Origin: Maribacter algarum (ex Zhang et al. 2020)
Lineage (GTDB): Bacteria; Bacteroidota; Bacteroidia; Flavobacteriales; Flavobacteriaceae
Assembly: GCF_005885635.1 (NCBI RefSeq)
Contig: NZ_VATY01000001.1
Span: 1,984,001 to 2,048,000, forward strand
Length of the DNA stretch: 64,000 nt
Direction of reading: 5' to 3'
In this document: piece by piece, positions 1 through 64,000 of the stretch
How positions within the stretch are numbered: position 1 is the stretch's first letter
How the letters are laid out: each line of letters begins with the position of its first letter
Made by a program: the position numbers and the translations under genes
Notes under the pieces: model-generated
The model's database searches: none
What the model was told of the DNA's origin: nothing
The model's input: the letters and a program-made list of their open reading frames with translations, nothing else

Positions 1-86
1 ATCGGATTCGTGGTGCAACAAAGACCAACATCGGGGGTTAAAGCTGCTTCTTTATATAAATCGTTCGTTGTTTCTAAATAACTCAT
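1..86 (-). CDS. arsM: Arsenosugar-type arsenite methyltransferase ArsM, N-terminal fragment
   Basis: Only the first 28 codons lie in the window; the gene starts with ATG at 84-86 and runs off the left edge. The translation holds the motif ALTPDVGLCCTTNP, with a vicinal cysteine pair. From memory this is the conserved N-terminus of the ArsM-like SAM-dependent methyltransferase found in Bacteroidota arsenosugar clusters. That family methylates arsenite in the cytoplasm using S-adenosylmethionine. The call is supported by the following same-strand genes, a nucleoside phosphorylase and a TIGR04282-type glycosyltransferase, which are typical partners. The catalytic domain itself cannot be seen, so the assignment rests on the N-terminal motif and context. 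Confidence 0.65.
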   Translation of the reverse strand, partial: MSYLETTNDLYKEAALTPDVGLCCTTNP

Positions 87-112
87 GTCTTTTATTTGTG
101 ATTCGTTTGAGG

Positions 113-177
113 TTTGATGTTTGAAGCACGATGCGCGAAGTTTTGACATCGAGCATCTGACATCTGGCATCAGACCA
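113..177. repeat. Intergenic palindromic repeat between arsM and the phosphorylase gene
   Basis: This non-coding spacer is built of repeated, imperfect 7-10 base units of the type CATCGAGCAT, CTGACAT and CTGGCAT. A partly complementary left half contains GAAGCACGATGC. A related element with the same ATCGAGCA core lies at 25217-25269. It resembles short dispersed intergenic repeats of flavobacterial genomes; no function is evident. Confidence 0.5.
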
Positions 178-181
178 TTAT

Positions 182-1003
182 TTATATTTCTTTTATCAAT
201 TCTCTAAATAACTTCACCATTTTCGGTTCTGTTTTTTCTGCAATTTCTATAATCTCTTGAATATTAACGGCTTGTAAATTATCTGGATCACATTCATCCG
301 TCAAAACTGATACCGCTATAATGGGTAGTCGTAAATGATTGGCAACAATTACTTCTGGCACCGTACTCATTCCTACCGCATCGGCCCCAAGTGTCTTTAA
401 CATGCGATATTCGGCCCTTGTTTCCAACTGTGGGCCGACAACAGAAGCATACACACCTTTCCTAAGGGAAATATTTTCTTTTTTGGCGATTGTCATCAAT
501 TTTTTACCCATATCCGCATCATAAGGTTCCGCCATATCTACAAATCGATCTCCGAATTCCGCAACGTTTTTGAATGCCAATGGCGAACCGCCTTGCAAAT
601 TGATATGATCTTCAATGAGCATCATGTCTCCTTTTTTGAAGTCCAGATTAATGGCTCCGGCAGCATTGGAAATGAATAGTTTTTGAATACCCAATCGATG
701 CATAACGCGAATCGGGTAGGTGACATCCATAAGATCATAACCTTCATATAGGTGAAAGCGACCCTGCATGACCACCACTTTTTTACCTTCAAAAGTCCCG
801 AATAATAGTTTGCCCGTATGAAACTCAACGGTTGCTAATGGAAAAAACGGAATATGGTTGTAATGTGCTACAACAGGGTTTTCAATTTCGTCAGCCAGCT
901 TTCCTAACCCCGTGCCGAGTACTATACCTATTTCTGGATTATCGAACCCTTTGCTTTTAAGGTATTCAGTAGATTCTTGTAATTGCTTTTCTGTAAGTCT
1001 CAT
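182..1003 (-). CDS. punA: Purine-nucleoside phosphorylase (trimeric PNP/MTAP family)
   Basis: Cytoplasmic enzyme of 273 residues, the usual length for the trimeric PNP family. It cleaves purine nucleosides with phosphate to a free base and a pentose 1-phosphate. Family motifs are clear: GTGLGKL near residues 30-36 for phosphate binding, GRFHLYEGY, NAAGAIN, and GPQLETRAEYRMLKTLGADAVGMS near 190-214. The base-recognition segment reads SVLTDECD, with Asp where hypoxanthine/guanine-specific PNPs have Asn (TN) and methylthioadenosine phosphorylases have Asp (TD). This suggests, without proving, acceptance of 6-aminopurine nucleosides. The start overlaps the end of the upstream glycosyltransferase gene by four bases (ATGA), so the two are probably translationally coupled. 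In this setting it may remove adenine from an arsenic-containing adenosyl intermediate. Confidence 0.9.
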   Translation of the reverse strand: MRLTEKQLQESTEYLKSKGFDNPEIGIVLGTGLGKLADEIENPVVAHYNHIPFFPLATVEFHTGKLLFGTFEGKKVVVMQGRFHLYEGYDLMDVTYPIRVMHRLGIQKLFISNAAGAINLDFKKGDMMLIEDHINLQGGSPLAFKNVAEFGDRFVDMAEPYDADMGKKLMTIAKKENISLRKGVYASVVGPQLETRAEYRMLKTLGADAVGMSTVPEVIVANHLRLPIIAVSVLTDECDPDNLQAVNIQEIIEIAEKTEPKMVKLFRELIKEI

Positions 1004-1620
1004 TTAGAATTCATATTTTTCAAAAAAGGTTGAAACACTTTTATATCCTTGATATCTTCATATATATCAATATCATTTCGCTCTTCCAATAATTGTACGT
1101 TTTCGTTTTTTAAATCGTTTAAGGTATCTTTCAAAACAGTTTCGGTGCCCCAAGTTTTATTTTGGAATACATTCGCATTGAAAGCATTCATTCCGAATAA
1201 ATAATAGCCACCATCTTCTGCAGGACCTATTACAAAATCTTTGGATTTAAGAACATCAAAGGCGTTTTCAATATCTGATTTGTCAAGGTCGTGCATATCG
1301 CTTCCAATAATGATGATACGTTCAAATCCCGAAGCAAATCCTTCTTGAAACGCATTGGCCATTCTGATGCCTAAATCACTTCCCTGCTGCAATCTTTTGT
1401 CGAAAAAAGTAGTATCCCAAATATCATCTGTCCAGATTTCTTCGGAATACCAAACCTGTTTCGCAGCATTAACATCTTGGGTCAATGCAGCGGTATGATT
1501 CAGTAAAAATTTATAAATCTCCAAAGCACTTTGATCACCAATGGTTGCGGCCAATCTAGTCTTACATTTTCCCAATTCAGGGTTGCGAGTAAAAATGAGC
1601 AACAAATTCTTTGAAACCAT
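1000..1620 (-). CDS. TIGR04282-type (DUF2064) arsenosugar-associated glycosyltransferase
   Basis: A GT-A-like nucleotide-sugar transferase of about 206 residues. The N-terminus LLLIFTRNPELGKCKTRLA is the typical nucleotide-binding start of DUF2064/TIGR04282 proteins. GSDMHDL further on is the likely metal-binding region, and GPAEDGGYYLFGM is the family signature. I place the start at the ATG at 1620, directly before the conserved region; an in-frame ATG at 1680 would add a poorly conserved 20-residue extension. Members of this family are named for their co-occurrence with ArsM and ArsS in arsenosugar clusters. The donor and acceptor are not established from sequence. The stop overlaps the start of the phosphorylase gene by four bases. 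Confidence 0.85.
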   Translation of the reverse strand: MVSKNLLLIFTRNPELGKCKTRLAATIGDQSALEIYKFLLNHTAALTQDVNAAKQVWYSEEIWTDDIWDTTFFDKRLQQGSDLGIRMANAFQEGFASGFERIIIIGSDMHDLDKSDIENAFDVLKSKDFVIGPAEDGGYYLFGMNAFNANVFQNKTWGTETVLKDTLNDLKNENVQLLEERNDIDIYEDIKDIKVFQPFLKNMNSK

Positions 1621-1723
1621 ATTCGTATAGTTCACCGTAGGAGCTTCTTTCTTTTTTGTTGAGGGGAGGATAATAGACATTCGTAAAGTTTAGAAATTAT
1701 AGCTATTAGAAAGGTGAATCAAC

Positions 1724-2215
1724 TTAATAAACTTTAATACCTGTTTTGAGAAGCTTACCCCATTGTTTGTCGAAGGTATGCACACTATCGGTTTCTACAG
1801 TGTTGTTTTTATAAACGTTTTTACCTTGATTTTTCCATTCGAAAATGCCGCCGTATAGGTTTTTTACATTCGTAAAACCTGCTTTTTGAAGCTTTTCGCC
1901 AATATCCTCAGAACGAACTCCAATGGAACAGTAGACTATGATAGGTGTATCTTTACTTGGAATCTTTTGTACAACAGCATCATGTTCAAAATTTTCATAG
2001 CCTACCCAAATGGCATCTTTAATATGGCTTACGGCAAACTCCTCTTTCTTTCTGGTGTCTAAAATCAATAGGTTTTCGGTATATTCTACCTCATCCACAT
2101 GCACATATGGAACACTTTCGGTATTCAACTGCTTCAAGGTTTTGTCCAATTTTTTTTGACCAAATACCAAAGTAGTTAGGGAAACGAATAAAATAAAAGA
2201 GAAAATAAATCGCAT
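1724..2215 (-). CDS. Exported rhodanese-like domain protein
   Basis: 163 residues with an N-terminal signal peptide (hydrophobic residues 4-18, likely cleavage after FGQ near residue 20), so it should act in the periplasm. A single rhodanese domain follows. The active-site loop is YCSIGVRS with the catalytic Cys at position 96, preceded by LILDTRKKEEF and followed by a GFTNVKNLYGGIFEW segment typical of the family. Rhodaneses move sulfane sulfur or bind oxyanions through the active cysteine. It is first in a minus-strand run with the glycosyltransferase and the phosphorylase, about 100 bases upstream of the likely glycosyltransferase start. Single-domain rhodaneses are frequent in arsenic loci, so a link to arsenic chemistry is plausible but inferred. 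A Bacteroidota -7 element precedes it. Confidence 0.85.
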   Translation of the reverse strand: MRFIFSFILFVSLTTLVFGQKKLDKTLKQLNTESVPYVHVDEVEYTENLLILDTRKKEEFAVSHIKDAIWVGYENFEHDAVVQKIPSKDTPIIVYCSIGVRSEDIGEKLQKAGFTNVKNLYGGIFEWKNQGKNVYKNNTVETDSVHTFDKQWGKLLKTGIKVY

Positions 2216-2234
2216 ACTATTTTAAATAATTAGG

Positions 2235-2242
2235 CAAAGATA
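2235..2242 (-). promoter_or_regulatory. Putative -7 element (TATCTTTG) of the rhodanese/arsenosugar run
   Basis: On the minus strand the sequence reads TATCTTTG, an exact match to the Bacteroidota housekeeping -7 consensus TAnnTTTG. It sits about 20 bases before the rhodanese start codon. No convincing -33 TTTG was found at the right spacing. Confidence 0.5.
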
Positions 2243-2295
2243 CTATTTTAGAAGAGGCTTGGGAACACACTCCATCTCCATTTAATTCTTGAAAA

Positions 2296-3894
2296 ATGAA
2301 TTTACCAACCAAACTACTTATTTTTGTTTTTGCATTTACAACCTTGTTTTCTTGTAAAAACAAAGACCCAAAACCTGAAGTTGCAGCAACAGTTAAGACG
2401 GATTATTACACCGAACCTTACCGACCACAATTTCACTTTTCACCAGAGGAAAAGTGGATGAATGACCCTAACGGGATGGTATACCATAAAGGGATTTATC
2501 ACTTGTTTTATCAGTATTACCCTGAGGATATCGTTTGGGGGCCCATGCATTGGGGCCATGCAATTAGTAAGGATTTAGTGAGTTGGGAACATAAGCCTAT
2601 TGCCTTATTTCCCGATAAACACGGATTGATTTTCTCAGGAAGCGCTGTGGTCGATTTCGCAAATACTTCAGGATTTGGCACGGAAGATAACCCTCCTTTA
2701 GTTGCGATTTTCACCTACCATTTAATGGAAGGTGAGCAGGCAGGTAGAAAAGATTTTCAAACTCAAGGAATTGCCTACAGCTTGGATAATGGGGATACGT
2801 GGACGAAATACGAAGGAAATCCAGTTATAGGAAACGACGGAATAAAAGATTTTAGAGACCCCAAGGTTTTTTGGGATAAAGTCAATCATACTTGGGTTAT
2901 GGCTCTGGTCGCGGGAGACCATTTACAACTATGGAATTCCGATGATTTAAAGAAATGGACAAAACTGAGCGAATTTGGCAAAGATAAAGGTGCGCATGGC
3001 GGAGTTTGGGAATGCCCTGATTTGTTTCCTTTAAAGGTTGAAGGAACCGATGAGGAAAAGTGGGTACTTTTGATAAGTATCAATCCTGGAGCGCCGAATG
3101 GCGGAAGCGGAACCCAATATTTTGTTGGGGATTTTGATGGCGAAAAATTTACCACAGACCAAACCGACATTAAATGGCTTGATTGGGGAACTGATAATTA
3201 TGCTGGAGTGACGTATAACGTTCTTCCCGAAAACTATTACGGTAATAACTATGCTAATGATCCGGGACAAGACCGTATTTTAATAGGATGGATGAGCAAT
3301 TGGACGTATGCAAGAGATACTCCAACTGAAAAATGGCGCAGTGCTATGACAATACCGAGAAAGTTGTCATTACAAAAACTAGGAGATGATTTCAGTCTCT
3401 TTAATTATCCTATTCGAAATTTTGAATTACTTATTAATAGAGAGGGGAAGAAAGATATTACTGTTGCTCAAGGTGAACCGGAAATTTTACTTTTTGAGAA
3501 TTTTAATCAAACTGAGATTCAATTTATTATAGATTCAAAGGATTTCAGACTTACGTTTGGAAATTCCAATGGTGACAAACTTGGACTTGGCATAGATAGT
3601 GAGATTCACGAATTTGGAATTGATAGGTCTAAATCTGGTAGAGTTGATTTTCAAGAAGACTTTGCAAGCATTCCACAGATGCCTGTAAATGATTTGCCCG
3701 ATAGTGAATATGAAGTAAGAATTATCTTAGACCTCTCTTCTATTGAAGTTTTCTTGAATAAGGGGCAATATGTAATGACTGCGCAAATCTTTCCAACTGA
3801 AAATTATACTGATTTGACAATAGAAAACCCTGGAGGTTCAGAAATAAATTTGAAAGATTTTGAAATTAATAAAGTAAAGCGAATTTGGAAATGA
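2296..3894 (+). CDS. Glycoside hydrolase family 32 (exo-levanase/inulinase-type) lipoprotein
   Basis: 532-residue lipoprotein with a signal ending in LFSC (lipid Cys at 20). It carries a full GH32 five-bladed propeller followed by the beta-sandwich domain. The three GH32 signatures are intact: WMNDPNG with nucleophile Asp57, FRDP with Asp188 as transition-state stabiliser, and WECPD with acid/base Glu239. Residues from about 400 form the C-terminal sandwich, including SSIEVFLNKGQYVMTAQIFP. It should remove fructose from levan, inulin or sucrose-type substrates at the cell surface or in the periplasm. No SusC/SusD pair or fructokinase lies next to it, so it is not in an evident utilisation locus. 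The next gene starts within its stop codon. Confidence 0.92.
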   Translation: MNLPTKLLIFVFAFTTLFSCKNKDPKPEVAATVKTDYYTEPYRPQFHFSPEEKWMNDPNGMVYHKGIYHLFYQYYPEDIVWGPMHWGHAISKDLVSWEHKPIALFPDKHGLIFSGSAVVDFANTSGFGTEDNPPLVAIFTYHLMEGEQAGRKDFQTQGIAYSLDNGDTWTKYEGNPVIGNDGIKDFRDPKVFWDKVNHTWVMALVAGDHLQLWNSDDLKKWTKLSEFGKDKGAHGGVWECPDLFPLKVEGTDEEKWVLLISINPGAPNGGSGTQYFVGDFDGEKFTTDQTDIKWLDWGTDNYAGVTYNVLPENYYGNNYANDPGQDRILIGWMSNWTYARDTPTEKWRSAMTIPRKLSLQKLGDDFSLFNYPIRNFELLINREGKKDITVAQGEPEILLFENFNQTEIQFIIDSKDFRLTFGNSNGDKLGLGIDSEIHEFGIDRSKSGRVDFQEDFASIPQMPVNDLPDSEYEVRIILDLSSIEVFLNKGQYVMTAQIFPTENYTDLTIENPGGSEINLKDFEINKVKRIWK

Positions 3895-4325
3895 GATTGA
3901 AAGAAATAATTATTAGAATACTATTTCTTTTTGTGTTTTTTCCATATTTGGAAGCACAAAATATGAAGATTGAGGAAACTCTTCAAAAATCGCAAAGAAA
4001 TATTTTTGTCCTAACCTCTTCAGATAGTAAAGTTAAACCTGATGACGATGTTTGGGTTTCTGAATTGAACAAATATCCGGAGTTCAGCAAAGTAAAAGAA
4101 ATAGATAAAGCCGAATATATTTTCGAGTTTTTTATAAAGAGAGCCTTGGGCGAATCTCGTGTGAAAGTGAAAGTTTTTAATCAGATTAACGGGGAGATTT
4201 TATGGGAATCAAAAAAATATAGAGGAACCACCAACGCCTTTAATGGAATGAGTCCGACTAAACATGGTATTCGAAAATGTTTTGAAAAAGGTATTTTACC
4301 AGCATTTAAGAAAGGGGAATTTTAA
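3891..4325 (+). CDS. Small exported protein of unknown function coupled to the GH32 gene
   Basis: 144 residues from the ATG at 3891, which overlaps the GH32 stop in an ATGA arrangement; an ATG two codons upstream is also possible. The N-terminus RLKEIIIRILFLFVFFPYLEAQ is a signal peptide with likely cleavage after EAQ. The mature part contains NIFVLTSSDSKVKPDDDVWV, AEYIFEFFIKR and GEILWESKKYRGT. The pattern of strands and the phrase GEILWESK resemble small periplasmic proteins with a DUF4136- or curli-like fold, but I do not recognise the family. The coupling suggests co-expression with GH32. The 3' end overlaps the convergent ADP-ribosylglycohydrolase gene by four bases. Confidence 0.7.
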   Translation: MRLKEIIIRILFLFVFFPYLEAQNMKIEETLQKSQRNIFVLTSSDSKVKPDDDVWVSELNKYPEFSKVKEIDKAEYIFEFFIKRALGESRVKVKVFNQINGEILWESKKYRGTTNAFNGMSPTKHGIRKCFEKGILPAFKKGEF

Positions 4326-5605
4326 TTAACCAGTTCTTTTGCCATTACTTCCAAATCAATACCCATTTGTTCTCTGCTGACTTTTACCACCTCTTCTTTG
4401 AGATCTTCGGGCAAATTTGAATAACCATCTTTGGCTCCTAGAATCATTCCTGCAATAGCGGCAACGGTGTCATTGTCTCGACCATAATTGACAATAAACT
4501 GCATCGTTTTTTCAAAATCACCTTCTCCAAATTGGAGTCCAGTGATTAAAATTTGCCATATTTCGCCAGTATGAAAAGCGATGGCCTTTTCGTCTTTTTC
4601 AAGCATTTGATAAACCATTTCTTGGCGTACCCAGTCTTTTTGAGTCCCTTGAAATCCCTTGGGCATTTTATAGAGAATACTATCTTTTTCAATAAGGGAA
4701 TCTATCACTACTTTCGCTTTGATAGCCAATACACTTTTTACCGAAGCATTCGCGGTTGCATTAGAAATTCGCCCTACCAAACGACTGTCTTGATAACCAA
4801 GTGGGTCAACAAAAGTTGCCGTGTTTATTATGGAGTCCATATTCCGAGTCTGCATCGCCATTTGGGTCATGGCAGAAACCAGTGCAGAAATATCTTTGGC
4901 ATAACCAATATCGAATAGTGCGTGTTCATAGGCAATGTTATAGGCATCTTCAGGGTTTTCGGCAACTAAACCGAACATAGGAGTATACAATTGTCCAGCA
5001 CAAGACATTTCGCCACCATAGAATCGATTTTGTGCTTTTTGATATGCCGTGTCCCCTTTTTGATAGGCTAGGGCTACTCGGGCCCATTCTTTGATCCAAT
5101 CAATTTTTTCGATCTTGGTATCTAATACATCAGGGTTGGTGCTGATTTCTTTTCGAGCCAAATCTTTTGCTAACAGTTCATAATAATCTGAAATGAACTT
5201 GGCAAAGCTTTGAGCGTTTAGTCTTTTCTTATGGGTCTTGAGGTATTCGACCATTAAAAATTTCCAGCGCGTATCATCGGTGGTTGCCCCAGCATTCAAG
5301 TTATGGTCCCAAGTGCCTTCTGGAGATTGTTCTCGAACAGCGGCTGTAAGTCCATTTATATATGCGTATTTCAATTGAATATCCTTTCGATGCCACATTT
5401 CAGTTGATGCTCCCATGGCATCTCCGATTGCAGAGCCGACTAAAGCTCCTAAGATTTTATCGTACTTCTCTTCTCTAGAAAGCGTAAGGGTGTCGTTTCC
5501 ATAAGAAACTTTTGCAGGTGACGGAATATCAAGCTTTGACTTGGGTTGTTTGCATGAAGAAACAAATAGTATCAAACATCCTAAGACAAAAAAAACCTGT
5601 TTCAT
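4322..5605 (-). CDS. ADP-ribosylglycohydrolase-family (DraG/ARH-like) lipoprotein
   Basis: 427 residues with a lipoprotein signal (VSSC, Cys18), so the enzyme is exported although most characterised family members are cytoplasmic. The DraG/ARH fold is clear: ILGALVGSAIGDAMGAS near residues 51-67, the metal-binding TTDDT at 108-112, and GRDNDTVAAIAGMILGA at 375-391. All the binuclear-metal ligands expected from ARH3/DraG (TDD and DND-T) are present, so it is likely active. The family cleaves N- or O-glycosidic bonds to ADP-ribose or related ribosides; the substrate here is unknown. Its start codon overlaps the stop of the upstream kinase gene by four bases, which indicates a two-gene unit. Confidence 0.85.
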   Translation of the reverse strand: MKQVFFVLGCLILFVSSCKQPKSKLDIPSPAKVSYGNDTLTLSREEKYDKILGALVGSAIGDAMGASTEMWHRKDIQLKYAYINGLTAAVREQSPEGTWDHNLNAGATTDDTRWKFLMVEYLKTHKKRLNAQSFAKFISDYYELLAKDLARKEISTNPDVLDTKIEKIDWIKEWARVALAYQKGDTAYQKAQNRFYGGEMSCAGQLYTPMFGLVAENPEDAYNIAYEHALFDIGYAKDISALVSAMTQMAMQTRNMDSIINTATFVDPLGYQDSRLVGRISNATANASVKSVLAIKAKVVIDSLIEKDSILYKMPKGFQGTQKDWVRQEMVYQMLEKDEKAIAFHTGEIWQILITGLQFGEGDFEKTMQFIVNYGRDNDTVAAIAGMILGAKDGYSNLPEDLKEEVVKVSREQMGIDLEVMAKELVN

Positions 5606-6573
5606 GATAGTATCATTTTTCGAGCGAGTTCCAAAAGATACTGCTTTTCTTCAATAGACCTTTCTAAAGGGAGCTGCGCAAGTCCGATCAATCGGCGCAT
5701 AATTTCAGTTCCGGCTACTCGAGATACTAATTTTTTGTCCGCATTGCCATCATAAAAATCATAAATGGAATTTAGATAGGCCTCCTCCCCTGTAGCCATA
5801 ATGATGTGCGCAGCCATTACACCAAGGTCAAATTCGGCAAAACCAACAAAACCAAATTCAGGATCAATAATATAAAGGTTATCCCCTTCGGTCATCCAGC
5901 TTCCAGGGTAATAATCTCCATGTAACAATGTATTTCCAGAGGATAAGTACTTGTTTCCAATCTCATTGACAATTTCTTTCAGGTCATCATCTTGCTTATA
6001 AGGCATCGAAAGCTCTTGAAGGCCTTCTTGTATATCATCCAATTGAAATCCATTGTCCTCTAAAAAGGGCAAGACAAAAATATGTTGATGATTTAGTTCT
6101 CGCATTTCCCCGTTTTCAGGAAAATTGCTTGGTACTTCACTGTTGTGAATCAGTGTTAAAATCGCAACCAATTTTTGAAGGAAGTTTTCCGAAATATTTC
6201 TTGAAGCATAGATGTTGGTCATATCTTCACAATTTCCTAAATCGTCTAAAACCAGTAGATGTTGTGTTGCATCGTAACCTAAGATACTCGGAATGTGATT
6301 TTTCAAGGCATCACTTTGCACTGAATTGTAAAATTGATGTTCAACGGCAATTCGGTTTAAAGGGGCTTCAATTTGTTGATATTTTTGGACGAAAGGTCGG
6401 GACTGTTTTAAGACAAAGGAACGTTGACTTGTTTTGATTCGAAGAACCACGTTCATATTGCCTTCGCCAGGTTTTTCAATAGACAATATTTTCTCCTTGG
6501 AGTCCATCCATTGCTTTTCAATCAGATAGTCTTGTAGTTCGGAGGCGGGAGTGCTTTGGTTAAAATAGTTCAA
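5602..6573 (-). CDS. Methylthioribose-kinase-like small-molecule phosphotransferase
   Basis: 323 residues of the aminoglycoside phosphotransferase/choline kinase fold. The glycine loop is EKPGEGNMNVVLRI near residues 34-47, and the ATP-binding lysine is in FVLKQS. The catalytic loop is LLHGDYYPGSW, and the metal-binding segment is IIDPEFGFVGFAEFDLG. The combination GEGN, HGDYYPGS and DPEF resembles methylthioribose kinase MtnK more than antibiotic kinases, so a pentose or nucleoside-derived sugar is the likeliest substrate. No other methionine-salvage genes are visible here. The likely start is TTG at 6573; the next ATG (6507) would remove part of the N-terminal helix before the glycine loop. 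It lies 10 bases after the DinB-like gene and overlaps the ADP-ribosylglycohydrolase gene. Confidence 0.72.
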   Translation of the reverse strand: MNYFNQSTPASELQDYLIEKQWMDSKEKILSIEKPGEGNMNVVLRIKTSQRSFVLKQSRPFVQKYQQIEAPLNRIAVEHQFYNSVQSDALKNHIPSILGYDATQHLLVLDDLGNCEDMTNIYASRNISENFLQKLVAILTLIHNSEVPSNFPENGEMRELNHQHIFVLPFLEDNGFQLDDIQEGLQELSMPYKQDDDLKEIVNEIGNKYLSSGNTLLHGDYYPGSWMTEGDNLYIIDPEFGFVGFAEFDLGVMAAHIIMATGEEAYLNSIYDFYDGNADKKLVSRVAGTEIMRRLIGLAQLPLERSIEEKQYLLELARKMILS

Positions 6574-6583
6574 GGTAAAGCTT

Positions 6584-7030
6584 TTAACGGTCCAATAATC
6601 GGCGGTGGTAATTAACCTGCCCTAGATGATAGGTTAGATGAGTCGCCAAATGCATCAAAAAATAACCGATACTCATCGATTCTTTAAAAACCACAATCGG
6701 GTATTCGTTGGATAAGTCCTCCTCGGATAGTTTTTCTAAAGTACTATCTACTACTAGAATAGTACTTTCGATTTCTGAAATCAATGCAGCCTTTGGCACA
6801 TTTTTTTTAGAAAATTCAAGTTCTCGCTGACGTACATAACCTGAGTTGCCAAGTTCCGCTCCGATAAAAGCATTTAGGTTTCCAATGAGATGTAGGCATA
6901 AGTTACCTCCGCAATTGGAAATTCCATCGGAGGTAATCCATAAGTTTTTTTCATCGGTATAGGCTCCAACTTCAGATTTTAGTCTATTGAGGTCTCTTTT
7001 GTAAAGTTTTCTAAGTGTTGAAATGCTCAT
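6584..7030 (-). CDS. DinB/DUF1572-like four-helix metalloprotein
   Basis: 148 residues from the ATG at 7030; a TTG twelve codons upstream is less likely because it lies close to the tRNA terminator. The sequence is all-helical, with histidines spaced as in the DinB/YfiT superfamily: CLHLIGNLNAF in the first half, and MHLATHLTYHLGQVNYHRR at the C-terminus. These give the three-His metal site of that fold. DUF1572/DinB proteins are thought to be metal-dependent thiol transferases or detoxification enzymes, but the substrate here is unknown. It is the first gene of a minus-strand run with the kinase and the ADP-ribosylglycohydrolase, downstream of tRNA-Phe and its terminator. Confidence 0.75.
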   Translation of the reverse strand: MSISTLRKLYKRDLNRLKSEVGAYTDEKNLWITSDGISNCGGNLCLHLIGNLNAFIGAELGNSGYVRQRELEFSKKNVPKAALISEIESTILVVDSTLEKLSEEDLSNEYPIVVFKESMSIGYFLMHLATHLTYHLGQVNYHRRLLDR

Positions 7031-7067
7031 TTCAATCGAAGTAACGAAAAACCGGGATGAATTCAAA

Positions 7068-7093
7068 CAAAAAATCCCCGCATTTGCGGGGAT
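7068..7093 (-). terminator. Intrinsic terminator of tRNA-Phe
   Basis: On the minus strand an 8-bp GC-rich stem (ATCCCCGC / GCGGGGAT) with a four-base loop is followed by TTTTTTG. It lies directly after the tRNA on the same strand. Confidence 0.85.
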
Positions 7094-7099
7094 CTATTG

Positions 7100-7172
7100 T
7101 GGTGCCTCCAGGAATCGAACCAGGGACACATGGATTTTCAGTCCATTGCTCTACCAACTGAGCTAAGGCACC
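7100..7172 (-). tRNA. tRNA-Phe (anticodon GAA)
   Basis: On the minus strand the 73-base sequence runs from GGTGCCT to AGGCACC plus a discriminator A. It forms the 7-bp acceptor stem, a D arm (AGCTCAGTTGGTAGAGC), an anticodon arm TGGACTGAAAATCCA with anticodon GAA, and a T arm containing GGTTCGATTCC. CCA is not encoded: the three bases after the discriminator are CAA. An intrinsic terminator follows. Confidence 0.97.
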
Positions 7173-7273
7173 ATGCCCTAAAAGGGCTGCAAATATAATT
7201 TCAAATTTAGGATATACAAACAAAAACGTTGAAAAAAGTATGGGTTTATTTTTCATTTTGTCATCTTTGCTAC

Positions 7274-8002
7274 ATGAACCTAATCGTAGACGTAGGTAAC
7301 ACGGCAATAAAGCTTGCTGTATTTGATAAAGAAAACTTGCTTTTTGATACCAGTACTGAAAGTGAAAAGTTTATCGAAAAGGTACGAGATGTCTTTAATT
7401 TTTACCCAGACATTACATGGGCCATAGTATCTGCCGTGGGAAGTTTAGGCCAAAAGGAAATTGCTGCACTTTCCATTTTTTGTCAGGTTCACATATTAAG
7501 CCATACTTCTAAAATTCCCTTTAAAAATTCCTATGCCACTCCCCAAACTTTAGGTGTAGACCGTATTGCCCTAGCCACGGCTGCTTTTTATCATAATTCC
7601 ACAGCCAATACCCTTGTAATTGATGCCGGCACTTGTGTTACCTATGATATGGTAAATGACTATGGGGAATATTTGGGTGGAGGTATTTCCCCAGGAATAC
7701 ATATGCGCTATGAAGCGCTTCATAATCAAACTTCTAAACTGCCTCTTCTCGATTTGGATGACCCTATTGATCTTATAGGGAACTCTACACCTTCAAGCAT
7801 TCACAGCGGAGTTGTAAATGGTATTTTAGCCGAAATAGATGGTGTTATTGAACGCTATAGTTCTCGTTTTAAAGATTTAACAGTTATTTTAACAGGCGGT
7901 GACGCCCAATTTTTGTCAAAACGATTAAAAAATACCATATTTGCGGATTCCAAATTTCTCCTCACGGGATTGAACCTTTTGCTGGAATACAACAAGCGTT
8001 AA
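7274..8002 (+). CDS. coaX: Type III pantothenate kinase CoaX
   Basis: 242 residues from the ATG at 7274; an upstream in-frame TTG would add 15 unconserved residues. It phosphorylates pantothenate, the first step of coenzyme A synthesis, in the cytoplasm. Type III (ASKHA-fold) signatures are present: the phosphate loop DVGNTAIK at residues 6-13, GVDRIALATAAF, VIDAGTCVTYD, GGGISPGI and a late LTGGDA. No other pantothenate kinase is visible in the window. Its stop is followed immediately by the start codon of the next gene (TAAATG), so it probably heads a long co-transcribed run of envelope genes. Confidence 0.95.
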   Translation: MNLIVDVGNTAIKLAVFDKENLLFDTSTESEKFIEKVRDVFNFYPDITWAIVSAVGSLGQKEIAALSIFCQVHILSHTSKIPFKNSYATPQTLGVDRIALATAAFYHNSTANTLVIDAGTCVTYDMVNDYGEYLGGGISPGIHMRYEALHNQTSKLPLLDLDDPIDLIGNSTPSSIHSGVVNGILAEIDGVIERYSSRFKDLTVILTGGDAQFLSKRLKNTIFADSKFLLTGLNLLLEYNKR

Positions 8003-9289
8003 ATGATCAAGAAAATTGTAATTGCAATAGTGTGCTTCGCCGCTATAGGAGCGAACGCTCAAGATGGTACTGTTTCCCCTTATTCTTATTTTGGTATTGG
8101 TGATTTAAGAGCTGCAACAACTATTGATAATCAAATGATGGGTGGTTTAGGAATGTACGCGGATAGCATTCACGTAAACCTTCAAAACCCCGCCGCTTAT
8201 GGCAAATTGCGTCTTACAGCTTATTCTGCTGGAATCTCATATCAACAACTGTCTCTTGCAAGTGCGTCAGTAACCGAAAGTAATCGAATTGTAAACCTTG
8301 ATTACGTGGCCTTAGGATTTAATTTGGGCAAAGGTATGGGTGTTGGTTTTGGTATTATGCCCTACACTTCGGTTGGATATAATATTGTTTCAGAATCAAT
8401 AGCGAACAACACGGACGGAACAACATCTGCCGTTTCAAATCAATACTCAGGCACAGGCGGTTTAAATAAGGTATATCTATCACTGGGGTATGAAATCACC
8501 AAAGACTTAAGTTTAGGAGTTACCGCCAATTTTAATTTTGGAACGATCGACGCCTTACGCACTCAAATTATCGAAGATGTACAGTTCGGAACCTTAGATA
8601 ATCGAACGTCTCGCATTAACGGAATGGATTTTAACTATGCGCTCAATTATACGCCTACTCTAAAAGATAAATTCAAATTATACAGCTCGGTTAGAATTAA
8701 CACGCAAGCGAACCTTAGTACCCGAAATACCCAGGAAATAGGTTCCTTCTCAAGAGCCTCGGGAGCAAACATTGAGATTATTGATGTGAATTTGGAAGCA
8801 AACGGACTTAAGGAAACAGGTTTGAAAATCCCTACTAGAACGACTTTGGGGCTGGGCTTAGGGGAGGATAAAAAGTGGTTTTTAGGTGCTGAATATAGCT
8901 TTCAAGATTTAAGTTCCTTTTCCAATGACTTTATCAATGTGGATAACTTGAGCTATCAAGAAGCAAACACTATTGCGGTTGGTGGTTTTTTTATACCAGA
9001 TTACACATCATTTGAGAGCTATTTGAAACGGGTCACGTATCGTGCGGGAGTCCGAATGGAGAATACAGGTATGGTTGTTAACAACACCGAAATAAATAAC
9101 TTTGGCATAACTTTTGGAGTTGGTCTACCGTTGGCATCTGGTGCTGGCGGTTTTTCTAATATTAATCTCGGTTTTGAGATTGGGAAAAGAGGAACAACTG
9201 AGATGATGCTTATAGAAGAAAATTATTTTAAAATAAATATCGGGCTGTCATTAAACGACAGATGGTTCTTAAAAAGAAAGATTAACTAA
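8003..9289 (+). CDS. Outer-membrane beta-barrel protein (OmpP1/FadL-like)
   Basis: 428 residues with a signal peptide (KKIVIAIVCFAAIGANAQ, cleavage near residue 20). The mature protein consists of alternating hydrophobic strands and glycine/aromatic turns. It begins with SPYSYFGIGDL and NLQNPAAYGKL, as in FadL/OmpP1-type barrels of Bacteroidota, and ends with the strand YFKINIGLSLNDRWF. It is therefore expected in the outer membrane; the cargo, if any, is not known. It begins directly after the coaX stop codon and is followed 40 bases later by the TPR gene. The order coaX, barrel, TPR, lptC is, from memory, common in flavobacterial genomes. Confidence 0.75.
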   Translation: MIKKIVIAIVCFAAIGANAQDGTVSPYSYFGIGDLRAATTIDNQMMGGLGMYADSIHVNLQNPAAYGKLRLTAYSAGISYQQLSLASASVTESNRIVNLDYVALGFNLGKGMGVGFGIMPYTSVGYNIVSESIANNTDGTTSAVSNQYSGTGGLNKVYLSLGYEITKDLSLGVTANFNFGTIDALRTQIIEDVQFGTLDNRTSRINGMDFNYALNYTPTLKDKFKLYSSVRINTQANLSTRNTQEIGSFSRASGANIEIIDVNLEANGLKETGLKIPTRTTLGLGLGEDKKWFLGAEYSFQDLSSFSNDFINVDNLSYQEANTIAVGGFFIPDYTSFESYLKRVTYRAGVRMENTGMVVNNTEINNFGITFGVGLPLASGAGGFSNINLGFEIGKRGTTEMMLIEENYFKINIGLSLNDRWFLKRKIN

Positions 9290-9329
9290 CTAAAATTTAG
9301 TACATTAACCACTTAAATTAAAAACGAAT

Positions 9330-10700
9330 ATGAAAACGAAACTCTACTTTACGGCAATCATGCTTTTAGGGTCAATGGCGATAAGCAATGCCCAAGCTCA
9401 AAATACAGAGTGTGTTACCAACCTCTCTATTTATACCGAGCATGTGAAAGTTAAAAATTATGATGCGGCCTATACACCATGGAAAATGGTGTACGAAACT
9501 TGCCCTGGCTTAAACCGAGCAAATTTTATTTATGGTGAAAGAATTTTAAAGGACAAAATCAAAAAATCTTCAGGTGCCGAGAAAGATGGTTTTATTAATG
9601 ATATTCTGGCTCTTTATGATGCAAGTATGGTTCACTTTCCAAAGAAGACTAAACTCGCCGAGGTTATCATAGATAAGGTACTCATTAGATATGACAACAA
9701 AATGATTTCTGACGATGAAATTTATAGTGAGTTGGGAAAAGCTTTTACTGAGGACAAGGATAATTTTAAAAACCCAAAAGCTTTATACCTTTATTTTTCT
9801 AGTTTAGTTGATTTGCATAAAGCTGGTAAAAAAGATTTACAAGAGGTATTTGATGTTTATGATGAGGTTACCGAAAAAATTGAAGTTGAAAATGGAAAGT
9901 TAACAGATACAATTACAAAGTTACTTCCTAAGGAAGAGGAGAATACCTTGACTTCAAAGGAGAAAAAGCGATTAAAAGCAGCCACAACAAATTCTAAGTC
10001 TTTTGGTAAGATAGCGGGAAGTATTGATAGTAAATTAGGTGATTTGGCTGATTGTGGCAACTTAATTCCCTTATATCAAAAGAATTTTGATGAGAAGAAA
10101 GGGGATGTTACTTGGGTCAAACGAGCGGTTAGTAGAATGTTTTCCAAAGAATGTACCGATGATCCTTTATTTAGTAAAATGGTAGAAGTACAGGCCGGTC
10201 TCGATCCTTCTGCTGATGTTTATGTTTATTTAGGTCAGCTGAAACTGAAGGCTGGAGACACTAAAGGTGCTATAGCAGATTTCAATAAAGCATTGGAGTT
10301 AGAGGCAGATGCTAAAAGAAGGTCAAATATTGCATATAAAGTCGCTACAATATATAGAAAAGGTAGCAAGTCTACTGCTAGAAAATATGCCCAGGATGCT
10401 ATTAATTCAAATCCGGCAAACGGGAGAGCTTATTTGTTAATTGCCAGTCTCTATGCGGGTAGCGCAAATCAATGTGGCAACACTACTTTTGACAAACGTG
10501 CCATTTATTGGAAAGCGGCTGACATGGCTCGTAAGGCAGGTAGAGTAGACCCTTCTTTAAGTTCAAGAGCGAGTAAGGCTGCGGCAAGTTATTCTGCTAA
10601 GGCACCAACAAAAGAAATGATATTTACCGCGGGTATGGCCGGTAAGACAGTAACTTTTAGTTGTTGGGTTGGCGGTAGCGTAAAAGTACCTAACCTATAA
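9330..10700 (+). CDS. Exported tetratricopeptide-repeat protein
   Basis: 456 residues with a signal peptide ending near SNAQAQ (residue 24). Helical repeats cover most of the protein. The clearest TPR unit is ADVYVYLGQLKLKAGDTKGAIADFNKALELE (about residues 290-320), followed by two more helical pairs up to about 390, including RAYLLIASLYAG. A basic, Lys-rich linker (LTSKEKKRLKAATTNSKSFGK) separates the N-terminal helices from the TPR block. The C-terminus ends in CWVGGSVKVPNL, which looks structured. It probably acts as a periplasmic or outer-membrane-associated scaffold. Its stop codon and the lptC start are one base apart, which suggests a functional tie to lipopolysaccharide export or barrel assembly; this is inferred. 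Confidence 0.75.
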   Translation: MKTKLYFTAIMLLGSMAISNAQAQNTECVTNLSIYTEHVKVKNYDAAYTPWKMVYETCPGLNRANFIYGERILKDKIKKSSGAEKDGFINDILALYDASMVHFPKKTKLAEVIIDKVLIRYDNKMISDDEIYSELGKAFTEDKDNFKNPKALYLYFSSLVDLHKAGKKDLQEVFDVYDEVTEKIEVENGKLTDTITKLLPKEEENTLTSKEKKRLKAATTNSKSFGKIAGSIDSKLGDLADCGNLIPLYQKNFDEKKGDVTWVKRAVSRMFSKECTDDPLFSKMVEVQAGLDPSADVYVYLGQLKLKAGDTKGAIADFNKALELEADAKRRSNIAYKVATIYRKGSKSTARKYAQDAINSNPANGRAYLLIASLYAGSANQCGNTTFDKRAIYWKAADMARKAGRVDPSLSSRASKAAASYSAKAPTKEMIFTAGMAGKTVTFSCWVGGSVKVPNL

Positions 10701-10701
10701 G

Positions 10702-11334
10702 ATGGTTAAACCCATATACAATACATTTAACAGCATTGCCACGATATTCGTGGCAATGCTTTTTTTTTCCTGTGGGGATAATTACAAACGCGTGGGTGAT
10801 GAAGCCAAAAAGAATGTTTTCCCAGTAGGGATAGCAGAGAATTTTGTGCTTACATATACAGAGGCCAACCAGGTAATTATAGCTGATTCTACAGAATCTT
10901 CTAGGGTGATTTCAGTTTTGACAAGCCCGATGCAAGAAGATTTTACCAATCTTGAATTCCCATATCGTACCTTTCCAAATGGATTGCACATGGATTTTTT
11001 TGATGATAGCGACCAAAAAAGTATTGTAAAAGCCGATTACGGAATTATTTATTCTGCCACGAATTTGATAGATTTACGGGGTAATGTGGTGTTGGAAAGC
11101 CATGATGGGAAAAAATTAGAAACATCCCAACTTTATTTAGACCAAGTCAATGAGTGGATTTTTACTCATGAAACGTTTACCTATACCAATCCTGAGGATG
11201 GAACCATTATGGACGGGGAAGGAATGGATTTTAGCAAAGACCGTAACTTTTTATACGCGCATAAAACCTATGGTTTAATGCTGATACCTGAAGAAAAAGA
11301 ACAAGCCCAAGAAAAAGAACCAGTTGATGATTAA
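10702..11334 (+). CDS. lptC: LPS export periplasmic protein LptC
   Basis: 210 residues with a lipoprotein-like N-terminus (MLFFSC, Cys24), unlike the transmembrane anchor of E. coli LptC but usual for Bacteroidota. The LptC/OstA-like beta-jellyroll is seen as repeated short strands, for example GIAENFVLTYTEANQV, FDDSDQKSIVKADYGIIYSATNLIDLRGNVVLESHDGKKLET and FSKDRNFLYAHKTYG. It hands lipopolysaccharide from the LptBFG transporter to the periplasmic bridge. The C-terminus is rich in Glu/Gln (EEKEQAQEKEP). The next gene starts within its last codons. Confidence 0.85.
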   Translation: MVKPIYNTFNSIATIFVAMLFFSCGDNYKRVGDEAKKNVFPVGIAENFVLTYTEANQVIIADSTESSRVISVLTSPMQEDFTNLEFPYRTFPNGLHMDFFDDSDQKSIVKADYGIIYSATNLIDLRGNVVLESHDGKKLETSQLYLDQVNEWIFTHETFTYTNPEDGTIMDGEGMDFSKDRNFLYAHKTYGLMLIPEEKEQAQEKEPVDD

Positions 11335-11530
11335 AATTTTAAGATATACCGAGTACTTGTATTTGTTCGTAGCGATATTCTCCTTGTATAAAATTACCCA
11401 AGTATGGAATACCGATCGTAATTATGCGTACTTATTCGTGTTTTTTGCTGTGGCCTCAATAGGTATGTTTTTGTTTCGTAGAAAATATCGAAAAAGATTT
11501 GAGCAACGACAACGTGAAAACAAAGAGTAG
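11327..11530 (+). CDS. Small two-helix inner-membrane protein, unknown function
   Basis: 67 residues from the ATG at 11327, which overlaps the end of lptC by eight bases. Two hydrophobic segments (about residues 8-24 and 34-50) are joined by a short polar loop (TQVWNTDRNYA). The tail is strongly basic and hydrophilic (RRKYRKRFEQRQRENKE), placing the C-terminus in the cytoplasm. I do not recognise a named family. Tight coupling to lptC and only two bases before the next gene suggest that it is expressed with the envelope run and may serve LptC or the CNNM protein, but this is inference. Confidence 0.7.
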   Translation: MIKILRYTEYLYLFVAIFSLYKITQVWNTDRNYAYLFVFFAVASIGMFLFRRKYRKRFEQRQRENKE

Positions 11531-11532
11531 TT

Positions 11533-12822
11533 TTGGATACTTCCACCCTTGTCATCATTCTATCTTTATTATTTTCCGCATTTTTTTCAGGAATGGAGAT
11601 TGCCTTTGTTTCAGCAAACAAAATCCATATTGAAATTGAAAAAAAGCAAGAGGGTTTTCTGGCAAAAATACTTAGACTTATTACCGAAAAGCCTTCTAAG
11701 TTTATTGCTACCATGCTTATCGGAAACAACATTGCCTTAGTGGTATATGGTCTCTTCATGGGTGAGGTTTTGATGGAGTGGTTTATTGGTCTCTCTGATA
11801 CTTCGAGTGGTTTTCTCAAACTAATTTTGACAGACTTTAGTTTACTTACCCAAACTCTTATCTCGACCCTGATAATCTTACTTACTGCGGAATTTCTCCC
11901 TAAAGTTTTATTTCAGATTTATTCGAACACTTTACTGAAAGTACTCGCCTTACCTGCATATATTTTCTATGTTTTATTCGGATTTCTTTCTTGGTTCATA
12001 ATTAAGATTTCAGATTTTATTTTGAAAACATTCTTGAAAACGGATGGTGATGAAGTACAGTTATCCTTTAGTAAAATAGAGTTGGGAGACTATATTACAG
12101 AACAAATGGAAACCGTTGAAGAAGAAGATGAAGTAGATACTGAAATACAGATTTTTCAAAATGCCTTGGAATTTTCAGCCGTAAAAGCTCGGGAAGTCAT
12201 GGTGCCCCGAACAGAAATTACGGCAGTTGAACTTCATGAAACTCCTAAAAATCTCACCAAGCTTTTTACTGAAACCGGCTACTCAAAGATTTTAATTTTT
12301 AAAGATACTGTTGACAATATTATTGGTTATGTGCACTCCTTTGAACTCTTTAAAAAACCGAAGACCATAAAAAGCATATTAAGACCCGTTGAGCTTGTGC
12401 CAGAAACTATGCTCATTCACGATATTCTAAATGTGCTGATTAAGAAACATAAAAGTATTGCGGTAGTTCTTGATGAATATGGTGGAACCTCAGGTATCAT
12501 GACCGTTGAAGATATCGTAGAAGAACTTTTTGGAGAAATTGAGGATGAACACGATTCCACTGATTTGATTGAGGAGCAGCTATCAGAAACATCCTATAAA
12601 CTTTCGGCCCGCTTAGATGTGGATTATTTGAATGAAAATTACAAGTTCGAACTGCCCGAGTCAGATGAATACGAAACCTTGGGAGGTTTGCTAGTAAATG
12701 AAACAGGGGAAATCCCTGAGCAGGACCAAGAAATTGAGGTAGAAAACTTTCGTTTTACTGTTCTTGAGGTCTCGAGTACGAAAATTGATTTGGTCATGTT
12801 AGAGCTTGTCGAAAAGGATTAA
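11533..12822 (+). CDS. CNNM/CorC (hemolysin-type) membrane protein with CBS domains
   Basis: 429 residues. Domain order is a DUF21/CNNM transmembrane domain (about residues 1-170, starting FSAFFSGMEIAFVSAN), a CBS-domain pair (about 215-340), and a C-terminal CorC_HlyC domain (about 345-425). Signatures are VMVPRTEI near residue 222 and DEYGGTSGIMTVEDIVEELFGEI. Family members take part in Mg2+ or Co2+ handling, and the label hemolysin is historical. The start is most likely TTG at 11533, because the first in-frame ATG lies inside the conserved first membrane helix. It follows the small membrane protein with a two-base gap. It is not the gliding protein GldE, whose N-terminus differs. Confidence 0.88.
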   Translation: MDTSTLVIILSLLFSAFFSGMEIAFVSANKIHIEIEKKQEGFLAKILRLITEKPSKFIATMLIGNNIALVVYGLFMGEVLMEWFIGLSDTSSGFLKLILTDFSLLTQTLISTLIILLTAEFLPKVLFQIYSNTLLKVLALPAYIFYVLFGFLSWFIIKISDFILKTFLKTDGDEVQLSFSKIELGDYITEQMETVEEEDEVDTEIQIFQNALEFSAVKAREVMVPRTEITAVELHETPKNLTKLFTETGYSKILIFKDTVDNIIGYVHSFELFKKPKTIKSILRPVELVPETMLIHDILNVLIKKHKSIAVVLDEYGGTSGIMTVEDIVEELFGEIEDEHDSTDLIEEQLSETSYKLSARLDVDYLNENYKFELPESDEYETLGGLLVNETGEIPEQDQEIEVENFRFTVLEVSSTKIDLVMLELVEKD

Positions 12823-12929
12823 ATTTCAGCCCATTTTATTTCGTTAAAATCGAAAAGGGTGAAATTATACTTTCCTAGTCTAAAAATAGCATTAATAGCG
12901 AATTACAGCTATCTAACAAGCACAATAAA

Positions 12930-12961
12930 TTTGAACAGGTGAAAAGAAAATGGTAATTTCG
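12930..12961 (+). promoter_or_regulatory. Putative promoter of ppiD
   Basis: TTTG at 12930-12933, a 20-base spacer and TAATTTCG at 12954-12961 match the Bacteroidota consensus TTTG-N19-21-TAnnTTTG with one mismatch. Transcription would begin about 20 bases before the ppiD start. Confidence 0.55.
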
Positions 12962-12987
12962 CGAACTGATTTTAAATACTCCATAGG

Positions 12988-15111
12988 ATGGCAATTTTAG
13001 AAAATATAAGAAAGAGAACCACCATTTTGATTTTGATAATTGGTATGGCATTGTTCGCGTTTGTAATTTCAGGTGTTTTTACAAGCAGCGATTTCGGATC
13101 AACGGGAAAAGTTGGTTCAACAGTAGCTGAAATAAATGGGGAAGAAATTTCGGTAGACGCATTTAGACAAAAGATTGAGTTTGCCTCACAAAACTCTGCT
13201 AATACATCTTCGTTACAACTTGTAAATCAAGTCTACGATCAAGAGGTGCGCAATACCATTCTAGGACAGCAATTTGAAGATTTGGGTATTGATATCGAAC
13301 AAGATCAAATCATGAATTACATCAAGACTATTCCTGGGTATGCTCAGAGTCCTCAGTTTCAAGATGAAAGCGGCATATTCGATGAAAATAAATTCCGCGA
13401 TTTTATTGAAGATATGAAAGCTACCAGAGAGGATGGTAGATACGCAAGATGGCTACAGACTGAGAAAAGCATAATTCAAAGTGCAAAGGAACAAGCGTAT
13501 TTTAATTTGGTCAAGGCAGGTGTTGGAGCGACTTTAAAAGAGGGTGAACTCGATTATAAATTAGCGAATAACAAAGTAGATTTAAAATATGTTCGAGTGC
13601 CTTATTCTTCTATTCCTGATAGTACAATTACGGTTACAAAAAGCGAGATTGCAGCTTATATCAATGCCCATAAAGATGAATATAAGCAAGAGGAAGCCCG
13701 AGATCTTCAATTCGTTTATTTTGAAGAAAAGGCGTCCGCAGCAGATGAGACTGCTATTGAGAATGGGTTATTGAAATTAATGGATGATTCACCTGAACTG
13801 AATACGTCAACTAACCTTGTAGATACTATTCCAGGTTTTAGAAATACTACAGATGTTGGTGTATTTGTAGACAGAAATTCTGATATTAAATTCGATACGA
13901 TTTTTAAAGCTAAAAATGCTTTGCCTGCCTCATTTGCAGATACGTTAATGACCTTGAATGTAGGGGAAACCTTTGGACCTTACCGTGATGGAAATTTCTT
14001 CAAGATTTCCAAGATGATAGCTAGAAAGACAAACGGTTCTGTAAAGGCAAGTCATATTTTAGTTACTTATGAAGGGGCTGAACGCGCAAACCCAGAAATA
14101 AAAAGAACAAAAGAAGAAGCCGAAGCAAGAGCTAAACAATTATTAAGGGATGCTAGAAAGCCAGGAGCTGTTTTTGTAGAATTGGCAAGAGACAACTCAG
14201 ATGGTCCTTCTGCGCCGAACGGAGGGGATTTAGGATTTTTTCAAGAAGGGGTTATGACCCCAAAATTCAACGACTACGCTTTTGGTAACAAAGTTGGGTC
14301 AATCGGTTTGGTTGAGACTGATTTTGGTTTTCATATTGTAAGAGTGGATGATAAAGAAGATATTGTTCAAATAGCGCATTTAGCTCGTGAAATTGAAGCT
14401 TCTGAAGAAACCATTAACAACCTTTTTACTGAGGCAACTAAATTTGAAATGGCTACGGTTTCAGGAGATAAAGTTTTCACTGACTTGGCAAAAGAAAGTG
14501 AATATCTCATAAGACCCGTAAATAAAATTAACGCCTTGGATGAAAACTTACCAGGACTTACAAATCAGCGTAACATTGTGCAATGGGCATTTAATGAGGA
14601 TACCGAAATTGGAGATATCAAGCGTTTCAACATCAATAACGGATACGCTGTAGTGCAATTGACGAAAGCGTATAAAGAGGGTGTGATGTCTGTAGAGGAT
14701 GCTTCCGCAAGTATTCTTCCAAAAATCAGAAAGGAAAGAAAAGCGGCGCAGATTATAGGGCAACATCAGGGAAAATCAATGGAGGATTTGGCAAAAGACG
14801 CCAATGTTTCGATGTCAAACGCTACTGCTTTAACGGTAAAATCACCAACGATTCCAGGTGCTGGAAGAGAAGCTGCTATCGTAGGAGCTGCCTATGCAAT
14901 GAATGAAGGAGAAACTTCTGGTTTGATAGAAGGAGAAACAGGAGTGTTTATGGTGATGGTAACGAAAAAAGAAGAAGCTGCGGCCTTGGACAATTATAGT
15001 ACGTATGCGAACACTTTGAAGAACTCAAATGCAGGTAGAGTAAATACAGCAGTTTTCGATGCCTTAAAAGAAGCATCAGAAATAGAAGATAATCGAGCTG
15101 TATTTTACTAA
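12988..15111 (+). CDS. ppiD: Membrane-anchored peptidyl-prolyl isomerase PpiD
   Basis: 707 residues. One transmembrane helix near the N-terminus (about residues 12-30, ILILIIGMALFAFVISGVF) anchors it in the inner membrane with the bulk in the periplasm. A SurA-N-like chaperone region follows. A parvulin (PPIC) domain lies at about 352-447, beginning VKASHILVTYEG, with GDLGFFQEGVM and FGFHIVRVDD as signatures. The remainder is a second, weaker parvulin-like and helical C-terminal region. It assists folding of proteins leaving the Sec translocon, including outer-membrane barrels. It has its own likely promoter and ends just before a strong bidirectional terminator. Confidence 0.9.
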   Translation: MAILENIRKRTTILILIIGMALFAFVISGVFTSSDFGSTGKVGSTVAEINGEEISVDAFRQKIEFASQNSANTSSLQLVNQVYDQEVRNTILGQQFEDLGIDIEQDQIMNYIKTIPGYAQSPQFQDESGIFDENKFRDFIEDMKATREDGRYARWLQTEKSIIQSAKEQAYFNLVKAGVGATLKEGELDYKLANNKVDLKYVRVPYSSIPDSTITVTKSEIAAYINAHKDEYKQEEARDLQFVYFEEKASAADETAIENGLLKLMDDSPELNTSTNLVDTIPGFRNTTDVGVFVDRNSDIKFDTIFKAKNALPASFADTLMTLNVGETFGPYRDGNFFKISKMIARKTNGSVKASHILVTYEGAERANPEIKRTKEEAEARAKQLLRDARKPGAVFVELARDNSDGPSAPNGGDLGFFQEGVMTPKFNDYAFGNKVGSIGLVETDFGFHIVRVDDKEDIVQIAHLAREIEASEETINNLFTEATKFEMATVSGDKVFTDLAKESEYLIRPVNKINALDENLPGLTNQRNIVQWAFNEDTEIGDIKRFNINNGYAVVQLTKAYKEGVMSVEDASASILPKIRKERKAAQIIGQHQGKSMEDLAKDANVSMSNATALTVKSPTIPGAGREAAIVGAAYAMNEGETSGLIEGETGVFMVMVTKKEEAAALDNYSTYANTLKNSNAGRVNTAVFDALKEASEIEDNRAVFY

Positions 15112-15151
15112 TAGCTAAAGCTGGGCACGAAATAATCTTAGTGAAAAAAAT

Positions 15152-15186
15152 ATAAAGAAGCCTTCCCAATGGGAAGGCTTCTTTAT
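15152..15186. terminator. Bidirectional intrinsic terminator, ppiD / GHMP kinase
   Basis: A 14-bp perfect stem (AAAGAAGCCTTCCC at 15154-15167, complement at 15171-15184) has a three-base loop and A-rich and T-rich flanks, so it can stop transcription from both sides. The stop codon of the minus-strand kinase gene (15183-15185) lies in the right arm. Confidence 0.9.
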
Positions 15187-16091
15187 AATATCATTTCAGC
15201 ATAAGGAATTACCGTATCATATCCTTTACTCTTGAAGTATGCCGGAGCATTTTTATTTCCTGTAGCAAGTATGAAATCTCCACCCCAAGCGCCAAGACTC
15301 TTGATGCTTCTCGTATAGTCAGAGAACCTTTCGTCTTTTACTCTTGTAAGCTTTAGCCCGTCAGCGATCAGATTTTCATGTACAGACAGCAAACTTTCAA
15401 ATTCGGATAAACTTTTAGCGGTTACAAGTTGTCTAGTGATATCCGAAATTCTTTCTATCAGTTGTGCTTTATCAAAATTTTGATTTCGATATTGGGCGAT
15501 ACCTTCACGGCTATTTTGCTTTTCATTTAAATGGATGAAATATAGACTATCCTTAAATGTAGGATTAAATTCAACTTCTTCGACTATTGGCTGCCTTTCA
15601 TTCAAATGATATTTGATTGGAGTATTATTTTGAGCACAAGCAATATCGTAGCCACTTCCAGAAAATGCATTCCATAAGAGTTGAAAAGCATCTACTTCCG
15701 CCCATTGTGCAATATTGTTCATCAATGTGGAAGAAGAACCTAGACCCCAACTACGGTCAAAATCTAAATAGGATTCTATGGAATATCCCTGAGAACCATA
15801 TAAAAATTTATGATTGAGCTTTGTTGCTTGCCGTAATATTTTTTGAAGCGTTCGAGCAGTATCTAAATCAGAAGATTGTCGTATTTCAAGACTGTAGGAA
15901 TCTAGTTCTGCTTCAAACCAAACGGACTTGTCTAAAGCAAGACTCTTCCAATTGATGTACGCATGTTCCGATTTGGTCACACGTAGTGATTGCCCAAACT
16001 TAGTTGGTAATGCCAGCCCTACTGCACCATCAAGAATAACATATTCCCCAGAGATTAATAGTTTTCCATTGCTATAGAACTCCTGAGTCAT
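15183..16091 (-). CDS. GYDIA-family GHMP kinase (mevalonate-pathway kinase)
   Basis: 302 residues of the GHMP kinase fold. It starts YSNGKLLISGEYVILDGAVGLALPT, has the phosphate-binding segment WGLGSSSTLMNNIAQWA near residues 115-131, and carries the eponymous SGSGYDIACAQ. The C-terminal LGAWGGDFILATG is the third GHMP motif. In Bacteroidota this family sits next to HMG-CoA reductase and is taken to be a kinase of the mevalonate route to isoprenoids; the exact step is inferred. Its start overlaps the stop of the HMG-CoA reductase gene by four bases (ATGA). The terminator shared with ppiD covers its last codons. Confidence 0.88.
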   Translation of the reverse strand: MTQEFYSNGKLLISGEYVILDGAVGLALPTKFGQSLRVTKSEHAYINWKSLALDKSVWFEAELDSYSLEIRQSSDLDTARTLQKILRQATKLNHKFLYGSQGYSIESYLDFDRSWGLGSSSTLMNNIAQWAEVDAFQLLWNAFSGSGYDIACAQNNTPIKYHLNERQPIVEEVEFNPTFKDSLYFIHLNEKQNSREGIAQYRNQNFDKAQLIERISDITRQLVTAKSLSEFESLLSVHENLIADGLKLTRVKDERFSDYTRSIKSLGAWGGDFILATGNKNAPAYFKSKGYDTVIPYAEMIL

Positions 16092-17407
16092 ATTCCTTTT
16101 CTGAGATTTTCAAAGGCTTCTACAACGGCGCTGTGCGTAGCTGAATTTTTCTTAAAATGCTCGGTCAAGGTAGCTTTTTCAGTTTCGTTGGCGCCCAACT
16201 GATTTAGTATGTTCAACAAATGCATTTTCATGTGCCCTTCTTGAATACCCGTAGTTACCAACGAACGAACAGCGGCAAAATTTTGGGCTAATCCAGCAAC
16301 GGCAACTATTTGCATTAATTCTTGTGCCGAAGGTTTTTGAAGTATTTCCAAGGCTAATTTTACTAAAGGGTGTAGACTTGTTAATCCACCAACGGTACCT
16401 ACTGCTAATGGAATTTCAATCCAAAACTTAAATATTCCATTTTCAATGCTGGCATCCGTAAGGCTCGTATATTTTCCGTCTTTGGCTGCGTATGCATGCG
16501 CGCCAGCTTCAACAGCTCTAAAATCGTTTCCGGTCGCTAAAATAACGGCATCTATACCGTTCATGATTCCCTTATTGTGGGTAACGGCCCGATGTGGTTC
16601 TGCTTTGGCAATCTCAATAGCCTGAATCATTTTTTTAGCAAATTCATTGGCGTCGGTGTCATTGTCAGCCAATTCATCAATTGGGCAACTAACTTCAGCA
16701 CGTACCAAACAATTAGGCACATAGTTGCTGAGAATGCTCATCACAATCTCAATATTCTTTTCAGTTTCATCAAATTCAGAAAAATGTAAAGCTTCCTGTT
16801 TAAAGGTTTTTGCAAATCGCTCTAAACACGAATTGATGAAGTTGGCGCCCATAGCATCCAAAGTCTCGAAAGTACAATGCAGCTGGTAATAGTTATCAAG
16901 GTCAGCGGTTTTATCGCGCAGCTCGATTTTAGATATTCCACCGCCTCGTTTTTCCATATTCTTGGTAATATCCGAAGCTTCAGAACGTAATTTAGTTTCA
17001 ACAGAATTAATGAAAGATTTCAATTTATCAGCATCCCCTGAAAACATAAAATGAACTTGCCCTATCTTTTCAGTACCTAGAATGGTAGTTTTAAATCCAC
17101 CTCGGTCTAGCCAAAATTTTGCAGCCTTACCGGCTGCGGCAACTACTGAACTCTCCTCAATGGCCATTGGTATGGCATACAGTTTACCATTGATTAAAAA
17201 GTTTGGAGCAATACCTAAGGGAAGGTAATAGTTCGTAATCGTATTCTCTATGAACTCGTCATGAAGATTTTGTAAAGCTTCATCATCATTCCAATAGCGT
17301 TTTAAGATGATTTTTGCAGACTCGGCATCATGGGTATAATTGGAAACAATCCAGTCTATTTTTTCTTCTTTGGTAAGTTTTGAAAACCCCTGAATAGGTT
17401 TAGTCAT
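16088..17407 (-). CDS. mvaA: Hydroxymethylglutaryl-CoA reductase, class II
   Basis: 439 residues from the ATG at 17407. An upstream TTG at 17458 would lie upstream of the predicted transcription start, so I reject it. Class II HMG-CoA reductase reduces HMG-CoA to mevalonate, the committed step of the mevalonate pathway, in the cytoplasm. Motifs: ENTITNYYLPLGIAPNFLING, MAIEESSVVAAAGKAAKFW with the catalytic Glu, NKGIMNGIDAVILATGND with the catalytic Lys and Asp, GTVGGLTSLHP, and VTTGIQEGHMKMH with the C-terminal catalytic His. No N-terminal membrane domain is present. It forms a two-gene unit with the GYDIA kinase, indicating that this organism makes isoprenoids from mevalonate. Confidence 0.93.
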   Translation of the reverse strand: MTKPIQGFSKLTKEEKIDWIVSNYTHDAESAKIILKRYWNDDEALQNLHDEFIENTITNYYLPLGIAPNFLINGKLYAIPMAIEESSVVAAAGKAAKFWLDRGGFKTTILGTEKIGQVHFMFSGDADKLKSFINSVETKLRSEASDITKNMEKRGGGISKIELRDKTADLDNYYQLHCTFETLDAMGANFINSCLERFAKTFKQEALHFSEFDETEKNIEIVMSILSNYVPNCLVRAEVSCPIDELADNDTDANEFAKKMIQAIEIAKAEPHRAVTHNKGIMNGIDAVILATGNDFRAVEAGAHAYAAKDGKYTSLTDASIENGIFKFWIEIPLAVGTVGGLTSLHPLVKLALEILQKPSAQELMQIVAVAGLAQNFAAVRSLVTTGIQEGHMKMHLLNILNQLGANETEKATLTEHFKKNSATHSAVVEAFENLRKGI

Positions 17408-17427
17408 GCTGTTGGTGATTAGATTCG

Positions 17428-17459
17428 TAAAGATACATATAAACAGGTCTGTGGTCAAA
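17428..17459 (-). promoter_or_regulatory. Putative promoter of mvaA
   Basis: On the minus strand TTTG, a 20-base spacer and TATCTTTA match the consensus TTTG-N19-21-TAnnTTTG with one mismatch in the last base. The predicted leader before the ATG at 17407 is about 15 bases. Confidence 0.6.
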
Positions 17460-17570
17460 AAACGGAATACGAGTCGCTTTGTCCGAAACTTGTTTCTTTT
17501 TTAGGTGAAAGGGCTGATTTTTGTATAATTATTAGTAAACTTGAAAGATTTAACGCATTCATGTTGATTT

Positions 17571-19736
17571 ATGAGAAAATATAACATTTTGTTCTTTTCA
17601 ATAGTCGCATTTTCAGCAACTATTTTTGCCCAAACAAAACAAATTACTGTTGAGGAAATTTATCGTGGAGCCTTTCAAACTGAAGGTATGCAAGCACTAC
17701 GTTCTATGAAAAATGGAAAGCAGTATACCATCTTAAATCAAGATAGAACTACTGGCAATACAAGCTTAGATAAATACGATTACAAAACTTTAGCCAAGGT
17801 TGAAACTATAGTTTCTTCAGAAAGTCTTGAAGGTCTTGACAAATTTGATTCTTACGAATTTACAAACGACGAAGCAAAACTGTTGTTGGCTACAGAGATT
17901 GAGCCAATTTTTAGACGTTCAAAGCTTGGTATCTACTATGTTTATGATTTGGAAGGGAAAAGTCTGACTAAAATCTCAGAAACTAAAATTCAAGAACCAT
18001 CGATTTCTCCTGATGGAAAAATGGTAGCCTATGTTGCGGATAACAACTTATATCTGTTTGATATGGCCTCTAAGAATACTTCGAAACTTACTTCGGACGG
18101 AGAAAAGAATAAAATCATCAACGGAATCACAGATTGGGTATATGAAGAGGAATTCGCTTTGGTCAAAGCTTACGAGTGGAATTCTGACGGAAGTAAAATC
18201 GCTTTCTTAAGATTTGATGAAACCAATGTTCCAGAGTTTTCAATGGATGTTTATGGAACAGGATTATATCAAAAACCTCATGTGTTTAAATATCCCAAGG
18301 CTGGGGAAGAAAATGCAATAGTCACCCTGCACATGTTAGATGTGAAGTCAAGGGAAATTTCAAAAGTTGATTTGGGTAAACCATATTATATACCGAGGAT
18401 TAAATGGATGAATAATCCTAATAAGTTGAGCGTGCAGACGATTAATAGACACCAAGACCATTTAAAATTGCATGCGGTTGATACTAAAAATAATACTGTC
18501 GAAATTTTATTGGAGGAAACCGATAAAGCATATGTTGATATAACTGATAATCTTACCTTTTTAGCAGACGATAGTTTTATATGGACAAGCGAGGAGGATG
18601 GCTGGAATCATATCTATTTATACAGTGAAGAAGGACCATTGATGAATCAAATCACAAAAGGAAATTGGGAAGTCACAAAGTATTACGGTTATGACCAAAA
18701 TGAAGATCGTATTTACTATCAGTCCTCAGAAAATGGTTCAATCAACCGCGGTGTATACAGCATTTCAAGTTCAGGGAAGGATAAAAAAGCACTCACCGCT
18801 AAAGCAGGTACTAATTCTGCAGATTTCAGTGCTGACTTCACTTACTTTATTAACACCTATTCAAGCACTACTACACCTAATACCTATTCCTTACACAATG
18901 CATTGAGTGGTAAAAAAGTTAAAGATATCATTGATAACTCAGGTCTTTCCGAAAAACTAAAAGGCTATACTATGAGTAAAAAAGAGTTCTCAACCATTTC
19001 AATAAGTGGTAATGATTTGAATATGTACATGATAAAACCCAAAGAATTTGATGCGGCAAAAAAGTACCCGCTATTTATGTATCAATACAGTGGTCCTGGA
19101 TCTCAAAATGTATCAAATCGTTGGAACGGCGCTAATGATTATTGGCATCAAATGTTAGTTTCAGAAGGGTATATTGTGGCTTGTGTTGATGGAAGAGGAA
19201 CAGGATTAAAAGGACGAGATTTTAAAAAGGTTACCCAAAAAGAGTTAGGCAAATTCGAAGTAGAAGACCAAATTGCAGCTGCAAAAAAGTTAAGTGAACT
19301 TCCATATATTGATGAAAAACGAACCGGTATTTGGGGTTGGAGCTATGGTGGTTTTATGTCTACCAATTGTTTACTAAAAGGGAACGATGTTTTTGAAACG
19401 GCCATTGCAGTTGCACCCGTTACCTCTTGGCGTTTTTATGATACAATATACACAGAACGCTATATGCAAACACCACAGGAAAATGCTAACGGATATGATG
19501 ATAACTCACCTTTCAACTACCCTGAATTGTTGAAAGGAAGGTATTTGTTAGTCCATGGTTCAGGAGATGATAACGTCCACGTTCAGAACAGTATGCGGAT
19601 GATTGAAGCTCTGATTCAAGCGAATAAACAATTCGAATGGGCCATTTATCCTGATAGAAATCACGGTATATACGGTGGAAATACGCGCATTCAACTGTAC
19701 AATAAAATGACCAATTTTATTAAATCTAACTTATAA
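17571..19736 (+). CDS. Dipeptidyl-peptidase IV-type serine peptidase (S9B)
   Basis: 721 residues with a signal peptide (FFSIVAFSATIFAQ, cleavage near residue 20), so periplasmic or surface-associated. An N-terminal eight-bladed propeller (about residues 40-480) includes the substrate-anchoring double Glu in WVYEEEF. An alpha/beta-hydrolase domain follows with the catalytic triad Ser591 (GWSYGG), Asp666 (GSGDDNVH) and His698 (DRNHGIYGG). DPP4-type enzymes release Xaa-Pro or Xaa-Ala dipeptides from peptide N-termini. The next gene, 18 bases downstream, encodes a proton-coupled peptide transporter. The pair probably turns exported peptide fragments into di- and tripeptides and imports them. Confidence 0.93.
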   Translation: MRKYNILFFSIVAFSATIFAQTKQITVEEIYRGAFQTEGMQALRSMKNGKQYTILNQDRTTGNTSLDKYDYKTLAKVETIVSSESLEGLDKFDSYEFTNDEAKLLLATEIEPIFRRSKLGIYYVYDLEGKSLTKISETKIQEPSISPDGKMVAYVADNNLYLFDMASKNTSKLTSDGEKNKIINGITDWVYEEEFALVKAYEWNSDGSKIAFLRFDETNVPEFSMDVYGTGLYQKPHVFKYPKAGEENAIVTLHMLDVKSREISKVDLGKPYYIPRIKWMNNPNKLSVQTINRHQDHLKLHAVDTKNNTVEILLEETDKAYVDITDNLTFLADDSFIWTSEEDGWNHIYLYSEEGPLMNQITKGNWEVTKYYGYDQNEDRIYYQSSENGSINRGVYSISSSGKDKKALTAKAGTNSADFSADFTYFINTYSSTTTPNTYSLHNALSGKKVKDIIDNSGLSEKLKGYTMSKKEFSTISISGNDLNMYMIKPKEFDAAKKYPLFMYQYSGPGSQNVSNRWNGANDYWHQMLVSEGYIVACVDGRGTGLKGRDFKKVTQKELGKFEVEDQIAAAKKLSELPYIDEKRTGIWGWSYGGFMSTNCLLKGNDVFETAIAVAPVTSWRFYDTIYTERYMQTPQENANGYDDNSPFNYPELLKGRYLLVHGSGDDNVHVQNSMRMIEALIQANKQFEWAIYPDRNHGIYGGNTRIQLYNKMTNFIKSNL

Positions 19737-19754
19737 ACCAAATCCAACTTAATT

Positions 19755-21320
19755 ATGGCAGACGCATTAAAACCAGCGCATCAAAAAGAACTTTTTGGAC
19801 ATCCTGTGGGGCTTTATGTCCTTTTCTTTACAGAGATGTGGGAACGTTTTTCTTATTATGGAATGAGGGCTTTGTTGACCCTATATATGACGGCCAAAAC
19901 CTTAGAAAATGACCCTCAGAGCGGATTAGGGTGGACCACTACTGAAGCTCTCGCATTATACGGTTGGTATACCATGTTGGTCTATGTTATGAGTATTCCA
20001 GGTGGTTTTATCGCTGACCGATTAATTGGTCAAAAAAAGGCAGTGACGATTGGAGCAGTTTTATTGACTGCTGGTCATGGGGTTCTAGCAATTGACGCCA
20101 TTTGGGCATATTATGCAGGTTTAGGACTTGTAATTCTTGGCGTCGGGATGTTAAAACCAAATATTTCTACTATGGTTGGTGGTTTATACAAGCAGAATGA
20201 TATTAGACGGGATAAAGGGTTTAGTATTTTTTATGTTGGAATAAATTTAGGTTCGTTTACGGCGTCACTTTCGGTTGGTTTAGTTGCTGCCCTTTACGGC
20301 TGGCACTATGGTTTTGGTTTGGCAGGTATAGGAATGTTGTTAGGTTTGTTAGTCTATCTATATGGGCAACGATTTTTGACGCATGTAGGCAACGCGCCAA
20401 CGGTAGAAGAGAAATCCTCAGACGTTAGTTTGGCTACCTTGTTTTCCCAACTTTTCAAGTCACCCTTACAATTAGGAATAGTTGCTGTAATGTTGGCTTT
20501 TTCAGTATATGCAGGTTTTACCTTTGAAGGTCCTGATAATTGGGGTTATGGAGTACTTTTCATAGTGTTATCCCTTATTACTGGTTTGATGATGATGATT
20601 TATAAAAACCTTAATGGACAAGTAGAGAAAGATAGATATGTTGTACTTCTTTTATCATTATTAATGGTACTGGTTTTTTGGGGATGTTTTGAACAGATGG
20701 GTGGATTGATGAATCTTTATGCCGAAGAGAAAACAAATAGAATGTTTATGGGTTGGGAGGTCCCAGCTGCTTGGTTTCAAGGAGCAAATGCAGGTTTCAT
20801 AATTTTGTTTGCTGTTTTGGTTGCTAATTTTTGGGCCAGAAGAAAGTTAAAAGGAAAAGAAGCCTCTTCCTTATTTAAAATGGCCATAGGAGTTATCATA
20901 ATGGGAGTTGGTTTTGTATATATGGTCTTTGCATCACTACAATATGAAGCAAACGGAAGCTCGGCGATGTATTGGTTGGTACTTGCCTACTTATTTCATA
21001 CGTTGGGAGAGCTATGTTTGTCTCCTGTTTCACTATCGTTTTTCACAAAATTGGCTCCAGCTAGATATATGGCCCTTATGATGGGTGTTTATTGGGCAGC
21101 AACGGGATTGGGAAATAAAGTTGCAGGAGTTATTGGTGAGAAATCAGTTCAGGCCGGTGAGCTAAAGGTTTTTGGGGGATTGTTCATTTTTGCCGTAGTT
21201 TTTGGTATTCTTGTGATACTTTTATTAAAACCTCTCAAGAGACTAACACATGGAGCTGAGGATAAAGAGACCCTTATTCATGACGATGAAACCGAAGGAT
21301 TCGAATTATCTGATCATTAA
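19755..21320 (+). CDS. Proton-dependent oligopeptide transporter (POT/PTR family)
   Basis: 521 residues with 12-14 predicted membrane helices of the major facilitator superfamily. The POT signatures are ETWERFSYYG-like LFFTEMWERFSYYGMRALL near residues 24-42 (with the ExxERFxYY proton-coupling motif), GGFIADRLIGQKKAV, and FSIFYVGINLGSF. It imports di- and tripeptides with protons through the inner membrane. It directly follows the dipeptidyl peptidase gene and probably shares its transcript. A strong terminator hairpin begins 20 bases after its stop, inside the convergent comEC gene. Confidence 0.93.
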   Translation: MADALKPAHQKELFGHPVGLYVLFFTEMWERFSYYGMRALLTLYMTAKTLENDPQSGLGWTTTEALALYGWYTMLVYVMSIPGGFIADRLIGQKKAVTIGAVLLTAGHGVLAIDAIWAYYAGLGLVILGVGMLKPNISTMVGGLYKQNDIRRDKGFSIFYVGINLGSFTASLSVGLVAALYGWHYGFGLAGIGMLLGLLVYLYGQRFLTHVGNAPTVEEKSSDVSLATLFSQLFKSPLQLGIVAVMLAFSVYAGFTFEGPDNWGYGVLFIVLSLITGLMMMIYKNLNGQVEKDRYVVLLLSLLMVLVFWGCFEQMGGLMNLYAEEKTNRMFMGWEVPAAWFQGANAGFIILFAVLVANFWARRKLKGKEASSLFKMAIGVIIMGVGFVYMVFASLQYEANGSSAMYWLVLAYLFHTLGELCLSPVSLSFFTKLAPARYMALMMGVYWAATGLGNKVAGVIGEKSVQAGELKVFGGLFIFAVVFGILVILLLKPLKRLTHGAEDKETLIHDDETEGFELSDH

Positions 21321-21325
21321 ATCAT

Positions 21326-23338
21326 TTACTCAAAATAATAAGCTCCCTTTTCACCCGTATAGTGAAAAGGGAGCTTTCTTTTAGCACAAGTCTTTCTCCA
21401 ACGTGCTATGTAACTTCGATAATTGCTTCCGTCAGCAATAATTTGTTTTGGCTGTACAGAATCGATTAAACGTTCCAAATTGATTTTTGGGGATTGTGTA
21501 AGCAGGATATAATCGTGATTTCCTGAAGGATAAATTCCCAGACTGTCAATCATAAGAATCGTTTTGTTTCTCCATGTATAGCCGTTTTGTAAATCGGGAA
21601 ACAGGATGTCTTGGATACGCTTCGCAACTTCATAATCTTTAACTATGGCTGAAGCACTTATGCTGTCTGAGGTGGTAACATTAAGTTGATATCCGGATTG
21701 ATAGAGTAAAACAGAATTTTTACTGCGATGGGCTAGGAGTAGGATCTGCGTATTTCGGGTTTTATAGGATGTGTAGATTGTCCAAAGTTGAAAGCTCATG
21801 ATACATACTAGAAATAGAGCAAGACGTTTAAAATTTATCCGCGTAAACAGCATGAGGAGACTGATAATAATTCCATAGGAAAGAAGTAATTGCATCGTAT
21901 CAAAAGAGATGTCTTTAAAAACAAAAGCTTCTTGTTGTGCTACCCACTCGATTATTGAATTCATTAATCCAATTACACCGTTATAGAATTCAGCTAACCA
22001 TTGCGGAAGCATATCAAAAAGTGCCAGCATTACTATTAAGATTCCCATTCCTAAAATCAATCCCATTGCGGGAACGATAATCAAATTGGATATAAAGAAC
22101 AGGCCGGGAAACTGATGAAAATAAAACAAGCTTATCGGTAATACGCCCAATTGCGCAGCAACACTAACTGAAAGTAGCTGCCAAATTTTACGGATGATTT
22201 TGTTCTTTGGAGACCATAATTGTTGCAGCATGGGGTATATCCAAACAATGGCAAGAACCGCCGCATAACTCATTTGGAAGCCTACTTGAAAAAGAAGCAT
22301 GGGGTTTATCAGCAGTAAAATCGCAAACATTGATAAGGCGAGAATATTAAAGGTATTGCTAGGTCGATTTAAATAAAGCGCATAAGCAACAAAAGAAAAC
22401 ATAGTAACCGCGCGAACTATTGAAGCTGAGAAACCAGCCAGCAAAGCAAAACACCAAAGTAGAAGAACTAATACGATAAGCTTGATGGTTTTTCCTTTTG
22501 GGAGTCGCTCTAAGGGCCTCAGTAAAAATTGTAACAGCAGGAGAAGAATCCCTATATGCAATCCGGAAACAGCTAAAATATGGACAGCACCAGCATTTTT
22601 ATAGTTGTTGTAGGTTTCCTTTGAAAGGTCATCGCGTTGCCCAAGAAGTAAAGCTTGAATAATACTCAATTCTTCTTTTCCAAAATTAGCTTTTTGGAGC
22701 TTGGAAATGATTTTATTTCGAACCGATGCGGCAATTCCGTAGATAGTTTTCGAGGAATTCTCATTAACAAAATGATTTGTGCTATCTAACTGAATTTGAT
22801 GATAGATTCCCATATTTGCCAAATAAGATTGATAATCAAACTGATGTGGGTTTAATGGTGGTTTTATTTCGGAAAGCTTCCTAAATATGAAAAGCTCATC
22901 ATCTACTTGAAATTTGACCGTACCTGAATCTCTATATAGATTCATAACTAGCTTTCCAGAGACCTTTTTTTCATCCATAGAAAATATATTCCCCATATAC
23001 CTATCCGAATAAAGATTAGACTTTAAAACTTCCCGAACTTTTACTTTCCAGAGATATGTTTCTTCAAGATTTTGATGTGTGTAATGGTCTTTTTGGTTTT
23101 TAGGTTGCCAAAGGGATACCGAAAGAATTCCCAAAAATATTGTGGTCAGTAGGGTCGTCAATCCGAAAGAAATGGAGTTTCTATTAGTCTGTTTACTCAA
23201 TAGAAACCCAAGAAAAGCAATAAGAATTAGAGTTGAAAATAAGACATGGTAAATCGCGAAGTCAAAATAATGTCCAATCAAAATACCTGTAACAAGACAC
23301 AGCGTAAGCTTAATAGGAACAAATTTCAGAAGAGCCAT
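21326..23338 (-). CDS. comEC: ComEC/Rec2-family DNA uptake channel protein
   Basis: 670-residue integral membrane protein. Three N-terminal helices with a DUF4131-like soluble insert (about residues 100-190) are followed by the competence domain (about 215-500). This carries the signature VHILAVSGLHIGILLLL and around eight further helices. The C-terminal metallo-beta-lactamase domain of classic ComEC is reduced: after about residue 520 only roughly 150 residues remain, and no HxHxDH motif is present (ILLTQSPKINLERLIDS is seen in its place). It would form the inner-membrane channel for single-stranded DNA in transformation. Its last codons are part of the terminator hairpin of the convergent transporter gene. 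Confidence 0.88.
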   Translation of the reverse strand: MALLKFVPIKLTLCLVTGILIGHYFDFAIYHVLFSTLILIAFLGFLLSKQTNRNSISFGLTTLLTTIFLGILSVSLWQPKNQKDHYTHQNLEETYLWKVKVREVLKSNLYSDRYMGNIFSMDEKKVSGKLVMNLYRDSGTVKFQVDDELFIFRKLSEIKPPLNPHQFDYQSYLANMGIYHQIQLDSTNHFVNENSSKTIYGIAASVRNKIISKLQKANFGKEELSIIQALLLGQRDDLSKETYNNYKNAGAVHILAVSGLHIGILLLLLQFLLRPLERLPKGKTIKLIVLVLLLWCFALLAGFSASIVRAVTMFSFVAYALYLNRPSNTFNILALSMFAILLLINPMLLFQVGFQMSYAAVLAIVWIYPMLQQLWSPKNKIIRKIWQLLSVSVAAQLGVLPISLFYFHQFPGLFFISNLIIVPAMGLILGMGILIVMLALFDMLPQWLAEFYNGVIGLMNSIIEWVAQQEAFVFKDISFDTMQLLLSYGIIISLLMLFTRINFKRLALFLVCIMSFQLWTIYTSYKTRNTQILLLAHRSKNSVLLYQSGYQLNVTTSDSISASAIVKDYEVAKRIQDILFPDLQNGYTWRNKTILMIDSLGIYPSGNHDYILLTQSPKINLERLIDSVQPKQIIADGSNYRSYIARWRKTCAKRKLPFHYTGEKGAYYFE
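21340..21382 (+). terminator. Intrinsic terminator of the POT gene, embedded in comEC
   Basis: A 15-bp perfect stem (AAGCTCCCTTTTCAC at 21340-21354, complement at 21362-21376) is followed by TCTTTT. It lies inside the final codons of the opposing comEC gene. Confidence 0.85.
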
Positions 23339-23379
23339 TTAACGTAATTTCTTACACTAAATGTAGTCAAAAAAGAAAA

Positions 23380-23961
23380 CTATAAGACACGAGTGGCCTT
23401 TACGAATGCGTTATTCCAAAAACCCTCGCGTAATGAAGAGACTATAACCCCTCTTGAAGAAGAAGCATGAATAAATTTCACTTCATCGCCTTTTACTGAA
23501 ACGACCATGCCTACATGATTAATTCTTCTCGCCTGTTTTTTGGTTTTAAAAAAGAGCAAGTCTCCTTTTTCAACTTTATTGATTCGCACGCGTTTTCCTT
23601 TTTCTGCCATATTATAGGATACTCGTGGTAATTGTACGTCATGTTCACCGAAAGAAACATAAAGAAGTCCTGAGCAATCCATTCCTTTTTTCGTTGTTCC
23701 ACCGTATTTGTATCGTGTTCCTGAAAAGGTCAATGCAGTATTGATAATGTTATCGGCGGGTGATAAAGCAGTAGGTCTTTCTTTTCGTGTTCTGGGTGCT
23801 CTAGTAAGAGAAACTTCTTTTGAAGGAGCAACGCTAACGGTACGTTTTTTTGAAGTTTTACCGTAAGTCGTTTTCTTTTTAACAGCACCGCAACTTGCGA
23901 TTAACAATACCAACAAAAGGTACCCGAATTTATGTAGATGCAAAGCGTTCCTAATGCCCAT
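23380..23961 (-). CDS. NlpC/P60 (C40) peptidoglycan endopeptidase lipoprotein
   Basis: 193 residues with a lipoprotein signal (IASC, Cys24). A basic, Ser/Thr-rich linker (residues 28-65) leads to an NlpC/P60 domain with the triad Cys96 (MDCSGL), His149 (NHVGMVV) and His165 (FIHASSSRGV). Such enzymes cut the stem peptide of peptidoglycan between D-Glu and the diamino acid. No SH3 or LysM binding domain is present, so it is a minimal form like Spr/MepS. It lies 41 bases upstream of comEC on the same strand, and lpxB follows on its other side. Confidence 0.9.
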   Translation of the reverse strand: MGIRNALHLHKFGYLLLVLLIASCGAVKKKTTYGKTSKKRTVSVAPSKEVSLTRAPRTRKERPTALSPADNIINTALTFSGTRYKYGGTTKKGMDCSGLLYVSFGEHDVQLPRVSYNMAEKGKRVRINKVEKGDLLFFKTKKQARRINHVGMVVSVKGDEVKFIHASSSRGVIVSSLREGFWNNAFVKATRVL

Positions 23962-24080
23962 GCCTTCAAAATTAAATAAATATTTTAGAAAAGTGCGTTC
24001 TTATCGGGCTATTAAAAAAGGGTTGCCTCTAAATAGTGGAACGGGACTTTCTGAAATTCTATTGTGTTGGGAAGTTTTTC

Positions 24081-25193
24081 TCAGCTATTATTTGTAACAA
24101 TTAATTCTGCAGCTTTAACACTTGCGCCTTGACCTCCTAGCATTTTTTCCAGTTCCTCATAAGAGGCTAGTTGCTGGTTTCGAAAATCTCCGCTGAGTAT
24201 TTTGTTTAATTCGGCTTTCAAATTTTCGGTAGTCAACTCTTCTTGAATTAGTTCCTTGACGACTTCTTTTTTCATAATGAGATTAACCAGAGAAATATGA
24301 TCAAGTGTTACGATGCGTTTGGCGATTTGATACGATATCCAATTTGCCTTGTAGCAGACCACTTGCGGAACTTTAAAAATAGCAGTTTCTAAGGTAGCTG
24401 TGCCACTAGTTACCAATGCAGCATGGGCAATGTTCAAAATATCATAGGTTTTGTTTGAAACAAAACTGATATTCGGATTTTTTAAGAACGGTGCATAAAA
24501 ATCACCATCCAAACTCGGAGCTCCCGCAATGACAAATTCATAGTCCGCAAACTCGCCGGTAAGAGATAACATTAAGATTAACATTTTTTGCACCTCTTGC
24601 TTTCGACTTCCAGGAAGCAACGCGATTATTGGTTTTTCAGGATGGAGATTGTTAGAAGTTCGAAAATCTTGTTCGTCAATTTCGGATCGATTGGCTACTG
24701 CATCTAACAAAGGGTGACCCACAAAATGCACAGGAAAGTCATGTTTTGCATAAAATTCCTTTTCAAAGGGAAGGATAACATACATGAAATCTATATCACG
24801 CTTTATTTTTTCAATGCGGCCCTCACGGGAAGCCCAAATCTGAGGAGATATATAGTAGTTCGTGCTGAAATTATATGTCTTGGCCCATTTTGCGATGCGC
24901 AAATTGAATCCTGAATAATCAATAAAAATAATCTTATGAGGATTGAACTCGTAAATATCCTTTTTACAAAACTTAATGTTCTTAGAAATTGTAAGGATAT
25001 TTAGCAGAACTTCAAGAAAACCCATGAAGGCCATTTCTTTGTAGTGCTTAACCAAAGTACCTCCAGCAGCTTGCATCAAATCACCACCCCAACAGCGAAT
25101 CTCTGCTTTTGGGTCTTCGGCTTTCAATGCCTTGATGAGATTTGAACCGTGTAAATCTCCTGAAGCTTCTCCTGCTATGATGTAGTACTTCAT
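24081..25193 (-). CDS. lpxB: Lipid-A-disaccharide synthase LpxB
   Basis: 370 residues, the family's usual length. It joins UDP-diacylglucosamine to lipid X to give the lipid A disaccharide at the inner face of the inner membrane (GT19). Signatures are YYIIAGEASGDLHGSNLIKAL at the N-terminus, GGDLMQAAGG, IDYSGFNLRIAKWAK, YYISPQIWASREGR, LPFEKEFY, FVGHPLLD, LLPGSRKQEV and ALVTSGTATLETAIF. Together with the nearby surE and the lptC and lptE genes elsewhere in the window, this region is rich in lipopolysaccharide functions. It is separated from the upstream small membrane protein by a palindromic intergenic element. Confidence 0.97.
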   Translation of the reverse strand: MKYYIIAGEASGDLHGSNLIKALKAEDPKAEIRCWGGDLMQAAGGTLVKHYKEMAFMGFLEVLLNILTISKNIKFCKKDIYEFNPHKIIFIDYSGFNLRIAKWAKTYNFSTNYYISPQIWASREGRIEKIKRDIDFMYVILPFEKEFYAKHDFPVHFVGHPLLDAVANRSEIDEQDFRTSNNLHPEKPIIALLPGSRKQEVQKMLILMLSLTGEFADYEFVIAGAPSLDGDFYAPFLKNPNISFVSNKTYDILNIAHAALVTSGTATLETAIFKVPQVVCYKANWISYQIAKRIVTLDHISLVNLIMKKEVVKELIQEELTTENLKAELNKILSGDFRNQQLASYEELEKMLGGQGASVKAAELIVTNNS

Positions 25194-25216
25194 TTATTAT
25201 TTGTTTCTTAAAGAGC

Positions 25217-25269
25217 TTGGTGCTAGATGCATGGTGTTTGATGAATTGATTTTATGCATCGAGCACCAA
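25217..25269. repeat. Intergenic palindromic element upstream of lpxB
   Basis: An imperfect inverted repeat has arms TTGGTGCTAGATGCA (25217-25231) and TGCATCGAGCACCAA (25255-25269), with one mismatch in 15 and a 23-base loop. The ATCGAGCA core is shared with the element at 113-177. It could fold in the lpxB leader transcript. Confidence 0.55.
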
Positions 25270-25279
25270 ACATCTTGCC

Positions 25280-25561
25280 CTAAAAAACTTTATAATATAA
25301 AATAACCAAAGCGGTAATAATTGTGGCAATCAAAACTCCCTTGGCCCTATTATCTCTTCGAATTCTCAAAAACAAGAAAAAGGCAACTAGATTCAAAATA
25401 GCACCTAGCGCTAAGAGGCTTCCAAGGTGGCCTTGTTGAATGGCTGCTTGAAAAGTTTCTGTTATTCCCAAATCCGAAAATAATAGAATGTATAAAAGTG
25501 TACCGATGGTATTCGCAATAATACCCACTGCGAATCCTATTAAAAGTTCTTTCTTATGCAT
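25280..25561 (-). CDS. Small three-helix membrane protein, unknown function
   Basis: 93 residues with three predicted membrane helices (about residues 7-29, 45-64 and 74-90), separated by a polar loop (GITETFQAAIQQGHLG) and a basic turn (RIRRDNRAKG). The protein begins with a basic tail (MHKKE), placing the N-terminus in the cytoplasm. I do not recognise a named function; similar small proteins are, from memory, found beside surE in flavobacteria. Its start overlaps the surE stop by eight bases, so it is almost certainly translated with surE. Confidence 0.75.
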   Translation of the reverse strand: MHKKELLIGFAVGIIANTIGTLLYILLFSDLGITETFQAAIQQGHLGSLLALGAILNLVAFFLFLRIRRDNRAKGVLIATIITALVILYYKVF

Positions 25562-26333
25562 TTAGGTTCCAGTTATTTATATTCTGTATGGCGTGATGCG
25601 CGGTTAGGTCGAATTGGGTTGGTACTATCGAAATATAACCGTTTGCCAAGGCCCATTCATCTGTATCTTCCCCTTTGTCTAAAAGCTCAAACTCTCCGGT
25701 TAGCCAATAGTAATCTTTGCCCATTGGATTAGTACGTTTGTCGAATTTCTCTTTCCAATTGGCGCGAGCTTGTCGGCAAATTTTGATTCCCTTGAAATCT
25801 TTCGCTTCTAATTTGGGAATGTTGACATTTAAAACGACCCCGGGAGGAATTCCATTTAAAAGTGCCTCCCTGACAATTTTTTTAATACTTTCTCCTGCAG
25901 GTTCAAAATCTGCGTTCCAAGAATAATCACAAAGCGAGAAGCCGATTGCAGGAACCCCTTCAATGCCAGCTTCAATAGCGGCACTCATAGTTCCTGAATA
26001 AATAACATTAATTGAAGAATTTGAACCATGATTTATACCGCTAACACAGATATCAGGTTTTCGGTCTAAAAGCTCTTGAAGTGCCATTTTAACACAATCC
26101 GCCGGAGTTCCGCTACAACTATATTCCTCGTTGGCACCATTTTCCAAATCGATTTTCATTCTTTTAGAATACAGAGCGATATCCAAAGTTATAGCGTGCC
26201 CTTTACCTGATTGTGGACTGTCTGGTGCCACAACCACGACATCACCGATTTCATTCATATAACGGACCAAAGCTCTAAGGCCAGGGGCAGTAATTCCGTC
26301 ATCATTTGTTACAAGAATCAAAGGTTTCGACAA
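25554..26333 (-). CDS. surE: 5'/3'-nucleotidase SurE
   Basis: 259 residues. It dephosphorylates nucleoside monophosphates, and in some bacteria short polyphosphate, with a divalent metal. The N-terminal VTNDDGITAPGLRAL contains the metal ligands Asp11 and Asp12. APDSPQSGKGHAIT and GINHGSNSSINVIYSGTMSAA complete the active site. The start is TTG at 26333; no ATG lies upstream in frame near the family's usual start, and the first internal ATG would remove the catalytic Asp residues. It leads a run with the small membrane protein and lpxB. Confidence 0.95.
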   Translation of the reverse strand: MSKPLILVTNDDGITAPGLRALVRYMNEIGDVVVVAPDSPQSGKGHAITLDIALYSKRMKIDLENGANEEYSCSGTPADCVKMALQELLDRKPDICVSGINHGSNSSINVIYSGTMSAAIEAGIEGVPAIGFSLCDYSWNADFEPAGESIKKIVREALLNGIPPGVVLNVNIPKLEAKDFKGIKICRQARANWKEKFDKRTNPMGKDYYWLTGEFELLDKGEDTDEWALANGYISIVPTQFDLTAHHAIQNINNWNLNA

Positions 26334-26534
26334 AGTGTATAATTTAAGTTGTAAAAATACGTTTAAAAAAAGATATCTATTCGATCGTATTCAACAAAAA
26401 AATGGGGCTTTGCTCCATACTGGCACGGTTTTTTCAGTATCTTAGAGAATCTATTGAAGTATAGGTCACACATTGAGTTTTACTTTGATATATTTTATTT
26501 CACATCGATTAAATTACATAGTAAACAGAATTTT

Positions 26535-28682
26535 ATGAAGAAGAATTTCGCTTATGGCTTATTTGCATTGTTAATTGCGGTTGCTTCATGCAGCTTTACA
26601 AATAAGACCTTTGAAAATGATGATAAAGATAAATTGTTGATTGACTTAATCACTTATGTTTTGTCAAAAGGACATTATGAACCCAAAGATATTGATGACG
26701 ATTTTTCAGTGAATGTCTTCGAGGATTTTATTGATGTCATTGATCCCACAAAACGGTATTTTTTAGAATCTGACATCAAAGAGTTTGAGCAGCAAAAATT
26801 TCAAATAGATGACCAGATTAAAAATACCGACATCACGTTTTTTAATGTTGTACACGATCGTTTGGTGCAACGAATGACCGACGCGCAAGCAATTTACCAA
26901 GAAGTGCTTGAACAGCCTTTTGATTATTCAAAAGAGGAAACAATTGACATAGCTTATGATAAAATGTCTTTCGCTACTTCTAGAGATGAGTTGAAAGAAC
27001 GTTGGAGACAACAGCTGAAATATGCTACACTAAATACTTATGACTCCAAGATTTCGCATGCATATGAAGATGGGGAAACTGCCAAGGCTCATGGTCATGC
27101 TGAAAATGAAAAGGCAATGTCTGTGGAGGAGGCCGAATCATCCTCTAGAGAATCTACAAGAAAAACATTAGCTGAATTTTTCGATTTTGTTGATGATTTA
27201 GAACGTAAAGATTGGTTTGTTCAGTATATTAATACTATTGTGGATGAGTTTGACCCACATACGTATTATTTCGCGCCTGATGATAAAGACAAGTTCGACG
27301 CAAGTATGTCAGGTAAATTTGAAGGAATTGGTGCTCGTTTACAGAAAAAGCCTGAAGGAGCTAAAATAACCGATATCATATCTGGAGGGCCTGTTTGGAG
27401 AGATTCACGTTTAGAAGTAGGTGATCTCATTATGAAAGTAGGTCAAGATGGTGAAGAGCCTGTTGATATTGTTGGTATGCGTTTAGATGATGCTATTAAA
27501 ATGATTAAAGGACCCGAAGGTACAGTTGTTGATTTAACGGTACGAAAGATAGATGGTTCACAAGAGGTTATATCTTTGACTAGAGATGTTGTTGAGCTGG
27601 AGGAGTCTTTTGCTAAGTCGGCGAATATCAAGAAAGAAAATCAAAAATTCGGACTAATTCACTTACCCAAGTTCTATGTAGACTTTGATGACTACAGTGA
27701 GCGCAATGCTGCAACCGATGTAGCAAAGGAAGTGGAGCGATTAAAGCAAGAAGGTGTTGAAGGTTTGATTTTAGATCTTCGCGATAATGGTGGAGGTTCT
27801 TTGAAAACTGTTGTAGAAATGGGCGGACTTTTTATAAAGGATGGCCCAATTGTTCAAGTGCAATCATCAGGAAAAGATAAGGATGTATATGATGATAAAG
27901 ATGAACGTATACAATGGGATGGTCCACTCGTAATATTAGTTAACGAGCTTTCTGCTTCTGCCTCTGAAATTTTAGCTGCTGCTATGCAAGATTATAAAAG
28001 AGCTGTTGTTATAGGAAGTAAACAGACTTTTGGAAAAGGAACAGTTCAAAATGTTATTGATCTGAATAATATTGTTCGAAGCAACGAAAACGGTGATTTG
28101 GGCGCTTTGAAATTGACGACCCAGAAGTTTTATAGAATAAACGGAGGCTCTACACAATTGGAAGGTGTTAAAAGTGATGTAGTGGTTCCAGACAAGTACA
28201 GTTATATTGATATCGGAGAAAGAGATCAATCAAACCCTTTGAAATGGGATAAAATTACTCCGGCAGAATACGACTTTTGGGATGGCTATATCGATTATGA
28301 TCAAACTATCGCAAATAGCACGAAGCGAATGGCTGCTAATCCTCAAATAAAACTGATTGAGGAGAATGCACAATGGATCAAGTCTCAGCAAGATGAAACT
28401 GTGATTTCCTTGAACTATGAAGCCTATAAAAGTGAAAAGGAAAAAGACAACAAGAAGTCTGACTATTTCAAGAAGATGAATGATTATGATTCTAAACTTA
28501 CCTTCGAATCATTGAAGTATGAGCAAGAGCTATTTACTCAAGACTCGGTTTTACGTGAAAAGAGAAATCGTTGGCACAAGAATTTGGCTAAGGATGTTTA
28601 TGTTGAAGAAGCGGTTAATGTGCTGCAAGATTTGAAAATCAACAACATTAAAAATGGTAAATTGGCCAGCGTAAAAGGATAA
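26535..28682 (+). CDS. prc: Tail-specific carboxy-terminal protease Prc (S41A)
   Basis: 715 residues from the ATG at 26535; an in-frame TTG 27 codons upstream is not favoured because the ATG begins a proper signal sequence. The lipoprotein signal ends AVASC (Cys20). A helical N-terminal domain (about 40-220) is followed by a PDZ domain (about 250-330), beginning FEGIGARLQKKPEGAKI. The S41 catalytic core has Ser475 in LSASASEI and Lys501 in TFGKGTVQ. A C-terminal DUF3340-like helical domain runs from about 545 to the end. The protease trims or degrades periplasmic proteins from their C-terminus. The gene stands alone, with a strong bidirectional terminator behind it. Confidence 0.93.
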   Translation: MKKNFAYGLFALLIAVASCSFTNKTFENDDKDKLLIDLITYVLSKGHYEPKDIDDDFSVNVFEDFIDVIDPTKRYFLESDIKEFEQQKFQIDDQIKNTDITFFNVVHDRLVQRMTDAQAIYQEVLEQPFDYSKEETIDIAYDKMSFATSRDELKERWRQQLKYATLNTYDSKISHAYEDGETAKAHGHAENEKAMSVEEAESSSRESTRKTLAEFFDFVDDLERKDWFVQYINTIVDEFDPHTYYFAPDDKDKFDASMSGKFEGIGARLQKKPEGAKITDIISGGPVWRDSRLEVGDLIMKVGQDGEEPVDIVGMRLDDAIKMIKGPEGTVVDLTVRKIDGSQEVISLTRDVVELEESFAKSANIKKENQKFGLIHLPKFYVDFDDYSERNAATDVAKEVERLKQEGVEGLILDLRDNGGGSLKTVVEMGGLFIKDGPIVQVQSSGKDKDVYDDKDERIQWDGPLVILVNELSASASEILAAAMQDYKRAVVIGSKQTFGKGTVQNVIDLNNIVRSNENGDLGALKLTTQKFYRINGGSTQLEGVKSDVVVPDKYSYIDIGERDQSNPLKWDKITPAEYDFWDGYIDYDQTIANSTKRMAANPQIKLIEENAQWIKSQQDETVISLNYEAYKSEKEKDNKKSDYFKKMNDYDSKLTFESLKYEQELFTQDSVLREKRNRWHKNLAKDVYVEEAVNVLQDLKINNIKNGKLASVKG

Positions 28683-28701
28683 TTTCTATAAGGATATACA
28701 T

Positions 28702-28737
28702 AAAAAAAGCCCCGCTCAATGAGCGGGGCTTTTTTTA
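28702..28737. terminator. Bidirectional intrinsic terminator, prc / msrA
   Basis: A stem AAAAAAAGCCCCGCTC paired with GAGCGGGGCTTTTTTT across a three-base AAT loop gives a GC-rich hairpin with an A-tract and a T-tract. It lies between convergent genes and does not overlap either coding region. Confidence 0.95.
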
Positions 28738-28757
28738 TAGAAGTTTAAGAAGGATTG

Positions 28758-29309
28758 TCAACTTGAAACTTTCCTCAATTTACTTGCATGCATCTTGCGA
28801 AGCTTTGCAAGCTTGGGAGTAATAACAGCACTACAATACCCCTGTGATTTATTATTAGCGTAGTAGTCTTGATGATATTCCTCCGCATCATAAAATACAC
28901 CAAGCGGACTGATTTCCGTTACGATAGGGTCTTCAAAGTAGGATGTCATTTCTTTCAACACCAGTTCTGAGACTTCCTTTTGTTTTTCATTATGGTAGTA
29001 GATTACCGAACGGTATTGCGTACCCACGTCACCACCTTGTCTATTTAAGGTTGTTGGGTCATGACTGGTCATAAAAACTTCTAAAATATCACGAAACGAA
29101 ATTACCTCGGCATCGAAAGATACCTGAATTACTTCTGCATGGCCTGTTAGGCCTGAGCAAACTTCACGATAGGTTGGTTTACCTGGTGCAATTCCACCAG
29201 TGTATCCCGATATTATTTTTTCGATACCATTGATTTGCTGAAAAACTGCTTCAACACACCAAAAACATCCACCACCAATAGTTGCAATTTCTAAACTTTT
29301 ATTATCCAT
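28758..29309 (-). CDS. msrA: Peptide-methionine (S)-S-oxide reductase MsrA
   Basis: 183 residues, cytoplasmic since no signal peptide is seen. It reduces the S-epimer of methionine sulfoxide in proteins. The catalytic motif GGGCFWCVEAVF contains Cys15 and a second Cys18. YTGGIAPGKPTYREVCSGLTGHAEVIQV, QGGDVGTQYRSVIYY and YDAEEYHQDYYANN are family signatures. Cys residues in the C-terminal region (KSQGYCSAV) may serve as resolving or recycling residues. Its start overlaps the end of msrB by eight bases, forming a coupled pair that repairs both sulfoxide epimers. Confidence 0.97.
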   Translation of the reverse strand: MDNKSLEIATIGGGCFWCVEAVFQQINGIEKIISGYTGGIAPGKPTYREVCSGLTGHAEVIQVSFDAEVISFRDILEVFMTSHDPTTLNRQGGDVGTQYRSVIYYHNEKQKEVSELVLKEMTSYFEDPIVTEISPLGVFYDAEEYHQDYYANNKSQGYCSAVITPKLAKLRKMHASKLRKVSS

Positions 29310-29763
29310 TATTTACCTCCTCTTTTTCAATAATCATAGATTCTGAATTGATACAATAACGCAATCCGCTTGGTTCGGGTCCATCTGGGAAAACATGTCC
29401 TAAATGTCCATCGCAGGTATTGCACATGACTTCTACGCGGACCATACCGAATGCGGTATCCTTCTCGTATTGAATCGCATTTTCTTTAATTGGCTCGGTG
29501 AAACTTGGCCATCCAGTTCCTGACTCGAATTTAATCGACGAATCAAACAATGGTGTGCCGCAGCAAACACAATTGTATTTTCCGGTGTCGTGAATGTGAC
29601 ACAATTCTCCGGAGTGTGGTCTTTCAGTCCCTTTGAGCCGCGTAATTCTAAATTGTTCTGGTGTCAAAATTTCTCGCCACTCAGCTTCTGCTTTTTCCAC
29701 TCGAGTATCAGGGCTAGGGTTTCCTTTTGTTGCAAAATGAATAACATCTTTCCATGTAAGCAT
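29302..29763 (-). CDS. msrB: Peptide-methionine (R)-S-oxide reductase MsrB
   Basis: 153 residues from the ATG at 29763, preceded by a purine-rich stretch AAAGGAAAAAG; an ATG at 29814 would add 17 unconserved residues. It reduces the R-epimer of methionine sulfoxide. Two Cys-x-x-Cys pairs, CVCC and CNTC, form the structural zinc site. SGTGWPSF and DGHLGHVFPDGP are substrate-site motifs, and the catalytic Cys is in LRYCINSESM. No signal peptide is seen from this start. It is translationally coupled to msrA. Confidence 0.95.
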   Translation of the reverse strand: MLTWKDVIHFATKGNPSPDTRVEKAEAEWREILTPEQFRITRLKGTERPHSGELCHIHDTGKYNCVCCGTPLFDSSIKFESGTGWPSFTEPIKENAIQYEKDTAFGMVRVEVMCNTCDGHLGHVFPDGPEPSGLRYCINSESMIIEKEEVNNG

Positions 29764-29912
29764 AATCTTTTTCCTTTCTTTTTTAGTCGGATTTATAGAT
29801 AAACAAATCCCCATCCAAGGTAAAAAAAGTAAATGGGGAAATACAATTTATTAGTCGAAATTTAGGCTAATATCTTACAGGATTATCAGAAGGATTTCCA
29901 TTGAAATTACAG

Positions 29913-29920
29913 TAAATTTG
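29913..29920 (+). promoter_or_regulatory. Putative -7 element of the nuclease gene
   Basis: TAAATTTG exactly matches TAnnTTTG and ends three bases before the ATG at 29924, so the transcript would be leaderless or nearly so. A -33 element is not evident. Confidence 0.4.
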
Positions 29921-29923
29921 GCC

Positions 29924-30736
29924 ATGCGAAAAAGTGTAAAAAACCGAACAATCTATACGGTATTGTTATTGATTTGTCTTGTGGGCTTTTGGCTCTTCGA
30001 AAATTTCTACACACCGGATACCTATACTTCTCCTGACGGACAAAGTATACAAACAGATATGCCTTCTTATGTGCTTCCGACATCGACAACGGGTGCAATT
30101 GTTAATCATGACTACTATTCACTTTCGTACAATGAGCCGTTTGAACAAGCGGAATGGGTGGCTTATCCTTTAGAAAAGAAGCATTTGACTTATGATGACC
30201 GCAAGCGACCCTATTTTATAGAAGATCCTAAGGTAAAAACGAAATCTGCGGATTGGCGAAATTATAAGGGCTCAGGATATGACAGAGGACATCTCTGCCC
30301 AGCAGGAGATCGACGTTTTTCTGAGTATGCTTACAACGAAACCTTTTATACGAGTAATATAAGTCCGCAGAATAGAGAGTTTAATGCAGGGGTCTGGAAT
30401 CAATTAGAAATAAAAACACGTCAATGGGTAAAGAAAAATGGTACCCATTTCATTATTACAGGAGGTGTTCTTGAAAGTGGCTTAGATGAGATAGGAGAGG
30501 AAGGTGTTGATGTTCCTCGTTACTATTATAAAATAATTGCTAAAGGAAGTTCGAAAGATTTAAAGGCAATTGCATTTTTAATGCAGAACCGGCCTAGTAA
30601 CAAATCCATCAAACAATTTGTTGTAAGCATTGATGAAATAGAAAAACGAACTGGAATAGATTTTTTCAGTGAACTACCGGATGAAGCAGAGGATAAGTTA
30701 GAAAGCAAAATTCGGATTCAGAATTGGAAGTTTTAA
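29924..30736 (+). CDS. DNA/RNA non-specific endonuclease (NucA/EndoG family), membrane-anchored or exported
   Basis: 270 residues from the ATG at 29924. One hydrophobic helix follows the basic start (about residues 11-27, TIYTVLLLICLVGFWLF); it may be an uncleaved anchor, so the nuclease domain faces the periplasm. The beta-beta-alpha-metal active site is complete: DRGHLCPAGDRR supplies the catalytic His, and SNISPQNREFNAGVWNQLE supplies the Mg-binding Asn. Upstream YPLEKKHLTYDDRKR and downstream FIITGGVLE match the family. It would degrade extracellular or periplasmic nucleic acid for nutrition or defence. Its end overlaps the convergent rodA gene by four bases. Confidence 0.92.
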   Translation: MRKSVKNRTIYTVLLLICLVGFWLFENFYTPDTYTSPDGQSIQTDMPSYVLPTSTTGAIVNHDYYSLSYNEPFEQAEWVAYPLEKKHLTYDDRKRPYFIEDPKVKTKSADWRNYKGSGYDRGHLCPAGDRRFSEYAYNETFYTSNISPQNREFNAGVWNQLEIKTRQWVKKNGTHFIITGGVLESGLDEIGEEGVDVPRYYYKIIAKGSSKDLKAIAFLMQNRPSNKSIKQFVVSIDEIEKRTGIDFFSELPDEAEDKLESKIRIQNWKF

Positions 30737-32016
30737 ATACCCTCTTTTAAACGATTTGAATCAAGCTTCAAGAAGATAAACAACAAGATTGTAAAGAACA
30801 GGAGTCCTGAGCCACCATAACTAAAAAATGGTAGTGGAATACCAATAGTGGGAAGTATTCCGATTACCATTCCGATGTTTATGAAATAGTGAATAAACAG
30901 GATTGAGATTACCCCGTACCCGTACATGCGACTAAACGGATTCTTCTGTCGTTCTGCCAAATAAACAAGTCGCAAAAGCATCAAAGTGAAAAGTAAAACT
31001 ACTGTTGTAGTTCCTACAAACCCCCATTCTTCACCCACGGTGCTAAAAATGTAATCAGTTTCCTGTTCGGGTACAAAATCTCCTTTTGTACGGGTTCCTT
31101 CTAAAAAGCCTTTTCCAAAGAAACCACCGGACTCAATTGCTTTTTCAGACTGGTAGGTGTTGTACCCTATAGTTTTTCTAATTTTCTCTAACTTTACTGG
31201 GTCTTTTTCTAAGCGAAGCCATAAGCTGAAACGGTCGCGGTGCCGTTGTTCAAAAACATTATTGAACACAAAATTTACGGATAAGGAAAAGAGTATTGCT
31301 ATTACAGCAATTGAAATCATTGGAAAAACTGGCACTTTAAAAGTCTTTCTTTTTAACAACAAGAAAAGAACAATAAATAAGGCTAGAAATATACTTACCC
31401 ATATTGTTCCGAACATAAGTGTTGTAATAAAAACCAAAACGGCTAGAAATGCAAAACCAAGATAATATAGGGGTAGTCCTTCTCGGAAGATAACGAATAC
31501 CATTGCGAAAAATACCAAGGCACTACCAGGATCCGGTTGCGGAACAATCAATATTACTGGGATTAGAAGTACCAAAAAGGCATATAGTTGGTCTTTTCTT
31601 CGTTTTATATCGGTTTGTATATCACTTAGGTATTTTGCCAGCGCAAGTGCTGTGGCGACTTTGGCCAACTCCGAGGGCTGTAAGTTGAAAAAGCCAAGGT
31701 CATACCATGAGGTAGCCCCAGCAATCGTCTTTCCGAAAGGATAGAGACCTAAAAGCAAAACCATCGCTATGATGTAAAGAACACTTGAAAATCGTTCATA
31801 GAAACTAGCTTCGAGGGCGAGAACTAGAATAATCGCACCAAAAGTTACTCCAATAAAAAATAGTTGTTTGCCATGAAGTGTGCTAAAATCAAAAATCGAA
31901 AGATTCTCATCGGTAAATGTACTGGAATAGATATTTACCCACCCTATCGTTAGAAGTGCTAGATAAATAAAAACGGTAAGCCAATCGATACGTTTTAGGA
32001 CACTTTTGCCAGCCAT
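30733..32016 (-). CDS. rodA: Rod-shape peptidoglycan glycosyltransferase RodA
   Basis: 427 residues with about ten membrane helices, SEDS family. RodA polymerises lipid II glycan strands together with PBP2 during side-wall growth. Signatures are FFNLQPSELAKVATALALAKYLSD, VPQPDPGSALVFFAMVF, GFLEGTRTKGDFVPEQETDYIFSTVGEEWGF and the final IGMVIGILPTIGIPLPFFSYGGSGLL. It is the last gene of the run mreB-mreC-mreD-mrdA-rodA and follows mrdA with a six-base gap. Its stop overlaps the convergent nuclease gene. Confidence 0.97.
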   Translation of the reverse strand: MAGKSVLKRIDWLTVFIYLALLTIGWVNIYSSTFTDENLSIFDFSTLHGKQLFFIGVTFGAIILVLALEASFYERFSSVLYIIAMVLLLGLYPFGKTIAGATSWYDLGFFNLQPSELAKVATALALAKYLSDIQTDIKRRKDQLYAFLVLLIPVILIVPQPDPGSALVFFAMVFVIFREGLPLYYLGFAFLAVLVFITTLMFGTIWVSIFLALFIVLFLLLKRKTFKVPVFPMISIAVIAILFSLSVNFVFNNVFEQRHRDRFSLWLRLEKDPVKLEKIRKTIGYNTYQSEKAIESGGFFGKGFLEGTRTKGDFVPEQETDYIFSTVGEEWGFVGTTTVVLLFTLMLLRLVYLAERQKNPFSRMYGYGVISILFIHYFINIGMVIGILPTIGIPLPFFSYGGSGLLFFTILLFIFLKLDSNRLKEGI

Positions 32017-32022
32017 GCGAAT

Positions 32023-33939
32023 TTATTTAGAAGGGTTTTCCTCCGTTTTTGGTTTTATGGCATGTAAACTCCTCCAATTGTATTCATTGATTTTGAAAGG
32101 TTCACCACTATAGGGCTTGGCATATTCGGACTCTAAAGTTGTTGATAACATAACCTTTTCAAGGTCCTTTCTAGTGATTTCCCTTTTAATATATTTCTCA
32201 ATTAGCAAGGATGCGATATGACCGGCATATCGACCTCCATAATATCCATTTTCAATAAATACTGCAATAGCAATCTTGGGATTCTCGACGGGCGCAAATG
32301 CGACAAAAACAGAATGGTCGGTCAATTGCGTCTTAACACTATCGATAATGGTAAAGTTTTCAACGGTTCCTGTTTTTCCGGCAATTTCGATATCAGGTAT
32401 TTGTACGTATTCTGCTGTACCTTTTTTGTATACATCTGCCATTCCTCTGATAACAGGATCAAAGTGTTTTTTGTCAATGGTAGTATGCTTTGGTTTGACA
32501 AAGTCGGGAATGCTAATGTCAGTTCCAGCAACTTTCTTGATTACATGTGGCGTGAAGTAGTGACCTCGATTAGCAATAGCTGCAGTCATGTTGGCTAATT
32601 GAATTGGCGTCACAGAAACTTCTCCTTGCCCAATAGAGTTCGAAATAATATAAGATGAAGACCAACGATTATCCCCGTACCATTTGTCATAATATTCTTT
32701 GGTAGGAATTCTACCTTTTCTACCAGTATGGAGATCTGAACCTAAATAATCTCCGAGACCGAAACTTTTGATGTGCTTAGACCACACATCTTGGGCCTCG
32801 TCGGTAGTGGTATATTTTTCATATATTTTTCGAAAGGTATTTGCAAAATATGCGTTACACGATTTATAAATACCCACGTTCATATTTCTAGTACCGCCAC
32901 CACAATGACAACCTCGAAGTGTTCTACCCACATAGAAACCATTATAACACTTGAAACTTGTACTCGGAACTATTACCCCTTCTTGTAATGCGACTAAAGC
33001 ATTAAGAGTCTTAAATGGAGACCCTGGAGAAGCCTCGGCTAAAATTGATCGATCGAAAGTTGGTTTGGAAATCGTATCATAGTGCAGTTTGCTGTAGTTT
33101 TTAGAACGTTTTCGCCCTACCAATAATGATGGTTCATAAGTCGGACCTGAAATCATGGTTAAGATTTCCCCCGAGCTAGGTTCTATTGCTACGATTCCTC
33201 CGCGCTTTCCATGCATCAAGCGTTCACCATATTCTTGTAGTTCTTTGTCTATGGTAATATGAATCTCTTTTCCTTGGACAGGCTGTACGTCCAAAACGCC
33301 ATCTTTGTATTTACCAATATCCCTATTAAACCTATCTTTTTGAATGTATTGTACGCCTTTGCTCCCTCTTAGGGTATCTTCATATACTTTTTCGATTCCA
33401 GTTCGACCAGTCAACTCTCCCTGTACATAGTTTGGGTTTTTGGCCAAATCACGTTCATTAACCTCACTAATATACCCTAAGACATTTGCAGAGGCGTTGG
33501 TCGCATAGTATCGGAGAGAACGTTTTTGAATGTAGAACCCAGGGTATCGGCGCATTTTTTCCTGTAACCGCGCATAATCTTGTTTGGAAAGTTGAGGAAC
33601 CAAAACAGACGGGAGTCTTGGAGAATATATTCGTGCCCTTCTTAGTTCCTTTTTGAATTTTTCTTTTTCAATATCCAGCAATTGACAGAATTCAAGTGTA
33701 TCAAGGGCTTTTACCTCTCTCGGAATTACCATGACATCATAGGCCGGATCGTTTCCCACTAATAGTTTACCATACCTATCATAAATATAACCTCGCTCTG
33801 GGTAGTCGTAGATTGCTTTAATAGCAGGATCTTCCATTAATTGATCTGCAGAAAAACTAAATATTTGCAAATAGGAAAGTCTCCCTATAAAAGTGAGTCC
33901 TATAATTACAATAATCGATGAAAGTAGAAGTTTTTTCAT
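32023..33939 (-). CDS. mrdA: Penicillin-binding protein 2 (PBP2/MrdA)
   Basis: 638 residues with one N-terminal membrane helix (about residues 4-22) and periplasmic domains. A pedestal/dimerisation domain (about 45-220) is followed by the transpeptidase with SxxK at 307-310 (SPFK), SCN at 360-362 and KTG at 522-524. It cross-links peptidoglycan for rod-shape elongation with RodA and MreB. A Cys-containing insertion, CYNGFYVGRTLRGCHCGG (331-348), lies between the SxxK and SCN motifs, as is common in Bacteroidota PBP2. It lies between mreD and rodA in the elongasome run. Confidence 0.96.
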   Translation of the reverse strand: MKKLLLSSIIVIIGLTFIGRLSYLQIFSFSADQLMEDPAIKAIYDYPERGYIYDRYGKLLVGNDPAYDVMVIPREVKALDTLEFCQLLDIEKEKFKKELRRARIYSPRLPSVLVPQLSKQDYARLQEKMRRYPGFYIQKRSLRYYATNASANVLGYISEVNERDLAKNPNYVQGELTGRTGIEKVYEDTLRGSKGVQYIQKDRFNRDIGKYKDGVLDVQPVQGKEIHITIDKELQEYGERLMHGKRGGIVAIEPSSGEILTMISGPTYEPSLLVGRKRSKNYSKLHYDTISKPTFDRSILAEASPGSPFKTLNALVALQEGVIVPSTSFKCYNGFYVGRTLRGCHCGGGTRNMNVGIYKSCNAYFANTFRKIYEKYTTTDEAQDVWSKHIKSFGLGDYLGSDLHTGRKGRIPTKEYYDKWYGDNRWSSSYIISNSIGQGEVSVTPIQLANMTAAIANRGHYFTPHVIKKVAGTDISIPDFVKPKHTTIDKKHFDPVIRGMADVYKKGTAEYVQIPDIEIAGKTGTVENFTIIDSVKTQLTDHSVFVAFAPVENPKIAIAVFIENGYYGGRYAGHIASLLIEKYIKREITRKDLEKVMLSTTLESEYAKPYSGEPFKINEYNWRSLHAIKPKTEENPSK

Positions 33940-34038
33940 CTTTTTGTTTTAAGCTTTTTTTTAGAGGTCAGATGTAACCTTAGATAATTAAAAACATCAT
34001 TCCCACTTATGTTAACTATTTTTTTAATCATGTCGATT

Positions 34039-34548
34039 TCATTCTTTTCTTACGCTAAAAAGAGAACCAAATAATAAACAAAGTACCAAGGTAGCTGCAC
34101 TAATTGAGACAACTTTTTTCAAAATTAATAGCAAATTAGAAAAGCTGAAAATCTCCAGAGTAAAGAAAACCAAGTGGTGTACTACTATTAATAACGCTAA
34201 AAATGTGAATTGTTGTACCCTCGTCGCATTACCTAATTTGAAACTTTGAAACTCATAGTTCACACCAAAAACAAAACGCATTATTGCTGGTCTCAGATAA
34301 GCTATAGTTATGGTTGATGCAGCATTAATTGCCATGGTATCTGAAAAGAAATCAATTGAAAGGCCTAACAAAAAACTAAGCCCGATAAACGCAGCTCTAT
34401 TTTGTTTGATAGGATACCAATACAAAAATAAGATGTATACCATCGGATTGATAAACCCAAAAAAGTTCAACCTATTGAATACAAGAACCTGCACTAAAAC
34501 AAGTAGCGCAAATCGAATAACATTGATGAAGTATGAATTACTAATCAT
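34039..34548 (-). CDS. mreD: Rod-shape-determining membrane protein MreD
   Basis: 169 residues with five to six membrane helices. FINPMVYILFLYWYPI and LLGLSIDFFSDTMAINAAS match MreD of Bacteroidota, where sequence conservation is low and position in the operon is decisive. MreD links MreC to the peptidoglycan synthases in the inner membrane. Its start overlaps the mreC stop by eight bases. A 99-base gap without further features separates it from mrdA. Confidence 0.93.
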   Translation of the reverse strand: MISNSYFINVIRFALLVLVQVLVFNRLNFFGFINPMVYILFLYWYPIKQNRAAFIGLSFLLGLSIDFFSDTMAINAASTITIAYLRPAIMRFVFGVNYEFQSFKLGNATRVQQFTFLALLIVVHHLVFFTLEIFSFSNLLLILKKVVSISAATLVLCLLFGSLFSVRKE

Positions 34549-35359
34549 TACTTTCGGTCTCTTCTTGTAATTCTATAATTTCTTCTCTATCCGTATTACT
34601 CACGATATATACATTTTTGATATTTGTCATATCATTGAATAGGGCAACCTCAATATTCCAAAAGCTCTTTGAGTCATTGAGGTCAAACTTTTTAATAGTT
34701 CCTATGGGAACATTTTCAGGAAAAATACTGCTCATGCCTCCAGTTACAATGGTGTCACCAATAACCAACGGCACTAGACGTGGAATATCTACTAATTGAA
34801 CTGTATTATAGTTGCTAGCATTCCAGGTTAGGGAGCCGAAATTATTCGTGTTTTTTAGTTTAGCATTGATATTCGAATTCTCGTTTAGGATACTTTGTAC
34901 AGTAGCATGTTTTTTCGATACGTTTTCTACTATTCCAAGAATGCCTTCTGGGGTAATAATACCCATATCAGGCTTAACACTATCCTTTCTTCCTTTATTT
35001 ATAGTTATATAATTACGTTGATTGGCGTAGCTGTTTTTTATGACTTGGCCTGAAGTAACGGTATAAGTCATTAGAACAGAATCCAACTGAACCGCAATAG
35101 AATCTTTTTTATTAAACAGTTGGTGGCGAAGCCACTCGTTTTCTTCAACTAATTTTTTGTTTTCCTTTTCTAAATCAAAGTAGGAGGTAATACCATAAGA
35201 GGTTTCATAGATATTTCCCGTAATCCAGCTTGAAGAGTTAAAAAAACTTGATTGATGGTAAGAATGCGATTGAATTGTAAAACCCAAAGAGACGATCATC
35301 AAAAAGATATAAAGAATGAAATTCTTATACCGTAAGATAAAGTTGATAATCTGCTGCAT
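34541..35359 (-). CDS. mreC: Rod-shape-determining protein MreC
   Basis: 272 residues. A short cytoplasmic start and one membrane helix (about residues 13-28) are followed by a coiled-coil segment around ENKKLVEENEWLRHQLFNK (about 65-85). The double beta-barrel MreC domain follows, with VIKNSYANQRNYITINKGRKD and MGIITPEGILGIVENVSKKHATVQSILNENSNINAKL as signatures. It scaffolds PBP2 and RodA in the periplasm and activates them. The C-terminal tail is acidic (ELQEETESND). It lies between mreB and mreD on the same strand. Confidence 0.95.
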   Translation of the reverse strand: MQQIINFILRYKNFILYIFLMIVSLGFTIQSHSYHQSSFFNSSSWITGNIYETSYGITSYFDLEKENKKLVEENEWLRHQLFNKKDSIAVQLDSVLMTYTVTSGQVIKNSYANQRNYITINKGRKDSVKPDMGIITPEGILGIVENVSKKHATVQSILNENSNINAKLKNTNNFGSLTWNASNYNTVQLVDIPRLVPLVIGDTIVTGGMSSIFPENVPIGTIKKFDLNDSKSFWNIEVALFNDMTNIKNVYIVSNTDREEIIELQEETESND

Positions 35360-35446
35360 GCATCTTTAATTTTATGCGATGTTATCTAGAAGATAAAATC
35401 TATAAAAACGTAGGTAATAGTCAATCAGGGTTTTGGTTTGAAACTC

Positions 35447-36475
35447 CTATTTGATTAAAATACTCTTGTAGCGTTCTAAGTTTTTAAGGGCGATACCAGT
35501 ACCTCTAACAACCGCTCTTAAGGGGTCCTCGGCTATATACACAGGTAGATCAGTTTTTTGTGATAGTCTTCTGTCTAAGCCACGTAACATAGAACCTCCG
35601 CCGGCTAAATAAATACCGGTATTATAAATATCAGCCGCTAACTCTGGTGGTGTTTGTGATAAGGTTTCCATAACCGCATCTTCAACACGTAGAATAGATT
35701 TATCCAACGCCTTCGCTATTTCACGATAGGAAATCTGAACTTGTTTTGGTTTTCCTGTCAACAAATCACGCCCTTGTACTGACTTCTCATCTGGAGGTGT
35801 TTGTAAGTCTTCCGTTGCCGAACCAATTTCGATTTTGATATTCTCAGCTGTACTTTCGCCAACATACAAGTTGTGTTGTGTACGCATGTAGTAAATGATA
35901 TCATTGGTGAAAACATCACCTGCAATTTTGACGGACTTGTCGCAAACAATTCCGCCCAAGGCAATAACCGCGATTTCTGTAGTTCCACCACCTATGTCAA
36001 CGATCATGTTTCCTTTTGGCTGCATGATATCTAATCCGATACCAATTGCTGCTGCCATTGGTTCGTGAATCAAGTAAACTTCTTTACCATTTACACGTTC
36101 AGCGGATTCCTTTACCGCTCGCATTTCCACTTCTGTAATTCCTGAAGGAATACAAATCACCATTCGTAATGCAGGTGGGAACCATTTCTTTTTTAGAGCG
36201 GGAATGTTTTTGATAAACATATTGATCATCTTTTCAGATGCATCAAAATCTGCAATTACCCCATCTTTAAGAGGTCGAATCGTTTTTATGTTTTCATGAG
36301 TTTTACCTTGCATCATGTTAGCTTCTTTGCCAACTGCAATGATTTTACCAGAAATGCGGTCTCTGGCAACAATCGACGGACTGTCAACAACGACTTTGTC
36401 CATGTGAATGATTAGAGTGTTCGCGGTACCTAAATCGATCGCGATTTCCTCGGTCAAGAAATCAAAAAATCCCAT
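35447..36475 (-). CDS. mreB: Rod-shape-determining actin homologue MreB
   Basis: 342 residues, full length. It is a bacterial actin that forms membrane-bound filaments and steers the elongation machinery. Nucleotide-binding motifs are IDLGTANTLI near residues 13-22, MIVDIGGGTTEIAVIALGGIV (phosphate 2) and IYLAGGGSMLRGLDRRL (adenosine). EPMAAAIGIGLDI and the N-terminal FLTEEIAIDLG are also typical. A separate promoter-like TACTTTTG precedes it, so it can be transcribed independently of purH, which ends 65 bases upstream. Confidence 0.98.
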   Translation of the reverse strand: MGFFDFLTEEIAIDLGTANTLIIHMDKVVVDSPSIVARDRISGKIIAVGKEANMMQGKTHENIKTIRPLKDGVIADFDASEKMINMFIKNIPALKKKWFPPALRMVICIPSGITEVEMRAVKESAERVNGKEVYLIHEPMAAAIGIGLDIMQPKGNMIVDIGGGTTEIAVIALGGIVCDKSVKIAGDVFTNDIIYYMRTQHNLYVGESTAENIKIEIGSATEDLQTPPDEKSVQGRDLLTGKPKQVQISYREIAKALDKSILRVEDAVMETLSQTPPELAADIYNTGIYLAGGGSMLRGLDRRLSQKTDLPVYIAEDPLRAVVRGTGIALKNLERYKSILIK

Positions 36476-36526
36476 TATTAATTCGTTTGGTTATGTTACA
36501 TGTATGCGTGGGGTGCATTTCATCGA

Positions 36527-36534
36527 CAAAAGTA
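36527..36534 (-). promoter_or_regulatory. Putative -7 element of the mreB run
   Basis: Minus-strand TACTTTTG matches TAnnTTTG. It lies in the short gap after purH, about 50 bases before the mreB start. No clear -33 element is seen. Confidence 0.45.
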
Positions 36535-36540
36535 GTAAAA

Positions 36541-38070
36541 TTAATGCTTGAAATGACGTGTGCCTGTCATTACCATGGCAACACCATTTTCATTGCAATA
36601 ATCAATACTTAATTGGTCTTTTATCGATCCGCCCGGTTGTATAACGCATGAAATACCACTTTTATGCGCAATTTCTACACAATCTGGAAAAGGGAAGAAA
36701 GCATCACTCGCCATAACCGCTCCTTCAAGGTCGAAGTTAAAAGACTTTGCCTTGTGAATAGCCTGATTTAAGGCGTCTACACGAGATGTTTGTCCTGTGC
36801 CACTAGCACATAATTGCTTGTTTTTAGCTAGAACAATTGTGTTAGATTTGGTATGCTTACATAGTTTAGAGGCAAAAATCAAATCTTCAATTTCTTCAGC
36901 TGAAGGTTCTTTGGTAGTCACTTTAGTTAGGTCTTCTGGAGTATCGGTTTTATGGTCTTTTTCTTGCAATAGCATTCCATTCAAACAAGTTCTTACAATC
37001 ATTTCAGGCATTTCCACATCGTTTTGAATCAAAATGATGCGATTTTTCTTGCCCTTTAGAATTTCTAAAGCGTCTTCAGCATAGCTTGGTGCGATTACTA
37101 CTTCGCAAAATAACTTGTGGATTTCTTCAGCAGTTGCTTTATCGATTTCTTTATTACTGATTAGTACACCACCAAAAGCCGAAACTGGGTCTCCTGCAAG
37201 TGCATCTATGTAAGCCTGATGTAAGTTGTCTCTTTGAGCTAATCCACATGCATTATTGTGTTTAAGAATGGCAAAAGTGGGCTCGTCGTTTTTGAATTCA
37301 AGCATTAAATTTACCGCGGCATCAACATCGAGAAGGTTATTGTACGAAAGCTCTTTTCCATGAATTTTAGAAAACATAGCATCGAAGTCTCCGAAGAAGA
37401 ATCCTTTTTGATGTGGATTTTCTCCATAACGTAAAACCTTCCCATTTGTCTCACTAACTTTTAAGGCGGCTAACTCGTGGTTTTTATTGAAATAGTTGAA
37501 AATTGCAGTATCGTAATGTGAAGAAACATTAAAGGATTTTGCAGCAAATCGTTTGCGGTCCTCAAGAGTGGTACTTCCGTTTCCAGAGGAAATCAAATCT
37601 AAAACTTCGCTATAATCCTCCATGGAAGAAACACAGAGGACATCTTTGTAATTTTTAGCTGCGGCACGGATTAATGAAATACCACCAATATCGATTTTTT
37701 CAATTATGTCTTGCTCGGATGCTCCACTGGCAACGGTTTTTTCAAATGGATATAAATCAACAATAACAATGTCTAATTGGGGTATTTCGAATTCCTCAAG
37801 TTGGGCGACATCACCTTCATGGTCTTGACGATTTAAAATACCTCCAAAAACTTTGGGATGCAATGTCTTTACTCTTCCTCCAAGAATAGAAGGATAACTA
37901 GTCACATCTTCAACGGGCACCACATCAATGCCTAAATCTTTGATAAATTTCTCGGTTCCACCTGTTGAGTATATGGTGATTCCGAGTTCATCAAATTTAC
38001 GGACAATAGGTTCTAATCCGTCTTTGTGAAATACTGAAATTAAGGCTGAAGTGGCTTTTTTGATGCTCAT
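36541..38070 (-). CDS. purH: Bifunctional AICAR formyltransferase/IMP cyclohydrolase PurH
   Basis: 509 residues. It catalyses the last two steps of IMP synthesis. The N-terminal IMP cyclohydrolase (MGS-like) domain carries STGGTEKFIKDLGI, SYPSILGGRVKTLHPKVFGGIL and DIGGISLIRAAAKNY. The AICAR transformylase domain carries LRYGENPHQKGFFF, KHNNACGLA, DPVSAFGGVL, GQTSRVDALNQAI and ASDAFFPFPD. The C-terminus ends with the conserved VMTGTRHFKH. It precedes mreB, an arrangement known from other flavobacteria. A TATTTTTG element lies about 35 bases before its start. Confidence 0.98.
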   Translation of the reverse strand: MSIKKATSALISVFHKDGLEPIVRKFDELGITIYSTGGTEKFIKDLGIDVVPVEDVTSYPSILGGRVKTLHPKVFGGILNRQDHEGDVAQLEEFEIPQLDIVIVDLYPFEKTVASGASEQDIIEKIDIGGISLIRAAAKNYKDVLCVSSMEDYSEVLDLISSGNGSTTLEDRKRFAAKSFNVSSHYDTAIFNYFNKNHELAALKVSETNGKVLRYGENPHQKGFFFGDFDAMFSKIHGKELSYNNLLDVDAAVNLMLEFKNDEPTFAILKHNNACGLAQRDNLHQAYIDALAGDPVSAFGGVLISNKEIDKATAEEIHKLFCEVVIAPSYAEDALEILKGKKNRIILIQNDVEMPEMIVRTCLNGMLLQEKDHKTDTPEDLTKVTTKEPSAEEIEDLIFASKLCKHTKSNTIVLAKNKQLCASGTGQTSRVDALNQAIHKAKSFNFDLEGAVMASDAFFPFPDCVEIAHKSGISCVIQPGGSIKDQLSIDYCNENGVAMVMTGTRHFKH

Positions 38071-38104
38071 TTTTTATGTGCTAGTGGTTACGTTTATAAG
38101 CACA

Positions 38105-38112
38105 CAAAAATA
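38105..38112 (-). promoter_or_regulatory. Putative -7 element of purH
   Basis: Minus-strand TATTTTTG exactly matches TAnnTTTG, about 35 bases before the purH start codon. The -33 region is not a clear TTTG. Confidence 0.5.
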
Positions 38113-38176
38113 CTTTTTTTGTTGCGAAAAAATCCGTCAGGTTATCAACAATAGAGCTAAAGTTTTGAACTGTTTA

Positions 38177-38629
38177 TTATAAAATACCCGCCACTTTTTC
38201 ATTCACGAATTCCAAAAATCGTTCATCGGCTTCTGTAAAGGGATCAGGGGTATTGGAATCAATATCGATTTGGCCCACATTTTCGCCATTCACAAATAGG
38301 GGAATTACAATTTCGGACTTTACCGTAATACTGCAAGCAATGTAGTTATCTTGAGCCTGTACGTCAGGCACAACAAAGTTTTCGTTAGAAACGGCTACCT
38401 GTCCACATATGCCTTTTCCAAAAGGAATTATCGTATGGTCTGTAGGTTCCCCAACATAGGGTCCCAATTTTAGTTCTGGCTTATCTCCATTCTTAAAATA
38501 AAAACCTACCCAATCGTAGTAGTCAATATTCGCATTGAGAAGTTGACATATTTGTAGTAAGCGTTCTTCAACACTGCTAGATTTTTGGGTTATTATTTCA
38601 GTTACTTGTGGTTTTAATTTTTCAAACAT
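38177..38629 (-). CDS. GAF-domain protein, free methionine-(R)-sulfoxide reductase-like
   Basis: 150 residues forming a single GAF domain: DWVGFYFKNGDKPELKLGPYVG, PFGKGICGQVA, and SEIVIPLFVNGENVGQIDIDSNTPDPFTEADERFLE. This is the fRMsr (MsrC) pattern, a family that reduces free methionine-R-sulfoxide. Two of the three conserved cysteines are present: Cys75 (GICG) and Cys99 (YIACSIT). The third, normally some ten residues before GxCG (Cys84 in E. coli), is replaced here by the polar stretch EPTDHT. Cys28 might substitute, or the enzyme may use a different recycling route. It is a monocistronic gene between purH and the divergent metal-handling cluster. Confidence 0.82.
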   Translation of the reverse strand: MFEKLKPQVTEIITQKSSSVEERLLQICQLLNANIDYYDWVGFYFKNGDKPELKLGPYVGEPTDHTIIPFGKGICGQVAVSNENFVVPDVQAQDNYIACSITVKSEIVIPLFVNGENVGQIDIDSNTPDPFTEADERFLEFVNEKVAGIL

Positions 38630-38743
38630 AGGAGCAATTAATTCACTTCAAAAGTGGAATTTTTAAAGAAAAATTACAATACGATTCGACTTAAATATTC
38701 GTTAAGATAAAAACGGTTTTTACAAAGCCAAGTAACTATTTCG

Positions 38744-38751
38744 TAATTTTG
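38744..38751 (+). promoter_or_regulatory. Putative -7 element of the metal-handling cluster
   Basis: TAATTTTG exactly matches TAnnTTTG and ends five bases before the ATG at 38757, implying a leaderless or nearly leaderless transcript. No strong -33 element is visible. Confidence 0.45.
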
Positions 38752-38756
38752 CACTA

Positions 38757-39173
38757 ATGCAAGAAGTATTTCATAAAATAATGTCGATTATAATGGCACT
38801 TTTGCTTTTGCTTTCCACAGTTTCGTGGAAGGTTGAAAAGCACTATTGCATGGGGCGCTTAATGGATGTTGCCTTATTCACTGATGTAGATACTTGTGGC
38901 ATGGATATGCCTATGTCGATGGATGATGAGAACCTTGGAGAAACCGAAAACTCTTGTTGTGATAATGAGGTGGTTTTTGTAGAAGGTCAAGATGATTTGA
39001 AGATTTCTTTTAATGATTTAGATGTGGAGCAGCAATCTTTTCTGGTTGCTTTTACTCATACATATTTACATTCTTTACAAAATGTAAAGGAACAACCCGT
39101 TCCGCACAAACTATACCCTCCACCCATTTTGGTCAAGGACATTCAGTTGCTTGACGAAGTTTTTCTAATTTGA
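38757..39173 (+). CDS. HYC_CC_PP-type small exported protein, candidate metal-binding
   Basis: 138 residues with an N-terminal hydrophobic signal (about residues 8-22). The three motifs that name the HYC_CC_PP family are present: KHYCMG near residue 30, SCCDNE near 62-67 and YPPPIL near 121-126. Between the first two lies a Met-rich stretch, CGMDMPMSMDDE, the kind of soft-metal ligand cluster used for Cu(I). The C-terminus is LLDEVFLI. The function of the family is unknown. As the first gene before an HMA-MauE fusion and a TonB-dependent receptor, it may bind or sense copper in the envelope, which is inference. The stop codon lies in the left arm of an inverted-repeat element. Confidence 0.8.
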   Translation: MQEVFHKIMSIIMALLLLLSTVSWKVEKHYCMGRLMDVALFTDVDTCGMDMPMSMDDENLGETENSCCDNEVVFVEGQDDLKISFNDLDVEQQSFLVAFTHTYLHSLQNVKEQPVPHKLYPPPILVKDIQLLDEVFLI

Positions 39174-39297
39174 TTTATTGTCATTCCCGTGAAGACGGGA
39201 ATCTATTTTCGGTTTAAACTCCAAAAGATGCTATAAACTTGGTATTGGAGGAGTTAATCGAACAATTTTCCCTTCGAGGAAATGACAATAAATCAAA
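39169..39297. repeat. Inverted REP-like doublet between the HYC protein and HMA-MauE genes
   Basis: Arms of 20 bases at 39169-39188 and 39278-39297 are complementary at 19 positions. Each arm leads into a copy of the unit TCATTCCCGTGAAGACGGGAAT, the second one degenerate (TCATTTCCTCGAAGGGAAA on the minus strand). The left arm covers the stop codon of the upstream gene. Two more copies in the same inverted arrangement lie at 46554-46635. Confidence 0.7.
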
Positions 39298-39305
39298 TAC
39301 AATTC

Positions 39306-40031
39306 ATGAAACATACATATAAAATCACAGGAATGACCTGCAACGGTTGCGTAGCTTCAGTTGCGGACGAGCTTTCAAAAATTGACGGGGTACAAAAAAT
39401 CGAAGTTAGTTTAGAAAGAGCTGAGGCCGAAATCTCAATGTCTTCGCATATTGCCCTTAGTGCCTTCAAATCAGCCTTGCCTAGTAAGTATTCAATAGCT
39501 GAAATAGGAAATCATACTTCAGGAATCACATCGAATTCCTCGGAAGAGAAATCAAAATTTCAACAATTGAAACCCTTGTTTTTGATTTTCCTTTATCTCT
39601 TTAGCGCAGGCTTTTTGCTAAACTATCAAGATTGGAATCTCGGTGAGTTTATGCTCGACTTTATGGGACTTTTCTATATCGTTTTTAGCTTTTTCAAGCT
39701 TCTAGATTTAAAAGGATTTCCCGAAAGTTTTCGCAAGTACGACCCCTTGGCAAAAGTATTTCCAGCTTATGGTTGGGCATATCCATTTATTGAATTGGCA
39801 CTAGGACTTTTATTCTTAATGCGACTTCAAATCACTGCTGCCCTTGTCATTACCATTGTGATTTTAGGAATAACGACCATTGGGGTCACAAGAACCTTGC
39901 TCGATAAAAAGAGCATTCGTTGTGCTTGTTTAGGTACCGCCTTACAACTACCCATGACAGAAGCGACCTTTATTGAAAACTTCATCATGTTGGTAATGGC
40001 AATCTCAATGTTGGTTATTCAATTTATTTAA
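39306..40031 (+). CDS. HMA domain fused to MauE/DoxX-like membrane domain
   Basis: 241 residues from the ATG at 39306; an in-frame ATG at 39282 lies inside the repeat element. The cytoplasmic N-terminal HMA domain (residues 1-68) has the metal-binding motif GMTCNGC. A linker and a membrane domain of about five helices follow, resembling MauE/DoxX redox-associated proteins. This carries FRKYDPLAKVFPAYGWAYPFIELALGLLFL and the Cys motif RCACLGTAL near residue 210. HMA domains carry Cu(I) or Zn(II), and MauE-type proteins serve disulfide or redox handling in the membrane. The fusion suggests coupling of metal delivery to thiol chemistry. It is followed by a TonB-dependent receptor seven bases later. 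Confidence 0.85.
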   Translation: MKHTYKITGMTCNGCVASVADELSKIDGVQKIEVSLERAEAEISMSSHIALSAFKSALPSKYSIAEIGNHTSGITSNSSEEKSKFQQLKPLFLIFLYLFSAGFLLNYQDWNLGEFMLDFMGLFYIVFSFFKLLDLKGFPESFRKYDPLAKVFPAYGWAYPFIELALGLLFLMRLQITAALVITIVILGITTIGVTRTLLDKKSIRCACLGTALQLPMTEATFIENFIMLVMAISMLVIQFI

Positions 40032-40037
40032 ACAAAA

Positions 40038-42308
40038 ATGAAACTATACATATATATAATATTAGGGGTATTGCCCGCACTTTCACTAGCGCAAGATAAG
40101 GTTGAAGGTATGGTGATGGAGGGTAATACTGAGAACAAACATATTGGTCTCCCCGGAGCCAATGTGTATTGGATGAACTCCCAAATCGGTACGATTACCA
40201 ATGATGAGGGATTATTCAGTATTCCCTTTTCAAAGGAATATAATAAGTTGATAATTAGTTATGTCGGATTTCAATCGGACACCTTAACCATCAATGAGCC
40301 AAAAATGGTACATCATACTTTAAAACCCTCGAACGAATTGGATGAGGTTGTGGTAGAAAAAAAGCGAGACGCTGTTCAAAAAGCGTATTTCAGTCCTCAG
40401 AATGTGATTACCGTAAATAGCGCTGAATTATTAAAAGCAGCTTGCTGCAACTTGTCTGAAAGTTTTGAGACAAACCCTGCGATTGATGTGAACTTTTCTG
40501 ATGCCTTGACAGGTACGAAACAGATTCAAATGCTGGGCTTGACGAGTCCTTATTTGTTAATTACTCAAGAAAATATTCCTATGGTACGTGGTGCATCGCA
40601 AGCTTTCGGGTTGACGTTTACGCCCGGTACATGGGTAGAGAGTATTCAAATTACCAAAGGTGCAGGAAGTGTCGTGAATGGTTACGAGAGTATTTCGGGT
40701 CAAATCAACGCGGAATTGGTCAAACCCTTAACGGACAAAGAATTATTCTTCAACGGCTATTTCAATAGAAATGGTCGTATGGAATTGAATACGCACATCA
40801 ACCGCAAACTCAATGATAAATGGAGTTCTGGTCTCTATATTCATGGGAATGCTAGAACTCAAGAAGTAGATAATAATGAAGATGGATTTTTAGATGTCCC
40901 TTTTGCCAACCAAATCAACATCATGAATCGTTGGCAATACCAAAACGCCGAAACCGGTTGGGTGAGTTTTTTAAATTTTAGATTTCTAAATGATGAAAAA
41001 CAAGTAGGACAGGTTGATTTTGACCCTGAAACTCAAGATGCAGTGAGAGGTTTTGGGAATGCAAGTTCGTTGAGCGGAGACGAAGCGTGGGGAAGCGAGA
41101 TTGCGACACGCCGTTTCGATACCTCTTTAAAGTTGGGATATGTTTTTCCTGAACTGCCGTTTCAAAGTTTTGGTTTTCAGGCATCCTATAGCAATCATGA
41201 CCAAGAATCGTATTTTGGTCTGAATCGCTATGATATAAATCATGAGAGCATCTATTCAAATTTGATTTTTAATTCAATCCTGGGAAGTACACAAAACAAG
41301 TTCAAAACAGGAATCACATTTGCTCATGATAGCTATGAAGAATTGGTAAACAATACTGATTTTTCTAGAGATGACACTTCGGTTGGTGCCTTTTTCGAAT
41401 ACAGTTATGATAATTTAGAGAAAGTAAACCTGACTGCAGGTCTTAGAATCGATTCGCATAACAGATTGGGTACATTTATCACACCTCGTTTGCATATTCA
41501 ATATACCCCGTGGGAAAGAGGAAGTCTTAAAGGTTCTTTTGGAAGGGGTAGGAGAGCAGCAAACATTTTTGCAGAGAACCAACAATTATTTGGCTCCTCA
41601 AGACAGATACAAGTTTTAGACTCCGAAGGGAGTATCTATGGTTTAGATGCGGAAGATGCCTGGAATTATGGAGTTAGTTTTCTTCAAGGATTTACTTTTC
41701 TTGATAGACCAGGTGATGTTACCCTCGATTTCTATAAAACAGATTTTAAGAATCAAGTTGTTGTAGATTGGGAAAACCCAAGGGCAATATCCTTTTACAA
41801 TCTAAATGGAAATAGTTCTGCAAGTAGTTTTCAACTAGAAGTCAATCACGAAATTCTACCGAAGTTGGAATTGCGAACCGCATATAAGTTTTATGATGTG
41901 AATACGGATTATCGTTCCGGAAATTTACAGAAACCACTGGTGGCGCAACATCGCTTTTTTGCCAATGTGGGTTATGAAACCACACTAACTGAGAAAGGTG
42001 GTCAATGGAAATTCGACTATACATTACATACGCTTGGAAAACAACGTTTGCCGAATACGGATGTGAATCCTGTAGAGTTTCGGCTGGGAGAATTTGCAGA
42101 TGGGTATAGCTTGATGAATGCACAGGTCACCAAAGTGTTTTCAGAACATTTTGAAATTTATGCAGGAGGTGAAAATTTGACTAATTTTAGACAAAATAAC
42201 CCTGTATTGAGTGTGGAAAACCCGTTTGGCGCAAATTTTGATACCAGTATTGTATATGCACCGATTATGGGGCGAATGATATATGGAGGATTTCGATATA
42301 AACTATAA
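40038..42308 (+). CDS. TonB-dependent receptor of the metal-handling cluster
   Basis: 756 residues with a signal peptide ending SLAQ (about residue 19). A carboxypeptidase-regulatory-like beta-sandwich (about 20-105) is followed by a plug (about 115-225) and a 22-strand barrel ending in MIYGGFRYKL. The plug starts with LLKAACCNLSESFETNPAIDV, with vicinal cysteines, unusual in an ordinary SusC- or siderophore-type receptor. GLTSPYLLITQENIPM and VVNGYESISGQINAELVKP are plug signatures. No SusD partner is present, so the substrate is more likely a metal complex than a glycan. It shares a run with two HMA proteins, and I predict soft-metal (copper) transport; the substrate is not shown by the sequence. 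Confidence 0.88.
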   Translation: MKLYIYIILGVLPALSLAQDKVEGMVMEGNTENKHIGLPGANVYWMNSQIGTITNDEGLFSIPFSKEYNKLIISYVGFQSDTLTINEPKMVHHTLKPSNELDEVVVEKKRDAVQKAYFSPQNVITVNSAELLKAACCNLSESFETNPAIDVNFSDALTGTKQIQMLGLTSPYLLITQENIPMVRGASQAFGLTFTPGTWVESIQITKGAGSVVNGYESISGQINAELVKPLTDKELFFNGYFNRNGRMELNTHINRKLNDKWSSGLYIHGNARTQEVDNNEDGFLDVPFANQINIMNRWQYQNAETGWVSFLNFRFLNDEKQVGQVDFDPETQDAVRGFGNASSLSGDEAWGSEIATRRFDTSLKLGYVFPELPFQSFGFQASYSNHDQESYFGLNRYDINHESIYSNLIFNSILGSTQNKFKTGITFAHDSYEELVNNTDFSRDDTSVGAFFEYSYDNLEKVNLTAGLRIDSHNRLGTFITPRLHIQYTPWERGSLKGSFGRGRRAANIFAENQQLFGSSRQIQVLDSEGSIYGLDAEDAWNYGVSFLQGFTFLDRPGDVTLDFYKTDFKNQVVVDWENPRAISFYNLNGNSSASSFQLEVNHEILPKLELRTAYKFYDVNTDYRSGNLQKPLVAQHRFFANVGYETTLTEKGGQWKFDYTLHTLGKQRLPNTDVNPVEFRLGEFADGYSLMNAQVTKVFSEHFEIYAGGENLTNFRQNNPVLSVENPFGANFDTSIVYAPIMGRMIYGGFRYKL

Positions 42309-42324
42309 CAACTAAAATAATAAT

Positions 42325-42684
42325 ATGAAAAAACTAGCGATTACAATAGTTCTTTTTATGGCGACTACAGTGGTTTTTGCCCAAGATAAAAATAAGAAAA
42401 TGACTATGGAGGTTGATGGTGTCTGTGAAATGTGTAAAATGCGTATTGAGAAAGCAGCTTTGGGGGTTAAAGGCGTGAAGTACGCTTTATGGGATGTGGT
42501 CTCACATGATTTGTCTCTCATTATAGATGAGCGAAAAACTGACCCAATGAAAATCAAAACGGCTTTGGTCGCAGTAGGTCATGATACAAAAGAGCTAAAA
42601 GCAACAGAGGAAGCTTATAACAAGGTAATGCCCTGCTGTAAGTATCGTGATGATGAGGTTGTGAAGAGTCACAAAACTAATTAA
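42325..42684 (+). CDS. Periplasmic HMA-domain metal-binding protein
   Basis: 119 residues with a signal peptide (LAITIVLFMATTVVFAQ, cleavage near residue 20). A single HMA-fold domain follows with the motif VCEMCKMRIEKAAL, a CxxC metal site near residues 34-37. After the domain comes a tail with a second cysteine pair, MPCCKYRDDE, near 105. A secreted HMA protein right after a TonB-dependent receptor could receive the metal in the periplasm and pass it to the cytoplasmic HMA-MauE fusion. The gene is 16 bases after the receptor gene. Confidence 0.85.
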   Translation: MKKLAITIVLFMATTVVFAQDKNKKMTMEVDGVCEMCKMRIEKAALGVKGVKYALWDVVSHDLSLIIDERKTDPMKIKTALVAVGHDTKELKATEEAYNKVMPCCKYRDDEVVKSHKTN

Positions 42685-42723
42685 AAGACTCCTTTTGTAA
42701 GGAAACGCAAAATTCTTTTACTA

Positions 42724-42767
42724 AATCCGTATCGCTCTGTGAAAAGGAAATGATACGGATTCTCTTT
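42724..42767 (+). promoter_or_regulatory. Terminator-like hairpin over the start codon of the next gene
   Basis: A 10-bp perfect stem (AATCCGTATC at 42724-42733, GATACGGATT at 42752-42761) with an 18-base loop is followed by CTCTTTTTT. The ATG of the downstream barrel gene (42750-42752) lies at the loop/right-arm border. It could act as a partial terminator or as a translation-blocking structure. Confidence 0.55.
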
Positions 42768-43721
42768 TTTAGCCTTTTTCTACTAGGCTGTCATCAGGTT
42801 TTTTCACAAACCTGTTGTTCAGGTGGTGTGCCTTTATCTAATAATTTGGGATTACCTAACGAAGGAAAAGGTTCTTTCACAGTAGGTCTAAATTATGATT
42901 ATAATAACCTGAATACTTTAAATGCTGGTTCCGATAAATTGAATGATGACTCGAGACTTCGCATTACTAATTCTATTTTACTTAATGCGGGTTATGCTAT
43001 TTCAGATAGATTTTCCTTGGAGGCACTTTTTACATGGGTTAATCAGACAAGAACCATTTCACAATTCGGAAATGAAAATTTTTCTGAAACGCAGGGTATT
43101 GGGGATGCCGTCTTTTTAGTGAAATATGCGATTCCAAATGTATTAGGTTCCCAATCGGTTTTCAACGTTGGTGTTGGAACAAAAGCGCCTTTTGGGAAGT
43201 CAGACTTAACAACAACTGAGGGATTTCAATTAACGGCTGATTTGCAACCCGGAAGTGGTGCCTGGGATCTCTTAGGGTGGTTATCCATCTCAAAGGGATT
43301 GAATTTTAGGCCATCGGCAACATTGTCAGGAAGTATTACCTATAGAGCTACTGGTGAGAATACATCTTATTTGAATAATACTTCCATATATGAGTTTGGA
43401 AATGTTGTACAGACCAATATTGGATATACAGACCAATTTTTGTTGTTCAACACCATAATCAATCCTGGATTGATCTTAAAGTATCGTAAGGCGTCTTCGG
43501 ATAAGGTAGAGAGCTCAGAGTTACCTAATACAGGTGGGGAATGGGTTTTCGTACGTCCCGAATTGGCTGTGAAAATTACACCGAGCGTAACCTTTAACTC
43601 AAGATTGGAAATTCCCTTTTATAGTTATGTTGAAGGTACACAATTAACGCCTACGCTTCGGTTTACGGCTGGAATTACAGTACTCCTAAAAAAGAATAAA
43701 GTATTGAACACTATAAATTAA
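42750..43721 (+). CDS. Outer-membrane barrel protein of the metal-handling cluster
   Basis: 323 residues. The N-terminus IRILFFSLFLLGCHQVFSQ is a signal peptide, with either signal-peptidase I cleavage after VFSQ (near 20) or a lipoprotein site at LLGC (Cys14). The mature protein opens with TCCSGGVPLSNNLGLP, again a vicinal Cys pair. It continues as a beta-barrel of alternating strands, ending LTPTLRFTAGITVLL. Similar proteins of Bacteroidota are labelled putative transporters of the phenol-degradation MetA type. The position after the receptor and periplasmic HMA protein suggests an outer-membrane role in the same pathway. A terminator-like hairpin covers its start codon, so its expression may be set below that of upstream genes. 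Confidence 0.75.
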   Translation: MIRILFFSLFLLGCHQVFSQTCCSGGVPLSNNLGLPNEGKGSFTVGLNYDYNNLNTLNAGSDKLNDDSRLRITNSILLNAGYAISDRFSLEALFTWVNQTRTISQFGNENFSETQGIGDAVFLVKYAIPNVLGSQSVFNVGVGTKAPFGKSDLTTTEGFQLTADLQPGSGAWDLLGWLSISKGLNFRPSATLSGSITYRATGENTSYLNNTSIYEFGNVVQTNIGYTDQFLLFNTIINPGLILKYRKASSDKVESSELPNTGGEWVFVRPELAVKITPSVTFNSRLEIPFYSYVEGTQLTPTLRFTAGITVLLKKNKVLNTIN

Positions 43722-43726
43722 ATGCT

Positions 43727-44803
43727 ATGAAGAAGAACATATTTTTATTCGCTTTTCTAACTATTTTGTTTTCGTGCAGTAAGTCAACTACGCAAGACTC
43801 ACCGCAAAACCCTGACTCTGTCGAGATCGAAAATACCTCGACTGAATGGAGTATTCCGGTCGCTGAGGTTTTGGATGGAGGTCCTGGTAGAGATGGTATT
43901 CCCGCCTTGGAAAATCCGCAGATGGTGACGGCTGCAAATTCCTCTATTCTGTTTGATACGGATTTAATTTTGGGTTACAAGAACGGAGATGATATTCGGG
44001 CCTACCAACATATCGTATTGGATTGGCATGAAATTGTGAATGATAATATCGGTGATGTTTCTCTAGCAATTTCGTATTGTCCACTTACGGGAACAGGTAT
44101 TGGTTGGAATCGAATAATAGATGGCAAAGAAACAACTTTTGGGGTTTCAGGTTTACTATATCAAACGAATCTTATTCCCTTTGACCGAGCTACCAAAAGC
44201 AATTGGTCACAGATTTTGAACGAATCTGTTAACGGCAGTCTGGAAGGGAAAAAAGCTGAGTTGATTCAGTTGGTTGAAACAGATTGGAAAACCTGGAAAA
44301 CAATGTATCCGACAACTACACTCATAAATTTAAATAATACAGGTTTTTCAAGAACTTACGGAGTGTATCCTTATGGTGATTATCGAACCAGTGATAGTAG
44401 GTTTTTCTTTCCAACACCGAAAGACCCGAGATTACCTCTAAAAGAAAGAGTTCACACTATAATCGATGATGGCGATGCGAAAACTTATCGTTTTTCTAAT
44501 TTCGAAACAACAAATACCATTAAGGATTCATTTAAAGGTAAAAACTACTTAATAGTAGGTAATGCCAACTTTATTACTTCTTTTGAGCTGGATGCGAACC
44601 AAAATAGTTTGGAATACGAATATGTTTTTGATAACTCGTCAGATGTGATAGTTCAAGATAGTGAAGGGACACAATGGAATGTTTTTGGAGAAGCAATTTC
44701 AGGTCCTGGTCAAGGGCAAAAACTAGTGGCTTCAAAATCATTTATGGGGTATTGGTTTTCTATTCCGGCATTTTACACTACTGAGATATACAACAGTAAT
44801 TAA
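43727..44803 (+). CDS. DUF3179 lipoprotein
   Basis: 358 residues with a lipoprotein signal (LFSC, Cys17). The DUF3179 signature is AISYCPLTGTGIGWNR (about residues 123-138). This family often has a CPLC or selenocysteine-containing motif; here the second position is Thr, so only one cysteine remains. DRATKSNWSQILNESVNGSLEGKKAELIQ and LVASKSFMGYWFSIPAFY also fit the family. Its biochemical function is unknown. It is the last gene of the metal-handling cluster, five bases after the barrel gene, and is followed by a bidirectional terminator. Confidence 0.85.
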   Translation: MKKNIFLFAFLTILFSCSKSTTQDSPQNPDSVEIENTSTEWSIPVAEVLDGGPGRDGIPALENPQMVTAANSSILFDTDLILGYKNGDDIRAYQHIVLDWHEIVNDNIGDVSLAISYCPLTGTGIGWNRIIDGKETTFGVSGLLYQTNLIPFDRATKSNWSQILNESVNGSLEGKKAELIQLVETDWKTWKTMYPTTTLINLNNTGFSRTYGVYPYGDYRTSDSRFFFPTPKDPRLPLKERVHTIIDDGDAKTYRFSNFETTNTIKDSFKGKNYLIVGNANFITSFELDANQNSLEYEYVFDNSSDVIVQDSEGTQWNVFGEAISGPGQGQKLVASKSFMGYWFSIPAFYTTEIYNSN

Positions 44804-44823
44804 GAACAAAAACCCCCGTTATG

Positions 44824-44860
44824 AAAAAACCTCATTTGGATTTCCCAAACGAGGTTTTTA
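44824..44860. terminator. Bidirectional intrinsic terminator, DUF3179 gene / groL
   Basis: A stem AAAAACCTCATTTGG paired with CCAAACGAGGTTTTT (one mismatch) has A- and T-rich flanks. It lies between convergent genes. Confidence 0.85.
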
Positions 44861-44900
44861 CTTTATAAGCTATTATGCTCTATCTGAAGTAGATGTCGAC

Positions 44901-46634
<1,734 letters not shown>

Positions 46635-46635
<1 letters not shown>

Positions 46636-46913
46636 TAGATGATGGCTAAAATGTCACTTTCGCGCATCATCAGGTAATCAGTGCCTTCCAGCTTCAATTC
46701 TGTGCCAGCGTATTTTCCGTAAAGAACGGTATTACCAACTTTAACTGTAACAGCTTCATCTTTGGTGCCAGGACCAACAGCTACTACTTTTCCTTTTTGT
46801 GGTTTCTCTTTCGCCGTATCTGGAATATATATACCAGATGCCGTTTTCGTCTCGGCAGCCATGGGCTCGATGAGAACTCTATCTGCCAATGGTTTAATGC
46901 TAACTTTAGCCAT
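46635..46913 (-). CDS. groS: Co-chaperonin GroES
   Basis: 92 residues, heptameric lid of GroEL. Signatures are [12 protein letters not shown] at the N-terminus, a mobile loop around [31 protein letters not shown], and the C-terminal [16 protein letters not shown]. It precedes groL on the same strand. Upstream there is a -24/-12-like element at 46956-46970 and no CIRCE inverted repeat. secG lies further upstream behind a terminator, so groS-groL is probably an independent unit. Confidence 0.98.
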
Positions 46914-46955
46914 AGTCTTCTGTATTTAAATTGATTTAATATTTGGTTTTCTTAG

Positions 46956-46970
46956 ACAGAAATTATGCCA
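46956..46970 (-). promoter_or_regulatory. Putative sigma-54-type (-24/-12-like) promoter of groS-groL
   Basis: Minus-strand TGGCATAATTTCTGT matches TGGCA at -24 and has a G exactly ten bases after the GG. The -12 box is imperfect (CTGT rather than TTGC). It lies 43 bases before the groS start, which fits a start site about 30 bases upstream of the gene. A TGTCAG motif precedes it. Confidence 0.4.
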
Positions 46971-46994
46971 TTCCCTAGAAACTGACATATTGTA

Positions 46995-47032
46995 AAAATA
47001 AAAATGCCAGCTTGTCATTTGTGCTGGCATTT
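46995..47032 (-). terminator. Intrinsic terminator of secG
   Basis: On the minus strand a 10-bp stem AAATGCCAGC/GCTGGCATTT with an 11-base loop is followed by a T-rich tract (TTTTTATTTTT). It lies between secG and the groS promoter region. Confidence 0.8.
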
Positions 47033-47050
47033 CTAAGTGTATTTTATTTT

Positions 47051-47443
47051 TTATTCACTATCCGTAGTTGAATCATCTGACGTTGGCTCTGGAAGCGCGT
47101 CAGCTGGATTATCTACGGGGGCCGAATCTATTGGGTCATCTGGTAAAGTGTCATCTATTTGTTCTATTCCATCATCATTTAGCAACTTTGAATCTGCTCC
47201 TCCAAAATTTCCTTTAAGTGCCCAATTGGATGCTAAAATCAAAACGACCAACATAATAGCCAAAATCCATGTACTTTTGTCTAAGAAATCTCCAGTTTTC
47301 TTTACGCCTCCAACTACTTGGCTGCCGCCTCCACCAAAGGAAGAAGATAACCCACCACCCTTTGGGTTTTGTACCATAACAACCAACATCAACAGCAGAC
47401 AAACAATGATGATAAGAATTAAGAATATTGAAAATGTGCTCAT
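47051..47443 (-). CDS. secG: Preprotein translocase subunit SecG
   Basis: 130 residues with two membrane helices (about residues 4-23 and 58-76). Between them is the conserved VQNPKGGGLSSSFGGGGSQVVGGVKKTGDFLDKSTW. The tail is long and strongly acidic (DDTLPDDPIDSAPVDNPADALPEPTSDDSTTDSE), a feature of Bacteroidota SecG. It is the accessory subunit of the SecYEG channel. The gene starts two bases after the stop of the upstream TPR gene. A terminator follows it before groS. Confidence 0.95.
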   Translation of the reverse strand: MSTFSIFLILIIIVCLLLMLVVMVQNPKGGGLSSSFGGGGSQVVGGVKKTGDFLDKSTWILAIMLVVLILASNWALKGNFGGADSKLLNDDGIEQIDDTLPDDPIDSAPVDNPADALPEPTSDDSTTDSE

Positions 47444-47445
47444 TA

Positions 47446-48360
47446 CTAGATATTTTCTTGTTGTATTTTTTCTATCGCTCTAATTCGGTCTGCAAAGAAA
47501 CCACTTTTTTCCGGATATTTCAAACTTAAAATACGGTATGCTTGCATTGCTTTTTTGTACTTTTTTTGCTCTAAATAAACCTTTGCCAAGGTCTCTGTCA
47601 TAAGTTCATTTGCATCGAATTTTGCAGCTTTTTTAGTGTCTACTTTAGGAGATGGATTTTCGTTGGGTACAATTTTCGGGCTCTCCGCAATAAATTTATT
47701 GATTAGCTCGAATTTCTTTTCTTTTAAAATAGTTTTTTCAAGTTCAAAATCTTCGGATTTTGAGCTATTCATGTCGGTCTTTCGCTCAATCTTTTGTTTC
47801 GAAGTCAACTGAAGCCACTCGCTAAAAGAATACTTTTCTTTTTGCGTAAAGGTTAGCGGTTGGCCTATTTCCAGTTCTTTTTCCGCTTCTTTTTTTGCCT
47901 TTTTTATTTCAGCATCTACCTCAGGATCTTTTGATTTGAACAAGTTAGGATCTAATATATGATCAGCATCATCAATAGTTTGTGGCAAAGGTTCATCAAT
48001 AGATTTTTCAATAAGCATATCATTCTGTCTTACCTCTGGCACAACTTCTTCGGATACTATTTCAGTTTCAACCAAAGATGTTGATTTTCCCGAAATGGAA
48101 TCTGCTATAGAATTCTGTAAAAACTCATTTGAGGTAATGAAGTCAAAAAGTATATCTCTATCAGTAGTATAAGATGCCGCAACTTTTAGGGCATTATTGT
48201 ATTTGAAGCTGTTCCCGTTTTTTAATCCTTTCAAATAAACAGCTCGTGCGGCTTGAAAATAAGGAAACTCTGAAAGTACATCTTCTAACTGCTTCGTTTG
48301 TTCAGAAGAAATAAGTTCATTTGGGTTTTGTAAAATGTATGTGAAATCTTTTACGTTCAT
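47446..48360 (-). CDS. Cytoplasmic TPR-containing protein, unknown function
   Basis: 304 residues without a signal peptide. The N-terminal helical region (VKDFTYILQNPNELISSEQTKQLEDVLSEFPYFQAARAVYLKGL) resembles helical repeats. The middle (about 100-240) is charged, Lys/Glu-rich and probably disordered. It contains FSEWLQLTSKQKIER, and a C-terminal TPR unit follows (ETLAKVYLEQKKYKKAMQAYRILSLKYPEKSGFFADRIRAIEKI). Proteins of this layout sit between lptE and secG in other flavobacteria, as far as I recall. No function is known; the operon suggests envelope biogenesis. It lies six bases after lptE. Confidence 0.75.
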   Translation of the reverse strand: MNVKDFTYILQNPNELISSEQTKQLEDVLSEFPYFQAARAVYLKGLKNGNSFKYNNALKVAASYTTDRDILFDFITSNEFLQNSIADSISGKSTSLVETEIVSEEVVPEVRQNDMLIEKSIDEPLPQTIDDADHILDPNLFKSKDPEVDAEIKKAKKEAEKELEIGQPLTFTQKEKYSFSEWLQLTSKQKIERKTDMNSSKSEDFELEKTILKEKKFELINKFIAESPKIVPNENPSPKVDTKKAAKFDANELMTETLAKVYLEQKKYKKAMQAYRILSLKYPEKSGFFADRIRAIEKIQQENI

Positions 48361-48366
48361 TTCAAA

Positions 48367-48888
48367 TTACCAATCCGCAAGGGATGCATTAAAAATATCT
48401 TGAGTTATTCGTTCAAAAATAACTTCATGGGCTTCTGTTTTAACCGAAGATAACTGACTGCTAGCATCATAATCAAAGAAAAAAGAGAAACGCTGTTCAA
48501 AATCAGAATCTTCTTTCGTGTTATTTATAAAGCGAACATTGACCGCGACGGAAAGTCTATTTTGAGCAGCCGTTTGTTGCGCTGTTGCGCTCATAGGTGA
48601 AATCCTGTATTCTACTATCTCTCCTTCGTAAAGTAAATCACCACTTCCATTATTTACCAAATCTAGATTTGTTTGATTTAAAATGCGGTCTTGAAGGGCA
48701 AGGGTGAAATCACGATCCATGCCGGGTTCAAAAATTGAGCCAGGATTTTGAGCCGCATAATTCTGAAAGTAATTTACTTGAAAGGTTTCCGCAAGACCTG
48801 GATCGCCCCCAGTAAAATTGTAAATTCCACAGGAATTAATACTCAAGGCCAGAAGTATGCTAAGCAATATGTTTTTAAATATGCGCAC
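48367..48888 (-). CDS. lptE: LptE-family LPS-assembly lipoprotein
   Basis: 173 residues with a lipoprotein signal (INSC, Cys20) followed by GIYNFTGGDPGLAETFQVNYFQN, typical of Bacteroidota LptE. RDFTLALQDRILNQTNLDLVNNGSGDLLYEGEIVEYRISPM is the conserved core. LptE plugs the LptD barrel during insertion of lipopolysaccharide into the outer membrane. The start is GTG at 48888; an in-frame stop lies immediately upstream, so no longer form is possible, and no ATG precedes the signal sequence. It follows the sigma-54-type activator gene and precedes the TPR gene. Confidence 0.9.
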   Translation of the reverse strand: MRIFKNILLSILLALSINSCGIYNFTGGDPGLAETFQVNYFQNYAAQNPGSIFEPGMDRDFTLALQDRILNQTNLDLVNNGSGDLLYEGEIVEYRISPMSATAQQTAAQNRLSVAVNVRFINNTKEDSDFEQRFSFFFDYDASSQLSSVKTEAHEVIFERITQDIFNASLADW

Positions 48889-49015
48889 TTATCGGTATTT
48901 AGAATTCATAAGAAAATGGAAGATAGAAAAAAGAACAAATACTTATATACCAGCTTAACAATAGTTTAATGAAATATGTTCTTAAACGGGAATTCTATAA
49001 GGTCTTCTTTGGATG

Positions 49016-50284
49016 TTATAAATCGTACTGTTTGATTTTGCGATATAAAGTCCGTTCTGAAATACCTAATTCTGCTGCAGCAGCTTTTCGTTTTCCCCGG
49101 TTTCTTTCTAAGGATTTTTTTATCAATTCAATCTCTTTCTCTTGTAAAGATAAAGTCTCTTCTTCTTGAATTTCTTCGGCAAAATGATATTTGTCTTCTT
49201 GAACTGGCAGCTGAGTAATAGGTTCTTCATGCGTTTCAGGAAGTTGCAATACTTCTAAAGGATTGCTTTCTTGTTGAGGAATGTTTTCTTCTTCACTTCT
49301 ATAAATCTTGCGAATCAAACTCTCATTTTCTTCTTGAACTTTTCCAGAATCATTGTTATTTAACAGTTCAAGGGTTAGCTTTTTGAGATCATTTAAATCA
49401 CCTTTCATATCAAAAAGAACCTTGTACAATATTTCCCGCTCGGAACTGAAATCACTTTCTTTATTGTCACTACCCACAACGGCAGGTAGGTTTGACGTGC
49501 TGGCATTTGGTAAATAACCATTTAAAGTAAAGGCCGAAATACTTCGTTTTTCTTCGAGAACGGATACTTGTTCGGCTATATTTCGTAATTGACGAATGTT
49601 ACCCGGCCAGCGGTATTTTAATAATAATTCTCTTGCATCTTCTTCCAAACGAATCGTTGGCATTTTGTACTTCGTGCCAAAATCAGATGCAAATTTGCGA
49701 AACAGTAAATGAATATCGTCTTGACGTTCACGCAAAGGCGGAATATTGATTTCAACAGTACTTAACCTATAATATAAATCCTCACGAAACCTTTCTTTCT
49801 TAATTGCCTCGAACATTTTGATGTTAGTAGCTGCAACAATGCGAACATCTGTTTTTTGTACCTGTGAAGAACCAACCTTTAAAAACTCACCGTTCTCCAA
49901 CACCCGTAAAAGGCGAACTTGGGTAGTAAGCGGTAATTCACCAACTTCATCGAGAAAAATAGTTCCGCCATTGGCAACTTCGAAATAACCACTACGTGTG
50001 GAAGTAGCTCCTGTAAAGGCACCTTTTTCATGACCGAAAAGCTCACTGTCAATTGTACCTTCAGGAATAGCACCGCAGTTTACAGCAATATATTTTGCAT
50101 GTTTTCTATGGGATAAGGAGTGAATAATTTTAGGAATGGATTCCTTACCCACACCACTTTCGCCAGTTACTAAAACAGAAATATCGGTAGGAGCCACCTG
50201 AATTGCTTTTTCAATAGCACGATTCAGCTTAGGGTCATTACCTATAATTTCAAAACGTTGTTTTATTGATTGAATACTTTCCAT
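49016..50284 (-). CDS. Orphan sigma-54-dependent transcriptional activator (AAA+ and Fis HTH)
   Basis: 422 residues. The sigma-54-interacting AAA+ domain starts almost at the N-terminus, with Walker A GESGVGKE (41-48), the sigma-54 contact loop GAFTGA (88-93), Walker B TIFLDEVGELP (Asp112/Glu113) and WPGNIRQLRN. There is no receiver, GAF or PAS input domain. A long acidic linker (about 270-375) follows, and a C-terminal Fis-type helix-turn-helix (RGKRKAAAAELGISERTLYRKIKQYDL). How it is regulated is not visible; control by amount or by a partner protein is likely. It lies between miaB and lptE, upstream of secG and groS-groL, the last of which has a -24/-12-like promoter. Confidence 0.95.
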   Translation of the reverse strand: MESIQSIKQRFEIIGNDPKLNRAIEKAIQVAPTDISVLVTGESGVGKESIPKIIHSLSHRKHAKYIAVNCGAIPEGTIDSELFGHEKGAFTGATSTRSGYFEVANGGTIFLDEVGELPLTTQVRLLRVLENGEFLKVGSSQVQKTDVRIVAATNIKMFEAIKKERFREDLYYRLSTVEINIPPLRERQDDIHLLFRKFASDFGTKYKMPTIRLEEDARELLLKYRWPGNIRQLRNIAEQVSVLEEKRSISAFTLNGYLPNASTSNLPAVVGSDNKESDFSSEREILYKVLFDMKGDLNDLKKLTLELLNNNDSGKVQEENESLIRKIYRSEEENIPQQESNPLEVLQLPETHEEPITQLPVQEDKYHFAEEIQEEETLSLQEKEIELIKKSLERNRGKRKAAAAELGISERTLYRKIKQYDL

Positions 50285-50315
50285 GTCTTGTTATTACTTC
50301 GAATGAGGCAAACTT

Positions 50316-51746
50316 TTAATTGATTGCCTCTCCAATCAAAGTGGCTGAGGTGCAATCATTTATTTTTACATTTACAAAATCTCCAACTTTATAATTTTCC
50401 TTTGGAAAAACCACGACTGTGTTCTGTGAATTTCTTCCCATCCAATGAGCATCTGATTTTTTTGAGGTTCCTTCAATCAGGACTTCTTCAATATTTCCCA
50501 AATGCTCCTCAGTTCGATATTTACAATGTTCTCTCTGCAAGGCTATAATTTCCGCCAATCTTCTTTGTTTAATCTCCATAGGAACATCGTCTTCTAATTT
50601 TCTAGCAGCCATTGTTCCTGGTCTTTCAGAATAGAGATACATATATCCAAAATCATACTTTACATATTCCAAAGCTGCCAAAGTCGCTTGATGATCTTCC
50701 TCGGTTTCCGTTGGGAAGCCTGAAATCATATCTTGCGATATAGCACAATCAGGAAGTATCTCTCGTATATTATCAATGAGCTCAAAATATTCCTCAATCG
50801 TATGCAAACGATTCATTTCTTTTAAAATGCGATTGCTTCCACTTTGCACGGGTAAATGAATATGATTGCAAATATTATCGTATTTGGCCATGGTTCGAAT
50901 AACATCCAAAGTCATGTCCTGCGGATTTGAAGTTGAAAACCGAATGCGCATTCCAGGTTGTGCCTCAGCAACCATACCTAGTAGATTCGAAAAATCAACA
51001 GCGGTGGCTTTTTGCATTTCAGAGGCTTTTACAAAGTCCTTCTTCAATCCTCCGCCATACCATAGATAACTGTCAACATTTTGACCTAGGAGTGTAATTT
51101 CTTTAAATCCTTTTTCCCATAAATCATTAACTTCTTCCAAAATCGATTGTGGATCGCGACTTCGTTCTCGGCCTCTTGTAAATGGTACTACGCAAAAGGT
51201 ACACATGTTGTCACAACCACGGGTAATCGAAACTAAAGCACCTACACCATTTGTTTGTAATCGAACGGGGGCGATATCACCATAGGTTTCTTCTTTTGAA
51301 AGGATAACATTTACCGCATCTCTTCCGGCATCAACTTCTTTGATAAGGTTGGGAAGGTCTTTGTAAGCATCAGGCCCAACAACCATATCGACAATTTTCT
51401 CTTCCTCGAGCAATTTACTTTTTAAGCGTTCCGCCATGCATCCCAAAACGCCTACTTTTAAATGTGGCCTATGTTTCTTGATGGCGTTGAATTTTTCCAA
51501 GCGTTTGCGAACGGTCAATTCTGCCTTTTCTCGAATGGAACAGGTATTGACTAAAACTAAATCAGCATCTGCTAAGTTTTGGGTGGTATTAAACCCTTCT
51601 GTAGCCAAAATAGAAGCTACGATTTCACTGTCGGAAAAGTTCATTGCGCAGCCATAGCTTTCTATGTATAGCTTCCGTTTGTTCGTGGAATTTTTTTCTG
51701 CGGATAAAGAAGTACCCTGAATAGTTTCGTCGATTGCTTTTTCCAT
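50316..51746 (-). CDS. miaB: tRNA-2-methylthio-N6-dimethylallyladenosine synthase MiaB
   Basis: 476 residues. This radical-SAM methylthiotransferase adds the ms2 group to i6A37 of tRNAs reading UNN codons. The N-terminal UPF0004 domain carries the cluster cysteines in [23 protein letters not shown] and LGCMAERLK. The radical-SAM domain has [25 protein letters not shown] with CxxxCxx[15 protein letters not shown] follows, and a TRAM domain runs from about 410 to the end. A clear promoter precedes it, and it heads the run with the sigma-54-type activator. Confidence 0.98.
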
Positions 51747-51778
51747 CTATATAGAAATCCTTGTAAGTAAGTGGATCG

Positions 51779-51811
51779 CAAAGATAGGGCTAAATACAAT
51801 TTTATGACAAA
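51779..51811 (-). promoter_or_regulatory. Promoter of miaB
   Basis: On the minus strand TTTG, a 21-base spacer and TATCTTTG fit the Bacteroidota consensus exactly in both boxes. The leader before the miaB start is about 28 bases. Confidence 0.7.
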
Positions 51812-51895
51812 TTGACAGTTGTAAATTTAACTAAAACCCGCGCAACGCGATACCCTTGTCAGTATCCTAAAAGAGCAACCCAATAAATAATTGTT

Positions 51896-53197
51896 ATGAA
51901 AAAGATAGGATTACTTCTAATCGCGATGGTGTTTTTTCAGTCTTGTGATTTAGACAATCAAGTGTCTTCACTTGATACCATGCAAACGTATCTAATTGCA
52001 ACTCCTTTGAAAAGCAATTTGGTTACATTCAAAGAAGAGGCAGTCGCAATTGCTGACCCTGTTCCGATTATTGAGTCGGGAAAAATTTATGCTTATAAAA
52101 ACTACGTTTTTGTGAATGATGTGTATCGTGGATTCCACATTTTGGATAACACGAATCCTTCTTCTCCGCAGAATATCGGTTTTATAAAACTGGAAGGGAA
52201 TAATGATATATCAATTAAAGATGATCGTTTATATGCTGATAGTTATGGAGACCTAGTGATTATGGATATATCGGATATTGAAAACATCAAGTTTGCCAAA
52301 CGCATGGAAAATGCCATCTACCAAGAGTTTTGGTGCACCGTAGGTTTCGATGTGGCATGGCCTGAAGCTGATGCCTTTGACTACAGTGATTTTGATGCGA
52401 GTAGAGATGCTTTAACTGGCTGGGAGGTAAATGAAGTACGAATGTCGACTGCGGATTTTGAGAGCAAGTACGGTTCAACAAGAACTGATGTATTTTTGGC
52501 AAACGACTCCGCCGCTGAAACCAATGTTCCAACTAGTTCTACTACAGGTCAAGGTGGTTCTTTTGCACGATTTAAAATAGTATCCGATTACCTTTATGCG
52601 GTCGAACCCTGGAGTATCAATGTTTTTGATATTTCAGATTTGGACAATCCCAAGGTATTAGAAGAAGTTTATGCTCAAGGAAACATAGAAACCATATTCA
52701 ATCAAGGTGATATTCTGTTTTTAGGAGGCACTCAAGGAATGTACATTTATGATATTTCTTCACCCGATAAACCTACCTATGTTTCAGAATTCACCCACGG
52801 CAGAGCATGTGACCCAGTTGTTGTAAGCGGTGATTATGCTTTTGTTACTTTAAGAAGCAGTAATTTTTGTGGTGATGATATCGAAAGTGGGCTCTATATA
52901 GTAGATGTCTCTGATTTGACCAATCCGACTTTGAGTAAAACCTACCCGATGACGGAACCGTATGGTTTGGGAATTAAGGAAGAAAAACTATTCATATGCG
53001 ATGGGCCTGACGGACTTAAAGTTTATGATAAAACAGATATTAATAATCTAGTGCAGTTAAATCATTTTGAGGATATCAATACCTATGATGTGATACCATT
53101 ATCTAATTCCTTATTAATGATAGGAGAGAAGGTGCTATATCAATATGAATATCTCGATAATGAAATACGCTTATTAAGCGCTTTTGACTTGAACTAG
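51896..53197 (+). CDS. LVIVD-repeat beta-propeller lipoprotein
   Basis: 433 residues with a lipoprotein signal (FQSC, Cys16). The mature protein consists of LVIVD-type propeller repeats, each ending in a D-[IV]-[ST]-[DN]-x-x-x-[PI] turn: GFHILDNTNPSSPQNIG, LVIMDISDIENIKF, INVFDISDLDNPKVLEE, MYIYDISSPDKPTYVSE, LYIVDVSDLTNPTLSKT and LKVYDKTDINNLVQLNHF. That is about six blades. Such proteins are surface or periplasmic, and their ligands are mostly unknown. The gene is monocistronic. Its terminator hairpin lies inside the convergent gene. Confidence 0.85.
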   Translation: MKKIGLLLIAMVFFQSCDLDNQVSSLDTMQTYLIATPLKSNLVTFKEEAVAIADPVPIIESGKIYAYKNYVFVNDVYRGFHILDNTNPSSPQNIGFIKLEGNNDISIKDDRLYADSYGDLVIMDISDIENIKFAKRMENAIYQEFWCTVGFDVAWPEADAFDYSDFDASRDALTGWEVNEVRMSTADFESKYGSTRTDVFLANDSAAETNVPTSSTTGQGGSFARFKIVSDYLYAVEPWSINVFDISDLDNPKVLEEVYAQGNIETIFNQGDILFLGGTQGMYIYDISSPDKPTYVSEFTHGRACDPVVVSGDYAFVTLRSSNFCGDDIESGLYIVDVSDLTNPTLSKTYPMTEPYGLGIKEEKLFICDGPDGLKVYDKTDINNLVQLNHFEDINTYDVIPLSNSLLMIGEKVLYQYEYLDNEIRLLSAFDLN

Positions 53198-53219
53198 TAG
53201 TTGCTGTTTTATTTTGATT

Positions 53220-53269
53220 AAAAAGTTACTTCAGTGATATCATCGGTATCTTATCTGAAGTAACTTTTT
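53220..53269 (+). terminator. Intrinsic terminator of the LVIVD gene, embedded in the convergent gene
   Basis: A 15-bp perfect stem (AAAAAGTTACTTCAG at 53220-53234, complement at 53255-53269) with a 20-base loop ends in TTTTT. It spans the last codons of the opposing Asp-box protein gene and works in both directions. Confidence 0.8.
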
Positions 53270-56200
53270 CATTTATGGCACCGATATTTTTTTTCATTAA
53301 AGTATTTAAGGCGCTGACTTCAACATCCAATTCCTTTTTGATTTCCTCAAAAAATTCTATTGATTGGTTTGTTGGCGGATAATCTCCTCTTTGGGAATCG
53401 GCCAACAAAAATGCTAATCGATTGTTGATGCGAATACCATAGTTCAAAGGATCTTGTCTACTTTGGTTCTTCGTCATATGAATATTATTTTCAATAACCT
53501 CCATCTTTGTTTTGAAATCCTTTATCAAATTCTGTAATTCCTTATTATCTTTTGTTTTGTCAGCTAAATAGTCCAAATCTTTTTTTACGGAACGAATATC
53601 GACTATTGCTTCATTAGCACGACTTACTTGATCTCGAACTTTGAGTAGAAAGTCAAATTGATTTTTGAAATCATCAGAACTATTAGGAAGCCTAGGGTCT
53701 TTTACAATTTTAAACTCCTGTTCTTGGGATTTTCCATTATAAGTCAAGCGGACTTTATATTTTCCAGGAACAGCTTTTGGGCCTACATTAGGAGAAGAGT
53801 ACAAAACCATTCCTTCAAATGACTTGAAACCCGGATATCTCATATTCCAGACTAATTGATTTCCTCCTGATTTGATTTTTAACTTTTTGGGTGAGGATGG
53901 GTCATTTTTCATCTCTGCGGCCGCGGTAGAAAAACGTTGAATTAATGTATCATCCATTTGCAAAATATCAAGATGCAAAGTATCGGTTTCTTTATTATTG
54001 GAAATGTAGTAATTAATGATAGCTCCGTTTGGATGGTTTTCTCCTTCAAGTTTCGGGTTGACTTTTCCCCATCCAGACTGTTGCATTCTGTAGGCATGGT
54101 CAGGTTTGTATAAAAATGCTTCGCTTTTTGAAATTTCTGCAGATAACTGATGTAGTGGAGTAAGGTCATCAATCATCCAAAAACTTCGTCCATGAGTAGC
54201 AGCTATCAAATCATTGTCTCGAACCTCTAAATCACGAATAGCGGTAATGGGTAAGTTCAATTGAAAAGGTTTCCAGCTAGCCCCATCATCAAAAGAGACG
54301 TACATGCCCCATTCGGTGCCCGCGTATAAAAGTCCTTCTCGAACCTTATCCGTACGAACAACTCTGGTATAATGATTTGATTTAATACCTTTTGTGATAC
54401 GGTTCCATGTTTTTCCATAATCTGTTGTCTTATATAAATAAGGAGTGTAGTCACCAAACTTATAGGAGGTAGCTGCGACATAAGCAGTTCCTTTTTTGAA
54501 CGGACTTGGATCTATACTATTTATCATATTCAATTTTGGGGACATACTCTCTGGGGGAGTTATATTCTCCCAATTCTGTCCGTTGTTTTTGGTAATTTGT
54601 ATATGTCCGTCATCGGTACCGATCCAGATGACTCCTTCCTCAAGTGGGGATTCATTAATCACAAAAATATTGGAATAGAATTCTGCCCCAGTATTATCCT
54701 GTGTAATTAGCCCACCAGAGGATTTAATGGTCTTTGGAATTGCTCTTGTCAAATCAGGAGATATGGTTTGCCAACTTTGACCTTCATCGGCTGTCATGTG
54801 CAAATAATTCGAGCCCGCGTATAGTTTGTTGGAATCATGAATACTGAACTTTACAGGAAAATTCCAATTGAAACGGTATTTCATTACTTCCGCACCGGAA
54901 CCAGCTGGATTGTCAGGCCATACATTTACAGAGCGCGTTTGTCCAATGGTGTGGTCCTGACGCATCATATATCCTTTGAACGTACCTCCATAAACAATTT
55001 CATTATTTTTTGGGTCGGGGGCAAGGTGCGCACTTTCGCCTCCGGCTGTAGACTCCCAATGACTATCAGTAATTGCCTTTCCCGAAGTTCTATGAGAAAT
55101 ACGCACTGTGCTATTATCTTGTTGAGCGCCATAAATTCGATAAGGAAATGCATTGTCAGTCGATACACGATAGAATTGTGCAGTAGGTTGATTGTGATAT
55201 GTAGTCCAATTGTTGCCTCCGTCATTTGAAATTTGAGCTCCGCCATCATCGGCGATGACCATTCTATTATTGTTATTTGGGTCAATCCATAGATCGTGAT
55301 GGTCGCCGTGTGGTGCATTCTTTAGGGTAAAGGTTTTCCCTCCATCGGTTGAAACACCATAGCTCACGTTCATCACATACAATTTGTCCACATTTTGGGT
55401 ATCCGCCGTTAAGCGACTGTAATACCAAGCTCGCTGACGAAGTGCCCGATTTTGGTTCACTTTTTTCCAAGTTTTTCCCGCGTCGTCAGAACGATAAACA
55501 CCACCTTCGTCGGCTTCTATTATGGTCCAAATTCGATTTGAGTCAACAGGCGAAACGGCTATTCCAACAATTCCCCAAGGGCCTTTAGGGAGTCCAGGCA
55601 ATTTCGAAATATCGTTCCAAGTATCTCCGCCATCCGTACTTTTGAATAGCTTGCTATCGGGTCCGCCACTATCCATACGATACCCATTACGTTTCATTTG
55701 CCAAGTCGCAGCATACAACACTCGTGGATTATTTGGGTCTATGACCAAATCACCAGCACCCGCCTTGTCACTTTCATATAAAATCTTCTCCCAGGTAGTG
55801 CCTCCGTCCGAAGAGCGAAATACGCCTCTGGTTACATTTGGTATCCAGAGATTTCCTATGGCGGCTACATATACTATATCGGGGTTAGTAGGATGAATAC
55901 GAATTCTAGAAATATGTTCCGAACCTTCCAACCCGATGAAGGTCCATGTCTCTCCTGCATCCAAACTTTTCCAAACCCCATTGCCGGAAGAGACATTCCC
56001 ACGAAGTGTTTGTTCTCCTTCGCCCACATAAATAATATTTGGGTCTGATTCCGAGACTGCTACGGCCCCAATAGAACCGCCAAAATAGCCGTCGGAAATA
56101 CATTCCCAAGTACTTCCGGAATCCGTGGTTTTCCAAACTCCTCCGCCTGCAGTACCCATATAATATAGATTAGGATTATTAACTACTCCAGTAGCTGTTC

Positions 56201-56366
56201 CTGCTCGACCACCACGAAAGGGACCAAGCTGCCGCCATTTCATTCCATCATACAAAGACTCCTGATATGATGTCGTGACAGTTTTCTTATTTCTGCGTTG
56301 CGCTTGATTCGATTGATAGGGTACTACAAGAAATAGTATCAAAAATGAGATGTAAAGATTTTTCAT
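53226..56366 (-). CDS. Large exported Asp-box (BNR/VPS10-sortilin-like) propeller protein
   Basis: 1046 residues from the ATG at 56366, which begins a proper signal peptide (NLYISFLILFLVVPYQSNQAQ); an upstream TTG is not favoured. Residues about 40-720 form one or two propellers. I count eleven Asp-box motifs of the form S-x-D-x-G-x-T-W, for example TTDSGSTW, SLDAGETW, SSDGGTTW, SDDAGKTW, TKNNGQNW and SFDDGASW. The first blade reads WRQLGPFRGGRAGTATGVVNNP, a VPS10/sortilin-like opening found in many Bacteroidota proteins. A beta-sandwich region (about 770-890, including GNQLVWNMRYPGFKSFEGM) and a helical C-terminus follow. No glycosidase catalytic signature is recognised and the function is unknown; it is probably periplasmic or on the surface. 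Confidence 0.85.
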   Translation of the reverse strand: MKNLYISFLILFLVVPYQSNQAQRRNKKTVTTSYQESLYDGMKWRQLGPFRGGRAGTATGVVNNPNLYYMGTAGGGVWKTTDSGSTWECISDGYFGGSIGAVAVSESDPNIIYVGEGEQTLRGNVSSGNGVWKSLDAGETWTFIGLEGSEHISRIRIHPTNPDIVYVAAIGNLWIPNVTRGVFRSSDGGTTWEKILYESDKAGAGDLVIDPNNPRVLYAATWQMKRNGYRMDSGGPDSKLFKSTDGGDTWNDISKLPGLPKGPWGIVGIAVSPVDSNRIWTIIEADEGGVYRSDDAGKTWKKVNQNRALRQRAWYYSRLTADTQNVDKLYVMNVSYGVSTDGGKTFTLKNAPHGDHHDLWIDPNNNNRMVIADDGGAQISNDGGNNWTTYHNQPTAQFYRVSTDNAFPYRIYGAQQDNSTVRISHRTSGKAITDSHWESTAGGESAHLAPDPKNNEIVYGGTFKGYMMRQDHTIGQTRSVNVWPDNPAGSGAEVMKYRFNWNFPVKFSIHDSNKLYAGSNYLHMTADEGQSWQTISPDLTRAIPKTIKSSGGLITQDNTGAEFYSNIFVINESPLEEGVIWIGTDDGHIQITKNNGQNWENITPPESMSPKLNMINSIDPSPFKKGTAYVAATSYKFGDYTPYLYKTTDYGKTWNRITKGIKSNHYTRVVRTDKVREGLLYAGTEWGMYVSFDDGASWKPFQLNLPITAIRDLEVRDNDLIAATHGRSFWMIDDLTPLHQLSAEISKSEAFLYKPDHAYRMQQSGWGKVNPKLEGENHPNGAIINYYISNNKETDTLHLDILQMDDTLIQRFSTAAAEMKNDPSSPKKLKIKSGGNQLVWNMRYPGFKSFEGMVLYSSPNVGPKAVPGKYKVRLTYNGKSQEQEFKIVKDPRLPNSSDDFKNQFDFLLKVRDQVSRANEAIVDIRSVKKDLDYLADKTKDNKELQNLIKDFKTKMEVIENNIHMTKNQSRQDPLNYGIRINNRLAFLLADSQRGDYPPTNQSIEFFEEIKKELDVEVSALNTLMKKNIGAINEKVTSDKIPMISLK

Positions 56367-56570
56367 GATGGTCGGTTTAAACAAGGTTGCGATAGAAATC
56401 AAAAGGAAGGACTATCAAATTTCCAGAAAAATTGCAGTTTAAATTTAAACAAAAATAGTGGGAGTTTCTTAGTTGGTATCTGTTCTATTTGTGGTATAGA
56501 ATTTTGGTGATACTCTAGTGATTTAAGAGGTATATATAATAAGGTATAGGACGAAATTAAAAAATTGAAC

Positions 56571-56578
56571 TACTTTTG
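56571..56578 (+). promoter_or_regulatory. Putative -7 element of topA
   Basis: TACTTTTG exactly matches TAnnTTTG, 20 bases before the topA start codon. The -33 element is not clear. Confidence 0.45.
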
Positions 56579-56597
56579 TTGGCTCAAAAACTAATTG

Positions 56598-59096
56598 ATG
56601 GCTAAGAATTTAGTAATAGTAGAGTCGCCTGCAAAGGCCAAAACGATAGAAAAGTTTTTAGGTAAGGACTTCAAGGTGGAGTCCAGTTTTGGTCATATCG
56701 CTGACTTGCCTTCTAAAGAACTAGGCGTAGATGTAGATAATGATTTTCAGCCAAAGTATATTGTTGATGATGACAAGAAAGCCTTGGTAAAAAAACTAAA
56801 AGACCTTGCTAAGAAAGCTGAAGTTATTTGGTTGGCCAGTGATGAGGATCGTGAAGGGGAAGCTATTTCTTGGCACTTGTCTGAGACCTTGGGCTTGGAT
56901 AAAGACAAAACAAAACGTATTGTTTTTAATTCAATTACAAAATCTGCTATTCAAAAGGCAATTGAAAACCCGCGTGAAATAAATTACAACTTAGTAAATG
57001 CACAGCAAGCTAGACGTGTTTTAGATCGACTTGTTGGATATCAGTTATCGCCCGTTTTATGGAAGAAGATAAAACCAGGCTTATCTGCAGGTCGTGTACA
57101 ATCAGTAGCTGTTCGTTTGATTGTTGAAAGGGAGCGAGACATTGAAGCTTTTACCCCAGTAGCGTCATTTCGTATTTCAGCTCAATTTAAGACTGCAGAA
57201 GGAAATGTTTTTACAGCGAAGTTGAACAAGACTTTTCCATCTAAGGAAACAGCCGAAGCTTTCCTAAAGCAAAATATGGGAGCCAATTTCTCAGTTGGTA
57301 GTCTAGATAAAAAACCAGCGAAGAAATCTCCGTCAGCTCCATTTACGACTTCTACTTTGCAGCAGGAAGCGTCACGTAAATTGTATTTTTCTGTTGGAAG
57401 AACTATGCAAGTTGCTCAACGTTTGTATGAAGCAGGTTTGATTACGTATATGAGAACCGATAGTGTGAATCTTTCCGGTGAGGCAATCAATGCGGCTAAA
57501 GAAACCATTGTCAATAACTATGGGGAAGCGTATAGCAATGTTCGTAATTACAAAGGAAAATCCAAAGGAGCACAAGAAGCTCACGAAGCGATTCGTCCGA
57601 CTAACATGGCAAATCAATCGCCTTCTTTGGAGCGTGACCAGCAAAAGTTATATGAACTAATCTGGAAACGAACCATAGCATCTCAAATGAGTGATGCGCA
57701 GTTAGAAAGAACCAACGTTAAGATAACCGCAAATAACCATTCAGAGGTATTCACTGCAAATGGAGAGGTTATCAAATTTGATGGTTTTCTCAAGGTTTAT
57801 ATGGAAGGACTGGATGAAGAAGATGCAGCAGAGGAGCAAGAAGATATGTTGCCGGCAATGAGTGTTGGGGATACTTTGCTGAATAATTTTATTACGGCTA
57901 CGGAGCGTTTTTCAAGACCTCCATATCGTTTTACGGAAGCATCGCTAGTAAAGAAATTAGAGGAGTTGGGTATAGGAAGACCATCAACATATGCTCCAAC
58001 GATTTCTACTATTGTGAATAGAAAATATGTTGAAAAAGGAACTGTAGAAGGTACAGAGAGAAAGTATGTTCAGCTGGTTTTGGAGGCAAATGATTTGAAA
58101 GAAAAGAACCTTTCAGAGATGGTAGGTTCGGATAAAGGAAAATTGGTTCCAACGGATATCGGAATGATCGTAAATGATTTTCTGGTAAGTAATTTTTCTG
58201 CTGTATTGGACTATAATTTCACGGCAAAAGTAGAAGAAGATTTTGATGAAATAGCTGAAGGTCAGGAAGATTGGCAGAAGGTTATGAAAGCATTTTACAA
58301 AGATTTTCATCCTATAGTAAAGGATGTTGAGGAGAATGCAGATCGTGCCAGTGGTGAGCGAATTTTAGGTGAAGATCCAAAATCAGGAAAACGGGTTTCG
58401 GTTCGCTTGGGACGATTTGGACCAATGGTGCAAATAGGTACTGTAGATGATGAAGAGAAACCAACTTTTGCAAGTCTCTTGCCTGACCAATCTTTAAATA
58501 CCATAACATTTGAAGAGGCTATGGATTTGTTTAAACTGCCAAGAAAACTTGGGGTTTATAAAGGTGAGGAAGTGCTGGCAAATGTAGGGCGCTTTGGGCC
58601 TTATGTGAAATTTGGAGCAAAGTTTATCTCGATGGATAAAGGTGAAAGTGCTATGGAAATCGAAATGGATAGGGCCATCGAATTAATTATTGCAAAAGAG
58701 AAAGCAGATGCTCCAATAGCCGCTTACGAAGGAAAAGATGTTACTAAGGGGACAGGTCGTTTTGGACCTTTCATCAAGTGGGATGGAATGTTTATTAATG
58801 TAAATAAAAAGTATGATTTTGATAACCTTAGCCAAGCAGATATTGAAGAGTTAATCGAGGTTAAGAAGCAAAAGGAAATCGATAAACTTATTCAAGAATG
58901 GCCCGAAGAAGGTATTCGAATTGAGAAGGCGAGATGGGGTCGTCATAACATAATTAAAGGAAAAATAAAGGTTGAGATTGCCAAGACCGTTGATGCGACG
59001 AAAGTATCTTTAGAAGAAGCAAAGAAGCTTATTGAAAAGAAAATGCCAAAGAAAAAAGCAAAGGCCAAAACTAAAGCAAAAGCTAAGAAGAAGTAA
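56598..59096 (+). CDS. topA: DNA topoisomerase I TopA
   Basis: 832 residues from the ATG at 56598. A type IA topoisomerase that relaxes negative supercoils. The N-terminal Toprim domain starts KNLVIVESPAKAKTIEKFLG and contains the acidic WLASDEDREGEAISWHL. The active-site Tyr is in AGLITYMRTDSVNLS. The C-terminus has no zinc fingers. It contains three to four repeats of the Topo_C type (GRFGPMVQIG, GRFGPYVKFG and GRFGPFIKWDG) and ends in a Lys-rich tail (KKMPKKKAKAKTKAKAKKK). It precedes the arginase-like and gld genes. Confidence 0.97.
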   Translation: MAKNLVIVESPAKAKTIEKFLGKDFKVESSFGHIADLPSKELGVDVDNDFQPKYIVDDDKKALVKKLKDLAKKAEVIWLASDEDREGEAISWHLSETLGLDKDKTKRIVFNSITKSAIQKAIENPREINYNLVNAQQARRVLDRLVGYQLSPVLWKKIKPGLSAGRVQSVAVRLIVERERDIEAFTPVASFRISAQFKTAEGNVFTAKLNKTFPSKETAEAFLKQNMGANFSVGSLDKKPAKKSPSAPFTTSTLQQEASRKLYFSVGRTMQVAQRLYEAGLITYMRTDSVNLSGEAINAAKETIVNNYGEAYSNVRNYKGKSKGAQEAHEAIRPTNMANQSPSLERDQQKLYELIWKRTIASQMSDAQLERTNVKITANNHSEVFTANGEVIKFDGFLKVYMEGLDEEDAAEEQEDMLPAMSVGDTLLNNFITATERFSRPPYRFTEASLVKKLEELGIGRPSTYAPTISTIVNRKYVEKGTVEGTERKYVQLVLEANDLKEKNLSEMVGSDKGKLVPTDIGMIVNDFLVSNFSAVLDYNFTAKVEEDFDEIAEGQEDWQKVMKAFYKDFHPIVKDVEENADRASGERILGEDPKSGKRVSVRLGRFGPMVQIGTVDDEEKPTFASLLPDQSLNTITFEEAMDLFKLPRKLGVYKGEEVLANVGRFGPYVKFGAKFISMDKGESAMEIEMDRAIELIIAKEKADAPIAAYEGKDVTKGTGRFGPFIKWDGMFINVNKKYDFDNLSQADIEELIEVKKQKEIDKLIQEWPEEGIRIEKARWGRHNIIKGKIKVEIAKTVDATKVSLEEAKKLIEKKMPKKKAKAKTKAKAKKK

Positions 59097-59118
59097 ATAA
59101 CCTCTGTAAATAATATAC

Positions 59119-59154
59119 AAATCCCTTCTTTTGAATAGTCATCCGAAGGGATTT
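59119..59154 (+). terminator. Probable terminator of topA
   Basis: A 10-bp perfect stem (AAATCCCTTC / GAAGGGATTT) with a 16-base loop lies 22 bases after the topA stop. The following ACTATTTCTTG is only moderately T-rich. Confidence 0.6.
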
Positions 59155-59191
59155 ACTATTTCTTGTTTATTTATAAAATTACAATCAGCTA

Positions 59192-59223
59192 TTGTTTTTA
59201 TGGTAGTACTCTAGCTAACTTTG
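59192..59223 (+). promoter_or_regulatory. Promoter of the arginase-like/gld run
   Basis: TTG at 59192-59194, a 21-base spacer and TAACTTTG at 59216-59223 fit the Bacteroidota consensus. Transcription would start about 40 bases before the ATG at 59269, which argues against a start at the TTG at 59221. Confidence 0.6.
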
Positions 59224-59268
59224 AAATCAATACGGGTACCCACCCTTAACCATAAATTACTCAACCCA

Positions 59269-60426
59269 ATGGCATTTGATTTCTTAGTCCCCATAGAAGA
59301 TAAGGTATTGGCTCATACAGAACTGCTACCACCACAATCTTTAGGAAAGAACGTTCATAAGCATACCGTTCGAGATGGACTTCCTGTTTTAGCCATTGCT
59401 TCCCTAGCTATAATTGGGGTTAAAGAATCGCGTAACGCGTTTGAAAAGAAACCCGAAAAACTTGATGTTTCAGCTATTCGAATACAACTATATAAGTTGT
59501 TAATGGGTAACTGGAATTCTACGATAGTAGATATGGGTGATATTGAAGAAGGAGAATCGGTTGAAGACACCTACTTTGTGGTTAAAGAAATTGTTGCGGG
59601 TTTAATTGAAGAAAATGTAATTCCAATTATAATAGGCGCAACTCAAGATGTTACCTATCCTGCATATAGAGCTTTCGATGGAATAAAAGATATGATAAAT
59701 CTCGTGGCTGTTGATAGTCGTTTTGACTTCGGAATGGAAGATGAATTGATTTCCTCTCATTCGTATATGAGTAAGATTATTACAGATAGACCAAATAACC
59801 TTTTTAACTTTTCGAATATTGGTTACCAGAGTTATTTCAACGCTCAAGAGGAAATTGATTTGATGGAGCGTCTCTTTTTTGATGCTTATCGCTTAGGGGA
59901 TTTGATTAATGATGTTACCCTTGCCGAACCTGTTTTACGTAATGCACACATGGTTAGTTTAGATGCACGCTCTATAAGAGCGGCCGATATCGGATACTCT
60001 AATAATTTCTCTCCAAATGGGTTTACCGGAAGAGAGATTTGTGCTATTTCGCGCTATGCCGGAATAAGTGATAACGTAAGTGTTTTTGGTATTTATGAAA
60101 TGGAGAATTCCAATCAATCAAGCCAGCTGATGGCCCAAATCATCTGGTACTTCATAGAAGGCTTTAATTTTCGGATAAAAGAGTCCCCATATTCGAATTC
60201 TGAAGCCTTTACCAAGTACACCGTTCCAACTGAGACTGAGCAGTTAATCTATTATAAGAGTCATTTCACCGAAAGATGGTGGGTTGAGGTACCATCTATT
60301 TTCCCCTCAAATACTAAACTCGAATCATCTTCGTTATTACCCTGCACCGAAAAGGACTATTTAGACGCTTGTGATCAAAACATTCCTGAGAGGTGGTTTA
60401 AGGCTTATAAGAAAGGCTTTAATTAA
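59269..60426 (+). CDS. Arginase/formimidoylglutamase-fold protein with a degenerate metal site
   Basis: 385 residues from the ATG at 59269. The ureohydrolase fold is recognisable, but the metal-binding motifs are altered. GGDHS is replaced by GATQD (His lost), DAHxD by DSRFD (His replaced by Arg), and SxDxDxxDP by SLDARSIRAAD (second Asp replaced). Three of the six Mn ligands of arginase are therefore missing, and catalysis of the usual type is unlikely. Proteins like this are generally labelled formimidoylglutamase, and from memory they occur next to gldK in other flavobacteria. I infer a non-enzymatic or altered role associated with gliding and type IX secretion. It lies between topA and gldK and has its own promoter. 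Confidence 0.8.
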   Translation: MAFDFLVPIEDKVLAHTELLPPQSLGKNVHKHTVRDGLPVLAIASLAIIGVKESRNAFEKKPEKLDVSAIRIQLYKLLMGNWNSTIVDMGDIEEGESVEDTYFVVKEIVAGLIEENVIPIIIGATQDVTYPAYRAFDGIKDMINLVAVDSRFDFGMEDELISSHSYMSKIITDRPNNLFNFSNIGYQSYFNAQEEIDLMERLFFDAYRLGDLINDVTLAEPVLRNAHMVSLDARSIRAADIGYSNNFSPNGFTGREICAISRYAGISDNVSVFGIYEMENSNQSSQLMAQIIWYFIEGFNFRIKESPYSNSEAFTKYTVPTETEQLIYYKSHFTERWWVEVPSIFPSNTKLESSSLLPCTEKDYLDACDQNIPERWFKAYKKGFN

Positions 60427-60548
60427 TCGATAAATTTTTTACAGTATAATCGGGTTTGATACAATAATTTGGTCAAATCGTAGTTTTAGAGTGTAGAATA
60501 AATAAGTGATTTACAGTTTATAACCATAATCGAAATTTAACCTAAAGT

Positions 60549-61904
60549 ATGAAGAAGCTATTGTTAGTATCTATAGCGTTTGTTTTTTTACTCACAAGTT
60601 GTGGGTCTAAATCAAAAGGAGAGCTAGTCGGAGTCCAAGGAAAGAAATGGTATCCGGAGAAACCTTACGGAATGGAATTGATTCCTCGAGGTTCTTTTAT
60701 CATGGGTAAGTCTGAAGAAGACCAAGCCAAAGTTCTCAACGCCCCTACAAAGACAGTAACCGTACGTTCCTTCTATATGGATGATACGGAAATAACGAAC
60801 AGTGAATACCGACAGTTTGTTGAGTGGGTACAAGATTCTATCGCTAGAACCAGATTAGCCATCCTTGCAGATGAGCTAGGTTTGAGTTCTGAAGATGGTG
60901 GAATTGGTGAGTATGCATTCAAACAAGCTGATACAACCAAAGCGTCAGTTTACGATAAGTACATGCTGGATAATTATTCCGGAATGGGAGATACTGGTTA
61001 TGAAGGTTATTCATTGAACAGAGATGAAGATCTTGTTTGGGATACTTCTGAATATCCAGATGAGTACTACACTGAAGTTATGGATTCATTGTACATTCCG
61101 GAAGAGGAGTCTTACAATGGTCAACGTACAATTGACGTAACAAAATTAAAATACAAATACAGCTGGATGGATATCGAAGCTGCTGCCAGATCTAAAACTG
61201 GAAGAAGAAAAGATTTCATCCGTCAAGAAGAATTGGAAATCTATCCTGACACCACAGTTTGGATTCGTGATTTCGAATACTCGTACAATGAGCCAATGCA
61301 TAATGACTATTTCTGGCATGATGCGTACAGCGATTATCCTGTAGTCGGAATTTCTTGGAAACAAGCACAGGCTTTCTGTAACTGGAGAACTAAGTTCAAA
61401 AATGACGATAACAAAAGTAGAGGTAGACAATTTGTAAACAAATTCAGATTACCTACTGAAGCGGAATGGGAATATGCAGCAAGAGGTGGAATCGAAGGAG
61501 GAACATACCCATGGGGTGGACCATATGTAATTAGTGATACAGGTTGCTTTATGGCAAACTTCAAACCACAACGAGGAGATTACGCAGCTGATGCCGCTCT
61601 CTATACAGTAGAAGCTAAGTCGTATGAACCAAATGACTTTAACTTGTATAATATGGCCGGTAATGTGGCAGAGTGGACAAACTCAAGCTACGACCCAAGT
61701 TCATATGAGTATGTTTCAACAATGAACCCGAACGGTGGTGATGGCGCCAACGCGAGAAAAGTTATTAGAGGTGGTTCTTGGAAAGATGTTGCCTACTTCT
61801 TACAAGTAAGTACAAGAGATTACGAATATTCTGATTCAGCACGTAGTTATATCGGTTTTAGAACCGTGCAAGATTACATGGGTGAAGAAGATTCAACACA
61901 ATAA
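60549..61904 (+). CDS. gldK: Gliding motility / type IX secretion lipoprotein GldK
   Basis: 451 residues with a lipoprotein signal (LLTSC, Cys19). The rest is a formylglycine-generating-enzyme (SUMF1) fold: MELIPRGSFIMGKSEEDQAK, VRSFYMDDTEITNSEYRQFVEW, YPVVGISWKQAQAFCNWRTK, RLPTEAEWEYAARGG, NMAGNVAEWTNSSYDP and VIRGGSWKD. GldK forms the periplasmic ring with GldN under the outer membrane in the type IX secretion system. The fold is used structurally, and catalytic activity is not expected. It starts the gldK-L-M order seen throughout the Bacteroidota. Confidence 0.97.
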   Translation: MKKLLLVSIAFVFLLTSCGSKSKGELVGVQGKKWYPEKPYGMELIPRGSFIMGKSEEDQAKVLNAPTKTVTVRSFYMDDTEITNSEYRQFVEWVQDSIARTRLAILADELGLSSEDGGIGEYAFKQADTTKASVYDKYMLDNYSGMGDTGYEGYSLNRDEDLVWDTSEYPDEYYTEVMDSLYIPEEESYNGQRTIDVTKLKYKYSWMDIEAAARSKTGRRKDFIRQEELEIYPDTTVWIRDFEYSYNEPMHNDYFWHDAYSDYPVVGISWKQAQAFCNWRTKFKNDDNKSRGRQFVNKFRLPTEAEWEYAARGGIEGGTYPWGGPYVISDTGCFMANFKPQRGDYAADAALYTVEAKSYEPNDFNLYNMAGNVAEWTNSSYDPSSYEYVSTMNPNGGDGANARKVIRGGSWKDVAYFLQVSTRDYEYSDSARSYIGFRTVQDYMGEEDSTQ

Positions 61905-62156
61905 AAACGACTAAAGGAAAACCAGTAGAAATAAATACACTTTTACGGGTATTTCAAAAATGAAAAGTAACTACTAATTTTATATCAACATTTTAAGAGA
62001 CTATGGCGGTCTTGAAAATTGAGAAAGAGTTAGCGTTACAAAAAGCTTAAATACAATAATTCAAATACACAAATCCAAAAAAATTTCCGAATAGTTCGGA
62101 AGCAACGTTAACCAAATCTTTTTATTAACATTAAATCTTAAATTAAACTATTAATT

Positions 62157-62810
62157 ATGGCACAGTCAAAATCAACAAAGAAACTTTTTAACATGGCCTA
62201 TGGCCTTGGAGCATCGGTAGTTATTATCGGAGCATTATTTAAAATCCTTCACTGGGAGTTCGGTCCACTTACTGGTGGTTTATTACTTGCAGTAGGTCTT
62301 ATTACTGAAGCACTTATTTTTGCAATTAGTGCATTCGAACCAGTAGATGACGAGTACGATTGGTCTTTAGTATACCCAGAATTAGCTGGTGGTGCTTCTA
62401 CCGGAGCTCAAAGCAACGAACTTGCTGAAATCAAAGAAACTGAAGCTTCTTTATCTGCTAAATTGGATAATCTTTTAGCTGAAGCTGGTGTTGATGCACA
62501 GCTTATGGAGAGCTTAGGTTCTAGTATTAGAAACTTCGAAGGTGCTGCCAAAGGTATTGCTCCAACAGTTGATGCAATGGAATCTACTCGTAAGTATTCT
62601 GATGAAATGGTACAAGCTGCCGCTCAGATGGAATCTTTGAACAGCCTTTACAAAGTACAATTAGAAAGTGCTAGTAAACAAGCTACAGCTAACGAAGAGC
62701 AATTGCAAAATGCTGCTGCTTTGAAAGAGCAAATGGAATCTTTAGCTACCAACCTTTCTTCATTGAATGGAGTATACGGTGGAATGTTAACCGCAATGAC
62801 CAGAAACTAA
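62157..62810 (+). CDS. gldL: Gliding motor stator protein GldL
   Basis: 217 residues. Two membrane helices lie at about 14-33 and 37-58, and the remainder is a cytoplasmic, Ala/Glu-rich coiled-coil region. Lys29, His32 and Glu51 match the membrane residues Lys27, His30 and Glu49 discussed for the proton-driven GldL5-GldM2 motor of Flavobacterium johnsoniae, shifted by two positions. GldL and GldM energise gliding and type IX secretion at the inner membrane. It is separated from gldK by 252 bases, which is long for this locus, and followed by gldM after 57 bases. Confidence 0.97.
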   Translation: MAQSKSTKKLFNMAYGLGASVVIIGALFKILHWEFGPLTGGLLLAVGLITEALIFAISAFEPVDDEYDWSLVYPELAGGASTGAQSNELAEIKETEASLSAKLDNLLAEAGVDAQLMESLGSSIRNFEGAAKGIAPTVDAMESTRKYSDEMVQAAAQMESLNSLYKVQLESASKQATANEEQLQNAAALKEQMESLATNLSSLNGVYGGMLTAMTRN

Positions 62811-62867
62811 TTGAGTTTTAGTTATAACGACCCCAAATCAAATAATAATTAAAACCAATTAGAAAAC

Positions 62868-64000
62868 ATGGCAGGAGGAAAAGCAACACCACGTCAGAAG
62901 ATGATCAACCTTATGTATTTGATCTTCATCGCGATGTTGGCCCTAAATATGAGTAAAGAAGTTCTAGCTGCTTTCGGTATTATGACCGAAAAGATGGAAG
63001 CTTCTAATGCAAAAACCACAGAAAGTAACCTAGCTTTCTTAGATGGTTTAGCAACAAAAGCAGGTGAAGATACGGCCAAGTATGGCCCTCTTTACGACAA
63101 TGCTAAGAAAATCAAATCAATGTCACAGGAGTACTACGACTACTTGCAAGGTCTGAAAGACGCAGCAGTTAAAGATATTGAAGATCCAACGGACTATCAA
63201 GTAATGGATAAGTCTGATTTTCTTGACAGTAAATTTTGGCAAGGTGATAACCTTACACCGGAAGGAGAAGATTTCTTAAATAGAATCAATTCGTATCGTG
63301 ATGGTGTTATCAAACTGGTAAAAGACAAGGAAGTACAATCAAATATTAAATCACGTTTCCAAACTGGAGATGAGAACGGTAAAGTAGAAAACCGTAGTGG
63401 TGAAAAAATAGATTGGCTTAACTATAACTACGAAAGGTTTCCTTTAGTAGCTTCATTGACAAAACTTACCGCTATGCAAGCTGATATTAGAGCAACTGAG
63501 GAGGATGCTTTAAAGACAATGTTAGCAGGTGAATTAACTGATCAGGTATCTTTGAAGAACTTCGCTACTTCACTTTTCGCTAAGAAGTCTGCTTACTATA
63601 CAGGCGAGAAGTATGATGGTAAAATTATCATTAGCAAAACTGACAATTCATCAACGCCGGTTAGAGCTGAGTTGACTCTTGATGGAAGAAAGCTTTCTGA
63701 AGGAAGAGACTATAAAATTGAAGCTGGTGGTGTTAAAATGCTTATTGGTTCTGGTGCTGCCGGAGACCATGAAGTAGCTGGAAAGTTATTTTTCAAGCAA
63801 GATGGTGAAGAGATTGAAGTTCCTGTAAAGAATTCTTTCGCAACCATTTCTAAGCCTAATGCTGCTTTAATCGCTGCAGACAAGATGAACGTTGTTTATC
63901 GTGGTGTAGCCAACCCAATGAGTATCTCTATACCTGGCATCCCGAACAATAAGGTTAGTGCTTCAGCAACTGGTCTTAGAAAGAGTAGTGGTAGCAAGTA
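62868..64000 (+). CDS. gldM: Gliding motor protein GldM, N-terminal part
   Basis: The ATG at 62868 opens a frame that stays open to the end of the window, giving 377 codons of a protein that is usually about 510-520 residues long. One membrane helix lies near the N-terminus (about residues 13-35, INLMYLIFIAMLALNMSKEVLAAFG), preceded by Arg9 in ATPRQKM, a residue linked to the proton path. The periplasmic part begins with helices up to about 220, with LTKLTAMQADIRATEEDAL, followed by the first beta-domains (YDGKIIISKTDNSSTPVRAELTLDGRKLSEGRDYK). It pairs with GldL and transmits the motor's movement to the GldKN ring. Confidence 0.97.
   Translation, partial: MAGGKATPRQKMINLMYLIFIAMLALNMSKEVLAAFGIMTEKMEASNAKTTESNLAFLDGLATKAGEDTAKYGPLYDNAKKIKSMSQEYYDYLQGLKDAAVKDIEDPTDYQVMDKSDFLDSKFWQGDNLTPEGEDFLNRINSYRDGVIKLVKDKEVQSNIKSRFQTGDENGKVENRSGEKIDWLNYNYERFPLVASLTKLTAMQADIRATEEDALKTMLAGELTDQVSLKNFATSLFAKKSAYYTGEKYDGKIIISKTDNSSTPVRAELTLDGRKLSEGRDYKIEAGGVKMLIGSGAAGDHEVAGKLFFKQDGEEIEVPVKNSFATISKPNAALIAADKMNVVYRGVANPMSISIPGIPNNKVSASATGLRKSSGSK

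Follow-up and report, generated by a model that had tools for sequence, protein, structure and literature searches.

The closest described counterparts of the locus analysed here are small proteins encoded ahead of copper genes. In Rhodobacter capsulatus, the genes of cutFOG are preceded by CutF, a small exported Cys protein with a CxxxC motif and a Pro-rich C terminus, and an intergenic stem-loop hides the downstream start region (PMC9973294). A survey reported numerous CutF-like proteins from Bacteroidota; in the survey as a whole, such proteins are often encoded ahead of RND efflux or TonB genes (PMC9973294). Likewise, CruR of Bordetella, a DUF2946 protein, is an exported-type leader before the copper TonB transporter gene crtA/bfrG; it is the first gene, has a fixed spacing between its Cys motif and PP, is followed by a long intergenic region with a Rho site, and is poorly structured as reported (PMC9426467). 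CrtA itself, like OprC/NosA, is a TonB receptor encoded in a copper operon, but CrtA lacks conserved Cys and Met residues (PMC12914433), and OprC binds copper via CxxxM-HxM (PMC11213822). MerT/MerP and MerTP provide a further comparison, with a periplasmic HMA, a membrane protein with a Cys pair and a cytoplasmic HMA.

We analysed a window of 64,000 nucleotides of DNA from the marine bacterium Maribacter algarum, in which an initial annotation had proposed that six genes with recurrent adjacent Cys residues form a hand-over chain for copper or a similar metal. The open reading frame list and domain searches confirmed six consecutive frames on the + strand, together with all the Cys motifs that had been named. 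The first gene (38757..39173) encodes a 138-aa protein matching NF047658 (HYC_CC_PP, hereafter HYC) of NCBIfam over its full length with 118.6 bits (curated cut-off 28); it has a signal-like N terminus, the motifs KHYC, CGM, SCCDNE and LYPPP, a Met-rich MPMSM stretch, and the C-terminal arrangement YPPP-x15-stop. It is followed by an HMA-MauE fusion (39306..40031) with GMTCNGC and RCAC (63.5 bits for MauE, cut-off 27), a TonB-dependent receptor (40038..42308) with TonB receptor, plug and carboxypeptidase-like domains and AACCNLS in the plug, a secreted HMA protein (42325..42684) with CxxC (CEMC) and a C-terminal CC (MPCC), a predicted outer-membrane barrel (42750..43721) with TCC (TCCSGG) at its mature end, and a DUF3179 lipoprotein (43727..44803; 254.8 bits). 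The HMA-MauE frame is open from 39282, but translation likely starts at 39306, because relatives begin with MKHTY (ATGAAACATACA) and position 39282 lies within the RNA helix described below. The periplasmic HMA scored below the Pfam cut-off (22.1 versus 24.8), yet all four of its Cys residues are conserved. We favour the explanation, with a probability of roughly 0.6, that this is an envelope operon for copper handling, headed by an exported upstream ORF that senses copper, similar to CutF and CruR and equipped with an RNA switch of its own.

As in CutF-like proteins, HYC is shorter than 150 aa, has a signal peptide as judged by eye, and has a co-directional next gene within 1000 nt; most family members have 132-147 aa and a hydrophobic N terminus, and the gap to the next gene is 45-143 nt. 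The Pro-rich C terminus is also shared, and HxC/CGM/CC stands in place of the CxxxC of CutF. Despite a median pairwise identity of 42%, the Cys residues are invariant in the HYC alignments and the spacing toward the C terminus is nearly fixed. The CC-to-PP distance is 53-54 residues in 136 of 139 proteins, and exactly 15 residues separate PP from the stop codon in 136 of 145, which places PP at or just outside the 15-residue window of the CutF survey, whereas the distance between HxC and CC scatters from 29 to 42 in the same proteins. The stop codon is TGA in 140 of 145 genes (97%) against a background of 10.9%, and ATTTGAT occurs at the gene end in 129 of 145. A putative -7 promoter element (TAATTTTG, 38744..38751, + strand), matching the Bacteroidota TAnnTTTG, lies 5 nt 5' of the HYC ATG in the window. 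In 120/145 HYC genes (83%) such an element was found in the 120 nt preceding the gene, at a median of 14 nt from the ATG, compared with 19% of other genes. In 70 of 73 rows, HYC is followed by a gene for CusA, HMA-MauE or the receptor, with a median gap of 75-107 nt, so that HYC adjoins either CusA efflux operons or the receptor operon on the 5' side. Neither HYC nor any of ten distant HYC-like leaders matched a Pfam family, the sole hit being a sub-threshold one to kiwellin. The database name simply lists the motifs and was not used by any paper in the literature searched, and nothing on these genes was found in the literature on copper transcriptomes in flavobacteria.

In HYC genes, the RNA near the stop codon pairs with RNA just 5' of the next start codon. 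The two arms in the window are perfect complements over 18 bp: the 5' arm (ATTTGATTTATTGTCATT, 39168..39185, + strand) includes the last Ile codon of HYC and the TGA stop, and the 3' arm (AATGACAATAAATCAAAT, 39281..39298, + strand) ends 7 nt 5' of the likely HMA-MauE start. RNAalifold on an unguided MAFFT alignment gave no pairs, and we therefore tested the structure by covariation counts, arm swaps and control regions. A closing helix of at least 8 bp was present in 94% of HYC intergenic regions versus 35% of 486 control intergenic regions with gaps of 60-150 nt. The native arms gave -15.6 kcal/mol versus -9.95 kcal/mol for swapped arms, compared with -10.2 and -8.4 kcal/mol in the controls, and the complementarity z score was -2.4 for HYC against -0.15 for the controls (p=4e-27). 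Among 31 HYC-CusA regions, 63 double changes were counted versus 28 after shuffling (0/500), and 80% were paired, as opposed to 33-44% when the pairing was slid. No Rfam family was found at the intergenic region, where a single sub-threshold match is attributable to chance. In contrast to CutF (PMC9973294), the HYC helix includes the TGA stop itself and covers the start region in bacteria whose phylum makes little use of Shine-Dalgarno pairing. The hairpin at 39183-39202 was rejected as a terminator and is not used as evidence; it belongs to a REP-like dispersed repeat (39181..39204, + strand) that has 23 copies in the genome with at most 3 mismatches and is not operon-specific.

The spacing to the stop, the TGA bias, a promoter-like element belonging to the gene itself, the folded RNA between the genes and the position before unrelated copper operons together argue for HYC as a regulatory upstream ORF. 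The first gene is thus probably less a metal carrier than a small sensing leader peptide. Alternatively, HYC could be a true periplasmic copper-binding protein, a chaperone or buffer working with the receptor and the HMA proteins, since it combines a secreted-type N terminus with HxC, CGM, CC, a Met-rich stretch and invariant Cys residues and is linked to copper genes; periplasmic copper binding is in principle also conceivable for a conserved Cys protein that is secreted. We consider this unlikely because it leaves unexplained the 97% TGA usage, the fixed distances of CC and PP to the stop, and the RNA pairing between the stop and the next start. Nor does it fit with the HYC structure model, which is poorly ordered (pLDDT 59, too poor for a fold search), resembling CruR in this respect.

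If HYC is a sensing leader, it would be threaded into the Sec translocon during synthesis. With its C terminus at the peptidyl-transferase centre, CC, about 72 residues back (48 from the end for the Cys motif of CruR), would be just emerging in the periplasm. Copper bound by HxC, CGM and CC might then slow the last translation steps through the C-terminal YxPP-x15, and the paused ribosome, covering the HYC stop codon, would open the helix and free the downstream start, so that copper would raise expression; without copper, the ribosome would depart and the helix would hide the start. A ribosome stalled on PP itself would still be 15 codons short of the stop and would miss the helix, so the arrest would have to occur at or near termination. 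The opposite polarity, known from CruR, would have copper relieve the pause, the ribosome leave and the receptor operon be switched off, as suits uptake under limitation. CruR, which is subject to repression by copper, does head the crtA/bfrG operon for TonB-dependent copper import (PMC9426467, PMC12914433), and the order of leader and TonB receptor gene is alike. We regard this polarity as doubtful, however, because HYC, unlike CruR, also precedes efflux operons: the same leader and RNA architecture stand before CusA efflux, which needs copper induction. In addition, a conserved helix at the next start, in place of a Rho site, predicts that a pause turns the genes on, and HYC belongs to another family, with no DUF2946 match. 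The net copper direction of the operon could be uptake or management of excess; induction by copper is favoured since the same leader precedes Cus efflux.

Downstream of HYC, the Cys pairs are as constant as those of the leader. The plug CC of the receptor is Cys in 141 of 141 homologues, including 60 that belong to other genera, families and classes. The Cys motifs were invariant in every alignment made, with none of the free variation among orthologues that would have spoken against the initial annotation, and their recurrence is therefore not due to chance. C136 and C137 are the only Cys residues of the receptor and are followed by NLSES, hence there is no CxxxM. The receptor also differs from CrtA and OprC by its Bacteroidota carboxypeptidase-like N-terminal domain and by HMA fusions. 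TIGR01778 (OprC/NosA) was absent from its NCBIfam matches, and we found no sequence relation to solved copper receptors. A PepSY_TM gene downstream is a mark of CrtA, but in the window the operon includes no PepSY gene. In the structure model, plug residues 99-231 are effectively unmodelled (pLDDT about 25). The genes are kept together in other genomes, the conserved core being HYC first, followed by the CC-receptor and the periplasmic HMA in either order, and 8 of 60 loci taken from the whole breadth of the phylum encode the receptor with an HMA-CC domain fused to its N terminus. Of the proposed hand-over chain, the invariance of the Cys pairs, the joint conservation of the genes and the copper context are supported, but not HYC as a link, as its features fit a regulatory upstream ORF. 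Copper from or at the receptor may be exchanged among three sites, namely the plug CC, CxxC/CC of the periplasmic HMA, and either the CxC of HMA-MauE in the inner membrane or an ATPase, and the direct receptor-HMA fusion makes such a hand-over testable.

The original idea of a single six-gene system could not be maintained, since HMA-MauE alternates with a Cu-ATPase and the barrel and the DUF3179 lipoprotein are accessory partners accompanying each other; the redox role proposed for MauE is not supported beyond the family name. In 22 of 80 near relatives the HMA-MauE slot is filled by a P1B-1 Cu-ATPase, never by both, and the ATPases in these 22 loci carry CPC, YN and MxxSS motifs; one sampled slot ATPase scored 592 bits against TIGR01511 (cut-off 397). 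Across whole genomes, HMA-MauE and CopA showed no trade-off (CopA exceeded its cut-off in 7/16 genomes with HMA-MauE and 8/12 without), and the exclusion holds only within the operon. Moreover, HYC-linked CusA resembles CusA of E. coli far more closely than it does ZneA, and the three Met residues of the triad all align; one locus contains a multicopper oxidase gene. Copper, the metal originally suggested, is thereby supported by genomic context. An operon for another thiol-seeking metal, such as mercury, silver or zinc, appears very unlikely: although MerP and MerTP models also give scores for the HMA domains and the MauE/HMA architecture is reminiscent of MerT-MerP, MauE replaces MerT, the ATPase partners have P1B-1 copper motifs, the multicopper oxidase is a neighbour, and no mercury genes were seen; the CusA Met triad points the same way but fits silver too.

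A gene set predicted to handle copper at the cell surface is widely conserved. For Bacteroidota as a whole, we give about even odds to the view that the HYC family is a common nascent-chain copper switch before both Cus efflux and CC-plug receptor operons, with TGA in a start-masking helix, and that the receptor represents an undescribed copper transporter family handing metal to HMA. Should HYC be a copper-sensing leader, copper control across the phylum would be largely translational, and CC and PP at fixed distances, TGA and the closing helix could be used to find regulated operons. The CC-receptor would also provide a specific candidate for an outer-membrane receptor linked to copper; in Bacteroidota, the known ones have so far been OprC-like guesses. 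Against the sensing-leader reading, PP is missing near the C terminus in 13 of 54 HYC-like leaders from other classes, where TGA is also less dominant (10/24). HYC is present in 121 of the 125 good Flavobacteriaceae genomes sampled.

The six forward-strand ORFs at 38757-44803, together with every motif named in the initial annotation, were all found in the window, and the sole correction concerns HMA-MauE, for which 39306 is a likelier start than 39282. The source genome is a 5.1-Mb Flavobacteriaceae assembly of 99.9% completeness. The first ORF, HYC_CC_PP (HYC; 38757-39173), belongs to NCBIfam NF047658 by profile match, and this family is carried by 121 of the 125 good Flavobacteriaceae genomes sampled. 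HYC, the TonB receptor, and the periplasmic HMA gene were co-located in nearly all of 80 receptor relatives with flanks, at a common chromosomal place bordered by groEL at one end and by purine-synthesis and GAF genes at the other. Because linkage at a shared place could be inherited, the wider phylum was sampled. The receptor, counted at E <= 1e-70, occurred in 115 of 392 genomes. We read 60 wider neighbourhoods from other genera, families, and classes; in most of them the receptor is preceded by a small Cys-rich, signal-bearing ORF, and the periplasmic HMA gene adjoins the receptor or sits between the leader ORF and the receptor. In loci L216 and L217, leader and receptor are separated by a protein that carries paired CPxTG/CMPC motifs and looks YHS-like by eye.

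Free variation of the cysteine pairs among orthologues, which the initial annotation had named as grounds against its proposed metal hand-over chain, was clearly absent: C136-C137 of the receptor (141/141 homologues), C34, C37, C104, and C105 of the periplasmic HMA protein (121/121), C20, C23, C214, and C216 of HMA-MauE (48/48), and C22-C23 of the barrel (24/24) are all kept. An HMA-CC domain fused onto the receptor N terminus in 8 of the 60 wider loci is a direct sign that the two work together. HMA-MauE may stand upstream of the receptor, follow the HMA gene, or be missing. Among the 80 near loci, the operon holds a P1B-type ATPase in 22 and HMA-MauE in 44, and never both (Fisher p = 1e-10, with the relatedness of loci uncorrected); the exclusion of HMA-MauE and copper ATPase holds in the operon only and was not found genome-wide. 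We regard the barrel and DUF3179 genes as accessory because they are paired in about a quarter of the near loci, sometimes several kb away.

Copper (or silver) appears to be the best-supported metal from gene context, because the operon ATPases bear CPC, N-x-YN, and MxFSS, which we take to be the P1B-1 copper motif set (592 bits against the copper model for the single ATPase scanned), because a second HYC in the source genome stands before CusA, CusC, a heavy-metal-binding protein, and CusB (L124:9785-19145, contig G000:C16), because this CusA (655 bits against E. coli CusA, 390 against ZneA) aligned with all three Met residues of the CusA triad, and because one locus has a multicopper oxidase upstream. 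No copper ATPase above the TIGR01511 cut-off was found in the source genome. The same Cus operon holds, in an odd place between the heavy-metal-binding protein and CusB, a lipoprotein-like ORF matching alpha-acetolactate decarboxylase. Elsewhere on this contig (L158:6594-11978) lies a probable zinc locus, in which another TonB receptor adjoins a Fur-like regulator and a P-type ATPase of 656 aa that has CPC and lacks MxxSS.

Among 145 distinct HYC proteins with a median pairwise identity of 42%, the CC-to-PP distance is 53-54 residues in 136 of 139 and exactly 15 residues follow PP in 136 of 145; the HxC-to-CC distance scatters from 29 to 42. Leaders of other classes (n = 43) have 73 +/- 5 residues from CC to the C terminus and 36 +/- 12 from HxC to CC, and their C termini differ (YxPP-x15, APP-x12-YA, or WQPPKxG right at the end). 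The leaders of L181, L182, L185, L186, and L214 end in WQPPKxG or WQPPRLA, nearer the CruR/CutF pattern, and four of these five stand before receptors with a fused HMA domain. TGA is the stop codon of 140/145 HYC genes, compared with 11% of the 1526 remaining ORFs of these loci. The string ATTTGAT, made up of the last Ile codon, the stop, and one T, occurs in 129/145. Protein function does not account for a preferred stop codon. A Bacteroidota promoter element lies upstream of 120/145 HYC genes at a median of 14 nt (other genes, 19%), suggesting that HYC starts its own transcript even with another gene upstream. HYC is followed by CusA, HMA-MauE, or the receptor in 70 of 73 rows (with some loci present twice), typically across a gap of 45-143 nt.

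In the window, a perfect 18-bp inverted repeat on the + strand joins 39168-39185, which holds the HYC stop, to 39281-39298, and the likely HMA-MauE start comes 7 nt past the second arm. Bases around the stop pair with those right before the next start codon, and across loci this closing helix persists though the sequences differ. With near-duplicates removed, 94% of the HYC regions with gaps of 60-150 nt had a closing helix of 8 bp or more in the minimum-energy fold; among 486 control intergenic regions the share was 35%. The arms were far more stable with their native partners (-15.6 kcal/mol) than when swapped (-9.95; controls, -10.2 and -8.4). In 31 HYC-CusA regions, double-sided changes numbered 63, whereas shuffling gave 28 (0 of 500), and the fold was 80% paired, versus 33-44% once slid. 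Helix 1 of these regions, with the stop codon, is nearly invariant and hence little informative alone; helix 2 shows compensatory change at 7 of 12 pairs. A REP-like palindrome, TCATTCCCGTGAAGACGGGAATCT (39181-39204; 23 genome copies), lies inside the HYC/HMA-MauE gap, and its outer bases also make up part of the closing helix.

Gene order, spacing, stop-codon bias, and the helix constitute the part of the mechanism established at the sequence level. We infer that nascent HYC, exported via Sec, would sense copper once CC reaches the periplasm, when CC would be ~72 residues from the C terminus, roughly the ribosome tunnel plus the translocon. A pause at the end of the ORF would then keep the helix open and permit translation of the next gene. 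CutF is reported to act in such a way (PMC9973294), and CruR uses a related route of opposite sign (PMC9426467). Because one leader type heads both efflux and receptor operons, we favour activation of both by copper and keep the opposite sign of response as a rival. If copper activates, the receptor operon would help manage available or excess copper, not starvation uptake. The CutF and CruR papers establish this kind of system (PMC9973294, PMC9426467), and the general idea is already anticipated, since the CutF survey describes CutF-like proteins as common among Bacteroidota and, for CutF-like proteins overall, reports frequent positions upstream of RND and TonB genes (PMC9973294). Our literature search found nothing on HYC_CC_PP, a helix containing the stop codon, or the CC-plug receptor family with HMA fusions.

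A third HYC copy in the source genome (L125:9789-10211, contig G000:C1) lies 393 nt 5' of a methyltransferase gene that is likewise found after CusB in the Cus locus. The intergenic RNA behind this third copy has no clear closing helix, and the copy looks like a stranded duplicate that may have lost its target.
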